Below are positions 1 to 64,000 of a DNA stretch of 64,000 nt, one piece after another. The stretch is taken from NCBI GenBank assembly GCA_903822185.1, contig CAIJOA010000030.1, positions 1 through 64,000 on the forward strand, in the 5' to 3' direction. Made by a program: the position numbers and the translations under genes. This DNA is from an uncultured Rhodospirillales bacterium. GTDB taxonomy: Bacteria; Pseudomonadota; Alphaproteobacteria; ATCC43930; CGMCC-115725. Positions within the stretch are counted from its first letter, which is position 1. Every line of letters starts with the position of its first letter. Under the pieces are notes generated by a model. The model did not search any database and was not told the origin of the DNA. It saw only the letters and a program-made list of their open reading frames with translations.

Positions 1-142
1 CAGCGATGGCGAGTACTACCTGACTAAGAAGTAAGCCTTACGGCAGTTCACGAAATGAAACAGGCGGGAAATTTCCCGCCTGTTTCATTTCGTGAACTGC
101 CGTAAGGCTTACTTCTTAGTCAGGTAGTACTCGCCATCGCTG
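1..142. repeat. perfect 142-bp palindrome at the contig edge
   Basis: Bases 1-71 are the exact reverse complement of bases 72-142. The arms include the last codons and stop of the decarboxylase gene that ends at 109, so one arm duplicates coding sequence. The centre (59-84) is a natural-looking GC hairpin. I infer that only the centre is genuine and that the outer arm is an assembly fold-back. The length of 142 equals 141+1, as expected where a k=141 de Bruijn graph contig ends on a self-complementary edge. Confidence 0.9.
59..84 (-). terminator. hairpin terminator after the UbiD-family gene
   Basis: A GGCGGGAAA/TTTCCCGCC stem flanked by AAACA and TGTTT lies about 25 bases past the decarboxylase stop codon on the minus strand. 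This is an ordinary position for an intrinsic terminator. Because the whole palindrome is suspect, the true extent of the hairpin and its T-tract cannot be judged here. Confidence 0.5.
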
Positions 143-1665
143 TTGCGGTCGAGTTGACCGGCGTCGCGCAGGGTTTCGACTTCGCGGACGATTTCGCGGC
201 CGTCGCGGCTGCCGAGGACCGACATCAGCTTGGCGAAATGCATCGGGCCGGTTTCGAGGGCCTGCTGCACGGTCTGGAAACGAGCGGGGCCTTCGATCTT
301 TGCCGCTTCGGGAACGCGGGCGGTGACGGCGTTCGGGCGCGGGAAGTTCCAGGTGCAGTCGAACCCGGCCTTCGAGCTGTTGCCGTTGGTGCCCGAGGGG
401 TCCATCGGCATGAAGCGCAAGTTGCTCATGACGATCAGGTCCTTGTCGGCCTGGAAGCGACCGGACATCGCCCACTCCATCTGCTCGCTGGAGCGGATAT
501 CAACGTCGTCGTCGGTGATATAGACGTGTTTGGTCGTGCGGCTCATGCCGAGCAATGCCGTGATCGCGTCGCGCGGTTCGGCGTTGCTGCGCTTGCGGAT
601 CGACACGCGCATATGGCAGTTCACACCGGGGCCCGGCGGCGAGAATACATCGACGACATCGATGCCGGCCTGCTTAAGGATACTCCAGGCGCGCGCTTCG
701 CTTTGCAGCGCGCCCATCGGCGCGCCGTCGCACCAGCCGAGATTGCGGCCAACGCCGTGTTTGATGGTTTGGTGCAGGACGTCGCGGCGGCGGGTGATCG
801 CGGTGACATGGAACACCGGATCGCCGTGCATCGGGCCGTAATAGCCCATGTATTCGCCGTAGGGGCCTTCATTGTCGATATAGCCGCGCTCGTCGATATA
901 GCCTTCGAGCACGATCTCAGCATCGGCCGGAACATAAAGATCGTTGGTCAGGCATTTGACCACCGGCAGCGGTTCGCCGCGGAAGGTGCCGAGGGTGTTG
1001 ATCTCGTCCTGTCCCGGCATGCCGCGATTGGACGCAGCCATGGTGTCGATCGGATGCGCGCCGATGGTGAAGCTGGCGGGCAGCTTTTCGCCGCGTGAGA
1101 CGCAGCCGAGATAGACCTGCTTGAGGTCCGACGGCGCCGTCAGGTTGAAGCCGCATTTGTCTTTGCCGCGAAGCATCAGGCGGCGGCAGCCGACGTTGCT
1201 GCGCTTGGTCACCGGGTCGATGACGAAATCGATGCCCGAGGTGATGTAGGGGCCACCGTCATATTCGTGCTGCACATGGAAGGGCAGCTTGTAGAGATCG
1301 ATTTGGTCGCCGGTCAGGACGACTTCATGCACCGGCGATTCATTCGACGGCACGACATAGGTCTTTTGCGGGTTGGCGGCGCGGCGCATGAATTCTTCGC
1401 GCAGCTTGTTCTCGGGCACGCCGAAGGCGGCGGCGAGGCGCGTGCGGCTGGCCGAAACGGCGCCGACGACTTCGTGCTGCTCCGGGCCGGCCTTCTTGAA
1501 CAGGACGCCCTTCTTGGTCGCTTCGATGATGGGGCTCATCTCGGAGAGCGCGACGGGCTCGTTGCGAACCTCGATCTCGTCCATCTCGACCAGCCGATCG
1601 ACCAGCTTACGCAGACGGAACTTGTCCGGGTTAAAATTGGTGGTCTTCGGAACAGGCTGGTCCAT
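109..1665 (-). CDS. UbiD-family decarboxylase
   Basis: A 518-residue UbiD-family protein, normal length for these prenylated-FMN-dependent aromatic or unsaturated acid decarboxylases. The conserved core is visible: an NVGxxR-type segment at residues 157-162 with the likely catalytic R162, and NEGPYGEYMGYY at 265-276, whose E266 and E271 match the catalytic Glu pair of Fdc1/UbiD. The cofactor needs a UbiX-type flavin prenyltransferase, and none is in the window. The catabolic neighbours (VOC protein, LIV transporter) point to an aromatic-acid substrate rather than ubiquinone synthesis. The start is the ATG at 1665, preceded by GGGGAGAAAACGCG. The last codons lie inside the contig-edge palindrome. 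Confidence 0.88.
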   Translation of the reverse strand: MDQPVPKTTNFNPDKFRLRKLVDRLVEMDEIEVRNEPVALSEMSPIIEATKKGVLFKKAGPEQHEVVGAVSASRTRLAAAFGVPENKLREEFMRRAANPQKTYVVPSNESPVHEVVLTGDQIDLYKLPFHVQHEYDGGPYITSGIDFVIDPVTKRSNVGCRRLMLRGKDKCGFNLTAPSDLKQVYLGCVSRGEKLPASFTIGAHPIDTMAASNRGMPGQDEINTLGTFRGEPLPVVKCLTNDLYVPADAEIVLEGYIDERGYIDNEGPYGEYMGYYGPMHGDPVFHVTAITRRRDVLHQTIKHGVGRNLGWCDGAPMGALQSEARAWSILKQAGIDVVDVFSPPGPGVNCHMRVSIRKRSNAEPRDAITALLGMSRTTKHVYITDDDVDIRSSEQMEWAMSGRFQADKDLIVMSNLRFMPMDPSGTNGNSSKAGFDCTWNFPRPNAVTARVPEAAKIEGPARFQTVQQALETGPMHFAKLMSVLGSRDGREIVREVETLRDAGQLDRNSDGEYYLTKK

Positions 1666-1836
1666 CGCGTTTTCTCCCCAGGCGGCGATTTCAAAATCTA
1701 CCCGGAAGATAGCGTTCGGGGCGGCGAGTCCGCAATCGCGAATGCCGCGCCAAAGCGACGCTAGGAAACGATTGAAATCGCTTAGAAGAAGGGATTTCCA
1801 GGGCGGACGACGACCGGCTCGCCCTGGAAAATTGTC

Positions 1837-2643
1837 TTAGCCTTCGTGGACGCCCAACAGGACGCCATCGACGTCCGCCATATGATATTGGCAGTAGGGG
1901 CAGCTGGTCTCGAACAGCTTTTTGCGGGCGCGCGCTTCCGGGCCGTAATCGATCGACATCGGCTGGATGTAAGGATTGCGCGCTTCGAGCCGTTCAACGT
2001 CGGCCTTGAATTTTTCCATGTTCTCGACCTTGAAGCCCATATGGTCGAGCGACGGCGGCATGATGCCGGTCGCGTCATAATCCATGATGTTCCAGGGCAT
2101 GATCACCAGCGTCATGTGACCGTCGGTCAGATAATGGTTCGGGTCGCCTTCGCGCTTGTTGCGCGGTTCCAGCTCGAACACGGTGCGGTAGAACTCGGCC
2201 ATCGCATCCGGGCGCATCGTGCGGACGCCGAAATGGCTGATGAAGCGCTTGTTGATACCCTTACCCGCTTGTTCGACATAGACGTCGCTGCGGTTCTCCA
2301 TGTCCTCTTGCGAGATGTCGAAGACGTTGCCGTCCGGGTCATGCGCCGAGATGCCGGCATAGGGCCGGTTGGAGGGGCGCTTCAGCCATTGCACGCCGAA
2401 ACCCTTCAGCCGGTCGAGCGCGGTCTGGGCGTCGCGTACCTCGAAACCGAAATGTTCCAGCCGGCCGCCGCGGCCGGGACCGCGCGGATTGATGTTCATG
2501 CCGACATAGCCGTCGCCGATGACGCCGGCGCCTTCGGCGCGCACGCCCTGGGCCGTGTTCATGCCGAAATAGGCTTCATAGAAGCGGCAGGACAGGGCGT
2601 ATTTTTCGCTGACAATGGCCAGATGATTGAGTTTGGCGAACAT
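1837..2643 (-). CDS. VOC family protein, two-module extradiol-dioxygenase-like
   Basis: A 268-residue vicinal-oxygen-chelate protein with two modules, roughly 1-115 and 133-268. Candidate metal ligands are H7 and H64 in the first module and H137 and H201 in the second; HDPDGNVFDI (101-110) is the usual edge-strand motif. The layout fits catechol 2,3-dioxygenase-like or glyoxalase-like enzymes, but the substrate is unknown. An unusual C-terminal tail holds a CPYC motif (248-251) followed by H254. The start has a strong GGAGGAG ribosome binding site. It lies upstream of the UbiD-family gene on the same strand, with a gap of about 170 bp, so they may be co-transcribed. Confidence 0.82.
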   Translation of the reverse strand: MFAKLNHLAIVSEKYALSCRFYEAYFGMNTAQGVRAEGAGVIGDGYVGMNINPRGPGRGGRLEHFGFEVRDAQTALDRLKGFGVQWLKRPSNRPYAGISAHDPDGNVFDISQEDMENRSDVYVEQAGKGINKRFISHFGVRTMRPDAMAEFYRTVFELEPRNKREGDPNHYLTDGHMTLVIMPWNIMDYDATGIMPPSLDHMGFKVENMEKFKADVERLEARNPYIQPMSIDYGPEARARKKLFETSCPYCQYHMADVDGVLLGVHEG

Positions 2644-2773
2644 CTTTATGTCTCCTCCTGAGCCTGCGACCTCTTGCGGGGAGTATCCTTCCCGATCCGG
2701 GTTACGGCAAATGAAATCAATGGTAGAGTAATCCCAGCGCCACTACGTAACCAGGCGTACCAGGGAGAAAACG

Positions 2774-3955
2774 ATGCGAGCAGGATGGGCGCTTTTCGTT
2801 GCGCTGTTGTGGGCAATCAATCCGGCGGCGGCTGAGGATAAGCCGCTGAAAGTCGGGATCATGCTCGAGCTGTCGGGCAATTTTTCCAGTTCCGGCAATT
2901 CGGCGCTGCACGGCTTTCAATATGTGCTGCAACAGCATGGCGGCAAGCTGGGCGGGCGCACCGTCGAGACGGTGATCGAGGACAATGCCGGCGATCCGGC
3001 GACGGCGATCGTCAAGGTCAAGAAGCTGGTCGAATCCGACAAGGTCGATGTGCTGTTCGGCCCGGTCAGCTCGGGCACCGGCGCTGCCGTCCGGAACTAT
3101 ATCATCGAGCAGAAAATCCCGACGATGATGGGATCGACCGTCGCCGAAGTGCTGGACGGCAAATATATGTTTCGCACCTCGTTCGACGGCAATGTCGATG
3201 GCTATCTGCAGGGCTATCTCGCCGGCGCCTCGGGCCACAAGAAGGCCGTGCTGCTGGCGCCCAACTATCTCGCCGGACAATCGGCCATCCAATATTTTGA
3301 AAAGGGATTCAACGACGCGGGCGGCACGGCGGTACAAAAACTGATGCCGCGCATCGGCGCGACCGATTACGGCTCGTTCATCGGGCAGATATCCCCCGAC
3401 GCCGATTGCGCCATCGTCTTCTTCCCCGGTGCGGACGCCGTGCGCTTCCTCAAGCAGTTCGCCGATTACGGCACCAAGCTGCCGTTATTCGGTTTCACCT
3501 CGACGGTCGATGAAACGCTGCTGCCCGCCGAAGGACAGGCGGCAGTCGGGTTCGTCGGCGCGTCGCAATATTTCTCGACGATCACGACGCCGGAAAATCT
3601 CGCCTTCCTCAAGGATTGGAATGCGGCGCATAAAGACTCACCGGAAAAGGCGAGCTGGCTGACGCTCTCGGGCTGGATCGCGGCGGCGACGCTGGATCAA
3701 GCGATCGAGCGCGTGCACGGCGATATCAGCGACACCGAAGCTTTCATGAAATCGCTGAAGCAGACCCACCTTAATACGCCGGCTGGGCCGTTCCGCTTCG
3801 ACGAGAATCAGAACCCGGTTTTGCCGCGTTACATCGTGCAGATTCGCGATGTGAAGGGCGAAGCCAAACCCGTCGTCATCGGCACTATTCCGGAATTCGT
3901 TCCGGTGATGAAGCCCCCGACATTGCCGGCCGATCTGGTCTGGCCGAAGGGCTGA
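2774..3955 (+). CDS. LIV-type ABC transporter substrate-binding protein
   Basis: A 393-residue type-1 periplasmic binding protein of the branched-chain amino acid/amide/aromatic family. An N-terminal signal peptide (about residues 1-20, ending AAA before EDKPLKVG) is followed by the typical GIMLELSG opening. The GGxxxRxxE-type segment and the DNAGDPATA motif are present. It faces livF-livG-livM-livH across a palindromic element and is the obvious binding protein for that transporter. Given the surrounding degradative genes, the ligand may be an aromatic acid rather than leucine. The ribosome binding site AGGGAGAAAACG directly abuts the ATG. Confidence 0.88.
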   Translation: MRAGWALFVALLWAINPAAAEDKPLKVGIMLELSGNFSSSGNSALHGFQYVLQQHGGKLGGRTVETVIEDNAGDPATAIVKVKKLVESDKVDVLFGPVSSGTGAAVRNYIIEQKIPTMMGSTVAEVLDGKYMFRTSFDGNVDGYLQGYLAGASGHKKAVLLAPNYLAGQSAIQYFEKGFNDAGGTAVQKLMPRIGATDYGSFIGQISPDADCAIVFFPGADAVRFLKQFADYGTKLPLFGFTSTVDETLLPAEGQAAVGFVGASQYFSTITTPENLAFLKDWNAAHKDSPEKASWLTLSGWIAAATLDQAIERVHGDISDTEAFMKSLKQTHLNTPAGPFRFDENQNPVLPRYIVQIRDVKGEAKPVVIGTIPEFVPVMKPPTLPADLVWPKG

Positions 3956-3970
3956 GAACGAGTCTGGAAT

Positions 3971-4071
3971 CCCCCTCACCCCAACCCTCTCCCCAAGGGG
4001 CGAGGGAGAATTATCTACCCTTCGCCCCTTGGGGAGAGGGAGGGACCCGCGTTAGCGGGAGGGTGAGGGGG
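3971..4071. repeat. CCCTCACCC-type intergenic palindrome, copy 1
   Basis: A nested inverted repeat: outer arms CCCCCTCACCC (3971-3981) and its complement (4061-4071), inner 19-bp perfect arms at 3985-4003 and 4022-4040, plus a small CCCGC/GCGGG hairpin near 4047-4060. It sits between converging genes and probably also ends transcription from both sides. Related elements occur at 10848-10990 and 47601-47739. Confidence 0.85.
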
Positions 4072-4085
4072 AATTCACACTCAGC

Positions 4086-4802
4086 TTAAACGCCGAGATA
4101 CGTCTCTTTGACGTCGTTATTCGCGGCAAGGTCACTCGGCAACCCGTCGAAGACGATCTTGCCCTTGTCCATGACATAGACATAGTCGGCGGATTCGATC
4201 GCGAAATTGATGTTCTGCTCGACCAGCAGGATCGCCATGCCGCCGTCGCGCAAACGGCGGATCAATTGCCGTAATTCTTCGACCACATGCGGCGACAGGC
4301 CCTCGGTCGGTTCATCCATCAGCAGCAGCCGACCGTTGCCGACCAGCGCACGCGCCACCGCCAGCATTTGCTGCTCGCCGCCCGATAGCGTCCCGGCGCT
4401 GTTGCGCATCCGCTCGCGCAGGCGCGGGAAAAGATCGAGCACGCTGTCGATCGTCCAGCCTTCGTTGCCGCCGGTCGCCGCGCGCCGCGCGATTTCCAGA
4501 TTTTCGCGAACACTCAGCGAGATGAAGATGCGCCGGCCCTGCGGCACCAAACCCATCCCGGCCTGCGCAATGCGATAAGACGTCCAGCGCGTTATGTCTT
4601 GGTTCTCGAAGACGATCTTGCCGCGGCGCGGCGGGGTGAAGGCGATAACGCTGCGGATCAGCGTCGTCTTGCCGACGCCGTTGCGGCCGAGGACGGCGGC
4701 GATAGTGCCCGGCTCGACCTTCAGCGACACGCCCTGCAGGACATAGCTTTCGCCGTAATAGGTATGGATATCATCGACGACGAGGGTGGGGTTGGCGCTC
4801 AT
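4086..4802 (-). CDS. livF: LIV-type ABC transporter ATP-binding protein LivF
   Basis: A 238-residue ABC ATPase. Walker A is GRNGVGKTT (39-47), the signature is LSGGEQQML and Walker B is LLLMDEPTEGLS. The short length and the C-terminal KGKIVFDG and YLGV segments are typical of LivF rather than LivG. Its ATG overlaps the livG stop codon (ATGA), so the two ATPases are translationally coupled. It is the last gene of a leftward operon that starts with a flavin monooxygenase and an amidohydrolase. Confidence 0.93.
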   Translation of the reverse strand: MSANPTLVVDDIHTYYGESYVLQGVSLKVEPGTIAAVLGRNGVGKTTLIRSVIAFTPPRRGKIVFENQDITRWTSYRIAQAGMGLVPQGRRIFISLSVRENLEIARRAATGGNEGWTIDSVLDLFPRLRERMRNSAGTLSGGEQQMLAVARALVGNGRLLLMDEPTEGLSPHVVEELRQLIRRLRDGGMAILLVEQNINFAIESADYVYVMDKGKIVFDGLPSDLAANNDVKETYLGV

Positions 4803-5569
4803 TGATGCGCCTCCGTGGTGCGTGCCGCGCCGCCGCTGGCATAGATTTTCTTCAAGTTGCCTTCCTGGCGGATTTCGTCGGGTGTCCCTTCGGCGACGAT
4901 CTTGCCTTGATCCATCGCGGTGATGCGGTCGGCGATCTTGAAGGCTGCGGCAAGGTCATGCTCGATCAGCAACACGGTGATGCTGCGGTCGAGATTGAGG
5001 ATGATATCGGTCGCGAGATGCGTCTCTGCCGCCGATAGACCGGCCATCGGTTCATCGAGCAACAAAAGCCGCGGTTCGCAGGCGAGGGCCATGACGATCT
5101 CAAGTTGGCGCTGCGTGCCGTAAGACAGATGCCGGACTTCTTCGCGGCGGATATCGGCTAACCGCCATTTCTCCAGCAGTGCCTCCGCCTTGGCGATAAC
5201 GTCGCGATAGCCCGACAACCGCCGCCAAAAGACGAAGTGCGACGGCGCCAAGGCCTGCACCGCGATGATCATGTTGTCGAGCACGGTCAGGTTGCGGAAC
5301 AGCGAGGTGATCTGAAACGTCCGCGCCAGACCCAGCGCGGCGCGGCGATGCAGCGCTTTGCTCGTGACATCCTGACCGAACAGCTTGATCGTGCCGCTGC
5401 TCGGCGCGATCTGGCCGTTGACGACGTTGAACAGCGTCGTCTTGCCAGCGCCGTTGGTGCCGATGATCGCGCGCCGCTCACCCGGCTCCAGCACCATCGT
5501 CACGTCGTTGAGGGCGTGAACGCCGCCGAAACTGCGCGACAGGTTTTTGACGGCAAGCGGCGCTGTCAC
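4799..5569 (-). CDS. livG: LIV-type ABC transporter ATP-binding protein LivG
   Basis: A 256-residue ABC ATPase. Walker A is GTNGAGKTT (37-45), the signature is LSYGTQRQ and Walker B is LLLLDEPMAGLS; the C-terminal EGTPDEI segment is typical of LivG. The frame is open further upstream to 5911, but that part lies inside livM and has no family similarity. I place the start at the GTG at 5569, which overlaps the livM stop as GTGA and gives the expected length and N-terminus (VTAPLAVKNLSRSFGG). Confidence 0.92.
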   Translation of the reverse strand: MTAPLAVKNLSRSFGGVHALNDVTMVLEPGERRAIIGTNGAGKTTLFNVVNGQIAPSSGTIKLFGQDVTSKALHRRAALGLARTFQITSLFRNLTVLDNMIIAVQALAPSHFVFWRRLSGYRDVIAKAEALLEKWRLADIRREEVRHLSYGTQRQLEIVMALACEPRLLLLDEPMAGLSAAETHLATDIILNLDRSITVLLIEHDLAAAFKIADRITAMDQGKIVAEGTPDEIRQEGNLKKIYASGGAARTTEAHQ

Positions 5570-6534
5570 GACGCGCTCCCGCGTTTCGGCGCGAAGAACT
5601 TGTCGCGGATGAAGACCAGCGCGCCCTGCGGCGCATAGAGCGCGATGCCGACATAGATCAGGCCGATGACGAACAGCCAGCGGTCTGTATAGGTGCTGAG
5701 CACATATTGCAGGATGACAAAGACGCCCGCGCCCAGCACCGGCCCAAACAGCGTGCCGGCCGCGCCGACAAGAATCATCATCAACACCTGCGCCGATACG
5801 GTGACGCTGAGGCTCGATGGGCTGACGAAGCTGTTGAGATACATGTACATCTCGCCGGCAACGGCAGCGAAGGACGCCGATACGATCGAGGCGACGTATT
5901 TGTAAGCCCAAACATTGTAGCCGAGCGCCCGCATCCGCATCTCGTTCTCACGAATCCCGCGCAACGCATAGCCGAAGGGCGATTTGACGAAGACGTACAG
6001 CGCGAGCGCCGAGACGACGAAGATAGCGAGGACGAAATAAAAGTAGTTGTGGGTGGAGGCGAAGGTCCAGGGAAACCAACTGCCGAGATTGGGACGCCGT
6101 ACACCGGGGAGGCCGTTATCGCCACCGGTCAATTCGGTCCAACTGACCGCGACGCTCCACAACACCTGCGAGAAGGCGAGGGTGATCATCAGGTAATAGG
6201 ATTTCGACGTGCGTAGCGCGAGAAGATGGAACAGCGCGGCAGCGACGGCGGCGGCGACGATACCGGCCGGCGCGGCCATGCCGAAAGGCCAGCCGAGCTT
6301 CAAGGAACAGATCGCTGAAACGTAAGCGCCCAAGCCGAAATAAGCGGCATGACCCAGCGACGGCATGCCGGTATAGCCGTGCAATACGTCGAGGCTCATG
6401 GCGAAAACGCCATAGATCAGCATCTGCGTCAGGAGGCCGGTGTCATAGGGCGAGAGGAAGTTGCCGAGCGCGCCGACGATGAGGATGAAGGCGAGCGCCC
6501 CGACGCTGCCGAGATGATTCTTCCGCATCGCCAC
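5566..6534 (-). CDS. livM: LIV-type ABC transporter permease LivM
   Basis: A 322-residue, strongly hydrophobic permease of the LivM type, with about eight to ten membrane segments and the conserved GYTGMPSLGHAAYFGLGAY region near residues 54-72. The first codon is GTG at 6534, one base after the livH stop; an ATG at 6528 is an alternative start. The gene is part of the livH-livM-livG-livF chain. Confidence 0.92.
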   Translation of the reverse strand: MAMRKNHLGSVGALAFILIVGALGNFLSPYDTGLLTQMLIYGVFAMSLDVLHGYTGMPSLGHAAYFGLGAYVSAICSLKLGWPFGMAAPAGIVAAAVAAALFHLLALRTSKSYYLMITLAFSQVLWSVAVSWTELTGGDNGLPGVRRPNLGSWFPWTFASTHNYFYFVLAIFVVSALALYVFVKSPFGYALRGIRENEMRMRALGYNVWAYKYVASIVSASFAAVAGEMYMYLNSFVSPSSLSVTVSAQVLMMILVGAAGTLFGPVLGAGVFVILQYVLSTYTDRWLFVIGLIYVGIALYAPQGALVFIRDKFFAPKRGSAS

Positions 6535-6535
6535 C

Positions 6536-7390
6536 TCAGGTCCGGCCCAATAGGCCGGTCGGCTTCAGCGCCAGGACAACGACCATCGGCACGAAGATCG
6601 TGAAAAGCGAAAGCTGCGGGAACCAGACATTGCCGAAATTATCGACCAGCCCGACGAGCAGGCTGCCAAGAAACGCGCCGCGGATGCTGCCGAGCCCGCC
6701 GACTGTGACGACGACGAAGGCCAGCAGAACGACCTCGAAATCCGCGCCGGGGAACATGCCGAGCAGCGGCCCGCCGAGGACGCCGCCGAGGCCGGCGAGC
6801 GCCGAACCGAGGGCGAAGATGCCGGTGAAGACCAGCGGCATGTTGATGCCGAGGCCGCGCACCATTTCCTCGTCGTCCATGCCGGCGCGTACGACCGCGC
6901 CGATCTTGGTCCGTTCAAGGAACATCCAAAGCAAGAACGCGACGGCAAGGCCCCAGCCGATCAGGAACAGGCGATAGAGCGGATAGACCACGCCGAAAAT
7001 GCGCACCGCGCCTTGGAAGAGGGCCGGTTGCGGCACGAGTTGCGGATCGCCGCCCCAGGTGAAGAAGGCGATGTCGGCGATAATGAAGAGAAGCCCTAGC
7101 GTCAGCAGCGCCTGCGGCATTTCTTGCTTATAGAGTTTGGCGAGCAGAAGCCGCTGAACCAGCGTGCCGAGGATGGCGATGGCGATCACGGCGATGATCG
7201 CGCCGACAACAAAATTGCCGCTCATCCGGATGGCGGTAATCGCGATATAGCCGCCCAGCAGATAGAACGAGCCGTGCGCCATGTTGATGATGTGCATCAG
7301 CCCGAAAATCAGGGTCAGCCCGGCGGCGAGGAGGAAAAGAATCATCGCCAACGAAAGCCCGTTGAGCGTGTTCACGATCCAGAAACTCAC
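6536..7390 (-). CDS. livH: LIV-type ABC transporter permease LivH
   Basis: A 284-residue inner-membrane permease of the LivH type. It carries the family segment LTLIFGLMHIINMAHGSFY near residues 26-44 and the GLGSIRGAFLG motif near the C-terminus. The start is GTG at 7390, with a purine-rich GGGGGAGG site upstream. It pairs with LivM as the transmembrane heterodimer. The 98 bases separating it from the upstream amidohydrolase are short enough for one operon, though an internal promoter there is possible. Confidence 0.92.
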   Translation of the reverse strand: MSFWIVNTLNGLSLAMILFLLAAGLTLIFGLMHIINMAHGSFYLLGGYIAITAIRMSGNFVVGAIIAVIAIAILGTLVQRLLLAKLYKQEMPQALLTLGLLFIIADIAFFTWGGDPQLVPQPALFQGAVRIFGVVYPLYRLFLIGWGLAVAFLLWMFLERTKIGAVVRAGMDDEEMVRGLGINMPLVFTGIFALGSALAGLGGVLGGPLLGMFPGADFEVVLLAFVVVTVGGLGSIRGAFLGSLLVGLVDNFGNVWFPQLSLFTIFVPMVVVLALKPTGLLGRT

Positions 7391-7488
7391 GTGCCTCCCC
7401 CGCGACTTCTTTTGTTACCGACAGGGTGTTGTTAGCGCCCCGGATCGGTTCTGGCCACCACACGCGGTTAGGGTGAGGCGCGACTCGT

Positions 7489-8481
7489 CTAGAGCGCGAA
7501 CACTCGCTTGGCGTTGAGGTGATAGATCTTTTCCTTATCGTCTTCCGACAGCGGCATGGCATCCATCGCATCGACGGCGTCGCGCTGCACCTCGAACGGC
7601 CAGTCGGCGGCGAACAGCACATTGTCGATGCCCAAAAGCTCGACCGTCATCATGAACGGCAAGCGGTAATTCATGCCGCTGGTGGTGACGATGATGTTGT
7701 CGCGGAAATATTCGCTGGGCATGCGCTTGATCGTGCGAGCGAAGCCGCCGGCGGCGACCTCCCACAGATAGCGGTTGTCGATGCGCTCCAGCGTGAAGGG
7801 GATGCTCTCGCCCATATGGCCGATGACGATCTTGAGGCGCGGGAACTGGTCGAACACGCCTCCCGAGATCAGCCGCATGACATGGGTGCCGGTCTCGACG
7901 CCATAGCCCCAGGCGACGCGATAGCCGGCCATGTCGAGCGGCGCGGCCATGCCGGGGCTCGGCTCGCGCGGGTGAAGATAGATCGGCACGTTCAGCGCCT
8001 GGGCCGTCTCGAAGATCGGCCAGAACTTTTTGTCGTCGAGATATTCGCCGTGGGTGTGTGAATTGATCAGCGCACCCTTGAGGCCAAGCGATTTGACCGC
8101 GCGTTCCATCTCGCGCGACGCATTGGCCGGGTCCTGCGGCGCGATGGCGCCAAGGCCCGCAAAACGCGTCGGATGTTTCTTGATGGCTGCTGCCAGCCGG
8201 TCGTTTACTAGCTTGGCCAATTCGGTGCCCTGCACCGCGTCGAAGGCCTGAACGCCGGGCGAGCTGACGACGATCAACTGCTTGGTGATGCCGTCTTCGT
8301 CCATCGCCTTGATACGGCGTTCGCCGAGATCGTTGAGATCGAGCAGAAGTTCCCGCCGAACCTCGTTTACTTTGCGCTCCACGCCGGCATTCTTCGCGAG
8401 CGCCTGCGCCGCGGCGACAAGCTCGGGAATCTGGAAACCTTCTTCGACCGCGATACGTTCGCGAACCGGCGGCCGCGCCAT
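7489..8481 (-). CDS. amidohydrolase 2 family protein, gamma-resorcylate decarboxylase-like
   Basis: A 330-residue TIM-barrel amidohydrolase of the ACMSD/gamma-resorcylate decarboxylase branch. H170 (IYLHPREP), H222 (GHMGES) and D293 (FAADWPFE) match the conserved metal and catalytic positions. The N-terminal metal motif, normally EEHF, reads AVEEGF (11-16), so one His ligand is replaced by Gly and the acidic residue is kept. Enzymes of this branch decarboxylate or hydrolyse aromatic acids. The start shares one base with the monooxygenase stop (TGATG), indicating coupled translation. The substrate is unknown. Confidence 0.83.
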   Translation of the reverse strand: MARPPVRERIAVEEGFQIPELVAAAQALAKNAGVERKVNEVRRELLLDLNDLGERRIKAMDEDGITKQLIVVSSPGVQAFDAVQGTELAKLVNDRLAAAIKKHPTRFAGLGAIAPQDPANASREMERAVKSLGLKGALINSHTHGEYLDDKKFWPIFETAQALNVPIYLHPREPSPGMAAPLDMAGYRVAWGYGVETGTHVMRLISGGVFDQFPRLKIVIGHMGESIPFTLERIDNRYLWEVAAGGFARTIKRMPSEYFRDNIIVTTSGMNYRLPFMMTVELLGIDNVLFAADWPFEVQRDAVDAMDAMPLSEDDKEKIYHLNAKRVFAL

Positions 8482-9647
8482 CAGTGCGCTCCGGGAACCG
8501 GCACGCCCATGGCGTGAGCCCCGGCGGTGATGTAGCTGGAATCGACGGCGAAGGCGATGTGATTGCCGGCGGCGTGAATGTCGCGCCAGAAACGTTGTAG
8601 CGGGTTGCTGTCCATGATGCCGCGCGCGCCCGATGTTTCCATCAAGCGATCGACCGCGCGCATCGCAAGGCGCGAGGCGAAGGTGAAGTTGCGGCGGATC
8701 GTGACCACGTCGGTCTCGGTCAGCGGCATGCCATTCATCAGCCGTTCGTCATTGGCCTTCGCCAGCAGATAGGCCGCCTCGATCTCGGCGCCCGACTCAC
8801 CGATCGAACGCTGCGTGTTGTACATCTGCAGCACCGGATCGCGGGCGGGGCCGGCGGCGCGGGTCTTGGAGAAGTTGGTGAAAGAGTCCATCGCGCCGTG
8901 CGCCATCGCGATCAGCGGGCAGAAGATGCCGAACGGGAAGGCGACATAGCCGGGCTCGCGGAACATTACACCGGGATTGATCTTGGTGCCGGGTGTGGTG
9001 CCGGCGGCGAATTCGGCGGCGCGGATCGAATGTTCTTCGCGCACGAAGACGTCTTTGACGACGGCGTTGTTGCTGCCCGAACCGCGCAGACCCATCGAAT
9101 TCCAGGTGTCCTTCACCTCGAACTCGCCGGGACCGAACAAGAAGAAGCGCAGATCGGGATGGCCCGAGGCATCGGCGGGCGGCACGACCGCACCGAAGAT
9201 GCCCCAGTCGCAATGATTGACGCCCGACGAGAAGCTCCAATCGCCGGTGACGCGATAGCCGCCGGGCGCGCGTGTGACTTTGCCGGCGGGCATGAACGAG
9301 GTCGCGATCTTCGGCCGCTTGTCGTTCTTGAACACATGATCCTGCGCTTCGCCGGGGAACATGCCGAAGACCCAGTGATGCTGCATCAGCAGATCGAAGC
9401 ACCAGCCGCTGGCGCCGCAGACGCGCCCGACCTCGGCAACGACATCGGCGATCATCATCCAGCTATCGATGCCGTAACCACCGCGATCCTTCGGGATGAT
9501 CAAGCCGATCAGATCGGATTCGACGATCGCCTGCACGTTCTCGGTCGGCAGATGGCGCAGCTTCTCGGTCGCGACCGCGTTGGCGCCGCAAACTTCGGCA
9601 ATCTTCTTGGCACGGGTGACGGCTTCGGCGTGGGTGATCGTCGGCAT
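8481..9647 (-). CDS. reduced-flavin-dependent monooxygenase, acyl-CoA dehydrogenase fold (HsaA/DszC-like)
   Basis: A 388-residue protein with the acyl-CoA dehydrogenase fold of group D flavin monooxygenases. The segment GDWSFSSGVNHCDW (135-148) is the hallmark seen in HsaA-like aromatic hydroxylases, whereas true acyl-CoA dehydrogenases differ there and carry a catalytic Glu. Such oxygenases use FMNH2 or FADH2 from a separate flavin reductase, and none is visible nearby. It is the first gene of the leftward operon with the amidohydrolase and livHMGF, which suggests hydroxylation of an imported aromatic compound. Confidence 0.82.
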   Translation of the reverse strand: MPTITHAEAVTRAKKIAEVCGANAVATEKLRHLPTENVQAIVESDLIGLIIPKDRGGYGIDSWMMIADVVAEVGRVCGASGWCFDLLMQHHWVFGMFPGEAQDHVFKNDKRPKIATSFMPAGKVTRAPGGYRVTGDWSFSSGVNHCDWGIFGAVVPPADASGHPDLRFFLFGPGEFEVKDTWNSMGLRGSGSNNAVVKDVFVREEHSIRAAEFAAGTTPGTKINPGVMFREPGYVAFPFGIFCPLIAMAHGAMDSFTNFSKTRAAGPARDPVLQMYNTQRSIGESGAEIEAAYLLAKANDERLMNGMPLTETDVVTIRRNFTFASRLAMRAVDRLMETSGARGIMDSNPLQRFWRDIHAAGNHIAFAVDSSYITAGAHAMGVPVPGAH

Positions 9648-9798
9648 GGCGTTTCATCCGCTGGAGGTGTTTTTCTTAGCCCGTTCCTATCACAGAGTCG
9701 GGCGGGCAATCCATGGCGGAATCCCCCTTACTTCTATGGGGTCTTGGCGGTTTTCCGCGCTTGGGTTTAGGATTGGGGCAAAATACAGGGAGGAAAAT

Positions 9799-10836
9799 AT
9801 GGCCGAAGCGATCCCGGAAAAGGTTCATCTGGTCGGCAGCATCGCGCTCGATACCGTCGATGAAGTTTTCGCCACCACCGGCAAGCTGCTGGGGCGGCGG
9901 CTCAACCGGGTGCCGGACGGTGAACCGGGCGGGCGGCGGCTCTGGATTTCCTGGCAATATCCGCTGCTGCGCGCCAACGCCTATCTGACGGCCGAGGCGG
10001 GCGGAGCGCCCAGCATGTTCCCGAAACTGGGGCTCGCCGATGGCGTTACCCTGGATGATATACATTTCGGCGAATTGGGTTACGCCCGCGAGGCGCGGAC
10101 TTCCTATCAGGATTTCCTCGCGGCGAAGAAACGTGGCGAACTGCCGGCGCATCTCCGCTTCCAGGTCAGCCTGCCGACGCCGATGGCGGTGATCGTCCCG
10201 TTCTGCGCGGCCAAAGACGTGCCGGTGATCGAGAAGGCTTACGAGAAGGCGATGCTCGATGAAGTCGCCCGTCTCGTCGCCGCGATCCCGCATCAGGACC
10301 TCGCGATCCAATGGGACCTGTGTATCGAGATGGTGATCTGGGACGGCCAGCTTGCCGCGCGTTACCCCAAGGAAGGCACCTCGAAACCAGAGATCATGGC
10401 GCGCATCAAACGCCTCGCCGCCGCCGTGCCGGCGGATGTCGAACTCGGCTTCCATCTTTGCTACGGCGATATGGACGCCAAGCATTTCGTCGAACCGATC
10501 GATTCGGCGATGATGGTGGACTTCGCGAATACCCTAACAGCGGAACTGCCACATCCGATTTCGTTCCTGCATATGCCGGTGCCGATATCGCGCAGCGACG
10601 ATGCTTTCTTCAAACCGATGGCAGGTCTGAAGCTATCGCCGAAAACGGAACTCTATCTCGGCATGGTCCATGTCGAAGACGGCGCCGATGGTATCGCCAC
10701 GCGTGCGGCTGCGGCACGCAAATATGTCGCTGATTTCGGCATCGCGACCGAATGTGGCATCGCCCGGCAACGCCGGCCCGAACTGGTGCGGCGCGTGCTG
10801 GAGATACATGCGGAAGGGTCGAAGGAGCCCGCGTAA
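9799..10836 (+). CDS. MetE-like (UROD/MetE superfamily) protein
   Basis: A 345-residue protein resembling the C-terminal half of cobalamin-independent methionine synthase. HLC at 219-221 matches the MetE zinc motif HxC, and ECGIARQ around C319 matches its third ligand region (DCGLKTR in MetE). The N-terminal segment DGEPGGRRLW (40-49) is characteristic of a stand-alone family seen next to catabolic genes. A zinc-activated methyl transfer or demethylation is possible, but the reaction is unknown. The start at 9799 has an ideal AGGGAGG site eight bases upstream; the frame is open further upstream but overlaps the divergent gene. Confidence 0.75.
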   Translation: MAEAIPEKVHLVGSIALDTVDEVFATTGKLLGRRLNRVPDGEPGGRRLWISWQYPLLRANAYLTAEAGGAPSMFPKLGLADGVTLDDIHFGELGYAREARTSYQDFLAAKKRGELPAHLRFQVSLPTPMAVIVPFCAAKDVPVIEKAYEKAMLDEVARLVAAIPHQDLAIQWDLCIEMVIWDGQLAARYPKEGTSKPEIMARIKRLAAAVPADVELGFHLCYGDMDAKHFVEPIDSAMMVDFANTLTAELPHPISFLHMPVPISRSDDAFFKPMAGLKLSPKTELYLGMVHVEDGADGIATRAAAARKYVADFGIATECGIARQRRPELVRRVLEIHAEGSKEPA

Positions 10837-10847
10837 CCAGACTTGAA

Positions 10848-10990
10848 CCCTCTCCGCCCGCGTGCGGGGGGAGAGGGCAGGGTGAGGTGGGTGGTGCAGT
10901 AAAAGAAATCTTTCAGCCGATAGACACCTCACCCCCCCCCCATCGCGTTGCGACGGGTCCCCTCCTTCTCCCCGCAAGCGCGGAGAGGGA
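10848..10990. repeat. CCCTCACCC-type intergenic palindrome, copy 2
   Basis: A degenerate relative of the element at 3971-4071, containing CCCTCTCCGCC...GGGGGGAGAGGG, GGTGAGG/CCTCACC arms, a run of ten C residues near 10932-10941, and CTCCCCGCAAGCGCGGAGAGGG at the end. It sits between converging genes. Confidence 0.75.
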
Positions 10991-10998
10991 AACCCTTT

Positions 10999-12186
10999 TT
11001 AAATCTCAACCGTCAGCGCGTTGTAGCCGTAGATCCAGGCATAGAGTTCCTGCAGCCGCTGAACACTCCATTGCGCATCGACATGCTGCTTGGCGGTGTC
11101 AGAATTCTTCAATGAATCGCCGTGCAGCCGGTCTTTCTGATCGACGGCGGCGAGGACGATCTTCGTGGTACGTTCGATCCGCGCTGTCTCGTAGTGCTTG
11201 AGCGCGGTTTCAATATCGTCGAATGCATCGAGGCAGCGGGCGAGGATGTAACCGTCTTCGATCGACATCGACGCACCCTGTGCCAGAAACGGCAGGGTCG
11301 AATGGCAGGCATCGCCGAGCAGCGTCGTGTTGCCGACACTCCAGCGTGCCAAAGGCCAGCGCACCATCAGCGCGGTCTTGAAGGGAATCTCGACCGCCGC
11401 GATCATCGCGCGCGCATCGTCGTGCCAGCCGGGGAAATCCGACATAAATTCTTCGTGGGTGCCGCGGTCGTACCAGGATTCGTTGGTCCAGTCGCTGCGC
11501 TCGACCACAGCGATCACGTTCAGCAGCGCACCGTGCCGCGTCGGGTAATGCATGATGTGTGATGCCGGCGCGATCCAGCCGCCATGGCGCATCAGTTCCG
11601 GAGCAAGCTTGTCGGCAGGACAGAGGCCGCGCCAAGCGATGAAGCCGGTGAATTCGGCGGTGTCGGGACCGAATAGGCTTTGGCGAATGACGGAATGAAT
11701 TCCATCCGCGCCGATCAGCACATCGCCTTCGACCGGATCGCCTTTTTCGAAGGTCAGGCGCACGCCTTTCGCCGATTGTGTGAATCCAGCGCAGCGCGCA
11801 TCGAGGTGAATGGCAGTTTGTTTTTGCGCCAGCACGGCCTTGCGCAAAAACTCCTGCAGGTCGGCGCGATGCATCGTGTAATGCGGCGAGCCGTATTTCT
11901 CGGCGGTGTCGCTGTGGTCGTTCATCTTCCAGCGTTCGCCGCTGTTCCACAGGCGCAGATCGACGATATTCGCTTCGGTGCCGACGCGCTTCAATTCATC
12001 GCCAAGACCAAGTTCGCGCAGCACGCGTGATCCGTTCGCGGCGATCTGGATGCCCGCGCCCAATTCGCTGAGCGCCGATGCTTGATCGAAGATTTCGACA
12101 TCGAAACCGCGGCGTATCAAGGCGAGGCCTGCGGTGAGGCCGCCGATGCCGGCACCGACGATCAGGACGCGCGGTTTCGCGCTCAT
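10999..12186 (-). CDS. FAD-dependent aromatic-ring monooxygenase (salicylate hydroxylase type)
   Basis: A 395-residue class A flavoprotein monooxygenase. The FAD Rossmann motif is GAGIGG (11-16), the DG fingerprint is at 161-162 in [10 protein letters not shown], and the GD motif is [10 protein letters not shown] (291-300). The pattern is closest to salicylate 1-monooxygenase, 3-hydroxybenzoate 6-hydroxylase and 6-hydroxynicotinate 3-monooxygenase; I cannot tell which. Its start overlaps the end of the cyclase gene by 4 bp (ATGA), so the two are coupled. Confidence 0.87.
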
Positions 12187-12965
12187 GCCTGGTCTTCGAT
12201 GATGGCGACCGCCCGCGTCCAGCCGGCGGAGGCGCCGCGAATCTTTACCGGGAAGCAGGAGACGGTGAAGCCTGTCGAGGGTAGGGCTTCGAGGTTATGC
12301 AGCTTTTCGAGATGGCAGTAGCCGATCTCACGGCCGGCCTTATGGCCTTCCCAGATCAAGCCAGCGTCATGCGTGTCGCCGTATTTCTCCTTGGTATGGA
12401 CGAAGGGCGCGTCCCAGCTCCAGGCGTCGGTGCCGGTCAATCGGACGCCGCGTTCCAGCAGATAAAGCGTTGCCTCGCGGCCCATGCCGCAGCCCGCCGC
12501 GACGTAATCGGGCTGGCCGTACGCCGTGCCGGCGCGCGTATTGACGACGACGATATCCAGCGGCTGAAGCTGGTGACAGATGCGATCCAACTCTTGTTCG
12601 ACATCGGCGGCGGTGACGACGTAGCCATCCGGCAGGTGGCGGAAATCAAGTTTCACGCCAGGCTGCAGGCACCAATCGAGCGGTACCTCGTCGATGGCGA
12701 TGGCGCGTTCGCCCTTGTTCATCGTTGAATGGAAATGATAGGGCGCGTCGAGATGCGTTCCGTTATGGGTCATCAGGCGAATCCATTCGATCGCCCAGCC
12801 TTCGCCGTCCGGGAGGTCGGATTCCTTGAGGCCCGGAAAGAACTTCACCACATCGGCGGCGGTATCGCGATGAGTCAGATATTCGATGCGCGGTTCGTAT
12901 CCCGGCGGGTCCGACGGAACATCGTTCTCGAGATGAATGGAAATGTCGATCAGCTTGCGCGGCAT
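12183..12965 (-). CDS. cyclase family hydrolase (isatin hydrolase/kynurenine formamidase-like)
   Basis: A 260-residue metal-dependent hydrolase. [12 protein letters not shown] at 67-78 exactly fits the HxGTHxDAPxHF metal and catalytic motif of the cyclase superfamily (isatin hydrolase, kynurenine formamidase KynB). These enzymes open cyclic amides or formamides using Mn or Zn. Placed directly upstream of, and overlapping, an FAD aromatic monooxygenase, it may open a ring or release an amide from an N-heteroaromatic intermediate. The substrate is an inference from context. Confidence 0.83.
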
Positions 12966-13091
12966 ATGCCCGAATCCTCCCCCGCTGCTTTTGCGGGAAG
13001 GTTAGCGTGACCGAGAAGCGCAATCCATCGGCCGGGCTTGCGTCATCCGGTAATGACGGGTCATATTCTCGCCAGGGATCAAGGAAGCAGC

Positions 13092-14126
13092 ATGCAATTC
13101 GGAATTTTCGACCATGTCGATCGCAATGATCGACCGCTCGCCAAGCAGCTCGATGAACGCATCGCGTACATCAACGCGGCCGAGGACGCGGGATTTTACG
13201 CCTATCACGTCGCCGAGCATCATTGCTCGCCGATCAACATGGTGCCGGTGCCGGGGCTGTTCCTAACGGCGGCGGCGCGGGAAACGAAACGCATTCGCCT
13301 CGGACCCCTGGTCTATCTCCTGACGCTTTATTCGCCGCTGCGCATGATCGAAGAGGTCGCGCTCCTCGATCATCTGTCGCATGGCCGGCTCGAGTTGGGT
13401 GTCGGACGTGGCGTCTCGCCGTTCGAATTGAACTATCACAATGTCAGCTACGAGGAATCACGCGATATCTTCGTCGAGGCTTGCGAGATATTGCGCAAAG
13501 GGCTGGTCAGTGATCGCCTGACGCACAAAGGGAAGCACTACACCTATACCGACGTGCCGATGGAGCTGAAATCGTTTCAGCAGCCGACGCCGCCCTTCTG
13601 GTATGCGGCGTCGAACCCCGACAGCGCCCGCTGGTCGGGCGAGCAAGGCTGTCACTTCGTGACGCTGGGGGCGGTCGCGTCCGCCCGCGCCAATATCGAC
13701 GGCTTCAAGGAAGGGCTGAAGAAACGCGGCGGGCCGGAAACGCCGAAGCCGGAGTTTTCCGGCAATACCGCGATCGGCGTGCATCGCCAGATGTTTGTCG
13801 CGGAAACCGATGCCGAGGCGAAGCGAATCGGCAAGGAGTTCCACGACCAGCATCATCACAGCCTCAGCAAGCTGCGCCGCGAGAACAAGGAATATCCCGG
13901 CTTCTCGCGTGGTGCGCCCAGCAGCTTCGAAAACGCGATCGCCGAACGAACGATCATTTACGGCTCGCCCGAAACCGTCCGCGCCGAGGTCGAACGGCAG
14001 ACGCACGAGCTTGGCATCAATTATTTCGTCGGTTCGTTCTTTTTCGGCAACATGAAGCTTGAGGACTCGCTGCGGTCGCTGAAACTCTTCACCACCGAGG
14101 TGATGCCGAAAGTCGCCGCCCTATGA
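13092..14126 (+). CDS. LLM class flavin-dependent oxidoreductase
   Basis: A 344-residue bacterial-luciferase-like monooxygenase using F420 or FMNH2. The N-terminus MQFGIFDH, the AEHHC segment and the GRLELGVGRG motif are typical. The frame is open from 13038, but the ATG at 13092 has an AAGGA site and the family N-terminus. It diverges from the cyclase/monooxygenase pair. Its stop overlaps the stop of the convergent DDAH-like gene. No partner flavin reductase is seen. Confidence 0.85.
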   Translation: MQFGIFDHVDRNDRPLAKQLDERIAYINAAEDAGFYAYHVAEHHCSPINMVPVPGLFLTAAARETKRIRLGPLVYLLTLYSPLRMIEEVALLDHLSHGRLELGVGRGVSPFELNYHNVSYEESRDIFVEACEILRKGLVSDRLTHKGKHYTYTDVPMELKSFQQPTPPFWYAASNPDSARWSGEQGCHFVTLGAVASARANIDGFKEGLKKRGGPETPKPEFSGNTAIGVHRQMFVAETDAEAKRIGKEFHDQHHHSLSKLRRENKEYPGFSRGAPSSFENAIAERTIIYGSPETVRAEVERQTHELGINYFVGSFFFGNMKLEDSLRSLKLFTTEVMPKVAAL

Positions 14127-15008
14127 CGCCTGCCGCAGCGCGGCTTTTTCCGAGCGGTGATCGAGCCGCAAGGTAAGACAGAAGGCCGAGCCGCCGCTGC
14201 GATGGAAAGTGCCCAGCGACGTCGCGATGACGCGATAGCCGCGCGTCTCCAACTGCCGGCGCAGGCCTATGCTGGCGCCTGACATCACGACCTGGTCGCC
14301 GATCCACACCGAATTGGCCGCGAAAATCGCCGCGTCCTTGGGCTTCAATTCGATGCGCTGTTCCGGCGTCGCCCGGTCATGAATCTGCTTCAACCCCTCG
14401 GCATTGAAGGCCGAGGGTACATACATGATCTCGCCATTCGGCAGTGCCGATAGCGCCGTGTCCATGTGATAGAAACGCGGATCGACCAGTTCGAGTGCTG
14501 CGGTTTCGAGCCCGAAGGTCTCGCTGACGACCTTTGCCGCCGCGAGGTCCGAACGCGGGCCGTAACCCATCCAGAACATCTGGCGCGATTTATCCCAGAC
14601 ACAGTCACCTGCGCCTTCGAGGCAGATGCCTTCGGGCATCGTCTTCACCGCGCGAAGAACCCCGGCGGCGATCAGGTCCTGAAAATGACCTTCAAACTGC
14701 GCCTCTTCGGGCTGGCGTTGGGCATAGCGAAAGTGTGCGACGAGGGCGGTGTCGTCCATGACGACGGCCGCATTGGCGGTAAAAACAAGATCGGGCAGCA
14801 CGGGTACCGGCGGCATCAGATCGATCGCCGCGCCGAGTTGCAACAGCCGTTGATGCAGCCGCTTCCATTCGCGATGCGCCTGACGCGTCAATGTCTGCGA
14901 AGCCGGATCCCATGCCGCCGGATTCATCCAGGGATTGATCGAGTAAGTGACGGCGAAATGCTCCGGCGCGCACATGAGAATGTGGGCGGCCTGGTGGCGT
15001 GTTTCCAT
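14121..15008 (-). CDS. DDAH/arginine deiminase-superfamily amidinohydrolase
   Basis: A 295-residue pentein-fold protein like dimethylarginine dimethylaminohydrolase. It carries LPDLVFTANA (71-80), LEGAGD (130-135), a catalytic H181 (FYHMDTALS) and the nucleophile C277 in GGSAFC. The family hydrolyses or transfers amidino groups of arginine-like substrates. I chose the ATG at 15008, which has a GGGGGA site; a start at 15044 would add 12 unconserved residues. It is probably transcribed alone or at the end of the hydantoinase operon, but a hairpin at 15156-15186 separates them. Confidence 0.8.
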   Translation of the reverse strand: METRHQAAHILMCAPEHFAVTYSINPWMNPAAWDPASQTLTRQAHREWKRLHQRLLQLGAAIDLMPPVPVLPDLVFTANAAVVMDDTALVAHFRYAQRQPEEAQFEGHFQDLIAAGVLRAVKTMPEGICLEGAGDCVWDKSRQMFWMGYGPRSDLAAAKVVSETFGLETAALELVDPRFYHMDTALSALPNGEIMYVPSAFNAEGLKQIHDRATPEQRIELKPKDAAIFAANSVWIGDQVVMSGASIGLRRQLETRGYRVIATSLGTFHRSGGSAFCLTLRLDHRSEKAALRQAS

Positions 15009-15136
15009 CTCTGTCCCCCTTACGGTCAAGGCAGTGAACGGCAATTTTGGTGATGATCGGGATCAAACGCGCCTTCCTACCGGGAAAGCGTGACAGCTTC
15101 GCGTCATGCAGTGAACGCGATGTAAGTGGGGAACAC

Positions 15137-15148
15137 GAAACGCGTTTC
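15137..15148. promoter_or_regulatory. palindrome GAAACGCGTTTC, candidate operator
   Basis: A perfect 12-bp palindrome with a central CG lies about 130 bp upstream of the DDAH-like gene. The form resembles LacI/PurR-family operators. No regulator of that family is encoded in the window, so this rests on sequence shape alone. Confidence 0.25.
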
Positions 15149-15155
15149 AAGTCAC

Positions 15156-15186
15156 GCGCTGACCGGGATACTGACCCGGTCAGCGC
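15156..15186 (-). terminator. 12-bp stem hairpin after the MmgE/PrpD gene
   Basis: GCGCTGACCGGG and its reverse complement flank a 7-base loop, 16 bp past the MmgE/PrpD stop codon. There is no T-run, so it may be an attenuating or mRNA-stabilising hairpin rather than a full intrinsic terminator. Confidence 0.5.
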
Positions 15187-15201
15187 AATGGACAATGGTG
15201 G

Positions 15202-16545
15202 TCAGGCCTGGCTACCGAGCAGCGTGGTAACACAGCCCTCAAAATCGAGCGCCTTGACCTGGGCGCTCAGCTTTTGTGTCGGGATCGGCCGCTTGAGATA
15301 GCGTGACATGGTGTCGAGCTTCGCCGTGACCGCGTCCCAACCCATCGGGTTTTCCGGATCGCCGAGCGGGTTCAACACTTCGCGCTCGATCGTCTTGCCG
15401 CCGACGGTGATGGTGGCGGTGCCGCCCCATTGCTTCGGATAAAGCTTGGTCAGCTTATCCGACCCGACAACCTCGACCCGATCCATGATGTGCAGGATCG
15501 CCGGATCGTTGTCGCGAATGGTCGCGCGTTCGATGTCGCAGAGTTCGTCGTGATGCAGCGCGCCGATGGCGAGCTGATAATGAATACCGCGCGATTCGGT
15601 CTTGGTCTTCGGCCGGTTTGTCCGGTCTATCATCGCGCGATACTGGTTCGGCACGGCGATGGTGATCTTTTCGATCTTGGCTGTATCGATCTTCTCTTCG
15701 CGCACGGCGAGGATGAAGGCTTCGGTGGCCGAGAGTCCCTGCCGCGAGCTGCAGTAAGGCTTGAAGCCAACGCGGTTGATCAGCAGTGGCGAACCCGGCC
15801 CGGCTTGCTCCGGCACTTTGATCGCCTCGGCGCTCCAGACTGGCGAGACGCGGCCCAGCACCGCCTCGTCACCCGACATGCCGCGCTCGGCGGCGGCAGC
15901 GGCGAGAAGACCGCTTTGGATCGCCGTCGCGAGGACGAACCAACGTGGCGCCGGTTCTTCTTCGGCACGGCCGGTGACGCCGGTGGCGCTGGTCGCGGCA
16001 ATCGCCATGGCGTTGCGGATCTGCTTTTCCGACAGGCCCATCACCCGGGCGGCGATGGCGGCGGCGGTGATGCCGCCCGTCAGGAAGGTCGTCCAGACGC
16101 CGCGATAGATGTTCTCGGCGCCGTTGGCGGCAAGGCCCAGCGTCAGCATAACCTGATAGCCGCCGACGATCGCTTCCAGCACCGTCTCGGGCGCGGCCTT
16201 GGTAATGTGACCCATCGCCAGCGCGACAGGGACGACGACCGAGGACGGCGTGACGCACGAACCGATATGGATGTCGTCGCATTCGGTCAGGCGGCTCGAC
16301 GTCACCAGCATCGCGGCCGCACAGCCGGGATGATCGAAGAAGCTCTTGGGCGGGGTCAGGAACGCCGCTCGCTTCAACGCATCATGCGTCGGCTTGATCT
16401 CCGAGGTCTCGGCGCCGGCCCAGGCACAGGCCAGCGCGTCGAAACCATGGAGCTTCACCTTGTCCAGTGTCGCGGCATCGATATCGCGGGCCTTGAGGCC
16501 GGAGAGTTGCGCCGCGAGGTCGGGCAGCAGCTTCTTATCAACCAC
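15202..16545 (-). CDS. MmgE/PrpD family protein
   Basis: A 447-residue protein of the MmgE/PrpD fold, which includes 2-methylcitrate dehydratase, cis-aconitate decarboxylase and many uncharacterised lyases. Recognisable are FDALACAWAGA near the N-terminus, the long helical region with GITAAAIAARVMGL, and the GFKPYCSSRQGL segment, a variant of the family's GxKxYPxC region. It overlaps the 3' end of the hydantoinase B gene by 8 bp and is the last gene of that operon. No prpB or prpC neighbours occur, so propionate metabolism is unlikely. A dehydratase or decarboxylase step on a hydantoinase product is the best guess. Confidence 0.85.
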   Translation of the reverse strand: MVDKKLLPDLAAQLSGLKARDIDAATLDKVKLHGFDALACAWAGAETSEIKPTHDALKRAAFLTPPKSFFDHPGCAAAMLVTSSRLTECDDIHIGSCVTPSSVVVPVALAMGHITKAAPETVLEAIVGGYQVMLTLGLAANGAENIYRGVWTTFLTGGITAAAIAARVMGLSEKQIRNAMAIAATSATGVTGRAEEEPAPRWFVLATAIQSGLLAAAAAERGMSGDEAVLGRVSPVWSAEAIKVPEQAGPGSPLLINRVGFKPYCSSRQGLSATEAFILAVREEKIDTAKIEKITIAVPNQYRAMIDRTNRPKTKTESRGIHYQLAIGALHHDELCDIERATIRDNDPAILHIMDRVEVVGSDKLTKLYPKQWGGTATITVGGKTIEREVLNPLGDPENPMGWDAVTAKLDTMSRYLKRPIPTQKLSAQVKALDFEGCVTTLLGSQA

Positions 16546-18289
16546 GCTGGGCTCTCAATTCCTGCCGCGCGGCCTTGGTCGCATCGGCGTCGATCTGAAT
16601 CGCGTCGAGCCCGGTCTTGCCGGTGCTCTTGGTCACGATGCCGTATTCGCTGCGCGCGGCATCGACCGACACCATGCCGTCGCGGATATCGTCCAGCACG
16701 CGTTCCGGCTCGCGGTCCAGCGGATCGCCCCAACCACCGCCGCCGGCGCTGCGGATGATGACACGCGATTCTGTCGGCACCTGGTACCAGTTCGCGTTGA
16801 CCGACTTCCAATCGTTCTCGCCGTTCTTCTGGACGAGACGATCCGGCTTGCCGCCGGTCTTGCCGCCCCAAAGGCCCCACGGCGGAACGCGGTGGCGTCC
16901 GGTCTGGGTGATGTTCCAACGGCCGGCGACGAGGTTGCGCACTTTCACGTCGAGGCCGAGGCCGCCACGGAACTGACCCGCGCCGGCTGAATCGGTGCGG
17001 AGGCCACGCTGCTCGACAACGATCGGGAAGCGTTGCTCCAATGATTCGATCGGTCCGTTGCGCACGTCGCCCTGGCAGATCGTGCAGGAAGCCGACGGAC
17101 CATCTTCGGTCGGTCGTCCGCCCCAGCCACCGCCCTCGGTGCTCTGCACCACAAAGCGCTTGCCGTTATTATCGACGCCGAAGAAGGTCAAGTTGTCGCC
17201 CATCGCGCCCTTATGCGCGGCGGGGGTCATGGATTTGCGGGCCGGCGCCATCGCGGCGAGGATCGCGTCGATGACGCTCGGCAAGGCCGTACTCCATCCG
17301 GCCATCGGCGCGGGGAACTGCGCCATCATGAAGCTGCCTTCCGGCAGGATCACCTTCAGCGCCTTGAACGAGCCTTCGTTCACCGGGTCGATCGGCGAGG
17401 TCAGCGCCTTGTAAGCAATGTAAGGCGCGGCGAGCGTACGACCGTTGATGCCGCTGTTCCGCTGCTTCGAGCAACCGGACAGATCGATCGTCATGTCGCT
17501 GCCTTCGACGATGACTTTGGCATGGATGCGGATCGGGCCGTCGGTGGCCGAGGCGCTGTCGTCGAACTCGGTCTCGAATTCATAGGTGCCATCCTGGAAC
17601 TCGGCGATCACCTGGCGGCAGAGCGCTTCGCTTTCGGAGAAAATGCGTTGGATGCATTCCTCGACGGTCGCTTCGCCGTATTTCGAGAACAATTCTTCCA
17701 TGCGCTTGAGACCGAGATTGCAGGCCGTGATCTGCGCATCGAGATCGCCCATCGACGATTCCGGATAACGGATATTGTCCGAGATCATAGCAAGGACAGT
17801 CTCATTCGGCTTGCCCGCTTCGTAGATCTTGAGCTGGTTGAATTGGAGACCTTCCAGCCACGGATCGGAGGCCGACGAACCGGCGCCGAAGCCCGTGCTG
17901 TAGCCGCCGACATCGATCCAATGCGCGCGGATGATGGTGAAGCCGAACAGCTCGCCCTTCCAGAAGAACGGCGTATAGACGCACATGTTGTTGAGATGCT
18001 GGCCGCAGACGCGCTGATGATTCATCAGGATCACGTCGCCGGGGACGAACTTCTTGATGCGCTCGACGCCGTCGCGAATGACGACACCCATATCGGCGAG
18101 GAAGTGGCTGACGCCGCCACCGTTCTGAGCGAGGAGGTTGCCCTCCTTGTCGAGGATGGCGCAGCTATAGTCGCCGACCTCATAGATCATCATGTTGTAG
18201 GAAGTGCGTTTCAGCACATGCGACATCTCGTCGGCGATGGCCGGCAGTGCGCTACGCAGAACTTCGACGGTAATCGGATCGGCGGCCAT
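16538..18289 (-). CDS. hydantoinase B/oxoprolinase family protein
   Basis: A 583-residue HyuB-type subunit, the usual length. Typical segments are YSCAILDKEGNLLAQNGG, DVILMNHQRVCGQHLNNM, a GEGGWGGR-like EGGGWGGRP, and a GGGGWGDPLDR-like C-terminus (AGGGGWGDPLDR). With HyuA it forms ATP-dependent hydantoinase, 5-oxoprolinase, caprolactamase or acetone carboxylase-like enzymes. It starts one base after the HyuA stop, which is strong evidence for a joint complex. Confidence 0.9.
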   Translation of the reverse strand: MAADPITVEVLRSALPAIADEMSHVLKRTSYNMMIYEVGDYSCAILDKEGNLLAQNGGGVSHFLADMGVVIRDGVERIKKFVPGDVILMNHQRVCGQHLNNMCVYTPFFWKGELFGFTIIRAHWIDVGGYSTGFGAGSSASDPWLEGLQFNQLKIYEAGKPNETVLAMISDNIRYPESSMGDLDAQITACNLGLKRMEELFSKYGEATVEECIQRIFSESEALCRQVIAEFQDGTYEFETEFDDSASATDGPIRIHAKVIVEGSDMTIDLSGCSKQRNSGINGRTLAAPYIAYKALTSPIDPVNEGSFKALKVILPEGSFMMAQFPAPMAGWSTALPSVIDAILAAMAPARKSMTPAAHKGAMGDNLTFFGVDNNGKRFVVQSTEGGGWGGRPTEDGPSASCTICQGDVRNGPIESLEQRFPIVVEQRGLRTDSAGAGQFRGGLGLDVKVRNLVAGRWNITQTGRHRVPPWGLWGGKTGGKPDRLVQKNGENDWKSVNANWYQVPTESRVIIRSAGGGGWGDPLDREPERVLDDIRDGMVSVDAARSEYGIVTKSTGKTGLDAIQIDADATKAARQELRAQRG

Positions 18290-18290
18290 A

Positions 18291-20342
18291 TCAGTTGCCT
18301 CCTATGGTGATGATGATTTCGCCGGTCGGGGCGACGGTGGCTTCGTCGCCTTCCAGCAGCAGGGCGGTGGTGGCGCTTTCCTCGATGATCGCCGGGCCTT
18401 TGACGATGGCGCCGGGGGCGAGGGCATCGCGCTGATAGATCGCGCAGCGCGTCGGCTTGGTCGCATCGGTCAGGAACACGTCGCGCGTGGTCGAAGGCGT
18501 CGCGGTAGTGCCGACGGCGGGCGGATGGAATTCCATCTTGGCTCGCTCGCCGATGGCGTTGGCGCGGATGTTCACGATCTCGACCGGACGATGCTCGGCG
18601 TTCTGGCCGTAATGGCGCAGATGCAGCGCGTCGAAGCGGCGGCGGATGCCGTCACGATCGGCCTTCGTTATGTCTTCATAGGAAATCGGCGTGTTGAGAT
18701 AGAACTCCTGGCCGACATAGCGGATATCGACCGAGAGATTGACCTGCTGCTGCGCCGGGGCGACGCTTTCCGAGGCCAGCAGTTCTTTCCCGTCTTTCAG
18801 GAACATGTCGCAGATGCTGCGGATGGCTTCGAAATCCGCTTCGGCCATGCTACGCGCGTGGGTCTGAACGTAATCGTGCCGGATGTCGGTCATCAGCATG
18901 CCGACCGCCGAGAAATGCGCCGGCAGCACGGGCAGGATGACGCGCGGGATCGACAGCTCGCGCGCGATCAGCGGCGCGTGCAGCCCGCCATTGCCGCCCG
19001 AGGCGACCATGACGAAATCGCGCGGATCGTAGCCGCGTTCGATCGAGACGCCGCGCACCGCGAGGGTCATGTGCGCGATCGCGATCTTGAGCATGCCCAG
19101 CGCGGCTTCCTCGACACTGAGGCCCAGTTTGTCGGCAAGTTTTCCTTTGAGGGCGGCGCGCGACGCTTCCTTGTCGAGGCTCATGTCGCCGCCGAGGAAG
19201 TTCGCGCCGTTGATCCGGCCAAGGGTGAGGTTGGCGTCGGTGATCGTCGGTTCGGTGCCGCCGGCGCGATAACACACCGGGCCGGGGCTGGCGCCCGCGC
19301 TCTTGGGACCTACCTTCATCGCGCCGACGCTGTCGATCCAGCCGATGCTGCCGCCGCCGGCGCCGACTTCGACGACGTCGATGACCGGCGACATCACCGG
19401 ATGGCCTTCGGCGTAACCGCCGACGTAATAGCCTTCGGCGGTCGATGGCTTGCCGTCGCGGATGACGCTGGCCTTCGCTGTCGTGCCGCCCATGTCGAAA
19501 GCGATGACTTGCGGAAAGCCCAGCCGCAGGCCGATCTCGGCCGAGGCGTTGATGCCGCCGACCGGGCCTGATTCCATCAAACCGACCGGCGCGCGGCCGG
19601 CCACGCCGACCGAGGTCACGCCGCCGTTCGACTGCATGATCAGCAAGGTGCCGGGGAACTTCTTGGCCTCAAGGCGCTGTTCGAGGCGCTTCAGATAGGT
19701 CGAAACGCGCGGGCCGATATAGGAGTTCACGATCGTCGTCGAGGTGCGTTCGTACTCACGGTACTGGCGCAGGATTTCATAGCTCAGCGAGACATAAGCA
19801 TTGGGGAAGGCCTTGCGCAGCGCCTGGCCCATCATCTGCTCGTGCGTCGGATCGATGTAGGAATGAAGGAAGCAGACGGCGATCGATTCGGGTTCGAGGG
19901 CCGCGACCTGTTTGCAGACATTGGCGATCTCGGCCTCGCTCAGCGGCAGGATGGACTGGCCCTGCGCGCCCATGCGTTCGTCGGCCTCGATGATCATGCC
20001 GCGGCGCACGAGAGGCGTCGCGCGCTTGAAGAAGACATTGTAGGCCTCGGGCCGGTTGCCGCGGCCGATCAGATAGGCGTCGCGCGCGCCCTTGGTCGTG
20101 ACGAGGACTGTCTTGGCGCCGGACTGCTCGATCAGCGTGTTGATCGCGATCGTCGCGCCGTGGACGAAAGTCTCGCACGCGCCCAGATCGATATTCGCCT
20201 TGTCGAGGCAGTTCTGAATGCCGAGGGTGAATTCTTCGGGCGTTGTGGAGCTCTTGGCGTGCCGCATTTCACCGGTTTCGTCGTTGAAATAAACGAGGTC
20301 GGTAAAAGTGCCCCCGATATCGAGTGCAACATGAGCTCCCAT
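18291..20342 (-). CDS. hydantoinase A/oxoprolinase family protein
   Basis: A 683-residue HyuA-type ATP-binding subunit. The N-terminal DIGGTFTDLV (8-17) and the later AFDMGGTTAKASVI are the actin-like phosphate motifs, and VEVGAGGGSIGWID is the third family signature. The subunit phosphorylates the amide carbonyl so that the ring can be hydrolysed. It is the first gene of a leftward operon (HyuA, HyuB, MmgE/PrpD), with an AAGGA ribosome binding site. It diverges from two M24-fold genes across 170 bp. Confidence 0.91.
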   Translation of the reverse strand: MGAHVALDIGGTFTDLVYFNDETGEMRHAKSSTTPEEFTLGIQNCLDKANIDLGACETFVHGATIAINTLIEQSGAKTVLVTTKGARDAYLIGRGNRPEAYNVFFKRATPLVRRGMIIEADERMGAQGQSILPLSEAEIANVCKQVAALEPESIAVCFLHSYIDPTHEQMMGQALRKAFPNAYVSLSYEILRQYREYERTSTTIVNSYIGPRVSTYLKRLEQRLEAKKFPGTLLIMQSNGGVTSVGVAGRAPVGLMESGPVGGINASAEIGLRLGFPQVIAFDMGGTTAKASVIRDGKPSTAEGYYVGGYAEGHPVMSPVIDVVEVGAGGGSIGWIDSVGAMKVGPKSAGASPGPVCYRAGGTEPTITDANLTLGRINGANFLGGDMSLDKEASRAALKGKLADKLGLSVEEAALGMLKIAIAHMTLAVRGVSIERGYDPRDFVMVASGGNGGLHAPLIARELSIPRVILPVLPAHFSAVGMLMTDIRHDYVQTHARSMAEADFEAIRSICDMFLKDGKELLASESVAPAQQQVNLSVDIRYVGQEFYLNTPISYEDITKADRDGIRRRFDALHLRHYGQNAEHRPVEIVNIRANAIGERAKMEFHPPAVGTTATPSTTRDVFLTDATKPTRCAIYQRDALAPGAIVKGPAIIEESATTALLLEGDEATVAPTGEIIITIGGN

Positions 20343-20512
20343 ACGCTTTTCCTTGATTTGCGGGCTGTGAACCGTCGCCCGGTTTTATGTGTGGGCGCGA
20401 ATCTGTTCCGCGCCCGCCGCCTTGTCAACACACCTTGCCCACGCCGCGCGCGCCCCGGTATGCTGACCGCCAGCACGCGCGAATGCGCATATTAGGTGAG
20501 GAGATCGGGCCA

Positions 20513-21619
20513 ATGGACATCAATGGCAGGCAGCAGGCTGCCTTGCAGCTCATGGAACGCGAAGGCGTCGATGTGTTGTTGGTGGCGCCGAACGAACTCT
20601 CCCGCGTCGATACGATTTTCCACCTGACCGGCTATCGTCCGGTGGGCGAAAGCCTTTGCGTCCTATCGCGCACCGGCGCGCCGACGCTGGTCGTGACCCC
20701 GGAATGGGAAGCCGAGCGCGCCAAGGCGCGGGCCAAGGGCTGGACCGTCCAGACCGCCGCGGATTTGCCCGACGCGATCAGCGCGTTGTTCCCGAAGGGA
20801 TTGCCCAGCGGCAAGACCGGGACCGTTAACCTTGGCAAACTACCGATGGCGATCAGCAAGCGTCTTACGGAATTCGCCGGTGGTGACGTGAAGAAGCTCG
20901 ACCAGAAGCTCGAAGCCGCGTTGATGCCCAAGACCAGCATCGAGATCGAACATGCCCGCCGCGCCACCGCGATCGGCGAAAAAGCTTTCGAGCAGTTGTT
21001 GAAGATCGCCCATGAAGGCATGGCCGAATGCGATCTCGCCGTGCAGTTGAAGCTCTATATGGAGGATCTCGGCGCCGACGATAATTTCTTTCTGCTGACC
21101 GCATCGGAACATAACCGCGCGGTGCAGCCGTCCAGCGGCCGCAAGCTCAAGAAGGGCGACATCATCCTCGCCGAAATGACCCCGACCTATCACGGCCAGC
21201 TTTCGCAGATCTGCCGCACGGCGGTGATGGGCCCGATCGATCCCAAGCTCGAGGAGAAATACAATCTCGTCGTGCGGGCGATGATGGCGGGCATCAACAC
21301 GATCCGTCCGGGCCAGCGCATGGGCGATGTGGCCAAGGCGATCGACGACGTGCTGACGGCCGAAGGCTATGGCGAATATTGCCATCCGCCGCATATCCGC
21401 CGCCGCGGTCATGGCCTCGGCCATGGCTCGAACGCGCCGGGCGATGTCGCGCCGTCGAACGACATCATCCTGCAGGAAGACATGGTCTTCGTCGTTCACC
21501 CGAACCAGTACCTGCCCGAAACCGGTTATCTCCTCTGCGGCGAGCCGGTGCGCGTCACCGCGACGGGTTTTGAGAAACTAAGCAAACGTACCGCCTGGCT
21601 TGCCAGCGTTCCCCTCTGA
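20513..21619 (+). CDS. M24-fold protein lacking the metal ligands (creatinase-like)
   Basis: A 368-residue pita-bread-fold protein with a creatinase/prolidase N-domain (1-140) and an M24 C-domain. The canonical dinuclear metal ligands are altered: AEM (E221) where Asp is expected, SQIC (Q232) in place of the second Asp, VVHP (H329) in place of the EP Glu, and LLCGEP (C342) in place of the last Glu. The central His region GHGLGH (299-304) is kept. Creatinase is a metal-free member of this fold, so C-N bond hydrolysis is plausible while metallopeptidase activity is not. AGGTGAGGAG precedes the ATG at 20513. Confidence 0.78.
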   Translation: MDINGRQQAALQLMEREGVDVLLVAPNELSRVDTIFHLTGYRPVGESLCVLSRTGAPTLVVTPEWEAERAKARAKGWTVQTAADLPDAISALFPKGLPSGKTGTVNLGKLPMAISKRLTEFAGGDVKKLDQKLEAALMPKTSIEIEHARRATAIGEKAFEQLLKIAHEGMAECDLAVQLKLYMEDLGADDNFFLLTASEHNRAVQPSSGRKLKKGDIILAEMTPTYHGQLSQICRTAVMGPIDPKLEEKYNLVVRAMMAGINTIRPGQRMGDVAKAIDDVLTAEGYGEYCHPPHIRRRGHGLGHGSNAPGDVAPSNDIILQEDMVFVVHPNQYLPETGYLLCGEPVRVTATGFEKLSKRTAWLASVPL

Positions 21620-21639
21620 GCCAGCGAGGATAAATCATC

Positions 21640-22758
21640 ATGCGTGTCACACAGCCTGCGGTTCTCGTCGGTCCTTACGATTGGGATGAAGCGGTCATTC
21701 CGCGCTCGGAATTCGAAGGACGCATCAAAGAAGCCTGGGCGGCGCTCAAAGGCGAAAAATTCGCCGGCATCATCGTCAATGGCAACAAGATGGATAACGG
21801 GGCGCTCGCGTTCCTGACCAACTTCACGCCGAAGATCGAAGCCGGTTATGCGTTGGTCTCGCCCGACGGCGCGGTGCGTCTCCACAGCGCGGGCAGCCCG
21901 CATATGATGGTCAACGCGCAGCGCCTGACCTGGGTCGATGCGGTGAAACCGATCCGCGATATCGGCAAGCATATCGCCGAATGGGCCGAGACGCTGGGCG
22001 AAGGCCCGTTGGGTCTTTGGGCGACGCCAACGATGCCGGGCGATCTCCTGCCGCGCATCCAGGCTGCCTTGCCGTCACGGCCGATCAAAGATGTCAGCGC
22101 GACGCTCGATGCGCTGATGCGGCCAAAATCGGCGGTGGCGAAGCGTGTTGCGCGCGATGCCGCCGCGATCCTCACCAAAGGTACGGCGGCGCTGCGGCAA
22201 TCTTTCGAGAACAATGTCAGCGCGCGTGAATCCGTCGTCGCCGCCGAGAAGGCCGCGGCGGCAGCCGGTGCGTCCGACATCCGCATGTTGGCCAGCATCA
22301 GCAAAGGCGGCACGCCGACCGCGATCGATTACCCCGAAGGCGGCAAGTTCGATCCGCTGCTGGTCTATATGGCCGTGCGTTATGGCGGCTATTGGGCCGA
22401 CGGTGTTTTGACTCTGTCGTCGGTTCCCGGCGATACGGTGAAGAACACCCAGGCGGCGTTGCAGGCGATGCTCGCCACGGCGCGCGCTGGTGTCTCGGTC
22501 AGCGACTTGAAGAAAGCAGCGCAGGAAAGGCTCGGCGGGCTCGCGGTTCATCCGGCGGCGAAGAGGGCCGTGACCGGCGTGGGTCTCACCCTTGAAGAAA
22601 CCGAAGCCGAACCGACCGGCGTCAGCCGCCTCGAAGAAGGCCGCATCTATTCGCTGCGCGCCGGTGCGCAAAAGGGCGAAGGTGATGCCGCACTGTTCTC
22701 GGCGCTGGTCGAGGTCAAAGCCGGCGGCGTCGATATTCTCTGGTCGTCGCTGACTTAA
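21640..22758 (+). CDS. divergent M24-fold protein, second of a tandem pair
   Basis: A 372-residue protein that follows the first M24-fold gene by 20 bp. The N-domain is creatinase-like (FAGIIVNGNK, NGALAFLTNF, SPHMMVNAQR). The C-domain keeps the length and strand pattern, but I find none of the five M24 metal ligands and no GHGIG-type His motif. It may be a non-catalytic partner of the upstream protein. The close pairing and similar length suggest a heterodimer formed after duplication, which is inference. Confidence 0.7.
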   Translation: MRVTQPAVLVGPYDWDEAVIPRSEFEGRIKEAWAALKGEKFAGIIVNGNKMDNGALAFLTNFTPKIEAGYALVSPDGAVRLHSAGSPHMMVNAQRLTWVDAVKPIRDIGKHIAEWAETLGEGPLGLWATPTMPGDLLPRIQAALPSRPIKDVSATLDALMRPKSAVAKRVARDAAAILTKGTAALRQSFENNVSARESVVAAEKAAAAAGASDIRMLASISKGGTPTAIDYPEGGKFDPLLVYMAVRYGGYWADGVLTLSSVPGDTVKNTQAALQAMLATARAGVSVSDLKKAAQERLGGLAVHPAAKRAVTGVGLTLEETEAEPTGVSRLEEGRIYSLRAGAQKGEGDAALFSALVEVKAGGVDILWSSLT

Positions 22759-22770
22759 CGCTTTTTATTC

Positions 22771-22838
22771 TTCGTCACACCCGCGAAAGCGGGGGTCCAT
22801 GGCAGCAAATGGATTCCCGCTTTCGCGGGAATGACGAA
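22771..22838. repeat. GTCATTCCCGCGAAAGCGGG-type palindrome, copy 1
   Basis: Two inverted arms: 22771-22800, ending in GGGGGTCCAT, and 22809-22838, starting ATGGATTCCCGC. Each arm contains its own CCCGC-GAAA-GCGGG hairpin. The same two-arm element is present in reverse orientation at 46325-46389. Such elements are common and abundant in alphaproteobacterial intergenic DNA. Confidence 0.85.
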
Positions 22839-22861
22839 TGTTCATATCCGGGGCAGGAAAC

Positions 22862-24289
22862 ATGACCACCCAGTCAGCCGATATCATCGTCGTCGGTGGC
22901 GGCCTCGCCGGTTTTTCGGCGGCGATCACCGCGGCGGAAGCGGGCCTCAAAACCATCCTGATCGAGCAGGGCGTCGAAGAACGCTATCTCTGCAATTCGC
23001 GCATCTGTATTGGTGTGCTGCAGGTCGCGCTGCTCGACATGCGCAGCAGCACCGAAACGCTGGCCAAGGCGATCGACGATTCAACGCGGCGCTATGTCGA
23101 TCCGGCTTTGCGCGACAAGTTTGCGTCCGAGGCCGCACCGTCTTTCCGCTGGCTCGCCACGCAAGGCATCCGCACCATCAATGCCGGCACGCAGACGCAC
23201 AATCTCGTGACGTTAGCGCCGCCGGTGCCGCGCCAGCCGGGGTTGCATTGGCAGGGTCGCGCCGGCGACGTGATGCTGGGGCAGCTTGTCGCTAAACTGA
23301 AGGCGCTGGGCGGTACGCTGACGCGCGGCATGCAGGCGCGCGAATTGATCATGGCCGACGGACATTGCGCCGGCGTCACGGCGGTCAGCGGCAACGAGAC
23401 GCATCGTTTCGAATCACGCGCCGTGGTGCTGGCTGATGGCGGCTTCCAGGCGAATACCGATCTGCTGAAGCGTTTCATCAGCAAGCATCCCGAACGGCTA
23501 CTGCAACGGAATGCGAAATCGGGCCGTGGCTCCGGCTTGATGATGGCCAAGGCGGTCGGGGCGAAACTCACCGACATGGAATGTTTCTACGGTCATATCC
23601 AATCGCGTGATGCGATGGATAATCCGGAGCTGTGGCCGTATCCGACGATGGACTTCCCCGTAGGGGCCGGTATCGCCGTCGATCAAAGCGGCAAGCGTTT
23701 CGCCGATGAAGGCCTCGGCGGCGTCGCTATGGCCAACGCCATCGCGCGGCTCGACGATCCGTCGGGCGCTGTGGCGATCTTCGATCAGAACATCTGGGAA
23801 CTCAGTGGCAAGACCTACGTCATGTCCGCCAATCCGTTCGTCAAAGTGGCGGGCGGCACCATTTACAAGGCCGATACCATCGAAGCGCTGGCCCAGGCAG
23901 CCGGTCTTCCCGTGGATGCAACGGCCTCGACCGTCGCCGGTTACAATCGCGCGCTCACCGACAAAACGCTGCCGCAACAAACGCCGCGCCGGACCGATGA
24001 TTACGTTCATGCCTGGGGCTCGGCGCCGGTGCCGATCGTCAAGGCGCCGTTCTATGCCGTGCCGCTTTGCGCCGGCATCACCTACACGATGGGTGGCTTG
24101 AAGGTCGATCCACAGGCGCGGGTGCAGCATCAAAACGGCGGCCCGATCGAAGGGCTCTATGCGGCGGGCGGCACCATCGGTGGCCTCGAAGGTGGTCCTT
24201 ACACCGGCTATACCGGCGGTCTCGCCAAAGCCCTTGTCTGGGGGCGCATCGCCGGCGGTGACGCCGCCCGTCTCGTCAAAGGAAGCTGA
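22862..24289 (+). CDS. FAD-dependent oxidoreductase, fumarate reductase/tricarballylate dehydrogenase-like
   Basis: A 475-residue flavoprotein of the fumarate reductase/succinate dehydrogenase flavoprotein superfamily. The FAD motif is VVGGGLAGFSAA (11-22), an RxxADEG-like FADEGLGG segment follows in the middle, and TYTMGGLKVDPQARV with GLYAAGGTIGG closes the FAD domain. The frame opens at 22838, but the ATG at 22862 has an AGGAA site and the family N-terminus. It probably oxidises or reduces a C-C bond of a carboxylic acid intermediate. It lies between the M24 pair and an amidohydrolase on the same strand. Confidence 0.84.
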   Translation: MTTQSADIIVVGGGLAGFSAAITAAEAGLKTILIEQGVEERYLCNSRICIGVLQVALLDMRSSTETLAKAIDDSTRRYVDPALRDKFASEAAPSFRWLATQGIRTINAGTQTHNLVTLAPPVPRQPGLHWQGRAGDVMLGQLVAKLKALGGTLTRGMQARELIMADGHCAGVTAVSGNETHRFESRAVVLADGGFQANTDLLKRFISKHPERLLQRNAKSGRGSGLMMAKAVGAKLTDMECFYGHIQSRDAMDNPELWPYPTMDFPVGAGIAVDQSGKRFADEGLGGVAMANAIARLDDPSGAVAIFDQNIWELSGKTYVMSANPFVKVAGGTIYKADTIEALAQAAGLPVDATASTVAGYNRALTDKTLPQQTPRRTDDYVHAWGSAPVPIVKAPFYAVPLCAGITYTMGGLKVDPQARVQHQNGGPIEGLYAAGGTIGGLEGGPYTGYTGGLAKALVWGRIAGGDAARLVKGS

Positions 24290-24291
24290 CC

Positions 24292-25218
24292 ATGGCTGCG
24301 CCGCATCGCATCGACGTTCATCACCACATCACCCCGCCCAGCTATAGTGCGGCCGCCGCGGCGATCATCGAAGGCAATCCGCCGCGGATGAACTGGTCGC
24401 TGGCGAAGTCGCTCGAGGATATGGAACAAGGCGGCGTCGCAACGGCGATCATCTCGCTGCCGCATCCGGTGACGATCTGGCCGAAACCACAGGACAAACA
24501 GCGCGCGCTGGCGCGCGATTGGAACGAATACGTTGCGACGATGGGACGCGATCATCCGGGCAAGTTCGGGCTCTTCGCGACCCTGCCGATGCTCGATATC
24601 GATGGCGCGCTCAAGGAACTCGAATATTCGCTCGATGTGCTGAAGGCCGACGGCATCAACATGATGACCAATATCGGCGACAAGTGGCTGGGTGATCCTT
24701 ACTTCCATCCGATCTTCGAAGAACTGCATCGCCGCAAGGCCGTGGTTTATACGCATCCGATCGCGCCGAGTTGCCTTCACGACTGCCTGCCGGGCGTCAA
24801 TGATTCGATTGTCGAATTCGGTTCCGACACGACCCGCACCATCGCTAGCCTGATCTTCAGCGGTGCGGCAGCGAAATACAAAGACATCGATTTCATCTTC
24901 TCGCATGCCGGCGGCACGATGCCGTTCCTGGTCGAACGGTTCGAACGCGCGCCCGGCCGCTGGGCCCCCGCCGTCGAAGGCGGCGCGGTGCAGCATCTGA
25001 AACGCTTCTATTACGACACGGCCCAGGCCGCGCATAAATGGGCGCTGCTGAGCCTCACCGAACTGGTCGAAAGCACCCAGATCATGTTCGGCACCGACTT
25101 CCCCTATCGCACGTCGAGCGAGACGGCGCAGGGTTTAATCGATTTCGGTTTCTCGGAAGCGGATTTGCGCGCGATTGATTGTGGCAATGCGAAGCGGCTG
25201 TTGCCGAACTGGCGATAA
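24292..25218 (+). CDS. amidohydrolase family protein, ACMSD-like
   Basis: A 308-residue TIM-barrel protein of the amidohydrolase 2/ACMSD family with a complete metal site: DVHHHI with H10 and H12, H155 (YTHPIAPS), H205 (FSHAGGTMPF) and D269 (FGTDFPYR). ACMSD-type enzymes decarboxylate amino- or hydroxy-muconate products or hydrolyse lactones. It starts 2 bp after the flavoprotein stop, so the two are co-translated. Unlike the 7489-8481 paralogue, the N-terminal HxH is intact. Confidence 0.85.
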   Translation: MAAPHRIDVHHHITPPSYSAAAAAIIEGNPPRMNWSLAKSLEDMEQGGVATAIISLPHPVTIWPKPQDKQRALARDWNEYVATMGRDHPGKFGLFATLPMLDIDGALKELEYSLDVLKADGINMMTNIGDKWLGDPYFHPIFEELHRRKAVVYTHPIAPSCLHDCLPGVNDSIVEFGSDTTRTIASLIFSGAAAKYKDIDFIFSHAGGTMPFLVERFERAPGRWAPAVEGGAVQHLKRFYYDTAQAAHKWALLSLTELVESTQIMFGTDFPYRTSSETAQGLIDFGFSEADLRAIDCGNAKRLLPNWR

Positions 25219-25224
25219 ACTCTC

Positions 25225-25304
25225 TCGTCATTGCGAGCGAAGCGAAGCAATCCATTTTGTCCGCAGACTGGATTGCTTCGTCGCTACGCGCCTCGCAATG
25301 ACGA
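25225..25304. repeat. TCATTGCGAGCGAAGCGAAGCAATCCA-type palindrome
   Basis: Inverted arms at 25225-25254 and 25269-25304. The second arm carries a short insertion (GTCGCTACGC) relative to the first. It is located between converging genes. This is another widespread intergenic element of alphaproteobacteria. Confidence 0.85.
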
Positions 25305-25312
25305 CCTAAAAG

Positions 25313-26554
25313 CTATTTCACATCTTCCAACGCAAACCCGGCGACGCGTTTGTAGTTATCGCTGAGCGTCCGCAATTCATCCTGCGTGATGAACGTGTCG
25401 AGATTGTCGTAAGGCTTGTCGCCGGTCAGCTCCTCGACGCGGATATTGATGAAATCCGGCGGATGGGCGCGGTTGGTGCGGACGATGTTGGCGGTGACGT
25501 TGAGGCGTTTCGCCTCGTATTCTTTGAGCGCCGCAACGGAGTCACTGTTCTTGACCAGTAGATCGGCGAGAGTGCGTGCATCGATCAGCCCCTGCGCTGC
25601 GCCGTTCGAGCCGCGCGGATACATCGGGTGCGCGGCGTCGCCTGCGAAGGTGACGCGGCCGAAGGTCCAGCGCGGGATCGGGTCTTTATCGACCATCGGA
25701 TATTCGAGGATCGTCTCCGAATTGCGGATCAGTTCGCCGACATCCAGCCAGTCGAATTTCCAGCCCTGGTAGATCGGCAGGAAATCGTCGAGCTGGCCGC
25801 TCTTGTTCCAATCGTTCTTATCGACATTCTCGGTCTGGATCTCGGCCATCCAATTGATGAGCTGATTTCCCTGGCCGTCGATATCGTCGATGATCGGATA
25901 GATCACGATCTTGCCGGTGCGGATCGAGCCGACGCGCATATAGGTACGGCCGTCGAGGATCGGCTTGCGCCGGGTGACGCCGCGCCAGGTGTTGATGCCC
26001 GAGAAAGCGACCTGTTCGTCGGGATAGAACTGCTTGCGCACAGCCGAATTGATCCCGTCGCAGCCGATCGCAACTTCGGCGGTCACGGGTTCGACGTCCT
26101 TGCCGGTAGAGGTCTCGCGCAGCCGAACGGTGACGCCTTTGTCATCCTGCTCGACCGCATGGCAGGTGCGGTTCGTCGTGATGTAGTCCGCGCCCAAGGC
26201 AGCGAGCGCCGCCTTATAGAGCACCATATGCAGCCGGCCGCGATGGATGCCGATCTCGGGCAAGCTATAGCCGGCATATTTGCCGCGCGGCTCTTTATAG
26301 AGAAGTTGGCCGAAGCGGTTGAAGAACGCGCTTTCCTTGTTCTCGATGCCGATTGCCTTGACGGCGTCGAGCAGGCCCAGCGTCTCCATTTCGCGCGCCG
26401 CATGCGGCAACAACGTGATGCCGACGCCCAACTCTTTTAGTTCGGGCGCTGTTTCGAAGACATGGCAGGGAACGCCCTGGCGCTTCAAGTTAAGCGCCAG
26501 GGCGAGGCCGGCGATGCCGCCGCCGATGATTGCGATCTTGGTATTCAAACTCAT
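25313..26554 (-). CDS. FAD-dependent monooxygenase, PhzS-like
   Basis: A 413-residue class A flavoprotein monooxygenase. IIGGGIAGLALA is the FAD motif near the N-terminus, AIGCDGINSAVRK is the DG motif, and FAGDAAHPMYPRGSNGAAQ is the GD motif. The last, with its MYPRGSNGA continuation, is typical of 5-methylphenazine-1-carboxylate 1-monooxygenase (PhzS)-like enzymes, which hydroxylate N-heteroaromatic acids with decarboxylation. I place the start at the ATG at 26554; an upstream extension to 26617 lacks similarity and overlaps the binding-protein gene. It is the last gene of a leftward operon with three binding proteins. Confidence 0.85.
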   Translation of the reverse strand: MSLNTKIAIIGGGIAGLALALNLKRQGVPCHVFETAPELKELGVGITLLPHAAREMETLGLLDAVKAIGIENKESAFFNRFGQLLYKEPRGKYAGYSLPEIGIHRGRLHMVLYKAALAALGADYITTNRTCHAVEQDDKGVTVRLRETSTGKDVEPVTAEVAIGCDGINSAVRKQFYPDEQVAFSGINTWRGVTRRKPILDGRTYMRVGSIRTGKIVIYPIIDDIDGQGNQLINWMAEIQTENVDKNDWNKSGQLDDFLPIYQGWKFDWLDVGELIRNSETILEYPMVDKDPIPRWTFGRVTFAGDAAHPMYPRGSNGAAQGLIDARTLADLLVKNSDSVAALKEYEAKRLNVTANIVRTNRAHPPDFINIRVEELTGDKPYDNLDTFITQDELRTLSDNYKRVAGFALEDVK

Positions 26555-26583
26555 GACGGCGACTTTCTTTATCCTCGAACCGC

Positions 26584-27783
26584 TTACGGCTGCTTGGGCG
26601 GGTTCAGTTCTTTCCACGGGTCTTTGACGTTGGCGATGGTGTCGAATTCGACATTCGCCAGCTTGCCGTCCTGCATCTTCGTCTCGCGAATATAGACGTT
26701 CTGGACGATATCGCGCGTCGCGGGGTCGATCGAAATCGGGCCGCGCGGGCTGTCGGGGTTCTTCCAGTTGGCGAAGAACTTCATCGCTTCTTCGGCGGTG
26801 AACTTGCCCTTGGTCGATTTGACCAGGTCATAGATCATCGCCATGCCGTCCCAGCCGTCGGCCGAGAAGAAATCGGGCACGGCCTTGTCGCTGTACATCT
26901 TTTTCCAGGCGGCGATGAAGGCCTTGTTGCCCGGGCGATCAGCCGTCATCGAATAGGTGCCGGCGGTGATGACGCCGTTGGCGACCGCGCCGATATTCGG
27001 CAGTTCCTCGTCGGGCATCAAATCCTGGGTCGAGACGACATGAATGCCGGCTTCGCGCAGGCCCAAATCCTTTACGGTCTTCATCATCGAGGTCGCCTGA
27101 CTACCGCCCGGCACCCAGAGGAAAGCCACATCCGGCTTTGCATCGCGAACGCGCTGCACGACCGGCGGGAAATCCGGGCTCGCGGCCGAGAAGGCAATCG
27201 AACCGACGATCTCGCCGCCGGCTTCGGTGAAGCCTTTCTTAAAGGCGTCGTCGGCGTCATGGCCGGGGATGAAATCGCTGACCGCGGTGAAGGCTTTCTT
27301 CCAGCCTTGTTTCACGGCCCATTGGCCCATCGGCAAAGCGGTGTGCCATTGGGTGAAGGAGACGCGCACGACATAGGGCGAAATCCGGGTGATGCCCGCG
27401 CCGGCGGCGTTGGTGATGACGAACGGCACCTTGGCTTCAGTGACCAGCGGCGCGATGGCGGCGGCGACCGGTGAGGCGATGACGCCCAGCAGCAGTTGGA
27501 CATGGTCGCGGGTGATCAGTTCCTGCGCGAGACGCTTACCGACTTCAGGGACCGATGTGTCGTCGCGCTTGACGATCGAGACGGTGACGCCCGCCGGCAG
27601 GTCTTTATCGTGCTCGGCCTTATAAAGCAGGATGCCCTTGTCCATCTGATCGCCGGGCTGGGCGAGGAAGCCCGAATAGCTGTTGATCAGGCCGATCTTG
27701 ATCTCGGTCTGCGCCATCGCCGGCGCCGCTAGCGCGGCGGCCAACACGGCGCAGCTTGCCGTCATCGTCAAAAATCGTTTCAT
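26584..27783 (-). CDS. LIV-type ABC transporter substrate-binding protein
   Basis: A 399-residue type-1 periplasmic binding protein. The signal peptide covers about residues 1-24 (cleavage after PAMA, before QTEIKIGL). The body carries GKRLAQELITRDHVQLLLG and VRVSFTQWHTALPMG, typical of LIV/urea/aromatic-amide binding proteins. No LIV permease genes adjoin it, so it may deliver its ligand to the livHMGF transporter at 4.1-7.4 kb. The start region GGGGAGAGAAACG next to the ATG is complementary to the small RNA candidate at 33.49 kb. Confidence 0.87.
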   Translation of the reverse strand: MKRFLTMTASCAVLAAALAAPAMAQTEIKIGLINSYSGFLAQPGDQMDKGILLYKAEHDKDLPAGVTVSIVKRDDTSVPEVGKRLAQELITRDHVQLLLGVIASPVAAAIAPLVTEAKVPFVITNAAGAGITRISPYVVRVSFTQWHTALPMGQWAVKQGWKKAFTAVSDFIPGHDADDAFKKGFTEAGGEIVGSIAFSAASPDFPPVVQRVRDAKPDVAFLWVPGGSQATSMMKTVKDLGLREAGIHVVSTQDLMPDEELPNIGAVANGVITAGTYSMTADRPGNKAFIAAWKKMYSDKAVPDFFSADGWDGMAMIYDLVKSTKGKFTAEEAMKFFANWKNPDSPRGPISIDPATRDIVQNVYIRETKMQDGKLANVEFDTIANVKDPWKELNPPKQP

Positions 27784-27822
27784 CGTTTCTCTCCCCTCAG
27801 AATTTATCGAATGGGTTGCGTC

Positions 27823-28851
27823 TTATTTTAGTGGTCCGAGAACCTTGTTCGCCTCGGCGACAAAGCGGTTGTCGTAGCTTGCCGCCAGATTGAATTCTTT
27901 TTCCTTGCCCTTCAATTGCGGATCGAAAGTGGCGAGGTCGTTCAATGTCGTGCGGGCCGAAGCCTCATCCATCATGCCGTCCTCAGTGAAGACGCCACGC
28001 TTGCGGTCGTTCAGCAAGGTGTTCGTATAGATTTCTATGTCGTTGCCGTAATAGCTCTTCGGCACCAGCTTAACGAGTTCCTCGACCGGCGTGTGCTGCA
28101 TGAAGCGGAAGGCGCGAATGATCTGGGTCATGAAGGCCTGCACGACTTGCGGCTTGGCTTTCAGCACCGACTCCTTGCTGAGGATCGCGCTGCCGGCGAA
28201 GGGGCCGTTATAAAGATATTTGATGCCTTCCTCGGTGCGCGTATCGACGACGGGAACGATGTCGCCTTCCTGGACCAGCTTTGAGATCACCGGGTCGGCG
28301 TGCGAAATCCCGTCGAGCCGGCCCGATTTCATCGCCGCGACGGCACCCGCGCCCGCGCCGACGCCGACGACCGATACGTCGTCGTGCCCAAGCCCTTCCT
28401 TAGCCAGCAGCAGCAACAGCGCAACGTCGAGGGCGGAGCCCGGCGCGATCACGCCCATACGCAGCCCCTTGAGGTCCTTGGGCGACTTGTATTTCGCCGC
28501 GAGATCTTTGGTAAGGCCGATCACTGCGCCATAGGTGTGGTTGATCAGCATGATGTTGATGATGTCGAGCCCCTTGGGCCGCAGATGCAGCACATGCTCG
28601 TAGGAACCGAAGCCGATCTCGGCGCTGCCGCCGATCAGGGCTTCCGCCATCTTGGTGCCGCTGACGACATCGTTGATCTGGACGTTGAGCCCGGCTTCTT
28701 TGAAATAACCGAGTTCCTCGGCCAGCGTTACCGGAAGGTAAGCGACGATGTTGCGGCCACCGACCGCAACCGACAAATCCTCGGCCGCATGCGCCGCGCC
28801 GGCGCCGGCAATCAGGGCGAAACCGAAAACAAAACCGCGCAATCCGAACAT
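27823..28851 (-). CDS. NitT/TauT-type ABC substrate-binding protein (orphan)
   Basis: A 342-residue binding protein of the SsuA/NMT1 family with a signal peptide of about 22 residues ending in AHA. GGRNIVAYLPVTLAEELGYFKEAGL is the usual start of the mature domain. No cognate TauB-like ATPase or TauC-like permease lies nearby, although two such binding proteins are in tandem. The second domain contains ALDVALLLLLAKEGL, VVGVGAGAGAVAAMKSGRLDGISHADP, normal for the family. Confidence 0.84.
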   Translation of the reverse strand: MFGLRGFVFGFALIAGAGAAHAAEDLSVAVGGRNIVAYLPVTLAEELGYFKEAGLNVQINDVVSGTKMAEALIGGSAEIGFGSYEHVLHLRPKGLDIINIMLINHTYGAVIGLTKDLAAKYKSPKDLKGLRMGVIAPGSALDVALLLLLAKEGLGHDDVSVVGVGAGAGAVAAMKSGRLDGISHADPVISKLVQEGDIVPVVDTRTEEGIKYLYNGPFAGSAILSKESVLKAKPQVVQAFMTQIIRAFRFMQHTPVEELVKLVPKSYYGNDIEIYTNTLLNDRKRGVFTEDGMMDEASARTTLNDLATFDPQLKGKEKEFNLAASYDNRFVAEANKVLGPLK

Positions 28852-28861
28852 GTTCTCGATC

Positions 28862-29887
28862 CTATTTCACGAATTCGTCGGTAAAGAGTCCCTCGTAAGA
28901 GGACAGCTTGTCCTCGGGCTTCATCAGCCCGGCATCGACGTTGAACAGTTCGGCGTTTTCGAGACCCTTGGCGAGAATGACCGGCGGGTTGGGGCTGATC
29001 TTGCGAATCGCGTCGAAGGCGGCGACCAGTACCTTGTCGTCGATCGTCGCAAAACGCTTCTTCACCGTGGCGAAAGCTTCGTCCGGATGGTCTTGGATGA
29101 AGGCTTCGGCTTCCTTGAAAGACGCGCCCATCGCAACACACAGCTCCCGGCGCTTCTGACAGGTCTCGGGTTTGACGACGACGATGTTGTTGGCGAGCGG
29201 CAAGAGATCGGCCGGTTCACCCTCGGGACCGCTGACCAACAAGACTGCTTCGCCGGCGACAATTGGGATCAACGGCCAGGGCGGCGACATGGCATAGCCG
29301 TCGATCTGCTTTGTCTTGAACGCGGCCACCATGCTCGGCGGCTGCATGAAGGCAATGTGCAGGTCGTCGGCGGGAATGCCGCCACGATGCGCCGTCAGCA
29401 GCGCATAAGCATGGATCAGCGATCCGGCGGCATCGACGGCGATGGTCCGGCCCCGCAGCAAGGCGGCGCGTTGGTTGAACGTCATCTTCGGGTCGAAGCC
29501 GGCGGCGTCGGCGATTTCTTTGCGCAGGGCGATCTGGATGATCGGCCGGTTCGAGGTTTCGGCGATAGCGAGAAGACGCTGCCCTTTCGCCGCGGCGCGG
29601 GTGAGGGTGATGGCCGAAGGCTGCGCGAAATCCGCGCTGTCCGAAATGACCGCATTGAAGGCGCCGGGGCCGGGCAGTTCGATCTGCTTCACCCGTAGGC
29701 CGTGCTTGGCGAAAATGCCGAGATCTTCGGCGAGGTAGGATGCGGTGAAAGAAAGGCTGATCGCCGGATTGGCCAGCACGACATCGGTCAGTTTCGCTTC
29801 CTGGGCGCGAAGCGGCAGGGCAGAGGCCGTCAGCGCGAGCGCGGCGGCGGTAAGCGTGATAAGACGTGTCGCGGCGATGCGTTTCAT
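28862..29887 (-). CDS. NMT1/THI5-type ABC substrate-binding protein (orphan)
   Basis: A 341-residue relative of the preceding binding protein. The signal peptide ends near ALPLRAQEA (about residue 29). Family landmarks are PAISLSFTASYLAEDLGIFAKHGL, then GRTIAVDAAGSLIHAYALLTA and KTKQIDGYAMSPPWPLI. It starts with a TAGGGGGAAATC site. The genes are 10 bp apart, so they are in one operon. The two may bind related ligands or form alternatives for one transporter encoded elsewhere. Confidence 0.84.
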   Translation of the reverse strand: MKRIAATRLITLTAAALALTASALPLRAQEAKLTDVVLANPAISLSFTASYLAEDLGIFAKHGLRVKQIELPGPGAFNAVISDSADFAQPSAITLTRAAAKGQRLLAIAETSNRPIIQIALRKEIADAAGFDPKMTFNQRAALLRGRTIAVDAAGSLIHAYALLTAHRGGIPADDLHIAFMQPPSMVAAFKTKQIDGYAMSPPWPLIPIVAGEAVLLVSGPEGEPADLLPLANNIVVVKPETCQKRRELCVAMGASFKEAEAFIQDHPDEAFATVKKRFATIDDKVLVAAFDAIRKISPNPPVILAKGLENAELFNVDAGLMKPEDKLSSYEGLFTDEFVK

Positions 29888-29919
29888 GATTTCCCCCTAA
29901 AATCCCCCAACGGCACGGT

Positions 29920-30879
29920 TTAGCTGCGCGGCTTCACGACGCGGATCGGATTGCCGGCCAGAAACGCGCGGATATTTTCGACGGCGTGGCCGTAATTTAC
30001 GCGCATATTCTCCTCGATCACGTAACCCAGATGCGGCGTCACGATGATGTTGTCGAGCCCGAAGTAAGGATGATCCTTCGTGGTTGGCTCGCGGTCATAG
30101 ACGTCGATCGCGGCGCCGGCGATGCGGCGGGCTTTCAGCGCGTTCAGCAGCGCGGTTTCATCGACGATCGGACCGCGCGAGGTGTTGATGAGATACGACG
30201 TCGGCTTCATCAGCCCCAGTTCGGCTGCACCAACCATCCCGCGCGATTGCTCGTTCAGATTGACGTGGATGGTGACGATATCGGCCTGCTTGAACAGCTC
30301 TTCCTTGGTGACGCTTTTGATGCCTAACTCGGCGGCTTTTTCGTCGTTGAAGCTGCGGCTCCAGCCGATGACCGGCATGTTGAAGGCTTTGGCGTAGCCG
30401 ACCATAGCCTTGCCTAGCTTGCCGACACCGATGATGCCCAGCGTCTTGCCTTCGGCGCTGTAGCCGATCTTGGTCTGCCAGCGCCCTTGCCGGATCGCCC
30501 GGTCTTCCTGGGGAATATGGCGCAGGAGGCCGATCATCAGCCCCCAGGCGAGTTCAGCCGTCGGAGCGCCGATACCTGCGGTCCCGCAAAAGACGATGCC
30601 GCGTTCCGCCAATGCCTTGGCATCGACCGAGGCGTTCTGCGGGCCGGTGGTGATGACCAGTTTCAAATTCGGCAGTTTTTCGATCAACGCCCGGGGTAAG
30701 GGCGTCCGTTCGCGCATCAAGATGACGGCTTCAAAGCCGTGCAACCGCTTCGCGAGATTGTCGGTATCGGCGATATGTTCGGGAATGGCCTCGACCTGCA
30801 CCTCCGGCTGAAGGCTTTTCCAGTCGGCTAGATTAAGGGCGACACCCTGGTAGTCGTCGAGAATGGCAACGCGCATCAT
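29920..30879 (-). CDS. D-2-hydroxyacid dehydrogenase
   Basis: A 319-residue NAD(P)-dependent dehydrogenase of the D-isomer-specific family. The nucleotide motif is GIIGVGKLG (148-156), and the catalytic triad is visible as R235 (NTSRGPIVD), E264 and H283 (VTPHLGY). It could reduce 2-oxo acids such as glyoxylate or hydroxypyruvate, or act on a pathway intermediate. Two consecutive ATG codons occur at 30879 and 30876; GGAGG lies nine bases before the first, which I chose. The frame is open upstream to 30993 without family similarity. Confidence 0.87.
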   Translation of the reverse strand: MMRVAILDDYQGVALNLADWKSLQPEVQVEAIPEHIADTDNLAKRLHGFEAVILMRERTPLPRALIEKLPNLKLVITTGPQNASVDAKALAERGIVFCGTAGIGAPTAELAWGLMIGLLRHIPQEDRAIRQGRWQTKIGYSAEGKTLGIIGVGKLGKAMVGYAKAFNMPVIGWSRSFNDEKAAELGIKSVTKEELFKQADIVTIHVNLNEQSRGMVGAAELGLMKPTSYLINTSRGPIVDETALLNALKARRIAGAAIDVYDREPTTKDHPYFGLDNIIVTPHLGYVIEENMRVNYGHAVENIRAFLAGNPIRVVKPRS

Positions 30880-31109
30880 AGTCGGCGGCCTCCCAGCCGT
30901 GTTCAGGTTTCCGCCATTCTGCCGTCCGGGCCGCCACGGGGCAAGGCAAGGGATTGAGCCGATTTCCGGCCCTGCACCGCCATCCTGCCCCAAGTCTTTA
31001 CGCGGTTTTTACCTTCTCGGACATACGGTTGGCGACGCGCTGCTTCGACCTTGCCGGGAACGGGCGGCGCGCGGCTATCGATTCATCCGGTGGCCAAGGG
31101 AAGGTGCAG

Positions 31110-32075
31110 ATGCCTGTGAGAGAAGCCGCGACCGAATTGGCCAGTTTTGAGGCCGACAGAAGCACGCATTTCATGTTTGAACACAAGGTGTTCCAAGTGA
31201 AAGGCGCCCGCTTTTCCATGACCGAGGACGGCACCCAACCGGCTTTGCACGTCGATCTGGGCGCGCTGACGGCGGCGCTGGTCATCAACACGGTCCGTTC
31301 GGAATTCGGCATCGAAGCCGAAGGCCCGGACGGCATTCTTCTTTCCATCGTCGAAAAGAGCCTCCGCTTCGTCAAAGAAATCCGCCCCGGCGATTTAATC
31401 CCGCGCGAATTGCTGGACGGCACCGCGTCCTGGTCTGTCGAAGAGCGTCATCGCACCCGCGCCCGCGCGCATCTCTGGGCGCGCGCGATCGGCAGCAACG
31501 AGACCAAAGGTGCGGACGATATTTCACTGCAGCGTTTCAATGCCGATCCCAAGACCGAGGAACGGCTGAAGCAGGTTGCCGCCGACGTCGCCACAATGAT
31601 CGGCGAAAATCTCGATGCCGACGCGGTCTTGGGCCGCATCGACGATGTCGCGCGCGAGCTTGCCTATATCGAAGCGCTGCAAGAGCGTTGCAGCGAAGTT
31701 CTCGGCATCGTGCCGAAGCTCACGGCGATCGCGCGCGCCTATCGCGGCGACCGCGGCGTGCTCGACGAATTATCGCGTATCCGCACGCTGCTGCTGCGGC
31801 CGATCGAAATGTATGACGGTATCTTTGCTCGCCTGGCGCAACGCCAGGAAGCGATCACCGACGTGGTCCGCAAACATACAGATCAGATCGAGTTCATCCG
31901 CGAACAGCGCGACGACGTGCATCAAAGCATGATGATGTGGGATCCGATCCTACTCACCTGGAAGAACGTCGAAATGACGCGCTGCAGCGACACCGAAAGC
32001 CGCATCGCCGAGCTCTATCGCTTCATCGCCCGTCACTTCCTGGCCCGCCAGGAATGGTCGCAGGGCGCGGCGTAA
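31110..32075 (+). CDS. hypothetical protein with helical coiled-coil C-terminal part
   Basis: A 321-residue protein I do not recognise. The N-terminal third (about 20-110) looks like a mixed alpha/beta domain (ASFEADRSTHFMFEHKVFQ, LVINTVRSEFGIEAEGPDG). From about residue 150 it is almost entirely charged helix with heptad-like spacing (DDVARELAYIEALQERCSEV, EAITDVVRKHTDQIEFIREQ). There is no signal peptide or membrane segment, so it is probably cytoplasmic. The start at 31110 follows AAGGGAAGG; upstream codons to 30954 seem non-coding. It stands alone, diverging from the dehydrogenase gene. Confidence 0.7.
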   Translation: MPVREAATELASFEADRSTHFMFEHKVFQVKGARFSMTEDGTQPALHVDLGALTAALVINTVRSEFGIEAEGPDGILLSIVEKSLRFVKEIRPGDLIPRELLDGTASWSVEERHRTRARAHLWARAIGSNETKGADDISLQRFNADPKTEERLKQVAADVATMIGENLDADAVLGRIDDVARELAYIEALQERCSEVLGIVPKLTAIARAYRGDRGVLDELSRIRTLLLRPIEMYDGIFARLAQRQEAITDVVRKHTDQIEFIREQRDDVHQSMMMWDPILLTWKNVEMTRCSDTESRIAELYRFIARHFLARQEWSQGAA

Positions 32076-32164
32076 CCACGCGTCTTCCTTCTTACTGATT
32101 TTCTGTCCGCTTTCGGCAGCACCGCCGATTGCCTATCCTCGTGCGCAGATCGCAGAGGATAAGC

Positions 32165-33286
32165 ATGGGCGCGCTCGACGGTATTTTTGTGGTGGCGTTG
32201 GAACAAGCCGTGGCGGCGCCGCTGGCAAGCTGCCGGCTCGCCGATGCCGGCGCGCGCGTCATCAAAATCGAACGGCCCGAGGGGGATTTTGCCCGCGGCT
32301 ATGACCGCATTGCGCATGGCCAAAGCTCCTATTTCGTTTGGCTCAATCGCGGCAAGGAATCGATCGCGCTCGATATCAAGCAGCCGGCGGATCACGCGCT
32401 GCTCGACCGCATGATCGCCCGCGCCGATGTCTTCATCCAGAACCTCGCCCCCGGCGCGGCGGCGCGCGCGGGTTTCGACCCCTCCGCCTTGCGCGAACGT
32501 TTTCCGCGCCTCGTCACTTGCTCGATCAGCGGCTATGGCGAGGCGGGGCCCTATCGCGACATGAAGGCCTATGATCTGCTGATCCAGGGCGAAACCGGGC
32601 TGGCCTCCATCACCGGCGCGCCCGAAGCGCCGGGCCGGGTCGGCGTGTCGGTGTCCGATATCGCCGCCGGGCTCAATGCTTATGCCACGATCCTCGAGGC
32701 GCTGATCGCCCGGCAACGGAGCGGAGAGGGTGCGGCGATCGCGATCTCCCTGTTCGACGCGACGGCGGAATGGATGGCTGTGCCGCTGATCCATCAGCAA
32801 TATGGCGGCAAGGCGCCCGAGCGGGTGGGGCTGCGCCATCCCTCGATCGCGCCTTACGGGGCTTTTGAAACGGCTGACGGGAGGGCAATCATCGTCGGTA
32901 TTCAGAACGAGCGCGAATGGGAACGCTTCTGCCAGTCGGTTCTGAACCAGCCCGAACTCGCCGCCGATCCGCGCTTTGCCGGCAACGTACAGCGCGTTAG
33001 CCATCGCCCGGCGCTGGACGCGATCGTTGCCGATGAATTCCGCGCGCGGACCAGCATTGCGCTTACTGCGCTTCTAGATGCGGCTGGGATCGCTTATGGA
33101 CGGCTCAACAGCGTTGCCGACCTTTTGGACCACCCGCAATTACGCCGTGTGATGGTCCCGACAGAAGCCGAGCCGGTATCGGTTCCCGTGCCGCCCGGTT
33201 GGCCCTCCCTCCATGAGGGTGTGGGCAAGCCGATCCCCCGCTTGGGACAGCACAGCGCCGCATTGCGGCAGGAATTTGCGCTCTGA
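32165..33286 (+). CDS. CaiB/BaiF family CoA transferase
   Basis: A 373-residue class III CoA transferase, near the usual length. RLADAGARVIKIERPEGD is the family start, NRGKESIALDIK follows, and the catalytic Asp is D165 in VSVSDIAAGLNAYA. These enzymes move CoA between acyl-CoA and free acids, for example formyl-, carnitinyl- or methylmalyl-CoA. The ATG at 32165 has a GAGGATAA site; an upstream start at 32129 lacks one. No acyl-CoA enzymes adjoin it, so the acid is unknown. Confidence 0.88.
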   Translation: MGALDGIFVVALEQAVAAPLASCRLADAGARVIKIERPEGDFARGYDRIAHGQSSYFVWLNRGKESIALDIKQPADHALLDRMIARADVFIQNLAPGAAARAGFDPSALRERFPRLVTCSISGYGEAGPYRDMKAYDLLIQGETGLASITGAPEAPGRVGVSVSDIAAGLNAYATILEALIARQRSGEGAAIAISLFDATAEWMAVPLIHQQYGGKAPERVGLRHPSIAPYGAFETADGRAIIVGIQNEREWERFCQSVLNQPELAADPRFAGNVQRVSHRPALDAIVADEFRARTSIALTALLDAAGIAYGRLNSVADLLDHPQLRRVMVPTEAEPVSVPVPPGWPSLHEGVGKPIPRLGQHSAALRQEFAL

Positions 33287-33406
33287 ATAATCCGATATTA
33301 TTGCGCTGCACCATCACTGTTCTGGTGCGTTGTGGAACCCCAGAGACGAAGGATTCCCGGGTTAAGTGCTCATAAAAAAGAATTTTCCGAAAAAACGATT
33401 TTGCGG

Positions 33407-33435
33407 TTGATTTGTCAGTGATGCTGCATCATATT
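33407..33435 (+). promoter_or_regulatory. sigma-70 type promoter of the small RNA
   Basis: TTGATT (33407-33412) and CATATT (33430-33435) are separated by exactly 17 bp, within an AT-rich stretch in otherwise GC-rich DNA. The expected start of transcription is about 33441-33443. No ORF follows before the terminator at 33506. Confidence 0.55.
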
Positions 33436-33441
33436 TTGCAG

Positions 33442-33537
33442 TGCGGCATTGCTCGTCGCCCGACGACATGCCGTACGTCTTCTAGGCGTTTCCTCCCTAA
33501 ACTTAGGGCCGTGCTTTTGCACGGCCCTTTTCTTTTT
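33442..33537 (+). ncRNA. candidate small regulatory RNA with anti-Shine-Dalgarno loop (AbcR-like)
   Basis: A transcription unit of about 96 nt with a promoter and an intrinsic terminator but no plausible ORF. Visible structure is a 5' hairpin (TCGTC/GACGA, 33453-33466), then GTTT-CCTCCCT-AAAC (33488-33502), which can display the anti-Shine-Dalgarno sequence CCTCCCT in a 7-base loop, then the terminator stem. This architecture resembles alphaproteobacterial trans-acting small RNAs such as AbcR (alpha-r15), which silence ABC transporter binding-protein mRNAs; the family match is from memory and unverified. The remaining intergenic DNA (33287-33406) is AT-rich and I see no other gene in it. Confidence 0.55.
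33506..33537 (+). terminator. strong intrinsic terminator of the small RNA
   Basis: A 9-bp perfect stem GGGCCGTGC/GCACGGCCC with a TTTT loop is followed by TTTTCTTTTT (33528-33537). It is the clearest rho-independent terminator in the window and lies 220 bp past the CoA-transferase stop, too far to be only that gene's terminator. Confidence 0.85.
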
Positions 33538-33591
33538 GCGCTTCGATCTTCCCGTGAGGAAGGCGATGCGCCCCCAGATAGGCGAGAAGAG

Positions 33592-34152
33592 TCAGTCGGC
33601 TGATTGGCCCGACGCGGTGGTTCCCGTGCTCAGGGCGCGCTGCATCAGAACGCTATCGACCCAACGGCCCAGTTTGAACCCGACCGCCGGCATCAGCCCG
33701 GCGCGCGTGAATCCCGCCTTTTGATGGAGTCCGATCGAGGGGGCATTATCGGTATCGCCGATGACCGCGACCATCTGGTGATAGCCCAGCGCCGTGCAGC
33801 GCTCGATCAGCGCCGTCAGCAGGGTCAGTCCGACACCACGGCGGGCCGTGACCTGATCGACATAGATCGAATCCTCGAGCGTGAAACGGTAAGCCGAACG
33901 GGTCCGGAAAGGCGCCGCATAGGCATAGCCGACGACCCGGTTCGCGCTGTCCGTCGCAACAAGATACGGCAACCCCGCCGATGTGACCCCGTCATGCCGT
34001 TGGGTCATCTCGGCGACCGTCGGCGGCACCTCTTCGAACGTCGCCAGCGAGGTGCGAACGTAATGCGCATAGATCGCCGTGATCGCAGGAATGTCGCCGG
34101 CAGCCGCATCGCGAACGGTGCAGGGGGCCGATACCAAAACCGGTTGGGTCAT
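33592..34152 (-). CDS. GNAT N-acetyltransferase, phosphinothricin acetyltransferase-like
   Basis: A 186-residue GNAT protein of the Pat/MnaT type. RDAAAGDIPAITAIYAHYV, the FRTRSAYRFTLEDSIYV segment and the acetyl-CoA loop ARRGVG (103-108) identify the family. Members acetylate phosphinothricin, methionine sulfone or similar amino acids. The ATG at 34152 overlaps the stop of the upstream N-formylglutamate amidohydrolase gene (ATGA). The frame runs on upstream inside that gene to 34518, without similarity. Confidence 0.86.
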   Translation of the reverse strand: MTQPVLVSAPCTVRDAAAGDIPAITAIYAHYVRTSLATFEEVPPTVAEMTQRHDGVTSAGLPYLVATDSANRVVGYAYAAPFRTRSAYRFTLEDSIYVDQVTARRGVGLTLLTALIERCTALGYHQMVAVIGDTDNAPSIGLHQKAGFTRAGLMPAVGFKLGRWVDSVLMQRALSTGTTASGQSAD

Positions 34153-35039
34153 GCCGGCCTCAGGATCGCCGGATCGATGGCCGCTAGTCGCTCGGTCAGG
34201 GAGCGCATGTCGCTGGCAAGTTGCGTGAAGAACGGTTTGCGCTCGAAACTGCGCTCGTCCATGTAGAGCCCGCGGCCGATTTCGATTTGAAGGCAATGCC
34301 GGCCTTCGCTCGGCTTGCCGTAATGCGTCGTCGTGAAGCCGCCGGCATAAGGCGTATTGCGGACGACGACATAGCCTTTGTCCGTCAAAATTTTTTGCGC
34401 CGTATCGGCGATCACCGGATCGCACGCGGTGCCGTGACAATCGCCCAGCACGATATCGATGCGGCTGCGTTGGCTGCCACGGCTGACCGGCAGGTTGGTC
34501 GAGGGCATCGAATGGCAATCGAGCAGCAGATAGAAGCCGAAGCGATCCCGCGTCGTCTCCAGCAGCCCGGACAAGGCGCGGTGATAGGGGTGATAAAGCC
34601 GCTCGATCCGTTGGGCTGCCTCGATGTAGCGAAGCTTGCGGGCATAGATTTCCTCGCCCGATGCGACGACGCGCGCGACGGTGCCAAGCCCGACCCGGAC
34701 CCGCGGCGAATGGCGATTGACGAAATCGGGCAGGGCGTCTTCGAACATCGCCGGGTCGAGCTCGTAGGGCTCGCGATTGACGTCGAGATAGGCGCGGGCG
34801 AAACGCGCCTTCAGCAGCGGCGCACCCAAGGCTGCCGCGCCGGCGAAGATTTCATCGACATAGCTGTCCTCCGACCTGCGAAGGCCGTGGGAGTCGAGAC
34901 GCGCGGCGGCAAGAAGGTCGGGTGGGTAGGTCGTGCCGCTATGGGGCGAGGCAAGCACCAGAGCAAGGGTCTGCTGTCCGTACGCGACGATATCGAGCGC
35001 AGAATCGCTCGGCGCGAGAGGTGCTACATGCCCTTCCAT
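34149..35039 (-). CDS. N-formylglutamate amidohydrolase family protein
   Basis: A 296-residue zinc hydrolase of the N-formylglutamate amidohydrolase family. ALVLASPHSGTTYP near residues 32-45 carries the first His, EDSYVDEIF follows, LLLDCHSMPS is the second metal motif, and GFTTTHYGKPSEGRHCLQIEIGR closes the site. In the Hut pathway it yields glutamate and formate, but no other hut genes are here. It is next to cpdR, an arrangement I recall from other Alphaproteobacteria, so its role may be general. Confidence 0.86.
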   Translation of the reverse strand: MEGHVAPLAPSDSALDIVAYGQQTLALVLASPHSGTTYPPDLLAAARLDSHGLRRSEDSYVDEIFAGAAALGAPLLKARFARAYLDVNREPYELDPAMFEDALPDFVNRHSPRVRVGLGTVARVVASGEEIYARKLRYIEAAQRIERLYHPYHRALSGLLETTRDRFGFYLLLDCHSMPSTNLPVSRGSQRSRIDIVLGDCHGTACDPVIADTAQKILTDKGYVVVRNTPYAGGFTTTHYGKPSEGRHCLQIEIGRGLYMDERSFERKPFFTQLASDMRSLTERLAAIDPAILRPA

Positions 35040-35079
35040 AAAGGATATTTAACGGTAATTCGGCGGGCCTGTCACCCCC

Positions 35080-35147
35080 GCCGCGTAAAAGCCCCGGTTT
35101 GATAAGAGGGCCTGTTTGGTAAAAGGCCCCGTTCGGTTAAAGGCAAT
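35080..35147 (+). repeat. four tandem imperfect 17-bp direct repeats upstream of cpdR
   Basis: Units at 35080-35096, 35097-35113, 35114-35130 and 35131-35147 share the pattern G(TTT)GGTAAAAGGCCC; the last is GTTCGGTTAAAGGCAAT. They sit between the divergent amidohydrolase and cpdR genes, 62 bp before the cpdR start. The 17-bp period is not an integral number of helical turns (about 1.6), so a bound array would spiral around the DNA. Confidence 0.6.
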
Positions 35148-35151
35148 GTCG

Positions 35152-35166
35152 TAAACGCTTCGTTTA
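35152..35166. promoter_or_regulatory. inverted repeat TAAACG-CTT-CGTTTA before cpdR
   Basis: Six-base arms around a three-base centre start five bases after the 17-bp repeats and end 42 bases before the cpdR ATG. This is an operator-like position for either divergent gene. Confidence 0.3.
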
Positions 35167-35208
35167 TGTCCTATGGCTAGGATCGTGGCGGAAATTGGCG
35201 GATCGCTC

Positions 35209-35568
35209 ATGGCCCGAATTCTTCTTGCCGAAGACGACGAAAATCTACGCTTCTTCCTCGCCCGCGCTTTGCGGCGTGCGGGGCATGAGGTCAATGATTA
35301 CGGCGACGGCGAAACCGCACTGACCTGGATGAACGAACATTCGGTCGATCTGCTGCTGGCGGACGTCGTCATGCCCGGCCTCGACGGCATCGAGCTGGCC
35401 CGCCGCGCCAGCGACATGTGGCCCCATCTACGGGTCATTTTCATCACCGGCTTTGCCGCTGTCGCCCTGCGCGAGGCGAAAGTCATGGCGCCCGAGGCAA
35501 CTGTGCTCGAGAAGCCGTTCCATCTGCGTCAATTGGTCAACGAGATCGATCGCTTTTTAGCAGCCTGA
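35209..35568 (+). CDS. cpdR: CpdR-type single-domain response regulator
   Basis: A 119-residue receiver domain with no output domain. The acidic pocket is EDD (8-10), the phosphorylation site is D52 (LLADVVMPGLDG) and the conserved Lys is in VLEKPF. The N-terminus MARILLAEDDE and the length match CpdR, which when unphosphorylated primes ClpXP for degradation of cell-cycle proteins and is controlled through the CckA-ChpT relay. The frame is open from 35173, but the CpdR family begins at the ATG at 35209. Tandem 17-bp repeats lie upstream. Confidence 0.85.
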   Translation: MARILLAEDDENLRFFLARALRRAGHEVNDYGDGETALTWMNEHSVDLLLADVVMPGLDGIELARRASDMWPHLRVIFITGFAAVALREAKVMAPEATVLEKPFHLRQLVNEIDRFLAA

Positions 35569-35572
35569 TCGG

Positions 35573-35592
35573 GGCTGCTTGATTAAGCAGCC
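35573..35592 (+). terminator. hairpin after cpdR
   Basis: GGCTGCTT-GATT-AAGCAGCC is an 8-bp perfect stem with a 4-base loop, starting four bases after the cpdR stop. There is no clear T-run. Confidence 0.5.
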
Positions 35593-35600
35593 GGACGATC

Positions 35601-35629
35601 TTGTCAGATGCGGTGAATTCGGCTACACC
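35601..35629 (+). promoter_or_regulatory. possible tRNA promoter
   Basis: TTGTCA (35601-35606) and the weak -10 TACACC (35624-35629) are 17 bp apart, ending 14 bases before the mature tRNA. Confidence 0.35.
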
Positions 35630-35643
35630 GCAGCCCCTTGGAA

Positions 35644-35718
35644 GGGCGCGTAGCTCAGCGGGAGAGCACTACCTTGACATGGTAGGGGTCACAGGTTCAA
35701 TCCCTGTCGCGCCCACCA
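35644..35718 (+). tRNA. tRNA-Val(GAC)
   Basis: A complete cloverleaf: acceptor GGGCGCG/CGCGCCC, D-arm GCTC/GAGC, anticodon stem CTACC/GGTAG with loop TTGACAT (anticodon GAC), T-arm ACAGG/CCTGT with loop TTCAATC, and an encoded CCA at 35716-35718. It reads valine GUC codons. It ends 13 bp before the convergent threonine ammonia-lyase gene. Confidence 0.97.
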
Positions 35719-35731
35719 CTTCTCCTTCCAA

Positions 35732-37294
35732 TTACTGCCTCGACGCCGTTCCACGTAGGAACAGGCGATACGCGTCGTTCGCGGTTTCGTCCTCGTAGGG
35801 ATAGCCGAGCACGGCCAGACGTGAATCCAGTTTGGGCCGATCGCCGGGCGGCACCTGCATGCCGACGAGCACGCGGCCGTAATCGGCGCCGTGATTGCGA
35901 TAATGGAACAGGGTGATGTTCCAGTCCGATCCCACGCCATTGAGAAAGCGCAACAGCGCGCCTGGGCGCTCGGGAAATTCGCAGCGGAGAAGCACTTCGT
36001 TGTCGAGTTCCGGCGCGCGGCCGCCGACCATGTGACGGATATGCAGCGCGGCCGTCTCGTCGGCGCTGATGTCGATCACGCCGTAGCCGGTGTTTTTGAG
36101 CCGCGTGATGAGTTCGCTTTTCTCGCGCGCGGCGTCGGCTAGTTGCAGCCCGACGAAGACATGCGCTTCGCTTCCGCCGGTAAAACGGTAATTGAATTCA
36201 GTGACGGTGCGGCTGCCGAGGATTTCGACGAAGCGGCGATAGCTGCCCGGCGTTTCGGGGATCGTAACGGCGAGAAGGATCTCGCGCGCCTCGCCGACCT
36301 CGGCGCGTTCGGCGACGTGACGCAGCCGGTCGAAATTCATGTTGGCGCCGCTGCTGATGGCGATCAGCGCGCCGGTCCGTTTCGGATTTGCCTCGGCATA
36401 GGCTTTGAGCCCGGCCAGCGACAGCGCCCCGGCAGGTTCCGTCAGAACGCGGACATCCTCGAAGATGTCCTTGATCGCGGCGCACATCGCATCGGTATTG
36501 GCGAGGATGATATCGTCCAGCAGTTCGCGGCATACGCGGAAGGTTTCTTCGCCGGCTTGGCGTACGGCGACGCCGTCGGCGAAAAGTCCGACACGGTCGA
36601 GAATGACGCGCTCGCCCGCGGTGATGGCGGCTTTCATCGAGGCGGCATCGACCGGCTCGACGCCGATGACCTTGGTTTCGGGCCGCAGGAATTTCACGTA
36701 TGACGCAATGCCGGCGGCAAGACCACCGCCGCCGATCGGCACGAACACGGCTTCGATCGGGTCGGGATGTTGATGCAGGATTTCGACGCCGATGGTGCCC
36801 TGACCGGCGATGACGTCGCCATCGTCATAGGGATGGACGAAAGTCATGCCGCGTTCGCTCTCGATCGCGCGGGCATGGATATGGGCTTCGTCGAACGTGT
36901 CGCCGTGAAGCACGACTTCGCCGCCCCAGTACCGCACGGCCTCGACCTTGATCGCGGGCGTCGTCACCGGCATCACGATCACGGCCTTGATGCCCATCCG
37001 CTTGGCCGAAAGGGCGACGCCTTGCGCGTGATTACCAGCCGAGGCGCAGATCACCCCGGCGGCTTTCGCCACATCTGACAGTTTGGCGATGCGGTTATAG
37101 GCGCCGCGAATCTTGAACGAGAAGACCGGCTGCAGATCCTCGCGCTTCAGCAGCACGGACGCGCCGAGGCGCTGCGACAGGCGCACCATCGGATCGAGCG
37201 GCGTTTGGATCGCCACGTCATAGACGCGCGCATCCAGAATCCTGCGGACATAATCGGACAACGGCTCACCTGTCTTCTGCGAAGGCCCCAGCAT
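35732..37294 (-). CDS. ilvA: threonine ammonia-lyase, biosynthetic
   Basis: A 520-residue PLP enzyme that deaminates threonine to 2-oxobutyrate for isoleucine synthesis. The PLP lysine is K61 in FSFKIRGAYNRI, and the phosphate-binding loop appears as IGGGGLAAG. After the catalytic domain (to about residue 330) come two ACT-like regulatory domains (EVGEAREILLAVTIPETPGS, then LDNEVLLRCEFPERPGALLRFLNG), the layout of the isoleucine-inhibited biosynthetic form (E. coli IlvA is 514 residues). It is probably a single-gene transcript. Confidence 0.93.
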   Translation of the reverse strand: MLGPSQKTGEPLSDYVRRILDARVYDVAIQTPLDPMVRLSQRLGASVLLKREDLQPVFSFKIRGAYNRIAKLSDVAKAAGVICASAGNHAQGVALSAKRMGIKAVIVMPVTTPAIKVEAVRYWGGEVVLHGDTFDEAHIHARAIESERGMTFVHPYDDGDVIAGQGTIGVEILHQHPDPIEAVFVPIGGGGLAAGIASYVKFLRPETKVIGVEPVDAASMKAAITAGERVILDRVGLFADGVAVRQAGEETFRVCRELLDDIILANTDAMCAAIKDIFEDVRVLTEPAGALSLAGLKAYAEANPKRTGALIAISSGANMNFDRLRHVAERAEVGEAREILLAVTIPETPGSYRRFVEILGSRTVTEFNYRFTGGSEAHVFVGLQLADAAREKSELITRLKNTGYGVIDISADETAALHIRHMVGGRAPELDNEVLLRCEFPERPGALLRFLNGVGSDWNITLFHYRNHGADYGRVLVGMQVPPGDRPKLDSRLAVLGYPYEDETANDAYRLFLRGTASRQ

Positions 37295-37355
37295 AAGCCC
37301 AAACCCGCGGTCATGCGATCTGGAGCTTTCGTCGCCGACGCCTTACGCTAGCAGG

Positions 37356-37667
37356 ATGACGAATCCGATCGATTCCGTTCGCCGGAAGTTGCAGGGCCTG
37401 GGCGCGATGCTGCGCGATCCGGCCGCGACCGAGCATGAAAAGGCCAATGCCGCCGCGCTGAAGGCTCAGCTCGAAGAGAAGCTGAAGGATAAAGGTGTGC
37501 CGGCGGGCGATTGGAGCGATATCGCCTTTCGCGCCGGAAAAGCCCTGAAGACCCTCAAGCAATCGACCGAGCCGCCGGCTGCAATGAACGGCACGACAGG
37601 CGCTGCCTTCCGCCTCGGTAAGGCATTCAGCCAAGCACGAAAGAAGCTAAAGCAGCCGGCACCGTAA
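37356..37667 (+). CDS. small conserved-looking hypothetical protein
   Basis: A 103-residue basic, Ala/Lys-rich protein without signal peptide or membrane segment. The N-terminal part, RDPAATEHEKANAAALKAQL, resembles the start of DUF2786 domains (DPAATEHE...A), but the rest of that domain is missing. The ribosome binding site is poor (AGCAGG directly before ATG). It diverges from ilvA and converges on the aldehyde dehydrogenase. Coding character looks real, but I cannot assign a function. Confidence 0.58.
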   Translation: MTNPIDSVRRKLQGLGAMLRDPAATEHEKANAAALKAQLEEKLKDKGVPAGDWSDIAFRAGKALKTLKQSTEPPAAMNGTTGAAFRLGKAFSQARKKLKQPAP

Positions 37668-37669
37668 TA

Positions 37670-37689
37670 GAGCTCGCTTATTCGAGCTC
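37670..37689. terminator. hairpin between convergent genes
   Basis: GAGCTCG-CTTATT-CGAGCTC, a 7-bp perfect stem, lies in the 51-bp gap between the small hypothetical gene and the aldehyde dehydrogenase. It has no strong T-run and may act in both directions. Confidence 0.45.
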
Positions 37690-37718
37690 ATTCCGTCCGC
37701 GCGGGTTTCGTCGGCGAC

Positions 37719-39170
37719 TTATGCGCCGGTATTGATCCAGACGACTTTCGTCTCGGTGAAATTCTCGATCGCCATGTCGCCATGCTCGCGGCCGAAACCG
37801 GAATCGCGCGAACCGCCCCAAGGCAAACGGATGTCGGTCGGGCCGAAGGTGTTGACCCATACCGTGCCCGCCTTGAGGCGACGGGCAAAGCGATGCACGC
37901 GGCCGATGTCGGCGCTCCAGATGCCGGCGGCGAGGCTATAGACGGTGCCGTTGGCGAGGCGCAGCGCGTCTTCTTCGTCTTTGAACTTGATGACGGTAGC
38001 GACGGGGCCGAAAATTTCTTCCTGCGAGATGCGCATCTCGTGTTCGACGCCGCCGAAGACGGTCGGGGCGACGAAATAGCCGGCCTCGGTACAGCGCTTG
38101 CCGCCGGCGACGACGGTTGCGCCTTCCTTGACGCCGATATCGATGTAATCGAGGACGCGCTTCATCTGCACATCTGAAACCAGTGGTCCCATGCCGGTCG
38201 AGGCGTCTTGCGGATCGCCGACGCGGATGGTCGTGGCGCGCGCCGCCAGCTTCTCGATCACCGTGTCGTAGATCGCTTCATGGACGAGAATGCGCGAACC
38301 GGCGGAGCAGACCTGGCCCGTATTGAAAAAGATGCCGGCGGCGGCGGCGCGAACCGCCGCATCGATATCGGCATCGGGGAAGATGATGTTGGCTGACTTG
38401 CCACCCAACTCCAGCGTCACACGTTTGAGGTTGCCCGCCGCGCCGCGCAGGATCGATCGGCCGACGCCAGGCGAACCGGTGAAAGTGATTTTATCGACAT
38501 CGGGATGCTCGACCAACGCGTTGCCGGCGGTCTTGCCGAAGCCCGGTACGACGTTGAGTACGCCGGGCGGAAAGCCGGCTTCCAGTGCCAACTCGCCAAG
38601 CCGCAGCGCGGTCAGCGGCGTGATCTCGGCCGGCTTCAGCACGACGGTGCAGCCGCAGGCCAGGGCCGGTGCGATCTTCCACATGCCGATCATCAGCGGG
38701 AAGTTCCACGGTACGATGGCGCCGACGACACCCAGCGGCTCGCGTACAGTGTAGGTCAAGGCATCGACACGCGCGGGAATGACCTGGCCATTTATCTTGT
38801 CGGCCATGCCGGCGTAGTAGGTAAGGGTGTCGAGTACCGCGGGCATGTCCTGGCGGCGGATCGCCGACACCGGCTTGCCGGAATCGAGGCTTTCCAACTC
38901 GATCAGCTCGTCCTGATGATCGCGAATGACATCGGCGAATTTCAGCAGCAGCTTGCCGCGATCGGCCGCGCGCATCTTGCTCCACGGGCCTTCGAAGGCG
39001 GCGCGCGCCGAACGGACGGCTGCATCGATATCGGCTTCGTCCGCCTCGGCAACCTCGGCGATGACTTCTTCCGTGGCCGGATTAACGGTCGTGAAATAGC
39101 GGCCCGATTGCGCGGGCACTCGTTTTCCGTCGATCAGCAAATTTTGGCGTTTGATGAGATCGAAAGGCAT
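37719..39170 (-). CDS. NAD(P)-dependent aldehyde dehydrogenase
   Basis: A 483-residue aldehyde dehydrogenase of normal length. The catalytic Glu is in TLELGGKSANIIF, the catalytic Cys in FFNTGQVCSAGSR, and the cofactor motif FTGSPGVGRSI is present. FGREHGDMAIENFTETKVVW is a typical C-terminus for betaine-aldehyde/phenylacetaldehyde-like dehydrogenases. It oxidises an aldehyde to an acid; the substrate is not evident. A palindrome ATATGCAA-N4-TTGCATAT sits 13 bp upstream of its start, and the divergent neighbour is a regulator, which suggests local control. Confidence 0.9.
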   Translation of the reverse strand: MPFDLIKRQNLLIDGKRVPAQSGRYFTTVNPATEEVIAEVAEADEADIDAAVRSARAAFEGPWSKMRAADRGKLLLKFADVIRDHQDELIELESLDSGKPVSAIRRQDMPAVLDTLTYYAGMADKINGQVIPARVDALTYTVREPLGVVGAIVPWNFPLMIGMWKIAPALACGCTVVLKPAEITPLTALRLGELALEAGFPPGVLNVVPGFGKTAGNALVEHPDVDKITFTGSPGVGRSILRGAAGNLKRVTLELGGKSANIIFPDADIDAAVRAAAAGIFFNTGQVCSAGSRILVHEAIYDTVIEKLAARATTIRVGDPQDASTGMGPLVSDVQMKRVLDYIDIGVKEGATVVAGGKRCTEAGYFVAPTVFGGVEHEMRISQEEIFGPVATVIKFKDEEDALRLANGTVYSLAAGIWSADIGRVHRFARRLKAGTVWVNTFGPTDIRLPWGGSRDSGFGREHGDMAIENFTETKVVWINTGA

Positions 39171-39182
39171 TGAGACACCTTA

Positions 39183-39202
39183 ATATGCAAAAAATTGCAT
39201 AT
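39183..39202. promoter_or_regulatory. inverted repeat ATATGCAA-AAAA-TTGCATAT, candidate operator
   Basis: Perfect 8-bp arms around four A residues lie immediately upstream of the aldehyde dehydrogenase start (39170), in an AT-rich spacer shared with the divergent ModE/PBP-like regulator gene. The position would block transcription or translation initiation of the dehydrogenase. Confidence 0.5.
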
Positions 39203-39379
39203 CTGATTGGGCGCACCGAACCGGTACGCATGGCATTATTATGAATAAGCGTATTGCAAGAAGCCGTAAACCGCATTTTCGCCCACTTGATGTGGGCAAA
39301 ATTAGATGGGAATCAAGGCGCGATCCGCTGCTAGTTATGCACTAAATTTCATATTATAATTGCGGCGGAGGGACATCGC

Positions 39380-40456
39380 ATGATCCGCATCGACATCGAA
39401 CCCGTCTGGCGCTTTCGCAAAGACGATGATTCCCAATCGATGCTGGTGATGCTCGATTTCCTCAACGAGATCCGCGCCTCGGGCAAGATCGCGCATGCCG
39501 CCGGCAAGTCGGATATCTCCTATCGCCATGCCTGGAACCTGATCGAAAAATGGTCGGACTTCTTTGGCGTGCCGCTGACCGAACGGCGGCAGGGACAGGG
39601 CACGACATTGACGCCGTTCGGCGACAAGCTCGTCTGGGCGGGACAACGTTTGCAGGCACGATTGAAGCCGCAACTCGAAAATCTTTCGCAAGAACTCGAA
39701 ACCGAGATCAATCAATTACTGCCGCATGCGCCCGCGATCCTGCGCGTTCATGCCAGTCACGGCTTTGCCGTGGCGAAACTGCGCGAACTGCTGGGACACG
39801 AAGCCGGTATCACGGTCGATCTCCGCTATGTGACAAATCAGGCGGCGTTGGTGTCGCTGGCGCGCGATGGCTGCGATCTTGCCGGCATACATTTGCCGCA
39901 GGGCGAACTGCGCGAAGAAAGCATCGCCGCGTGCAAAGGCTGGCTGACCCCCAGTCTTCACCGCGTCGTCGGTTTCGTGACACGCGAGATGGGATTGATG
40001 GTGAAGCGGGGCAATCCGCTCGGCATTAAGACGCTCGCACAACTCGCCGATCCCGGCATTCGCTTCATCAATCGCGATCCCGATTCCGGTACGCGTCTCC
40101 TGCTCGATCAGCTTTTGGCGCGGCATGGGATCGATAGCGCCCGTATCAACGGTTACGGCGGGATCGAATTCACCCATGCCGCTGTCGCCGCCTATGTGGC
40201 CAGCGGCATGGCCGATGTGAGCTTCGGCGTCGAGGCTGCAGCGCGGCAGTTCGATCTCGATTTCATTCGCCTCGTCACCGAGGATTACATCTTCTTCTGT
40301 CTCAAGACGTTGCTGGAAACGGAACCGATGAAGCGGGTTCTGTCCATCATGGGTGGGGCCGAATTTCGCGCCGCCATTTCCGATTTGCCGGGCTACACGA
40401 TCAAGGATACCGGCGTGATCAAGCCGATCCGCGAGGTCTTCCGTAACGCCGATTAA
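39380..40456 (+). CDS. ModE-type HTH regulator fused to a periplasmic-binding-like domain
   Basis: A 358-residue regulator. Residues about 15-100 form a ModE/LysR-like winged helix (MLVMLDFLNEIRASGKIAHA, SYRHAWNLIEKW, RRQGQGTTLTPFG). Residues about 125-345 form a PBP-like domain (PF12727 type) with DLAGIHLPQGE, FINRDPDSGTRLLLDQ and HAAVAAYVASGMADVSFGVEA, as in the molybdate-binding-like effector domains. GGAGGG precedes the start. No molybdate genes are near, so the ligand may be small and organic. It is divergent from the aldehyde dehydrogenase, its likely target. It is the only DNA-binding regulator I recognise in 64 kb. Confidence 0.82.
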   Translation: MIRIDIEPVWRFRKDDDSQSMLVMLDFLNEIRASGKIAHAAGKSDISYRHAWNLIEKWSDFFGVPLTERRQGQGTTLTPFGDKLVWAGQRLQARLKPQLENLSQELETEINQLLPHAPAILRVHASHGFAVAKLRELLGHEAGITVDLRYVTNQAALVSLARDGCDLAGIHLPQGELREESIAACKGWLTPSLHRVVGFVTREMGLMVKRGNPLGIKTLAQLADPGIRFINRDPDSGTRLLLDQLLARHGIDSARINGYGGIEFTHAAVAAYVASGMADVSFGVEAAARQFDLDFIRLVTEDYIFFCLKTLLETEPMKRVLSIMGGAEFRAAISDLPGYTIKDTGVIKPIREVFRNAD

Positions 40457-40511
40457 TTTCGGCGCCACACTCTTTGATTGCCGTGCCGCGTCGTTCGGCT
40501 AAGCTGATGGC

Positions 40512-41798
40512 GTGAGCACTTCCGCGTCTTTACCTTTTCGCGTCCCGCCGCTGATTAAGCGCAACATTACTTTGTTCGCGTTGTCGCAATCTTTCACCGG
40601 CGCAGGCATGCAGTTCACCTATGGCTTCGGGCCTTTGATGGTGATTGCCCTTACCGGATCGGCGGCGCTCGCCGGGCTCGCGGTCGGGCTCATCGGTCTC
40701 AGTCGTTTCTTCGTTTCCTATCCGGTCGGCAAGATCACTGACTCCTATGGCCGCAAGCCGGGCATCATCTTCGGCCTGGTGCTGGCTTTGGTCGGCGCGA
40801 TTATCATCGGCATGTCACTGCCGTTTCACAGCTTCGCGGTATTGGTCGTCGGGCTGCTGGTCTTCGGCATGGGCATGAACGCGGCGCAGCAGTTGCGCGT
40901 CGCGGCAACCGACATGTTCCCGCCGCATCACCGCGCCCAGGCACTGGGCTATGTCGCAATGGGCTCGCTGGTCGGACTCTTCATCTCACCGCTCGTGGTC
41001 AACGGCGCCGAAGTCTTCGCGCGCTATACCGGCCAGGATGCGATGGCGCTGCCGTGGTTCATTTTGCCGGTGTTGATCATCGGCGGCATGATCATGATCA
41101 CCTTCGTTCATCCCGATCCGAAAGAGATCGGGATGAATCTCGATCGTTATTATCCGGGCTATCTGCCCGAAGTTCGAACGGCCGCGAAGGTCGATTTCAA
41201 AGTCGGTGCAATGCTGCGCAATCGTCCTGTGTGTCTCGCCCTTGTCGCGAACTGCGCGGGGCAGGGCAATATGTCGATCGTGATGGTGCTGACCTCGCTC
41301 GTCTTGTCGCATCACGGCCATTCGATCGGCGTCATCGCCATCTCGCATATGTTCCATTCTGCCGGCATGTTCGCCTTCACCATTCCGCTGGGCCGGTTGA
41401 GCGATCGCATCGGCCGCAGCTGGGTGATGTATCCTGGCGTCGTGACGGCGCTTGTCGGCGCGAGCCTCGTGTCCTTTACCGGCGAACTTTGGTCGGTGAC
41501 CCTGGGGACATTTCTGGTCGGACTAGGCTGGGCGGCGAGCAACGTGGCGGCGACAGCGGCGATTGCCGATCATTTCCCGACCGAGGAACGCGGCCGCGCG
41601 CTCGGCGTCAATGACAGCTTCGCTGGCGGGATCAGCGTCGCAATGGCGCTGGTCACGGGGCCGGTCATTCAATGGTGGGGATTGCCGGCGGCGGGTGTGG
41701 TCGCGATCTTGGTCGCGTTGCCGCCGTTGCTGATGGTGATCGGTTTTCGGCTTCGCGGCGGTGGTTCACGGGTGGCCACGCAGAATCGCGCGGCCTAG
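40512..41798 (+). CDS. MFS transporter
   Basis: A 428-residue major facilitator protein with about twelve membrane segments. The loop 2-3 motif reads GKITDSYGRKPGI and its repeat in the second half GRLSDRIGRSW. It begins with GTG at 40512. It lies 55 bp after the ModE/PBP-like regulator on the same strand, so they may be co-transcribed. The substrate is unknown; uptake or export of the aldehyde dehydrogenase pathway compound is possible. Confidence 0.87.
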   Translation: MSTSASLPFRVPPLIKRNITLFALSQSFTGAGMQFTYGFGPLMVIALTGSAALAGLAVGLIGLSRFFVSYPVGKITDSYGRKPGIIFGLVLALVGAIIIGMSLPFHSFAVLVVGLLVFGMGMNAAQQLRVAATDMFPPHHRAQALGYVAMGSLVGLFISPLVVNGAEVFARYTGQDAMALPWFILPVLIIGGMIMITFVHPDPKEIGMNLDRYYPGYLPEVRTAAKVDFKVGAMLRNRPVCLALVANCAGQGNMSIVMVLTSLVLSHHGHSIGVIAISHMFHSAGMFAFTIPLGRLSDRIGRSWVMYPGVVTALVGASLVSFTGELWSVTLGTFLVGLGWAASNVAATAAIADHFPTEERGRALGVNDSFAGGISVAMALVTGPVIQWWGLPAAGVVAILVALPPLLMVIGFRLRGGGSRVATQNRAA

Positions 41799-41804
41799 CG
41801 GGTT

Positions 41805-42128
41805 TTAATTTTCGACGGGTTTGGCCAGCCGTTCGGCGCGGATTTGCGGCGCGATGGCCTCGGCGTCCTTGCCGCAATCGACCCGCGTGAACTCGCCCGT
41901 CTCCGGGTCCTCATAGCTCATGACCGCCGAAAGCACGACGCAAACGGCGTGATGCGTGTGGACCGTGAAGCTGCTGGGCTGGGTCATGTCGCTGGTCCGG
42001 AAACGAACCGCGATCCGGGTCAGATGGTCGGTCGGGAAGGGAATGAAGGGGATGGCAAGCCCCAGCAGGACCACAAACGAGATGGTCGCCTGCGAAACAA
42101 CCGCGCCTTTGCCTTGTCGATGTCGCAC
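41805..42128 (-). CDS. small hypothetical protein with one N-terminal membrane segment
   Basis: A 107-residue protein beginning with GTG. Residues about 12-31 (SQATISFVVLLGLAIPFIPF) form a membrane anchor or uncleaved signal, followed by a soluble part with two Cys residues and DPETGEFTRVDCGKDAEAI. I recognise no family. It converges on the MFS gene with a 6-bp gap. An opposite-strand frame (41844-42152) overlaps it but looks less protein-like. Confidence 0.55.
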   Translation of the reverse strand: MRHRQGKGAVVSQATISFVVLLGLAIPFIPFPTDHLTRIAVRFRTSDMTQPSSFTVHTHHAVCVVLSAVMSYEDPETGEFTRVDCGKDAEAIAPQIRAERLAKPVEN

Positions 42129-42321
42129 TGTTTAGGCCCCCTCCGAAATTAGGGCGTCACCGGTACTTTATACGCCGGGTGTCATAAATCCATCCCCGAT
42201 CCTGGAAAGGCTGCCCCCGCCTTTTGGAATGATGGCCTTTTTGAAGGGGGGCTGCGGCTCCCTCTCGCGTCCGGCCGCGCAAGGGCTTATGATGGAGTCT
42301 TCACCCCTGCCGTAGGCTGTC

Positions 42322-43566
42322 ATGGAACAAGATTTTTATCGGATTAAGCGACTCCCCCCTTATGTTTTTGCCGAGGTCAATGCCCTCAAGGCGAAGGCGC
42401 GAGCGGCGGGTCGCGATGTCATCGATCTTGGCATGGGCAACCCCGACGGTGCGACGCCCGACCATATCGTCAAGAAATTGATCGAGACGGTGCAGAACCC
42501 GCGCGCGCATGGCTATTCGGCGTCGCGTGGCATCACCGGTCTGCGCAAGGCGCAGGCGGCTTATTACAAGCGGCGCTTCAATGTCGATCTCGATCCCGAG
42601 ACCGAGGTCTGCGTGACCCTCGGCTCAAAGGAAGGTCTTGCCAATCTGGCGCAGGCGATCACCGCGCCGGGCGATATCATCCTCGCGCCGAACCCGACCT
42701 ATCCGATTCACTCGTTCGGCTTCATCATCGCCGGCGCGTCGGTGCGGCATGTGCCGATCGGACCGGGCATCGATTTCATGGCCGAACTGAAGAAGGCGGC
42801 GGCCTCCAGCATTCCGGCGCCGCTCGCGCTGGTGATTAACTTCCCGGCCAATCCGACGGCGCAGGTGGTCGATCTGGCGTACTATGCCGAGATCGTCGAT
42901 TTCTGCCGCACGCATAAGATTTGGCTGCTATCCGATCTGGCGTATGCCGAGATTTATTTCGACGGCAATCCGCCGCCCTCGGTGCTGGAAGTGCCGGGCG
43001 CGAAGGACATTGCGGTCGAATTCACCTCGACCAGCAAAACCTATTCGATGGCCGGTTGGCGCATCGGCTTCGCCGTCGGCAATCCGCAGCTTATCGCGGC
43101 CTTGTCGCGGGTGAAGTCTTATCTCGATTACGGCGCCTTCACGCCGATCCAGGTGGCGGCGACCGCGGCGCTCAACGGCCCGCAGGAATGTATCGGCGAA
43201 ATCCGCGAACGCTACAAGCTGCGCCGCGACGTGCTGGTCGAAGGGTTGCATCAAGCGGGTTGGGACATTCCCGCGCCGCCGGCGACGATGTTCGCCTGGG
43301 CGCCCGTACCGCCGCAGTTCCAGCATCTCGGCAGCCTCGCTTTCTCGAAGATGCTGCTTGAGGAAGCGAATGTCGCGGTCGCGCCGGGCGCAGGCTTCGG
43401 CGAATATGGCGAGAACTATGTCCGTATCGCGCTGGTCGAGAATCAGCATCGGATGCGTCAGGCCTGCCGCAACATCAAACAATTCTTCAATAGCCGTGCG
43501 GCCGGCGCGGCGAGTTCGGCCAAGCCGATGCGCAAGCAAGTGGTTGCCGAGGTGCCGGGCGAATAG
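42322..43566 (+). CDS. alaC: AlaC-type aminotransferase (alanine/LL-DAP aminotransferase family)
   Basis: A 414-residue fold-type I PLP aminotransferase. The PLP lysine is K239 in STSKTYSMAGWRIGF, and NFPANPTA (173-180) and YSASRGITGLR are family motifs. The N-terminus FYRIKRLPPYVFAEVNALK matches glutamate-pyruvate aminotransferase AlaC, often annotated as LL-diaminopimelate aminotransferase in Alphaproteobacteria. It probably makes alanine from pyruvate and glutamate. The C-terminal 25 residues are an unconserved Ala/Lys-rich tail. Confidence 0.88.
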   Translation: MEQDFYRIKRLPPYVFAEVNALKAKARAAGRDVIDLGMGNPDGATPDHIVKKLIETVQNPRAHGYSASRGITGLRKAQAAYYKRRFNVDLDPETEVCVTLGSKEGLANLAQAITAPGDIILAPNPTYPIHSFGFIIAGASVRHVPIGPGIDFMAELKKAAASSIPAPLALVINFPANPTAQVVDLAYYAEIVDFCRTHKIWLLSDLAYAEIYFDGNPPPSVLEVPGAKDIAVEFTSTSKTYSMAGWRIGFAVGNPQLIAALSRVKSYLDYGAFTPIQVAATAALNGPQECIGEIRERYKLRRDVLVEGLHQAGWDIPAPPATMFAWAPVPPQFQHLGSLAFSKMLLEEANVAVAPGAGFGEYGENYVRIALVENQHRMRQACRNIKQFFNSRAAGAASSAKPMRKQVVAEVPGE

Positions 43567-43608
43567 CCCGGCACCCGGTGCTTCCGAGAAGCACCCAGGC
43601 GGGGGACG

Positions 43609-44511
43609 ATGGCCGATAATGCGAGCGTCATAGGATTAGCGGTCAGGCCGTTCCCGAGTTTTTCGGGAATGGTCGATCGTCTGCGCCGAACGCACCGTAG
43701 CCGCGCCAATACCCGTAACATCATCCTCGAAGATGTGTTGCCGTCGCTCGATACGACCGAGGTACGGCAACGGCTTTATGGCCGTGGCTATCTCATTCCC
43801 GGCGATGCCGCCCATGTTCTCGGCCTGGTCGAGCCGTTTCATCTCAACGGCGCGTCGTCCCTGCTCGATCTGTCTTCCGGGTTGGGCGGTCCGGCTCGCG
43901 CGATCGCCCAGGCTTTTCATGCCCGTGTCTTGGGGCTCGAACGCGATCCGGATTTAGTCCGCCGACACGCTGCGATGTCGTCAGCGCTCGGCGTCTCATC
44001 GTTGGTTCGAGTGAAAGGCTGCGATCCCGAAGCGGTCGAACTCGATGCCGGTCGTTATGACTGCGCGCTGGGGCGCGAGGCGACTTACATGGTCGCTGAG
44101 AAGGAACGGCTGCTGCGGGTCGTCGTTCAGGCGCTGAAATCGCGCGGCCAGATCATCCTGACCGATTTCGTTCTCGACCGTGCCGCCGGCGAGCGCGACG
44201 AGCTGGCCCGCTGGTCCGACAGCCGGACGCGCCGGCCGTCGCTTTGGACGGTGGGGCAATATGCCGACTGTTTCCGCAGCCTCGGCTTCAATCTCCGCGC
44301 CATCGACGACAGCACCGCCCTCCACCGGCGGCAGATCGTTGCCGCCTGGATTACCCTGCTGCGCAGCCGGGATATTCGGCGGCTGTCGCCGAGTCAGGTC
44401 GAAACCGTGCTTTCCGAGGCGGAATCCTGCCTCCGGACGGCGGCGGCGTTGGAGAGCGGGGCGCTCAAATATTACCGGTTTGAGGCGATCGCCCACCATT
44501 CGTTCTGGTAG
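43609..44511 (+). CDS. class I SAM-dependent methyltransferase
   Basis: A 300-residue methyltransferase. Motif I is [13 protein letters not shown] (85-97), followed by [15 protein letters not shown] for motif II and [12 protein letters not shown] for motif IV/V. Such a pattern is seen in phosphoethanolamine- and tocopherol-type small-molecule methyltransferases. A C-terminal helical extension of about 60 residues follows. It starts 42 bp after alaC with a GGGGGA site. The substrate is unknown. Confidence 0.78.
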
Positions 44512-44606
44512 CAAAACCGCCGGAAACCGTGCCCGCCGAGCTCCCGCCGTCATTGACAAAGGCAGGTCTCCTTGCCTATGTTCCGCGCCGGTTCAAGGAT
44601 CTCATC

Positions 44607-44732
44607 ATGAAAATCACCAACTCATTGAAGACGCTGAAAAAGCGCGACAAGAATTGCAAGGTCGTGCGCCGTAGAGGCCGCACCTACGTCATCAACAAGG
44701 TCAACCCGCGGTTCAAAGCCCGCCAGGGCTGA
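44607..44732 (+). CDS. rpmJ: 50S ribosomal protein bL36, zinc-less type
   Basis: A 41-residue bL36. The sequence [20 protein letters not shown] and the C-terminal PRFKARQG are the alphaproteobacterial C-minus form: the four zinc ligands (Cys/His) of the classic form are absent, with a single Cys remaining. The frame extends upstream to 44529, but the family begins at the ATG at 44607. Confidence 0.95.
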
Positions 44733-44814
44733 TCTGTCGCGCCGGCCCTCATCCCATTCTTTTGGTGGCGATGCCCCGGCTCGGTCCGGCCGGGCTGAGG
44801 GGGAATGTTAGCTC

Positions 44815-46302
44815 ATGCGCATGCCGGCTCCCGACGAGACAGTTATTGCCCGGCGTGAGGCGATTGCCGCCGATCTCAGCCGTATCGTAGCCGCCGACGC
44901 AGTCATCCTTCCCGAAGACGAACGCCGCGCCTACGAATCCGACGGGCTGACGGCCTACCGCCAATTACCCCTCCTCGTTGTATTGCCGTCCACGACCGCC
45001 GAGGTCGCGGCCGTGCTGCGCTATTGCCAAAAGGAAGGCGTCAAAGTCGTTCCGCGTGGCGCTGGGACGTCGCTGTCGGGCGGCGCGTTGCCTTTGGCCG
45101 ACGGCATCATCCTCGGCTTGGGCAAGTTCAACCGCGTCCTCGAGGTCGATTACGACAATCGCTGCGCCGTAGTGCAGCCGGGCGTGACCAATCTCGGCAT
45201 CACCACGGCGGTGCAGGGGCGCGGCTTTTATTACGCGCCGGACCCGTCCAGCCAGATCGCCTGCACCATCGGCGGCAATGTCGCCGAGAATTCCGGCGGC
45301 GTGCATTGTCTCAAATACGGCCTCACCACCAACAACGTTCTCGGCATCGAGATGGTGCTGATCAACGGCGAGGTGCTTCGGCTTGGCGGCAAGCATATGG
45401 ACGCCGAAGGCTACGATCTTCTCGGCGTGATGATCGGTTCCGAAGGCTTGCTTGGCGTCGTCACCGAGGTAACGGTGCGCATCCTGCCGAAGCCGACCAC
45501 GGCGCGCGCCGTGCTGATGGGTTTTCCCTCCAATGGCAGCGCAGGCGATTGTGTCGCCGCGATCATCGGTGCGGGCATCATTCCTGGTGGTATGGAGATG
45601 ATGGACAAGCCGGCAATCCACGCCGCCGAAGCATTCGTCCATGCCGGCTATCCGCTCGATGTCGAGGCATTGCTGATCGTCGAACTGGATGGACCGCCGG
45701 CCGAGGTCGATCATCTGATCGAACGCGTCGAAGCGATCGGCCGCGCCAACAGCGCCGTCTCATGCCGCGTCTCGAACAGCGAAGCCGAACGGATGGTGTT
45801 CTGGGCCGGCCGCAAGGCCGCGTTTCCGGCGGTCGGCCGCATCTCGCCCGATTATTACTGTGTCGATCCGACGATTCCGCGCAAACGCCTCGCCGATGTT
45901 TTGGAACGTATGACCCAGATCGCGACCAAGCACGGTCTGCGCGTCGCTAACGTGTTTCATGCCGGCGACGGCAATCTCCATCCGCTGATCCTTTACGATG
46001 CGAACAAGCCAGGCGAACTCGATGCCGCGGAACAGGTCGGCTCCGAGATCATGAGCTATTGCGTCGAGGTCGGCGGCGTCCTCACCGGTGAACATGGCGT
46101 CGGTGTCGAGAAGCGCGACTTGATGAGCACGATGTTCACCGAGGACGATCTCAATCAGCAACTGCGCGTCAAATGCGCCTTCGATCCGGATGGCTTGCTC
46201 AATCCCGGCAAGCAGTTTCCGCAACTGCATCGCTGCGCCGAACTGGGCCGTCTGCACATCCATCACGGCCAAGTGCCGCATCCGGGCATCGAGCGGCTGT
46301 AG
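44815..46302 (+). CDS. glcD: glycolate oxidase FAD subunit GlcD
   Basis: A 495-residue FAD-linked oxidase with the PCMH FAD domain (PRGAGTSLSGGALPLADG near 77-94; IGGNVAENSGGVHCLKYG) and a C-terminal cap ending in the GEHGVGVEKRD motif. GlcD, GlcE and GlcF form a membrane-associated complex that oxidises glycolate (or D-lactate) to glyoxylate with electrons passed to quinone. GAGGGGGAA precedes the start. The next gene, glcE, is separated by a palindromic repeat of about 65 bp. Confidence 0.94.
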   Translation: MRMPAPDETVIARREAIAADLSRIVAADAVILPEDERRAYESDGLTAYRQLPLLVVLPSTTAEVAAVLRYCQKEGVKVVPRGAGTSLSGGALPLADGIILGLGKFNRVLEVDYDNRCAVVQPGVTNLGITTAVQGRGFYYAPDPSSQIACTIGGNVAENSGGVHCLKYGLTTNNVLGIEMVLINGEVLRLGGKHMDAEGYDLLGVMIGSEGLLGVVTEVTVRILPKPTTARAVLMGFPSNGSAGDCVAAIIGAGIIPGGMEMMDKPAIHAAEAFVHAGYPLDVEALLIVELDGPPAEVDHLIERVEAIGRANSAVSCRVSNSEAERMVFWAGRKAAFPAVGRISPDYYCVDPTIPRKRLADVLERMTQIATKHGLRVANVFHAGDGNLHPLILYDANKPGELDAAEQVGSEIMSYCVEVGGVLTGEHGVGVEKRDLMSTMFTEDDLNQQLRVKCAFDPDGLLNPGKQFPQLHRCAELGRLHIHHGQVPHPGIERL

Positions 46303-46324
46303 ATGAACGTTCGCGCTTCCTCAT

Positions 46325-46389
46325 CCCGTCATTCCCGCGAAAGCGGGAATCCATCGACATGGACCCCCGCTTTCGCAGGGGTGACGAAG
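46325..46389. repeat. GTCATTCCCGCGAAAGCGGG-type palindrome, copy 2, inside the glc operon
   Basis: The same two-arm element as at 22771-22838, in the opposite orientation: GTCATTCCCGC...AATCCAT, a 4-base spacer, then ATGGACCCCCGC...GGTGACGAA. It fills most of the 101-bp gap between glcD and glcE. Confidence 0.85.
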
Positions 46390-46403
46390 AATAGATACGC
46401 ATC

Positions 46404-47591
46404 GTGACCCACTTCCGTCCGAAAGATGAAGTCGAACTCGTCGGCATCGTGCAGCAAGCGCTCGCAACCGAAGAACCGATGGAACTCGTCGCCGGTGGCA
46501 GCAAGCGCAGCCTCGGTCGCCCGATGCAATTACCGCATGTGCTCGATCTCAGTGGTTTCTGCGGCGTCCAGGTCTATGAGCCAGAGGAACTAATTCTGAC
46601 AGTCGGCGCGGCAACGCCGATGGCCGAGATCGAACGGACTCTCGCCGGCGCCCATCAGATGCTCGCTTTCGAGCCCGGCGATTGGCGCGCGCTTCTCGGT
46701 ACAGCGGATAAGACACAGACCTTGGGTGGCGTGCTATCCTGCAACATTGCGGGCCCCCGTCGCATTCGCCAAGGCGCGGCGCGCGATCATCTGCTCGGCT
46801 TTCACGGCGTCAGCGGGCGCGGCGAATCCTTCAAGGCCGGTGGCAAGGTCGTCAAGAACGTCACCGGCTACGATCTGTGCAAGCTTATGGCCGGATCCTA
46901 CGGCACGCTGGCGGCGCTGACTGAAGTCACCGTCAAAGTTCTGCCGTATCCCGAAGCGACGCGCACGGTCGCCCTCAAAGGTCTTGCCGTCGATGCGGCG
47001 GTGAAGGCGATGATTCAGGCGGTTGGGTCGTCGCACGAACTCGGCGGCGCGGCGCATCTGCCGGCCGTGCTATCCCCGACCGGCGCGGCGATGACCGTGG
47101 TGCGCGTCGAAGGTCCGGTGCCCTCGGTCGAAGCGCGCGCGGTCGCTTTGCGCGACGAACTCTCCGGGTTTGGTGCGGCCGAGATCATCGATAACGATGC
47201 GTCGCTGCCGCTGTGGCAGACCTTTCGCGATATCATGCCATTGGCGTCACCGGCGGATGCTGCGATCTGGCGTGTCTCGATCGCGCCGACTGATGCGCCT
47301 GCGCTTGTGGATACGCTTAGCCGCGCGCTCGATCTGCGTTATTTCCTCGATTGGGGTGGTGGCCTGCTGTGGCTGGCCGTCACCGGTGCGTCGGATGGCG
47401 GTGCCACGGCTATTCGCAGCGCGATCAAATCCGGCCATGCGACTTTGATCCGTGGTGGTGACGGGCTACGCGCCGCCGTGCCGGTGTTCCAACCGCAAAA
47501 CCCGACAGTTGCTGCGCTCGCACGCCGGGTTAAAGACAGCTTCGATCCCGAACGAATTTTCAATCGCGGCCGGATGTATGGCGATGTTTGA
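46404..47591 (+). CDS. glcE: glycolate oxidase FAD-binding subunit GlcE
   Basis: A 395-residue second FAD-linked subunit of glycolate oxidase. The PCMH domain shows AGGSKRSLGRPMQ, GDWRALLGTADKTQTLGG and FKAGGKVVKNVTGYDLCKLM; the C-terminus is the short GlcE type. It begins with GTG at 46404. A CCCTCACCC-type palindrome lies between it and glcF. Confidence 0.92.
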   Translation: MTHFRPKDEVELVGIVQQALATEEPMELVAGGSKRSLGRPMQLPHVLDLSGFCGVQVYEPEELILTVGAATPMAEIERTLAGAHQMLAFEPGDWRALLGTADKTQTLGGVLSCNIAGPRRIRQGAARDHLLGFHGVSGRGESFKAGGKVVKNVTGYDLCKLMAGSYGTLAALTEVTVKVLPYPEATRTVALKGLAVDAAVKAMIQAVGSSHELGGAAHLPAVLSPTGAAMTVVRVEGPVPSVEARAVALRDELSGFGAAEIIDNDASLPLWQTFRDIMPLASPADAAIWRVSIAPTDAPALVDTLSRALDLRYFLDWGGGLLWLAVTGASDGGATAIRSAIKSGHATLIRGGDGLRAAVPVFQPQNPTVAALARRVKDSFDPERIFNRGRMYGDV

Positions 47592-47600
47592 GACATTCTT

Positions 47601-47739
47601 ACCCCTCTCCGCTTTAGGGGAGAGGGAGGGGCCCGTTGCAAAGCAACGGGAGGGTGAGGTGTCTCTCAAAGGCTCGATCTCATCCGTTCTCATCACCCAC
47701 CTCACCCAACCCTCTCCCCCCGCACGCTGGCGGAGAGGG
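47601..47739. repeat. CCCTCACCC-type intergenic palindrome, copy 3, between glcE and glcF
   Basis: CCCCTCTCCGCTTTAGGGGAGAGGGAGGGGCCCGTTGC...GGGAGGGTGAGG and, inverted, CACCTCACCCAACCCTCTCC...GGAGAGGGC. It is the same class as the elements at 3971 and 10848, here inserted within an operon just before the glcF start. Confidence 0.8.
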
Positions 47740-47752
47740 CTTATTTAAAGCC

Positions 47753-49060
47753 ATGCAAACCAACTTCACCCCCGCGCAACTGGCGAATTCCGACACCCGC
47801 GAAGCAGATAAGATTCTTCGCGCCTGCGTCCATTGCGGCTTCTGCACCTCGACCTGTCCGACCTATGCGCTGCTCGGGGACGAACTGGATAGCCCGCGCG
47901 GCCGCATCTATCTGATCAAGGACATGCTCGAAAACGATCGCGTGCCGACCGAGCGCGTGGTGAAGCATGTCGATCGCTGCCTGTCGTGCCTGTCCTGCAT
48001 GACGACCTGCCCCTCGGGCGTCAATTACATGCACCTGGTCGATCAAGCGCGCCATCGTATCGAGACGCAGTATCGCCGCCCGCTGTTCGAGCGGCTGCAG
48101 CGCGCTTTCCTCGCCGCCATCCTGCCGCGTCCCGCCTTGTTCCGTTTCGCGCTTTTGGGTGCTCGCATGGCGCGGCCGTTCCGGTCGCTGCTGCCGCGCC
48201 GTCTCGAGGCGATGCTCGATCTGATGCCGGCGCATCTGCCGGCGCCGTCGCGCGTGTCACTGCCGCAGACCTTCGTTTCGCAGGGCGCTCGCAAGAAACG
48301 CGTCGCGCTGTTGAGTGTCTGTGCCCAGCAAGTGCTGGCGCCCCGCATCGATGAAGCCACCGTGCGGTTGCTGACGCGGCTCGGCTGCGAGGTTGTTATC
48401 GCTAAGGGGCAGGGCTGCTGCGGCTCGCTGACCCATCACATGGGCCGAGACTCACGCGACATGATGAAGGCCAACATCGATGCCTGGACGCGTGTGATCG
48501 ATAAGGGCGGGCTCGACGCGATCGTCATCAATGTCTCGGGCTGCGGCACGACGATCAAGGATTACGGATATACCTTCCGCGACGATCCGGTCTATGCCGA
48601 GAAAGCCGCGCGCATCTCGGCATTGGCGCAGGACGTCACCGAACTCGTCGCGACGCTTGATCTCGTTGTGCCAACGTCGGTGCCCGAATTGCGCGTCGCT
48701 TATCATGCGGCCTGTTCGCTGCAGCACGGTCAACGCGTTCTGGCGGCGCCTAAGACGTTGCTGGCAAAGGCGGGTTTTACCGTCGTCGATCCCCCCGAAG
48801 GCCACCTCTGCTGCGGCTCGGCCGGCACCTACAACATGCTTCAGCCCGAGATCGCGGCGCAGCTTCGCGCACGCAAGGTCCGCAACATCGAGAGCACGCA
48901 GCCGCAGGTGATCGCCGCCGGCAATATCGGCTGCATCGAGCAGATCGGCGCAGGCACCGGCATCCCGGTGCTGCATACGGTCGAGTTATTGGATTGGGCG
49001 ACCGGCGGGCCGGTGCCCGATGCGCTCAGCGCTTTTTGTGAAAGCGCGGCAGCAGAATAG
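47753..49060 (+). CDS. glcF: glycolate oxidase iron-sulfur subunit GlcF
   Basis: A 435-residue protein with two [4Fe-4S] ferredoxin motifs: C25xxC28xxC31xxxC35P and C76xxC79xxC82xxxC86P. Two CCG-type domains follow (GQGCCGSLTHHMG and LCCGSAGTYNML), as in GlcF and heterodisulfide reductase subunits. It passes electrons from GlcD/GlcE to the quinone pool. The frame extends upstream through the repeat to 47636, but the family starts at the ATG at 47753. The 3' end overlaps the convergent TVP38-like gene by 35 bp. Confidence 0.94.
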   Translation: MQTNFTPAQLANSDTREADKILRACVHCGFCTSTCPTYALLGDELDSPRGRIYLIKDMLENDRVPTERVVKHVDRCLSCLSCMTTCPSGVNYMHLVDQARHRIETQYRRPLFERLQRAFLAAILPRPALFRFALLGARMARPFRSLLPRRLEAMLDLMPAHLPAPSRVSLPQTFVSQGARKKRVALLSVCAQQVLAPRIDEATVRLLTRLGCEVVIAKGQGCCGSLTHHMGRDSRDMMKANIDAWTRVIDKGGLDAIVINVSGCGTTIKDYGYTFRDDPVYAEKAARISALAQDVTELVATLDLVVPTSVPELRVAYHAACSLQHGQRVLAAPKTLLAKAGFTVVDPPEGHLCCGSAGTYNMLQPEIAAQLRARKVRNIESTQPQVIAAGNIGCIEQIGAGTGIPVLHTVELLDWATGGPVPDALSAFCESAAAE

Positions 49061-49694
49061 ACAGCGCGAGCGCGGTCGCACCGATCGCGACCGGCAGGAT
49101 CCATCCGCCATGGCCGGAAACGACTTCGCCGCCCGCCGCGCCAAAGCTGACATAGGCGACCGTCATCGGTAATTGCCCCAACAGCGAACCCAGCGCGTAA
49201 TCGCCGAGCGACAGCCGGGTGAGGCCCAGCGCGTAGTTCGAGAAACTATGCGGTATTACCGGAATCAACCGCAGCATCGTCACCGCGCGCCAGCCGCCAT
49301 TTTCGGCGCGCAGCAGCATCGGGCCGAGCCGCGGCATGTTTTCGAGATCGATCATCCCGCTGTTCACATAGCGTGCGATCAGGAACCCGGCGACCGCACC
49401 GAGCACGCTGCCTAGCGCCGCCCAGACGATGCCGAACCATTCGCCGAACAAGATGCCCGCGACCAGTCCGAGGACAGTGCGTGGCACGAACAGCAGGCTG
49501 GCGATGATATGTGCCGCCAAGAACAACAACGGCGTTGCGGGATAACGCGCCAGCGTCGTGGTCAGCGATTCCGGATCAAGCTCGGATCGGTAGTGCAGGG
49601 CGACAGCGATGCCGGCGAGGATCAGCAACAGAACGAAAACGCGTCCGGCCACGCGCAGCCGACCCAGGGGTGCGCGCTCTTCGGACAAGGTCAT
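49026..49694 (-). CDS. TVP38/TMEM64 family membrane protein
   Basis: A 222-residue inner-membrane protein of the SNARE-associated/VTT family with about five or six membrane segments. Family signatures are FVPRTVLGLVAGILFGEWFG and RLIPVIPHSFSNYALGLTRLS. The function is uncertain; VTT proteins include lipid scramblases. The ATG at 49694 overlaps the glycosyltransferase stop (ATGA), suggesting a shared envelope-lipid role. Its last 35 bp are antisense to the end of glcF. Confidence 0.85.
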   Translation of the reverse strand: MTLSEERAPLGRLRVAGRVFVLLLILAGIAVALHYRSELDPESLTTTLARYPATPLLFLAAHIIASLLFVPRTVLGLVAGILFGEWFGIVWAALGSVLGAVAGFLIARYVNSGMIDLENMPRLGPMLLRAENGGWRAVTMLRLIPVIPHSFSNYALGLTRLSLGDYALGSLLGQLPMTVAYVSFGAAGGEVVSGHGGWILPVAIGATALALSILLPRFHKKR

Positions 49695-50416
49695 GAACCG
49701 TCGTCGGCGAGGATGATGGGATTTTTCGCGCGATGCTGCAGCCACATGACGCCGAAGAGATCGACGATGCCGACCCACAGCCGATCGAACAGGCCGTAAT
49801 TCGAAACGCCGCGCTCGCGCGGGCGATGACCGATCGGCACCGATTGCACCCGCCCGCCGGCGCGCAGCACCAGGGCCGGCAGGAAGCGGTGGTTGTGATC
49901 GAAGAACGGCAGCGACATGTAAAGCTCGCGGCGCAGGACTTTGAGGCCGCAGCCGGTATCGGGCGTGCGGTCTTTCAGCATCGCACCGCGAACGCGGTTG
50001 GCGATGCGCGACGACATACGTTTGATCGCCGTATCGCGGCGCTTTTGCCGGTGGCCGGCAAGGATGACCTTGTCACCGTCGGCGGTTGTCCGGGCAATGT
50101 CCCACAATTTGCGGATGTCGGCGGGGTCATTCTGGCCGTCGGCGTCCAGGGTCGCGATCCAGGGAGACTGCGCGGCTTTGACGCCGGTCTGCACCGCCGC
50201 GCTCTGGCCGCAGCTTTTGGCATGACGAATGACGCGTAGTGTCGGCAGGCTGGGGATCAGCGCGCGGATCGTCGCGGCGGTCTGATCGCTGCTGCCGTCA
50301 TCGACATAGATGATTTCATAAGCGACGACGCCGTCGAGGGCCGCGCGAATCTCGGCGACCAGCGGCGCAATGTTCGGCGCCTCGTTGCGCGCGGGAATGA
50401 CGACAGAGAGTTCCAT
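49691..50416 (-). CDS. family 2 glycosyltransferase (dolichol-phosphate mannosyltransferase-like)
   Basis: A 241-residue GT2 enzyme. MELSVVIPARNEAPNIAPLV is the standard opening, YVDDGSSDQT binds the nucleotide, and LDADGQNDPADI carries the DAD metal motif. It resembles polyprenyl-phosphate sugar transferases but has no C-terminal membrane helices. I place the start at the ATG at 50416; a TTG at 50455 is less likely. It is coupled to the TVP38-like gene. Confidence 0.86.
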   Translation of the reverse strand: MELSVVIPARNEAPNIAPLVAEIRAALDGVVAYEIIYVDDGSSDQTAATIRALIPSLPTLRVIRHAKSCGQSAAVQTGVKAAQSPWIATLDADGQNDPADIRKLWDIARTTADGDKVILAGHRQKRRDTAIKRMSSRIANRVRGAMLKDRTPDTGCGLKVLRRELYMSLPFFDHNHRFLPALVLRAGGRVQSVPIGHRPRERGVSNYGLFDRLWVGIVDLFGVMWLQHRAKNPIILADDGS

Positions 50417-50533
50417 GAGTGGGGTCGGTTTAGCACAACCGGGCGGTACTTCCAAAACCGGGCGGCACTATCAGGCGGGCCGATTCGCAAAGCGTCATTG
50501 GCGAAAACGCCGATCCACCCCTATGATTCGCCG

Positions 50534-51088
50534 ATGCAGCGTTTCTTGGCCGTCCTTTTGTTTGTTTTTCTGGCTTTTTTGCCCGTCGCTGGCCAGGCGG
50601 CTCAGGATGACACCCGTTTGCCGCGTCTCTTTGCCGCGCTCAAGGCGACGCAGTCCCCGGGCTGGGGCAAGGCCATCGAGCGCGAGATTATCCGCATCTG
50701 GAACCAGAGCACCGATCCCCAGGTCAACGAGCTGATGGAAAAGGGCCTCACTAATATGGCTGAGGACAAGACCGAGGACGCGCTCGACGCCTTTAATGCC
50801 CTGGTCAAATACGCGCCCAATTTTGCCGAAGGCTGGGCCAAGCGGGCAATGGTCGAATATCTCCACGGTGACTACAAGGCGAGCCTTGCCGATATTGACC
50901 GGACGCTGAAGCTGGAGCCGCGCCATTTCGATGCTCTATCAGAACGCGGCGAGATCGAGCTGGCGCAGGGCGAAAAGGCTTTGGCGCTGAAAGCTTTCAA
51001 CGCGACGCTCGATATCGATCCCTATTACGACGACTTGCCCGGTAAGGTGGAAAGTCTCAAAAAGGAACTCGCGGGCGGCCCGAACTGA
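50534..51088 (+). CDS. periplasmic tetratricopeptide-repeat protein
   Basis: A 184-residue protein with a signal peptide (about 1-22, MQRFLAVLLFVFLAFLPVAG, cut after QAA). Three TPR-like helical repeats follow: NELMEKGLTNMAEDKTEDAL, then FAEGWAKRAMVEYLHGDYKA, then FDALSERGEIELAQGEKALA. It probably mediates protein-protein contacts in the periplasm. The ATG at 50534 is preferred to a TTG at 50498. It diverges from the glycosyltransferase gene. Confidence 0.82.
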   Translation: MQRFLAVLLFVFLAFLPVAGQAAQDDTRLPRLFAALKATQSPGWGKAIEREIIRIWNQSTDPQVNELMEKGLTNMAEDKTEDALDAFNALVKYAPNFAEGWAKRAMVEYLHGDYKASLADIDRTLKLEPRHFDALSERGEIELAQGEKALALKAFNATLDIDPYYDDLPGKVESLKKELAGGPN

Positions 51089-51115
51089 CCCGCGTGTAAA
51101 TCGGGGAGGAAGGCC

Positions 51116-52153
51116 ATGTTCCTGCGTAACTGCTGGTACGTCGCGGCATATTCAAGCGAGATCGGCGACATGCCGTTGGCGCGGACATTTCTGAACGAGC
51201 CGGTGCTGCTGTATCGCACGGTCGGCGGTAAGCCGGTCGCGCTCGAGGATCGCTGCTGCCATCGCAATCTTCCCCTGTCGATGGGACGGCGCGAAGGCGA
51301 TTGCATCCGCTGCGGTTATCACGGGCTGAAATTCGATGCGGCCGGCCAATGCGTCGAAATTCCCGGCCAGAAGGAAATCCCGCGCGAGGCGCAAGTGCGC
51401 AGCTATCCCGTGGTCGAACGATGGAATTTCGTTTGGATCTGGATGGGTGACGTCTCGAAATGCGACGAAAGCCAGTTGCCGCATTGGGATTGTGCCAACG
51501 ACACCTCGGTGACGACCACACTTGGCAACAACGAGAAGCCGTTGCCGATGAAGTGCAACTGGGAACTCAATAACGACAATCTGCTCGATCTTGTGCATGT
51601 CGTTTATATCCATGCCGCGACGCTGGGCGGTGCAGGTCTCGATACCACACCGGTCACCACCGAACGGTTCGACCGCAGCATCAAGATGACGCGGTGGAGC
51701 GAACATGCCGATCCGCCGCCGCTCTTGGCCCGGCTTGCCGGTTTCAACAGTCCCGATGCGGACCGGTGGCAGGCGACGGTGTGCGAAATCCCGTCCCACT
51801 GCACCATCGATGTCGGCTTCTGCACGCATGGCACGATCGGGCGTGATGGCGATTGGGATCAGGGTTCGCGGTTGCGCGCGCTCATCACTGCGACGCCCGA
51901 AACCGACACGACTTCGTTCATGTTCTATTGCCAGTGCCGCAATTTCGCGGTTGGCGATGCCGAGGTCAGCCGCAATTTCATCGGCCATGTCCGCGACATC
52001 TTCATGGAAGACATCACGGTGATGGAGGGGCAGCAGCGGATCAACTCCGCCATGCCCAACGCGCCCCGTATTGAAATCCGTGCCGACACGCCGGTCGTGG
52101 CGATGCATCGCCTGGTCGAAAAATTCGCGGCGGCGGAGAAGCTTTCTTCCTGA
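51116..52153 (+). CDS. Rieske aromatic ring-hydroxylating oxygenase, VanA-like
   Basis: A 345-residue oxygenase component. The Rieske cluster ligands are C47-x-H49 and C66-x2-H69, and the mononuclear iron ligands are H161 and H166 with D158 as electron bridge. Length and sequence style (YVAAYSSEIGDMPLARTFLNEPVLLYR) match vanillate O-demethylase oxygenase and related O-/N-demethylases. A ferredoxin reductase partner (VanB) is not in the window. GGGGAGG precedes the start. Confidence 0.88.
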   Translation: MFLRNCWYVAAYSSEIGDMPLARTFLNEPVLLYRTVGGKPVALEDRCCHRNLPLSMGRREGDCIRCGYHGLKFDAAGQCVEIPGQKEIPREAQVRSYPVVERWNFVWIWMGDVSKCDESQLPHWDCANDTSVTTTLGNNEKPLPMKCNWELNNDNLLDLVHVVYIHAATLGGAGLDTTPVTTERFDRSIKMTRWSEHADPPPLLARLAGFNSPDADRWQATVCEIPSHCTIDVGFCTHGTIGRDGDWDQGSRLRALITATPETDTTSFMFYCQCRNFAVGDAEVSRNFIGHVRDIFMEDITVMEGQQRINSAMPNAPRIEIRADTPVVAMHRLVEKFAAAEKLSS

Positions 52154-52224
52154 CGGCGGGCGGGGGATAAGCGGCCCCCGGACCGCCTATCACCTTCCAT
52201 GACATCCGATGAAAGCGCAGGCAC

Positions 52225-53556
52225 ATGGTTGCCGCGGCGGTAACCAACGCCGTTTTCGCGGCGAGCCGTTTCGGCTTCGCGCCGAGGCCAGGCGATCTCG
52301 CCGCGATCGGCTCCGATCCGCGCGGCTGGGCGCTGCACCAGCTTGATCGGCCCTCAACCACAATGCCGAGCGATCTGCCGGCGTCGGCGCCGATGGTCGC
52401 GGCCATGCTGCAGGCGCGCGAAGATAAAAGCGACGAGGGCAAAAAGACCGAGAACCAGCGTCTTCGCGCCGTCTATCTGGCCGAACAAACCGCGCGTCTC
52501 GATGCTGCCGTTACCAGCGACGCGCCGCTGCTCGAACGGCTGACGCGGTTCTGGAGCAATCACTTCACGGTTTCCTGCATCCGTCCGGTCATTCGCGGCT
52601 TCGCGGGCGCGTTCGAGCGGGAAGCGATCCGGCCGCATGTCACCGGCCGCTTCGCCGATATGCTGCTCGCGGCCGAGCGTCATCCGGCGATGCTGTTCTA
52701 TCTCGATCAGGTAATCTCGATCGGTCCGAATTCGCGCGCCGGTACGCGCAACGGCAAAGGCCTCAACGAAAATCTCGCGCGCGAAATGCTGGAGCTGCAT
52801 ACGCTCGGCGTCGATGGCGGTTACAGCCAGAACGATGTCGAGGCGTTGGCGCGTATTCTCACCGGCTGGTCGATCGCCCGGCTGCGCGATCCCGATGCGG
52901 GTATGTTTCGTTTTTATCCGCAAACCCACGAGCCGGGGTCGAAGACGCTACTCGGCAAGACCTATAGCGATGCGGGGTATGACGAGGGCGTCGCAGCGCT
53001 GCACGATCTTGCGGCTCATCCGGCGACCGCGCGTCATATCGCGACAAAGCTCGCGCGCCATTTCATCGCCGACGTGCCGCCGCCCGATGCGGTGCAACGG
53101 ATTGCGCGTGTCTTCCAAAGCACCAGCGGCGATCTGAAACAGGTGACGGCTGCCATCATCCGCGAAGACGCAGTGTGGAAAGCGCCCTATGCGAAAGTCC
53201 GTCCGCCCGAGGAATTGCTCATCGCCGCATCGCGCGTAACCGGCTTCGTCCCGCCGGCGCCTTTCACCGTGACCAGCCTGCACAATCTGTCGCAGCAGCC
53301 TTTCTTCGCGCCGTCGCCGGCAGGATGGCCCGACCAAGCGGGCGATTGGATTGGACCTGAATCGGTGCTGCATCGCGCCGATTGGTGTCAGGCTTTTGCC
53401 GCACGCTTGCCCAATCCGCCCGATCCCGTCGCTTTGGCCGACGGCATCTTCGGGGAAACGTTGCGGGACGAAACCGCGCAGGCCATTCGCCGCGCCGCCT
53501 CGCGCCGCGATGGCCTCGCACTTTTGATCGCCAGCCCCGAATTTCAACGCCGGTGA
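52225..53556 (+). CDS. DUF1800 family protein
   Basis: A 443-residue DUF1800 protein. Typical segments are ERLTRFWSNHFTVS near the first quarter, the GLNENLAREMLELHTLGVDGGYSQNDV motif, and KLARHFIADVPP. The family is of unknown function, often secreted, and almost always paired with DUF1501, as here. No clear signal peptide is visible. Its stop overlaps a possible GTG start of the next gene. Confidence 0.88.
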   Translation: MVAAAVTNAVFAASRFGFAPRPGDLAAIGSDPRGWALHQLDRPSTTMPSDLPASAPMVAAMLQAREDKSDEGKKTENQRLRAVYLAEQTARLDAAVTSDAPLLERLTRFWSNHFTVSCIRPVIRGFAGAFEREAIRPHVTGRFADMLLAAERHPAMLFYLDQVISIGPNSRAGTRNGKGLNENLAREMLELHTLGVDGGYSQNDVEALARILTGWSIARLRDPDAGMFRFYPQTHEPGSKTLLGKTYSDAGYDEGVAALHDLAAHPATARHIATKLARHFIADVPPPDAVQRIARVFQSTSGDLKQVTAAIIREDAVWKAPYAKVRPPEELLIAASRVTGFVPPAPFTVTSLHNLSQQPFFAPSPAGWPDQAGDWIGPESVLHRADWCQAFAARLPNPPDPVALADGIFGETLRDETAQAIRRAASRRDGLALLIASPEFQRR

Positions 53557-53561
53557 ATGCC

Positions 53562-54746
53562 ATGACCACACGCCGCGATTTTCTGACCATGACTGCCGGG
53601 GCGTTCGCGCTCGCGGGTCTTCCGGGCGCCGTGTTTGCTGCCGTGCCGGGCGACCGCCGATTTGTCGTCGTTCTGTTGCGCGGTGCGATGGATGGCCTCG
53701 CCGCCGTGCCGCCCTTGGGCGATGCGCATTATGCGTCGGCGCGTGGCGCGATCGCGCTCAATCCCGAATCCTGCATCGCACTCGATCAAGGTTTCGCGCT
53801 CAATCCCGGGCTCAAGGCGCTCGAAGCTTATTATCGTCGCGGCGAATTGCTGATCGTACCGGCATCGGGCAACGGCTATCGCACGCGCTCGCATTTCGAT
53901 GCACAGGATCTGATGGAATGCGGCCTTGTCTCGAAGACGCGCGAGACGGACGGTTGGCTTAATCGTGCACTGACGCCGTTGCAAAAGGGCGATCGGCGTC
54001 TCGGACTGGCCGTCGGCAGCGCGGTGCCGTTGGTGTTGCGAGGCGCGGTGCCCGTGGCGAGCTGGGAACCGGCAGGTTTTCGTGCCGGCAATTCCGATTT
54101 CACCGCGTCGCTTGGCCCGCTTTACGCGCACGATCCGTTGTTCGGACCGGCCTATGCGCTTGGCACCAAGAGCCAGGATTTTTCCAACACTGTCTTGGGC
54201 GGCGACCAGCCGAAGGCGCAAGGCGGCTACGGACCGAAATCTTTCGAGCCATTGGCAAGCGCCGCGGGCAAATTGCTGGCCGCGCCGGACGGGCCGCGCA
54301 TCGCGGCGCTCGATATGCTCGGCTGGGATACGCATGTCGGGCAGGGCACGGAGACAGGGCGGCTACATGACAATCTCGCCGGGCTTGCCGCAGGCCTCGA
54401 TGCCATGGCGCAGGCGATGGGACCGGCTTGGTCGCAAACCGTCATTATCGCCGTCACCGAATTCGGCCGCACCGTCGCGGTCAACGGTACCAACGGCACC
54501 GATCACGGCACGGCCTCGGTGATGTTTGTGATGGGCGGCGCGGTCAAAGGCGGCCGGCTCTATGGCGATTGGCCGGGGCTCGATCGCCTCGAGGAAAATC
54601 GCGACCTGCGTGTCGCGACGGACTCGCGCAGCATCCTCAAAGGCGTGCTGCGCGATCATCTCGGCATCGACGCGGCAACGCTGTCGTCAAAAGTCTTTCC
54701 CGATGCGCCGGGATTGTTGCCGGCGAACGGTCTGATCCGGGCTTAG
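53562..54746 (+). CDS. DUF1501 family protein with Tat signal
   Basis: A 394-residue DUF1501 protein, part of the alkaline-phosphatase-like/sulfatase superfamily by fold. A twin-arginine signal TTRRDFLTMTAGAFALAGLP is at the N-terminus, and VFAAVPGD marks the likely cut site, so it should be exported folded. The C-terminal half has GWDTHVGQG and VTEFGRTVAVNGTNGTDHGT, the conserved family motifs. An in-frame GTG at 53553 overlaps the DUF1800 stop and is an alternative start. The pair is translationally linked. Confidence 0.88.
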   Translation: MTTRRDFLTMTAGAFALAGLPGAVFAAVPGDRRFVVVLLRGAMDGLAAVPPLGDAHYASARGAIALNPESCIALDQGFALNPGLKALEAYYRRGELLIVPASGNGYRTRSHFDAQDLMECGLVSKTRETDGWLNRALTPLQKGDRRLGLAVGSAVPLVLRGAVPVASWEPAGFRAGNSDFTASLGPLYAHDPLFGPAYALGTKSQDFSNTVLGGDQPKAQGGYGPKSFEPLASAAGKLLAAPDGPRIAALDMLGWDTHVGQGTETGRLHDNLAGLAAGLDAMAQAMGPAWSQTVIIAVTEFGRTVAVNGTNGTDHGTASVMFVMGGAVKGGRLYGDWPGLDRLEENRDLRVATDSRSILKGVLRDHLGIDAATLSSKVFPDAPGLLPANGLIRA

Positions 54747-54761
54747 TTGGCGCTGGCTTCA

Positions 54762-54860
54762 AGCGTCCCTCGACTTCGCTCGGGATGAGGTGAAAGCAAG
54801 CGTTGCATCCCCTATGCAGCGCACACCCTTGCCTCATCCCGAGCGAAGTCGAGGGACGCT
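54762..54860. repeat. 29-bp-arm inverted repeat (CCTCGACTTCGCTCGGGATGAGG type)
   Basis: Perfect arms at 54762-54790 and 54832-54860 flank a 41-bp centre. It sits between the convergent DUF1501 and pyruvate kinase genes and could terminate both. This class differs from the other intergenic repeats in the window. Confidence 0.88.
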
Positions 54861-54876
54861 CGATGCAACGGCAGTC

Positions 54877-56298
54877 TTAGCTTTCCACCCACGCAACGCG
54901 GAGAATGTTGGTCGCGCCCGGCGTGCCGAACGGAACGCCGGCGGTGATGACCACGCGCTGACTCTTTTCAGCAAAACCGTTGCTGCGCGCGGCGCGGGTC
55001 GCGTGCTGAACCATCTCGTTGAAATTGCGGACGTCATGGGTGTGGATGCAGTGGAGGCCCCACGCAACCGCAAGCCGCCGTGCCGTGCGCAGGTTTGAGG
55101 TGAGGGCGAGGATCGGCACGTCCGGCCGTTCGCGCGCCATGCGCAGGGCTGTTGCGCCGGATGTCGTGTAGGACACGATCGCGGCCGCGCCGATGCTGTG
55201 CGCGACCTGGCTAGCGGCGGCGCTGATCGCGTCGGAGGGGCTGTTGTCGGCTTCGACACGTGCGGCGGTGTGCAATCCGGGGAAGTAAATCGGATCGGCC
55301 TGCACGCGGCGGATGATGCGATCCATCATCGTGACAGCTTCGACGGGATAGGAGCCGGCGGCGGTTTCCGCTGACAACATAACCGCGTCGGCGCCTTCAT
55401 AGACCGCGGTCGCGACGTCGGACGCTTCGGCGCGGGTCGGCACCGGATTGCGCACCATCGATTCCAGCATCTGCGTGGCGACGACGACCGGCTTTCCGGC
55501 CATGCGCGAGACATGAATGATCTCGCGCTGAATAGAGGGGACGTCTTCGGGCGGCATCTCGACGCCCAGATCGCCGCGCGCGACCATTACCGCTTCGCTG
55601 AGATCGACGATTTCCTTGAGGCGCTCGATAGCGGCGGGTTTTTCCAGTTTGACCATGATGCTGGCGCGCCCGGCGATCAGTTTGCGTGCTTCGGCGACGT
55701 CTTCGGGACGCTGCACGAACGAGAGCGCGATCCAATCGACACCCATATCGAGCGCGAAGGCCAAGTCCGAGCGGTCTTTAGGTGTCAACGGGCTGACCGG
55801 CAACAACGCGTTCGGGACATTGACGCCCTTGCGGTCGGACAGATCGCCGCCGGTCGCGATTTCGGTCTCGGCGAAATCCTTGCCGCAGCTTTTGACGACG
55901 AGGCGGATATTGCCGTCATCGAGCAGCAATTCAGTGCCGGGTGAGATGGCGGCGAAAATCTCGGGATGGGGTAGCGGCGCACGGTTGACCGTGCCCGGCG
56001 TCTTGTCGAGATCGAGCCTGAACTTCTTACCCGCGACGAGTTTCACTTTTTTGTCGGCGAAGGTACCGACACGCAGTTTCGGTCCCTGCATGTCGGCCAT
56101 AACGCCGATCGGCCGTCCGCTGCGCTTTTCCAACTCCCGGATGATGTCGCAAACGACTTGGTGATCCTGTTGGGTGCCGTGGCTGAAATTGAGCCGAAAG
56201 AGATCGACGCCGGCATTGAACAGGGCCTCGATCTTGTCCGCCGTGTTGCTGGCCGGTCCGATCGTGGCGACGATTTTGGCGCTGCGTTGACGTCGCAT
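54877..56298 (-). CDS. pyk: pyruvate kinase
   Basis: A 473-residue pyruvate kinase converting phosphoenolpyruvate and ADP to pyruvate and ATP. Family motifs are RLNFSHGT near residue 36, MVKLEKPAAIERL holding the catalytic Lys, AVMVARGDLGVEMP and VVATQMLESM. The C-terminal regulatory domain has the usual length. An AGGAAGAGG site precedes the start. It follows the glycerate 2-kinase gene by 12 bp in one operon, so the 2-phosphoglycerate made there can flow through enolase to this enzyme. Confidence 0.95.
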   Translation of the reverse strand: MRRQRSAKIVATIGPASNTADKIEALFNAGVDLFRLNFSHGTQQDHQVVCDIIRELEKRSGRPIGVMADMQGPKLRVGTFADKKVKLVAGKKFRLDLDKTPGTVNRAPLPHPEIFAAISPGTELLLDDGNIRLVVKSCGKDFAETEIATGGDLSDRKGVNVPNALLPVSPLTPKDRSDLAFALDMGVDWIALSFVQRPEDVAEARKLIAGRASIMVKLEKPAAIERLKEIVDLSEAVMVARGDLGVEMPPEDVPSIQREIIHVSRMAGKPVVVATQMLESMVRNPVPTRAEASDVATAVYEGADAVMLSAETAAGSYPVEAVTMMDRIIRRVQADPIYFPGLHTAARVEADNSPSDAISAAASQVAHSIGAAAIVSYTTSGATALRMARERPDVPILALTSNLRTARRLAVAWGLHCIHTHDVRNFNEMVQHATRAARSNGFAEKSQRVVITAGVPFGTPGATNILRVAWVES

Positions 56299-56310
56299 TC
56301 TTTCCTCTTC

Positions 56311-57606
56311 CTAGGCGGTACCGGACACCAATATGGCACGAAAATCGTTCACATTGGTGAAGGTTGGCCCCGTAACCAATAAATCGCCCAGCGCAGCGAA
56401 AGCGCCCCAGGCGTCGTTTCGCTCGAGGATAGCGGCCAGATCGATGCCGGCGGCTTTGGCGCGTGCGATCGTGTCTGGCCCGATGAACGCGCCGGCATTG
56501 TCTTCGGAACCATCGATGCCGTCGGTGTCCGCAGCCAGCGCATCGATGCCGGGTGCCCCGTTGAGCGCTAAAGCCAGCGCCAACAGAAATTCGGTGTTGC
56601 GCCCGCCGCGGCCGTTGCCGCGTACCGTCACGGTGGTTTCGCCACCCGAGAGCAGCACCAGCGGTAACGGAACGGCAACATCCTGCGCTCCAGTCAGACC
56701 GCCCGATGCGGCGAGCCGCGCCATCGATGCTTGGATCAGCGCAACCTCGCGCGCTTCGCCTTCGATCGCGTCACCGAGGATGACCGGAATGACACCGACG
56801 GCGCGCGCGACGGCCGCCGCGGCGTCGAGCGCCATCCGGGGCGTCGCGATCAGCTGATACCGCGTATTGAGCAATCGCGTGTCACCGGGTTTCGGGGTTT
56901 CGTCCGATGCCGCATGCAGCCGCGCGGCGATCGCCGGAGACGGTTGCAGGCTATATTTCGTGAAGATGCGCCGGGCATCGGCAAAATTGGTCGGATCGGC
57001 GACGGTCGGGCCGGACCCGATCACCGCGGGGTCGTCACCGGGCACATCGGAAATCGCAAAGGTCACAAGCCGTGCGGGTGTCGCCGCTGCCGCAAGCCGC
57101 CCTCCTTTCACCGCCGACAGATGCTTACGCACGCAATTGATCTCGGAAATCGTCGCGCCGCAGCGGAGCAGGTCCTGGGTGACGGCCTGCTTGTCGGCCA
57201 AGGTGATGCCCGGCGCGGGCAGGCTCAGCAGCGCCGAGGCGCCACCCGACATCAGGCAGATGACGAGGTCGTCGGCGGTGAGGCCCTGGACCATGTTGAG
57301 GATACGCCGCGCTGCTTGCTCGCCGGCGGCATCGGGGACGGGATGGGCAGCCTCGACCACCTCGATTTGCCGGCACGGCACGCCATGGCCATAGCGGGTG
57401 ACGACGAGGCCCGAGAGGCGACCGGGCCAATGATCCTCGACCGCTCTCGCCATCTTTGCTGCAGCCTTGCCGGCACCGACGACGATGGTGCGGCCCTTGG
57501 GTGGTGGCGGCAAAACGGCAGGCAGTGTCTTTGCCGGATCGGCGGCATCGAGCGCCGCGTTCAGCAGATCGCGCAAAAACAGACGCGGGTCCCGGGTAAA
57601 GTGCAT
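56311..57606 (-). CDS. ttuD: glycerate 2-kinase (TtuD/GckA family)
   Basis: A 431-residue glycerate kinase of the type once called hydroxypyruvate reductase. VGAGKAAAKMARAVEDHW near the N-terminus, LICLMSGGASALLSLPAPG, and the C-terminal LLSGGETTVTVRGNGRGGRNTEF and DTDGIDGSEDNAGA motifs are diagnostic. It phosphorylates D-glycerate to 2-phosphoglycerate. Sitting with pyk, and 8 kb from glcDEF, it fits a glycolate/glyoxylate assimilation route. Confidence 0.92.
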   Translation of the reverse strand: MHFTRDPRLFLRDLLNAALDAADPAKTLPAVLPPPPKGRTIVVGAGKAAAKMARAVEDHWPGRLSGLVVTRYGHGVPCRQIEVVEAAHPVPDAAGEQAARRILNMVQGLTADDLVICLMSGGASALLSLPAPGITLADKQAVTQDLLRCGATISEINCVRKHLSAVKGGRLAAAATPARLVTFAISDVPGDDPAVIGSGPTVADPTNFADARRIFTKYSLQPSPAIAARLHAASDETPKPGDTRLLNTRYQLIATPRMALDAAAAVARAVGVIPVILGDAIEGEAREVALIQASMARLAASGGLTGAQDVAVPLPLVLLSGGETTVTVRGNGRGGRNTEFLLALALALNGAPGIDALAADTDGIDGSEDNAGAFIGPDTIARAKAAGIDLAAILERNDAWGAFAALGDLLVTGPTFTNVNDFRAILVSGTA

Positions 57607-57725
57607 TGTCGATTGTCGCCTTGTCGCGTCAGCTACAGAATAGGGCAGGGCGCCGTCCCGGACGAGACTGATTTCGCCGATTTCTCCATAGATTTGCCGG
57701 AATGATCCGCCACAAGGATCGAGAG

Positions 57726-59528
57726 ATGAATCAAGATATTTTCCGGCGCAAGAGTCTGTGGGCCGCAGGCGCGGCGATCCTTCTGCTGATCGTCTTCATG
57801 GCATGGAACGGGAACGCGCTGCGTTTTCTGGTCGCGCTTGAAACCGCGCATGTCCTCGGCCATCCGGTCCGTGTCGGCGCGGCGAGCAGCAATTTCGGCG
57901 ATGACGTTACGATCGTGGCCACCGATATTTCGATGGGTGATCGCGGTACGGTCGCGCGTCTGGAGATGCATCTCGATCGCGCCGCGTTATGGCATGGCAC
58001 CATTCACCTGCTCGGGATGACGATCGATCAACCGCACCTCGTCGTCACGCGTGCGGGCGACGGATGGGATTGGGTGTTGCCCGAACCCGGCAAAGGCCCC
58101 GCGATCGATACACTGTCGATGACGGGTGCGCGGATACAGATTGTCGATCCGGACCGCAAAACAAACCTGACGATTACTCAAACCGACGGCAAGGCCGACG
58201 CGATCGCAGCGGATCTTTCTGGGACGCTGATGGCGCAACCGACCGAGGGGCATGTGACGGGAGGACCGCTCGTCGCCTTGCGTGACGCGACCGTGCCATA
58301 TCCGATCGATCTCAGTCTTCGCGGCGGCATTGTCAATGTGACTGCCAAGGGCACGATCACCGACCCTTTTCATCCGACGGGCGCGCGACTTGCGGTCGAT
58401 CTGCGCGGCAGTGATCTCTCTGCCTTGTCGCCGTTTCTGCCGATGCCCCTGGCGCCATCGCGTCCGTATCATCTCGCGGCGGCCGTTTCCTACGACGCGC
58501 GTGTCATGAAGGCCGACGGCCTCACGGGTACGATCGGTGATAGCGATATTGCGGGAACGCTCACGATCGATGCTAGTCATGAACGGCCGCGTCTGAGCGC
58601 CGATGTTTCATCCCGTCGTGCGGCACTTAACGATATCGCTCGCATTGCGGGCCTGGCGCGTTTGGCCGGGAACGATCAGCGTGTCATTTCCGATGCGCCC
58701 ATCCACCGCTTCGGCGGCACCACCGATGCAACGGTGAGCTATCGCGCCGCGGAGGTTACGACCGACTCACAGCCGCTGCGCAACGGTGCCGCGCGTTTCA
58801 CCATCGATAAAGGCAAGGTCACGGTGACCGATCTCAGCGCCGATGCCGAAGGTGGTCATATCGCAGCGACCTTGATGCTCGACGATGCTGCACCGACGCC
58901 GCATTTCGTCACCAAGATCGATTTCCGCGACATCGATTTGAAGCGTCTCGCCGCAGCGGATAGCCCGTTGCAGGACACCGGCCGCTTCACCGGCGAAGCG
59001 CGTCTCGATGCGACCGGAACGTCGTTGGCGCAGATGGCCGCGCAAGGTCAGGGCGCTTTTACTTTTACGATGTCGCAAGGCGATCTGACATCCTTCATCG
59101 GCCGCCTGCCGGGTGTACAACTGGCCGATCCGGTGATCTCGGCGTTGCGTCTCAAGACGCCGACACCGATCCGCTGCATGGCCGGCGATTTCCGTTTGGC
59201 GAACGGCAGCTTCACCAGCCGTGTGCTGGTCATCGAAACGTCCCTGGGAACAATGCTGGGCAAGGGCGCGATCACCATGCCGGACGAGCGGATCGATTAT
59301 CATATCGCGCCCGCTTCGTCGCGCATGACGCTCGGCGCGATGCCTGGACCGATGATGATCAAGGGCACGTTGCGTCATCCCACCGTGACCCAAGCCGACG
59401 ACGCGTCCGAACCCAACGGGCTGGCGAACGCGCTGGGTAGTGTTCTCGCGCCGGTTCAAGCATTGATCGGTACGATTGAGAACAGCTTCACCGATGACCA
59501 AGCTTGCGCTGACGCGTTGCGGCGTTAG
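57726..59528 (+). CDS. AsmA family protein
   Basis: A 600-residue protein with one N-terminal membrane helix (about residues 10-27) and a long beta-rich periplasmic part. FLVALETAHVLGHPVRVGAASSNF and the C-terminal LDATGTSLAQMAAQGQGAFTF and INYHIAPAS-like DYHIAPASS segments match AsmA proteins, which act in outer-membrane lipid traffic or assembly. I chose the ATG at 57726 (AAGGATCGAGAG upstream) over 57702. It diverges from the ttuD-pyk operon. Confidence 0.83.
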   Translation: MNQDIFRRKSLWAAGAAILLLIVFMAWNGNALRFLVALETAHVLGHPVRVGAASSNFGDDVTIVATDISMGDRGTVARLEMHLDRAALWHGTIHLLGMTIDQPHLVVTRAGDGWDWVLPEPGKGPAIDTLSMTGARIQIVDPDRKTNLTITQTDGKADAIAADLSGTLMAQPTEGHVTGGPLVALRDATVPYPIDLSLRGGIVNVTAKGTITDPFHPTGARLAVDLRGSDLSALSPFLPMPLAPSRPYHLAAAVSYDARVMKADGLTGTIGDSDIAGTLTIDASHERPRLSADVSSRRAALNDIARIAGLARLAGNDQRVISDAPIHRFGGTTDATVSYRAAEVTTDSQPLRNGAARFTIDKGKVTVTDLSADAEGGHIAATLMLDDAAPTPHFVTKIDFRDIDLKRLAAADSPLQDTGRFTGEARLDATGTSLAQMAAQGQGAFTFTMSQGDLTSFIGRLPGVQLADPVISALRLKTPTPIRCMAGDFRLANGSFTSRVLVIETSLGTMLGKGAITMPDERIDYHIAPASSRMTLGAMPGPMMIKGTLRHPTVTQADDASEPNGLANALGSVLAPVQALIGTIENSFTDDQACADALRR

Positions 59529-59765
59529 CTCCAACCTTCGCTGCCGGACAAATGAACGTTCTTTAAGGTGACCCTCTCTTCTTGGATCATTAGAGTTTCT
59601 CTCATCAGTCATCGATGAATTGTCTTTGCCGACCAAACAAGGTTGTGAGGCAAGGAACCTGAAACGATCTTGAATGTTTTTAGGACGTCGTTGATCTCCA
59701 TTTTATGCGCGCGCCCACGACTGGTTAGTCGCGCTTATCTATTTTATTCAGCAAGAGGAGCGACG

Positions 59766-59840
59766 GTGAAGGATTCGATCGCGGCATATCGAAGATATAA
59801 CCAACTGCTTGCCCGCTTCGACATTGTCTTCTTACCGTGA
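59766..59840 (+). CDS. 24-residue leader peptide coupled to the RND adaptor gene
   Basis: GTG at 59766 follows a strong AAGAGGAG site (59753-59760) by five bases and opens a 24-codon frame, encoding [20 protein letters not shown] and four more residues. Its TGA overlaps the GTG start of the adaptor gene (GTGA at 59837-59840), and the adaptor start has no ribosome binding site of its own. Translation of the adaptor probably depends on ribosomes ending here. The rest of the 308-bp intergenic stretch (59529-59765) is relatively AT-rich and probably holds the promoter; I see no other gene there. Confidence 0.6.
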
Positions 59841-61036
59841 CTCCCGCTGCTGCACCTGTCGGTCTTCCGGGCCGTCCGCACCGTCATCTATGGCGCTATG
59901 TTTTATGGGGCGTCCTGATCTGTCTGGTCGCTTTGGGCGGCTGGCTGTTCGCAAAACTGTGGTTCAAAAAGCCGCCACCCCCGCCACCGCCGCCGATCAT
60001 CGTTGCCGCGCAGGCGGTCCAGGCAGGCGATGTCCCGGTCTATCTCACCGGTCTTGGCGCGGTTCAGGCCTATAACACCGTCACGGTTAAAGTCCGCGTC
60101 GATGGTACGCTGGACAAGGTTCTTTTCACCGAAGGGCAGGACGTCAAAGCCGGCGATCTACTGGCGCAGATCGATCCGCGGCCTTATCAGGCTCAACTCG
60201 ATCAGGTGGTTGCCGCCAAGGCGCGCGACGAGGCATTGCTCGCGAACGCCAAAATCGATCTGCAGCGTTATAACTTGTTGGTGAAGGAAAATTCGATCGC
60301 CACGCAGCAGCGCGACACGCAGACAGCGTTGGTCGCGCAGGATGCGGCGACGGTGAATAGCGATCAGGCACAGATCGACTACGCCAAGGTGCAGCTCGGC
60401 TATACTTCGATCATCTCGCCGATCTCGGGCCGTACTGGCATCCGCATGATCGATGCTGGCAACATCGTCCATGCTGCCGACACCACGGGCCTGGTCGTCG
60501 TGACGCAGATCGAGCCGATTTCGATGTTGTTCACTTTGCCCGAAGATGATTTCGAGGCGGTCAATAAACAAATCGCCGCCGGGCCGTTGACCGTCACGGC
60601 GATTAATCGCGCGGATAACAAACCGCTCGGCGATGGAACGGTTCTATTGGTCAATAATCAGATCGATCAGACCACCGGTACGATTCAGTTGAAGGCGACA
60701 TTTCCGAACAAGGATCACGCGTTGTGGCCCGGACAGTTCGTCTCGGCAAAATTGCTTTTGGAGACGCGCCATAACGCGGTCACCGTGCCTTCCGCCGCGA
60801 TTCAGCGCGGACCGAAAGGTACCTACGCTTATATCGTCAAAGCCGACAACACCGTCGAAATGCGACCCATCACCGTATCAGGCGCGGAGATTGACGGGGC
60901 GAACAAGCTGATCGATTCTGGGATTGTCGCCGGCGATCAGGTCGTGATCGACGGTCAGCTCAAGCTTCATGCCGGCGTGCATGTGAAGATCGCGTCCCCT
61001 GCGGCCTCGGGGCAAACCACGCCCGCGTCACCATGA
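59837..61036 (+). CDS. RND efflux periplasmic adaptor subunit (MdtA-like)
   Basis: A 399-residue membrane-fusion protein. A membrane anchor at about residues 20-42 ([20 protein letters not shown]) is followed by a Pro stretch, the biotinyl-lipoyl halves ([20 protein letters not shown], and [20 protein letters not shown]), a helical hairpin between them and a beta-barrel. The style matches MdtA of MdtABC. The GTG start at 59837 lacks a Shine-Dalgarno and overlaps the leader ORF. Its stop overlaps the pump gene start (ATGA). Confidence 0.88.
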
Positions 61037-64000
61037 ATATCTCCGAACCGTTTATCCGCCGTCCGATCGCGACGACGCTGATCGCGATCGGCATCTTGCT
61101 GGCCGGTGTCGTTGCCTTTCCGATGTTGCCGATCGCGCCGTTGCCCCAGGTCGATTTTCCGACGATCCAGGTGTCGGCATCGTTGCCGGGCGCGAGCGCC
61201 GAAACCGTTGCGGCGGGCGTTACCACGCCACTCGAACGGCAATTCTCGCTGATCGCCGGCGTGACGGAACTGACCTCGACCAGTTCGCTGGGATCGGCGC
61301 AGATTACCATCCAGTTCGATCTCGATCGCGATATCGACGCGGCCGCCGGCGATGTTCAATCGGCGATCAACGCGGCCAGCGCCCAGTTGCCGACCAATCT
61401 TTCCAGCTCGCCCAGTTATCGCAAGGTCAACCCGGCAGACTCGCCGGTTCTGTTGCTGGGTCTGACTTCGGAAACGCTGCCGCTGACCGCGGTCGATGAT
61501 GCCGCCGATACGGTTCTGGCGCAGCAGATTTCGCAGCTTACCGGCGTGGCGCAGGTAGCGATCGGCGGTGCGCAAAAACCTGCGATCCGTATTCAGCTCG
61601 ATCCTGCCAAGATCGCATCGTTGGGCCTCAGCCTCGAAGATGTGCGCGCACAAATCACGCAGGCCTCGGCGGACGCGCCGAAAGGCACCTTCGACGGCGC
61701 GCGGCAGAGTTTCGCGGTCTATGACAATGATCAGCTTTTGGCGGCGGGGCCTTGGAACGACGTCATCGTCGCCTATCGCAAGGGTGCGCCGATCCGCGTC
61801 AAGGATATCGGTCAGGCGGTGGACGGGCCCGAAAATACGAAACTTGCCGCCTGGGCCAACGACAAGCGCGGTATCCTGCTTTCGGTCTTCAAGCAGCCCG
61901 GCGCGAATGTAATCGATACGGTCAATAAGGTGCGCGCCGCCTTGCCGCAGCTTCAGGCGACGATCCCGGCGGGAATCGAGGTGACCATCATCGCCGACCG
62001 CACTGAAACCATCCGCGCCTCCGTCGATAATGTTGAGGGGACGCTCATCACGACGATCTTCCTCGTCGTGGCGGTCATCTTCGTGTTCTTGCGCAGCGCT
62101 TGGGCGACGATCATACCGGGCATCACCGTTCCCTTGTCGCTCGCGGGTTGTTGCGCCGTGATGTATGCGCTGGGTTACAGCCTCGATAATCTTTCGCTGA
62201 TGGCGCTGTCGATCGCGGTCGGCTTCGTCGTCGATGACGCCATCGTCATGCTCGAAAATATCGTCCGCCATATCGAAGAGGGCATGACGCCGTTCGATGC
62301 CGCGCTTAAGGGTGCCGGCGAAATCGGTTTCACGATCATATCGATCAGCCTCTCGCTGGTCGCGGTGTTCATCCCGTTGCTGCTGATGGGCGGCATCGTC
62401 GGCCGGCTGTTCCGGGAATTTGCGGTCACGGTCGCGGTGACGATCCTGGTGTCAGGCTCGATCGCCCTGACGCTGACACCGATGATGTGCGCGCGTTTCC
62501 TCAAGAACAGCCATGAGAGCCATCACGGCCGTATCTATGAATTTTCCGAACGCATGTTCGACAAGATGCTGGCCGGTTACGAATGGGGCCTCAAGCATGT
62601 GATGAATTACCGCTTCGTGACGCTGTGCGTCTTTATGGTCACGGTGGCGATCACCGGTGTTTTGTTCGTCTTCATCCCGAAAGGATTCTTCCCGCAGCAA
62701 GATACCGGCTTCATTTCCGGTAGCGCCGAAGGGGCGCAGGATATCTCTTCGGCGGCGATGTGGGCGCATCTGGCCGATATGGCGTCGATTATCCGCGCCG
62801 ATCCCGATGTTGCGGGTCTCGGTTACAGCGCCGGCTCATCGACGTTCAATACCGGCAACTTCAACATCACGCTGAAGCCGCGCGATCAGCGGACCGCGGA
62901 TGCAGACCAAATCATCGCTCGGCTTCGTCCCAAGCTGAACGCCCTCGAAGGCGCGAATCTCTTCCTGCAAGTACCGCAGGATATTCGCGTCGGCGGCCGC
63001 TCGGGGCGAACGCAGTATCAATATACGGTCCAAGACGCGAGCCTCGATGAACTCGACACCTGGGCGCCGAAACTCGTCTCGACCTTTCAGGGGTTAAAGC
63101 AGCTTACGGACGTCACCAGCGACCAGCAGACCAATGCCGCGACCGCGACCCTAACCATCGACCGCGATCAAGCGTCGCGTTTCGGCATTCAACCATCGGT
63201 AATCGACGCGACGATTTACGACGCGATCGGACAGCGTCAGGTCGCGCAGTTCTTTACCCAGCTCAACAGCTATCACGTCGTGCTTGAGGTGACGCCGGCC
63301 CTGCAGGCCGACCCCAATCTTTTCGGAAAACTGTATCTGACCTCGCCGACAACCGGGCAGCAGGTACCGCTCTCGACGTTCGTTCGTCTTGACATGACGA
63401 AGACAGCCTATCTGGCGATCAATCATCAAAGCCAATTTCCGGCGGTGACAATCAGCTTCAATCTCGCGCCCGGCTCATCGCTGAGCGACGCGGTGCAGGC
63501 CATCAATCAGGCCGAAAGCGCACAGGGCGTGCCCTCGACCCTCAACGGCACGTTCCAGGGCACGGCCGAGGCGTTCCAGACCTCGCTCGCGTCGCAGCCT
63601 TATCTGATCGCCGCGGCGTTGATCGTCGTCTATCTGATTCTGGGCATTCTCTATGAAAGCTTCATCCACCCACTGACGATTCTTTCGACCTTGCCGTCGG
63701 CAGGTGTCGGCGCGCTCTTGATGCTGATGCTGTTCGGTTACGATCTCAGTGTTATTGCGCTGATCGGCATCATCATGCTGATCGGCATCGTCAAAAAGAA
63801 CGGCATCATGATGGTCGATTTCGCCTTGAGCGCGCAGCGCGATCAGAATCTGCCGCCGGAAAAGGCGATCTATCAGGCCTGCGTGCTGCGGTTTCGTCCG
63901 ATCATGATGACAACGATGTGCGCCATCCTGGGTGGCCTGCCGCTGATGCTGGGCAGCGGCACCGGGGCGGAGCTGCGCCGGCCGCTTGGCTTTGCCATGG
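61033..64000 (+). CDS. RND multidrug efflux permease (MdtB/MdtC-like), truncated by the window end
   Basis: 989 codons are present and the frame is still open at 64000; the family averages about 1,040 residues, so roughly 50 are missing. The N-terminus [20 protein letters not shown] and the segment [14 protein letters not shown] carry the proton-relay pair D401/D402 (AcrB D407/D408), and K922 in [13 protein letters not shown] matches AcrB K940. Two large periplasmic loops are complete. It should form the inner-membrane trimer with the upstream adaptor. A second pump gene (MdtC) may follow beyond the window. Confidence 0.94.

Follow-up and report, generated by a model that had tools for sequence, protein, structure and literature searches.

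The locus and its genes

Two genes encoding diverged proteins of the M24 (pita-bread) fold, here termed M24-A and M24-B, lie in tandem on the same strand, in different reading frames and 20 nt apart, within the window, that is, the whole stretch of 64,000 nucleotides from an uncultured Rhodospirillales bacterium that was analysed. The pair diverges from an operon with the order HyuA-HyuB-MmgE/PrpD-arginine dihydrolase-like protein. The features are as follows, with the basis of each assignment in brackets where one applies.

14121..15044, minus strand: arginine dihydrolase/DDAH-like amidinohydrolase at the end of the Hyu operon, common only to the near relative L091 (Pfam, neighbourhood)
15202..16545, minus strand: MmgE/PrpD family protein, homologues in 26/56 loci, typically right after M24-B (Pfam)
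16538..18289, minus strand: HyuB of the sub-family with motif GQHLNN/AHWxDxGG, homologues in 38/56 loci (Pfam, alignment)
18291..20342, minus strand: HyuA (hydantoinase/oxoprolinase A), divergent, homologues flanking the pair in 36/56 loci (Pfam)
20513..21619, plus strand: M24-A, non-canonical M24 protein, proposed catalytic subunit (PF00557, fold model, alignments)
21640..22758, plus strand: M24-B, diverged M24-fold partner with no conserved active site; its proposed role is that of a non-catalytic or substrate-binding subunit
22768..22837, no strand: palindromic repeat element lying between the M24-B and flavoprotein genes
22862..24289, plus strand: FAD_binding_2 flavoprotein, recurring only in the near relative L091 (Pfam, neighbourhood)
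24292..25218, plus strand: Amidohydro_2 protein, homologues in 4 other loci (Pfam, neighbourhood)

Counts of loci come from scanning genome contigs with an M24-A profile, which returned 58 loci, mostly from metagenome-assembled genomes, 56 of them with a full-length M24-A. The two without one (L093 and L095) were excluded from the 56, while the M24-B of L093 was kept in the M24-B alignment; a duplicate (L049, of L048) was dropped, and the M24-A alignment therefore consists of the window and 55 loci, or 56 rows. The M24-B alignment omits L062, which has no M24-B, and the B genes of the second type found at L073 and L077.

M24-A has 368 amino acids and M24-B 372. Both score above the Pfam cut-off of 23 bits for PF00557 (114.8 and 35.1 bits, respectively), and M24-A is also above the cut-off for PF01321, whereas none of the curated NCBIfam models was reached by either protein. 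M24 proteins of this kind thus match only the general peptidase model, and it is likely that they are annotated as peptidases. AlphaFold2 models built from alignments of 56 M24-A and 56 M24-B sequences (mean pLDDT 94.3 and 92.3, pTM 0.89 and 0.91) predict the full two-domain prolidase/creatinase fold over the entire length of both proteins; the top fold match of M24-A is 3q6d (VIA Z 35.1, rmsd 3.4, 350 aligned) and that of M24-B is 9kw9 (VIA Z 33.0, rmsd 3.2, 337 aligned).

The flavoprotein and the amidohydrolase, which the first-pass annotation had noted after the pair, fall outside the conserved unit, because the former recurs only in L091 and the latter in 4 loci; both were rejected as members, being not conserved and separated from M24-B by the repeat element. 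Copies of this palindromic repeat lie at 22780-22829 and 46334-46379, and its 14-base arm is found 101 times in the host genome (53 forward, 48 reverse) compared to once for a reversed control. Elsewhere in the window, an Rfam suhB/mmgR small RNA was detected at 33470-33542 with 61.8 bits; a tRNA lies nearby, at 35644-35715.

Residues at the metal-ligand positions

The ligand columns of M24-A were read from an HMMER alignment to the Pyrococcus furiosus prolidase 1pv9, whose metal ligands we take to be D209, D220, H284, E313 and E327, and a second check was made in a joint alignment with the canonical methionine aminopeptidase of the host genome. At these columns M24-A carries E221 for D209, Q232 for D220, H300 for H284 (His kept), H329 for E313 and G343 for E327, and the Asp, Asp, His, Glu, Glu set of M24 metalloenzymes is replaced by E, Q, H, H, G in M24-A and by Y, D, T, R, S in the window M24-B. 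E221, Q232 and H329, already placed at ligand positions in the first reading of the sequence, agree with the 1pv9 alignment; C342, placed there as well, was off by one, since both alignments give G343 as the fifth position, and the retained canonical His, H300, had been overlooked. The view that both proteins have lost the metal site stands in so far as the canonical five-ligand set is missing in both, but M24-A, which has invariant metal-capable side chains at four of the five positions (E221, Q232, H300, H329), may still bind a metal. Likewise, M24-B had been credited with none of the five ligands, and this holds for four of its residues in the alignments (Y243, T312, R340, S354) but not for D254, which occupies the second Asp position, in a column that over 56 rows has E in 28, D in 17, S in 5 and other residues in the remaining few.

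Conservation differs sharply between the two proteins. In all 56 rows of M24-A, E221, P224, Q232, C234, R235, R298, H300, H329, N331, C342 and G343 are invariant, although H329, C342 and G343 were partly selected for, because the loci were chosen by scan patterns covering M24-A residues 324-331 or 338-345. In a pattern-free set of 13 M24-A proteins from profile searches or second pairs, which includes the window and 5 others that are also in the pattern scan, E221, Q232, C234, H300 and H329 are present in 13/13 and G343 in 12/12, while C342 is replaced by Leu in the second-type A described below. M24-B has invariant residues elsewhere (G11, P21, R28, D213, R215), whereas its ligand columns are variable over the 56 rows. 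The invariance of E221, Q232, C234, H300 and H329, a small and concrete set of residues, indicates that the M24-A site has been replaced rather than decayed. Since polar residues are fixed in M24-A and none is fixed at the ligand columns of M24-B, we infer that M24-A is catalytic and M24-B is not. The conserved residues argue that M24-A is an active enzyme. On the other hand, E221 and Q232 alone need not imply metal binding, because two other M24 proteins of the host genome (L008, L009) carry Glu and Gln at ligand positions one and two but lack the His residues.

Prolidase and aminopeptidase P (M24B) share with the pair the full-length two-domain creatinase/prolidase fold, PF00557, PF01321 (in M24-A) and fold similarity of Z up to 35. 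They differ in that four of the five metal ligands are replaced in M24-A and one acidic position is left in M24-B, and in that they are homodimers, whereas two different putative subunits are encoded here.

Distribution and descent of the pair

The 56 loci come from five phyla (47 Pseudomonadota, 4 Actinomycetota, 3 Bacillota, 1 Acidobacteriota and 1 Chloroflexota), and in 55 of them a full-length M24-A is accompanied by M24-B, on the same strand and always downstream. The gap between the two genes is -4 to +47 nt in 53 loci, 205 nt in one and 4353 nt in one, the last being Paenibacillus validus (L055), where transporter genes stand between A and B in one operon; the single M24-A without a partner (L062) has no M24-B within 10 kb downstream. 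A profile search of 41 genomes that used no scan pattern yielded 11 M24-A genes, with B adjacent in 10 and one at a contig end. Paenibacillus validus NBRC 15382 and Caulobacter sp. S45 are strains known by name that have the pair. Absence of the pairing from related genomes had been named beforehand as the outcome that would overturn the idea of a heteromer; instead, where M24-A is present the pairing is nearly always kept.

The pair is rare. Of 289 genomes taken across the class, at least 1 had an M24-A match at E <= 1e-60; among 41 relatives, 3 had one at E <= 1e-40. Absence in the class searches is to be read softly, as these scored the best 6 candidates per genome for A and B, and the best 4 for HyuB. 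Matches to B near E 1e-20 in other genomes of the class are taken to be ordinary M24 proteins rather than B, and a search of plasmids gave no match. The host genome itself carries three pairs, on contigs C30 (the window), C26 and C48. The C26 pair is 47% (A) and 41% (B) identical to that of the window, with a B shorter by about 25 residues, and the C48 pair (L129:10350-12536) is of a more distant, second type.

A tree of 54 rows, built by a quick method and with long branches among its outside rows, recovers M24-A as one clade (SH-aLRT 98) and M24-B as another (SH-aLRT 99). When the second-type pairs are included, the A side (94) and the B side (97) remain separate, and the B side (M24-B and second-type B) stands apart from M24-A, second-type A and other M24 proteins. 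Across 55 pairs the distance matrices of A and B correlate with r=0.93, while the highest value among permutations was 0.14; linked common descent alone could produce such a correlation. The phylogeny of neighbouring gene pairs, proposed in the first-pass annotation as a check, gives separate and mirrored clades for A and B. Chance or local accident as the origin of the pair was rejected, because of the 55/56 pairing and the mirrored trees, and the A/B pairing is, from these genomes and trees, ancient and nearly obligate. Nor are the genes decayed: among the 20 closest pairs purifying selection is evident, with dN/dS of 0.055-0.277 for A and 0.080-0.382 for B, which led us to reject decay.

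Taken together, the central idea of the first-pass annotation holds once its residues are corrected: the pair is a real, conserved two-subunit version of a known fold, and it is apparently undescribed so far; a literature search, in which subscription journals were thinly covered and sources were accessible in part, found no description of such a non-canonical M24 A/B pair.

Association with HyuA/HyuB and a proposed function

The link to a hydantoinase operon, first noticed at this locus, has proved real and general. HyuA and HyuB both occur near M24-A in 35 of the 56 loci, either of them in 39 and neither in 17, some of which are cut short, and all three partners including MmgE/PrpD are present in 23. 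The usual gene order is HyuA-HyuB-A-B-PrpD, and in 17/56 loci HyuB ends no more than 87 nt upstream of M24-A. With 11 HyuB genes spread over the 4.27 Mb of the host genome, the chance expectation of finding one within 10 kb is, by simple arithmetic, about 5%. The HyuAB step is not obligatory, however, because HyuA and HyuB are missing at the 17 loci and no HyuAB was found in the stretch analysed around the C26 pair.

By Pfam, HyuA and HyuB of the window belong with the HyuAB/CapAB ATP-dependent lactamases, although their scores of 502 and 263 bits remain below the caprolactamase NCBIfam equivalog cut-offs of 1000. In caprolactamase, the metal of CapB is held by Asp41, His99, Asp102 and His124 (PMC8453981). 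The HyuB proteins beside the pairs depart from this at one position: in 38 of 39 rows, the window among them, their GQHLNN motif has Asn for CapB Asp102, the remaining row being a fragment, whereas the equivalents of D41, H99 and H124 are kept, as judged by motif spacing. Among the 11 HyuB proteins of the host genome, two have HLPD or HVPD, five GQHLNN and four GSHLNH, the last with His at the D102 position. One GSHLNH protein adjoins HyuA and another non-canonical M24 protein at L014 (M24 at 4839-6116, minus strand; HyuA at 2718-4835; HyuB at 988-2745; order M24-HyuA-HyuB). Unusual M24 and unusual HyuB proteins thus go together, since GQHLNN accompanies the pairs and GSHLNH the M24 of L014. 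This other M24 type, also present on host contig C39 (L015:4183-5409), has 399 aa, a His at a Glu ligand position and a CHGQGY motif. The second-type pair on C48 is flanked on either side by GQHLNN HyuB genes, at distances of about 5 and 3 kb.

Other neighbours are less constant. A weakly NMT1-like, binding-protein-like gene, exemplified by L041:9021-9998 and found in 18 other loci, often lies between HyuB and M24-A and presumably resembles 4,5-dihydroxyphthalate decarboxylase; a neighbour cluster without a Pfam match (L039, L077) is likewise a weak NMT1-like binding protein. XDH-like genes occur near the pair in 10/56 loci; L079, L085 and L090 have aromatic-acid transporters, and L078 has a UbiD-type protein. 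These XDH-like, transporter and UbiD neighbours hint that the pathway substrate may be a heteroaromatic acid, for example a hydroxylated N-heteroaromatic acid, although no neighbour gene fixes the substrate and a literature search on one hydroxylated N-heteroaromatic acid pathway gave nothing useful.

The reading that we prefer, and which we regard as evenly poised between right and wrong, is that M24-A and M24-B are two subunits of one heteromeric hydrolase, in which A alone would be catalytic and would hydrolyse a C-N bond of the HyuAB product. Under this proposal, both proteins would go back to an ancient duplication of a homodimeric M24 protein, after which the sole active site would have been rebuilt in M24-A from E221, Q232, C234, H300 and H329, while M24-B would have given up catalysis to serve as dimer partner and might contribute substrate-binding residues across the interface, as the subunits of the creatinase homodimer do. 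HyuA and HyuB would open a cyclic amide or imide in an ATP-dependent step of a catabolic pathway, A/B would most likely cleave a C-N bond, be it of an amide, a ureide or an amidine, in the product of ring opening, and the MmgE/PrpD enzyme would act after the A/B step. The heteromeric complex, catalysis by A only, C-N hydrolysis, pathway order and metal are what we infer from the genes and their conservation. With regard to the chemistry, a single metal ion on H300, H329 and E221, with Q232 or C234 nearby, is the first choice, and it may be given a little less than an even chance; the side chain of E221 exceeds that of the original Asp by one carbon. A metal-free mechanism with Cys234, His and Glu may be tentatively retained as the second and less probable choice.

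An alternative, which we judge unlikely, is that the pair is an accessory part of HyuAB, which would activate the ring with ATP, and that M24-A/B, within the same multi-subunit complex, would complete the hydrolysis or gate it. The special HyuB sub-family beside the pairs, the second sub-family beside the M24 of L014 and the 17 loci with closely adjoining HyuB and M24-A genes are consistent with such an arrangement, but the same number of loci has neither HyuA nor HyuB, a GQHLNN HyuB on host contig C17 has no M24 match on that contig, and homologues such as CapAB work without M24 proteins (PMC8453981).

It is quite unlikely that both proteins are pseudoenzymes, in which a metal-free M24 fold would act as a binding, sensing or chaperone module. 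Besides the missing canonical site in both, this idea can draw on non-catalytic M24 domains such as that of Spt16, which is among the fold matches here, and on PID-5 of Caenorhabditis elegans, a diverged M24 protein that is predicted to heterodimerise with APP-1 (PMC10377022). However, the polar pocket residues of M24-A are fully fixed over 56 rows and five phyla, as they would be in an enzyme, and a binding module need not conserve exactly Glu, Gln, Cys, His and His at such positions. PID-5/APP-1 likewise represents a diverged M24 protein proposed to pair with an active one, but it differs from M24-A/B in being eukaryotic and involved in RNA silencing, and in that APP-1 keeps the canonical dinuclear site.

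Creatinase, a metal-free M24 enzyme to which the pair had been likened, and the ectoine hydrolase EutD/DoeA (6twk, 6yo9) are among the best structural matches, with Z 32.9 for creatinase and 34.4 for EutD against M24-A, and Z 32.4 (rmsd 2.5, 343 aligned) for creatinase 7yto against M24-B. The likeness to creatinase (1chm, 7yto) holds for the fold, and creatinase H324 corresponds to M24-A H300, the canonical dinuclear site being missing in both, but it does not extend to the catalytic residues: H232 is V204 (V 51, G 3, A 1, L 1 over 56 rows, never His), E358 is H329 and E262 is C234, leaving M24-A without the catalytic His232 and Glu358 pair. EutD/DoeA has a single subunit type, and we know of no HyuAB partner for it; against its NCBIfam model TIGR02993, the score is 38.3 bits versus a cut-off of 613. 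EutD/DoeA has the M24 fold and hydrolyses a C-N bond within a catabolic pathway (PMC5924519). That the pair is simply a metal-free hydrolase of the ordinary creatinase or EutD kind with a duplicated partner is very unlikely, and such a mechanism was rejected on the residues (V204, H329) and the TIGR02993 score.

To return to the heteromeric hydrolase that we prefer, a conserved M24 enzyme of two subunits, with an active site that is both different and fixed and with a link to an unusual HyuAB, would represent a new catalytic design for the pita-bread fold and would point to an uncharacterised pathway for the degradation of nitrogen compounds in five phyla. A broader version, in which M24-A/B would join HyuA and the Asn-variant HyuB in a multi-enzyme machine for the breakdown of amides or imides and the rebuilt M24 site would be either a 2-His-1-Glu mononuclear metal centre or a Cys/His/Glu nucleophile, is doubtful; to our knowledge, neither kind of rebuilt site is used by a characterised M24 enzyme. 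If it were true, several M24/HyuAB combinations would have co-diversified within one genome. Finally, at L073:10167-12336 and L077:13391-15691 two M24 A/B pairs that differ in type face each other, and HyuB-HyuA comes after the second.

Follow-up and report, generated by a model that had tools for sequence, protein, structure and literature searches.

What does the orphan unit at positions 33407-33537 (+) of the window, a 64,000-nucleotide stretch of DNA from an uncultured Rhodospirillales bacterium, encode, and to which family does its product belong? The first-pass annotation had proposed a small RNA (sRNA) gene running from its own promoter to its own terminator and had placed the RNA among the AbcR-like riboregulators. 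Promoter, anti-Shine-Dalgarno core and terminator can all be read directly from the sequence, and the unit recurs in tens of relatives. At the sequence level, our analysis confirms a real small regulatory RNA gene, with transcription as predicted from these elements, and assigns it to a different family.

The sRNA gene and its predicted structure

The gene follows a CoA-transferase family III gene on the same strand (32129-33286, +; PF02515, E = 3e-105), from whose end a gap of 155 nt leads to the predicted sRNA start. Downstream, the unit is bounded at 33592 by the end of a GNAT acetyltransferase gene (33592-34155, −; PF00583/PF13420), which sits between the sRNA and the gene for FGase, an N-formylglutamate amidohydrolase (34149-35039, −; PF05013, E = 3.6e-73) and the syntenic landmark of alpha-r8 RNAs. 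Near the FGase gene, we also observed genes for a stand-alone response regulator receiver protein (35173-35568, +) and tRNA-Val(GAC) (35644-35718, +).

The putative promoter (33407-33435, +) consists of TTGATT at 33407-33412, a 17-nt spacer, and CATATT at 33430-33435. These hexamers are present as first described, but a strict consensus scan returned no promoter (0 found), as the 8 of 12 consensus matches of this one are too weak for it. The support for the promoter therefore lies in its conservation: a −35 TTG with a spacing of 16-18 nt to the hexamer is kept in 36 of 40 homologues, a count that is somewhat optimistic because the best placement was picked for each sequence. Spacing from this promoter gives the start of a predicted transcript of ~97 nt (33441-33537, +), close to the 96 nt originally estimated. 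The prediction is backed by an Rfam match (RF00519, below) and by the fold of 33437-33537, which reaches −46.3 kcal/mol compared to a mean of −25.6 for dinucleotide shuffles (z = −7.5; none of 200 shuffles reached it). Relatives differ by indels in the loops of the 5′ hairpin, which argues against coding, in agreement with the original description of a transcript without an ORF and in disfavor of a short-ORF reading of the region.

The first reading had missed a strong 5′ hairpin at 33441-33476 (+), in which 33441-33449 pairs with 33468-33476 and is supplemented by an apical stem. This hairpin lies mostly upstream of the Rfam model, and it is treated as unpaired in the 77 positions of RF00519. 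Across 25 sequences, three of its pairs have changed on both sides, and 89% of the cells are paired. Next comes a weak hairpin (33476-33490, +), the first of the RF00519 model, placed by the cmscan alignment and the consensus fold; it lacks covariation because it is mostly invariant. The core that follows on the same strand reads GTTT (33488-33491), CCTCCCT (33492-33498), and AAAC (33499-33502). Its anti-Shine-Dalgarno sequence is present as proposed, but the GTTT/AAAC stem said to hold it as a loop has weak support: the minimum free energy fold pairs this region otherwise, the 10-mer of published alpha-r8 RNAs is single-stranded (PMC12559287), and the GTTT side never varies, leaving no covariation to count. 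The intrinsic terminator (33505-33537, +) comprises a stem at 33505-33528 with a TTTT loop and then TTTCTTTTT, the U-rich tail of which is the likely predicted contact for Hfq. We counted 10 pairs in the stem where 9 had been claimed, and two of them show changes on both sides.

Covariation in relatives, which had been suggested as a check, was found in the 5′ stem and the terminator. Over 25 aligned relatives, the two elements together show 93.6% standard pairs and 26 double-changed cells, compared to a shuffle mean of 7.8, and their covariation lies above that of 500 of 500 shuffles. Relatedness can inflate such a shuffle test; in slid controls, which retain the relatedness, the paired share falls to 28-54%. 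Judged from these alignments, the conserved, covarying 5′ hairpin is a modest novelty, a lineage-typical 5′ extension lacking in the Rfam model, and it suggests that RF00519 is too short for this lineage.

Assignment to the alpha-r8 family

A whole-window Rfam scan yielded two matches over cut-off, a tRNA and RF00519 (suhB/mmgR, alpha-r8). The latter, at 33470-33542, scores 61.8 bits against a cut-off of 41 (E = 2.5e-10) and covers the full model length, 1-77. The first-pass annotation had recommended the AbcR, alpha-r14, and alpha-r15 models; the alpha-r15 model for AbcR (RF02345) fails here, reaching 23 bits where 40 are required. This locus is nevertheless the best place for that model in the genome, and a search with it found no AbcR over cut-off anywhere in the genome.

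In published alpha-r8 RNAs, a weak hairpin precedes an exposed 10-mer, UUUCCUCCCU, a terminator is present, and one copy usually adjoins an FGase gene, the convergent partner at most published alpha-r8 loci (PMC12559287). All three traits are found at the window locus. The 10-mer TTTCCTCCCT (33489-33498, +), the presumptive seed, is identical to the published core and invariant across 25 aligned relatives, and the gene is convergent with the FGase gene ~0.6 kb away, with one acetyltransferase gene between them, the classic alpha-r8 position. AbcR RNAs, by comparison, have two CU-rich anti-Shine-Dalgarno motifs in three stem-loops (PMC7143759), whereas 33441-33537 contains one; the gene is single rather than tandem, and its flanks are CoA-transferase and GNAT/FGase genes rather than lsrB/vtlR. 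The sRNA is a member of the known alpha-r8 (MmgR/SuhB/SisA) family, and the AbcR-like assignment does not hold.

The arrangement is widespread among relatives. RF00519 scores over cut-off in 49 of the 61 related genomes searched, often in several copies, and this genome has four: the window copy and L002 (G000:C28:185940), L003 (C28:307734), and L004 (C11:304130). Among the FGase loci of relatives, 78 have no less than 300 nt of downstream sequence. In at least 45 of these, the sRNA follows FGase in convergent orientation, presence being called from an exact match to the nonamer GTTTCCTCC on the strand opposite FGase and up to 2.5 kb downstream of it. For 17 of the other loci, Rfam adds two adjacent sRNAs, and a tRNA gene lies within ~0.9 kb upstream of FGase in 15 of these 17. 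The FGase linkage is missing in many more distant relatives: among the FGase loci that lack the exact nonamer (L062-L092), many of those from more distant relatives have a tRNA gene just upstream of FGase and no sRNA over the Rfam cut-off beside it. The closest named record is a metagenome-assembled genome labeled Rhodospirillales, with an FGase 76% identical to the one in the window.

A candidate PhaR-type operator and predicted targets

We identified a candidate PhaR (AniA)-type operator at 33431-33451 (+), with its core, TGCAGTGCG, at 33437-33445 between the −10 and the predicted +1, so that the 5′ arm of the 5′ hairpin overlaps it. This core conforms to YGCRNYGCR, the core of the published PhaR motif, and the whole site matches 20 of 21 positions of the motif from S. 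meliloti, WNWD2NYGCRNYGCRNH2WNW (PMC12542648). In Sinorhizobium, PhaR binds and represses the mmgR promoter (PMC12542648); by analogy with this precedent, the operator before the window sRNA resembles a PhaR site and may bind PhaR. A second candidate, ~135 nt upstream (33296-33316, +), matches the motif at 21 of 21 positions, and one relative (L039) shows a similar core at the equivalent position. Genome-wide, the degenerate pattern is not enriched (41 occurrences compared to 34 for a reversed control), so each site is just a candidate, we set the pattern aside as regulon evidence, and the 33296-33316 match possibly arose by chance.

When homologues of all kinds are taken together, 52 of 69 have a PhaR core 40-75 nt before the seed, compared to 3-5% of random windows, and in most FGase-linked homologues it is correctly placed just after the −10. 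The 5′ region has z < −2 in 92% of the homologues that carry the operator core (n = 52) but in 44% of the others (n = 18). In three loci (L095, L112, and L115), the core lies instead between the −35 and −10 and thus apart from the hairpin, which points to retention of the operator in its own right. Genes for PhaR, Hfq, and a phasin are present in the genome, the phasin gene with a PhaR-like box upstream. By eye, L002 and L003 are without the PhaR-like core of the window copy, and L004 carries GTGCAGTGCGG at a comparable position.

The genome contains 58 sites of the form GGGAGGAA-N1-14-ATG. Nine of the 28 ORFs that we examined behind such sites, each of at least 60 aa, encode substrate-binding proteins (six NMT1, one TctC, one Peripla_BP_6, and one SBP_bac_11), compared to 0 of 10 in a control set with another Shine-Dalgarno sequence, AAGGAGAA. 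The enrichment has a one-sided p of ~0.04, calculated by hand with a small control and a high NMT1 base rate. Other predicted targets are MFS and TctA transporters and Rieske, UbiD, and amidohydrolase enzymes. Many transporter mRNAs would pair with the seed over 8-12 contiguous bases; that of the Peripla_BP_6 protein (L153) has 12 contiguous bases complementary to the sRNA, AGGGAGGAAACG.

The 4.27-Mb genome encodes at least 150 NMT1-type (NMT1/THI5-like, PF09084) substrate-binding proteins, so the base rate for such targets is high, and GGGAGGAA is also plainly a strong ribosome-binding site. For these reasons, a transporter regulon under the sRNA is a reasonable prediction from sequence and not a result; the role in transporter regulation suggested by the first-pass annotation is plausible, with weak statistical support. 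Since many substrate-binding proteins and catabolic genes are among the predicted targets, the sRNA may act like AbcR while not being AbcR. NMT1 genes were also seen in arrays on one strand, with roughly a dozen members or more, ~1-kb spacing, and a median identity of ~43% among members (L220 and L221, at G000 C48:85904-102989 and C48:110232-121333). NMT1-type proteins were noted at window 28081-28737 (−) as well.

Proposed mechanism and alternatives

Taken together, we consider it very probable that the FGase-linked alpha-r8 copy is a trans-acting sRNA, controlled by PhaR and dependent on Hfq, that masks GGGAGGAA ribosome-binding sites. A sigma-70-type promoter would start the ~97-nt transcript near 33441. 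With its operator over the start region, PhaR (AniA) would probably repress the gene, and titration of PhaR by PHB granules, as in S. meliloti, would release it. Along the RNA, the stable 5′ hairpin would be followed by the weak hairpin, the exposed UUUCCUCCCU seed, and a terminator whose U-tail would bind Hfq. Pairing of the seed with GGGAGGAA-type Shine-Dalgarno sequences would keep ribosomes from entering, chiefly at transcripts that encode substrate-binding proteins, other transporters, and catabolic enzymes. What we observed are the sequence and family, the synteny, the conserved structure, the operator match, the genes for PhaR and Hfq, and the ribosome-binding sites complementary to the sRNA; from these, we infer transcription, PhaR and Hfq binding, and the actual targets.

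Two alternatives concern the nature of the element. It might be no independent gene but a mere terminator or 3′ UTR element belonging to the preceding CoA-transferase gene, which shares its strand and ends at 33286, and the empty strict promoter scan would fit such an origin; the 155-nt gap and the conserved −35/−10 pair plus operator that immediately precede the RNA in 36 of 40 homologues make it highly improbable. Equally improbable is a true AbcR/alpha-r15 RNA, as originally proposed. Its appeal lies in the CU-rich motif of the same kind, the partial homology of alpha-r15 RNAs to SuhB (PMC7143759), the preference of the alpha-r15 model for this locus within the genome, and the many substrate-binding proteins among the predicted targets. 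The model scores (for RF02345, 23 bits where the gathering score is 40; for RF00519, 61.8 bits), the one motif instead of two, the absence of a tandem arrangement, and the FGase rather than lsrB/vtlR synteny decide against it.

A further alternative accepts the alpha-r8 RNA but has it act mainly on PHB storage through the phasin mRNA, as suspected for MmgR, instead of on transporters. The PhaR-type operator and the PhaR and phasin genes are consistent with this, as is the PHB over-accumulation that follows loss of the MmgR 10-mer, according to work cited in PMC12559287. The ribosome-binding region of the phasin mRNA pairs poorly with the seed, in contrast to the 8-12 contiguous bases of many transporter mRNAs; at −21.1 kcal/mol, the phasin mRNA falls within the range of controls, and we rejected it as a target for want of special complementarity. 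We regard a main action on PHB storage as possible but unlikely and favor the broader masking of ribosome-binding sites.

This masking mechanism has precedents among characterized relatives. MmgR of Sinorhizobium meliloti (alpha-r8, RF00519) likewise has the core 10-mer, the preceding weak hairpin, the terminator, and a PhaR/AniA promoter site; it is 77 nt long and, going by the Rfam model, starts just before the weak hairpin, whereas the window sRNA has ~20-30 nt more, forming the strong 5′ hairpin. SisA-D of Caulobacter crescentus (alpha-r8) are likewise dispersed sibling copies, one of them FGase-linked, with the identical 10-mer and hfq in the genome, and SisA with Hfq base-pairs mRNAs via the 10-mer (PMC12559287). 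The SisA-D promoters are reported to have no common motif, whereas the window copy and most FGase-linked homologues have a PhaR-type core. Unlike for SisA-D, no CrfA-like sponge was found in this genome by exact search for TAGGGAGGAAA: besides the sRNA's own complement, the search returned two matches, each located at a GGGAGGAA ribosome-binding site, leaving no sponge candidate at that stringency. SuhB of Sphingopyxis granuli TFA, which shares its Rfam name with the window sRNA, is an Hfq-dependent translation repressor tied to carbon status and PHB; with Hfq it represses thnR translation (PMC6563040), and it measures 61 nt compared to the ~97 nt predicted here. With AbcR1/AbcR2 (alpha-r15), the window sRNA has in common the anti-Shine-Dalgarno seed and predicted targets that include substrate-binding proteins; it differs in failing the alpha-r15 model, in its single motif, and in its neighborhood.

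The alpha-r8 family is already well known in alphaproteobacteria as blocking mRNA translation, and these results add another well-supported member, with its operator and synteny, from a lineage that has received little study. More speculatively, this lineage's alpha-r8 RNA, with an extra conserved 5′ hairpin whose 5′ arm doubles as the PhaR operator, could serve as a PHB-status-controlled switch for a very large set (at least 150) of NMT1-type substrate-binding proteins, an idea that we hold to be rather improbable. The locus points to a connection between PHB status and transporter expression that can be tested and that has so far been drawn from two or three model species.
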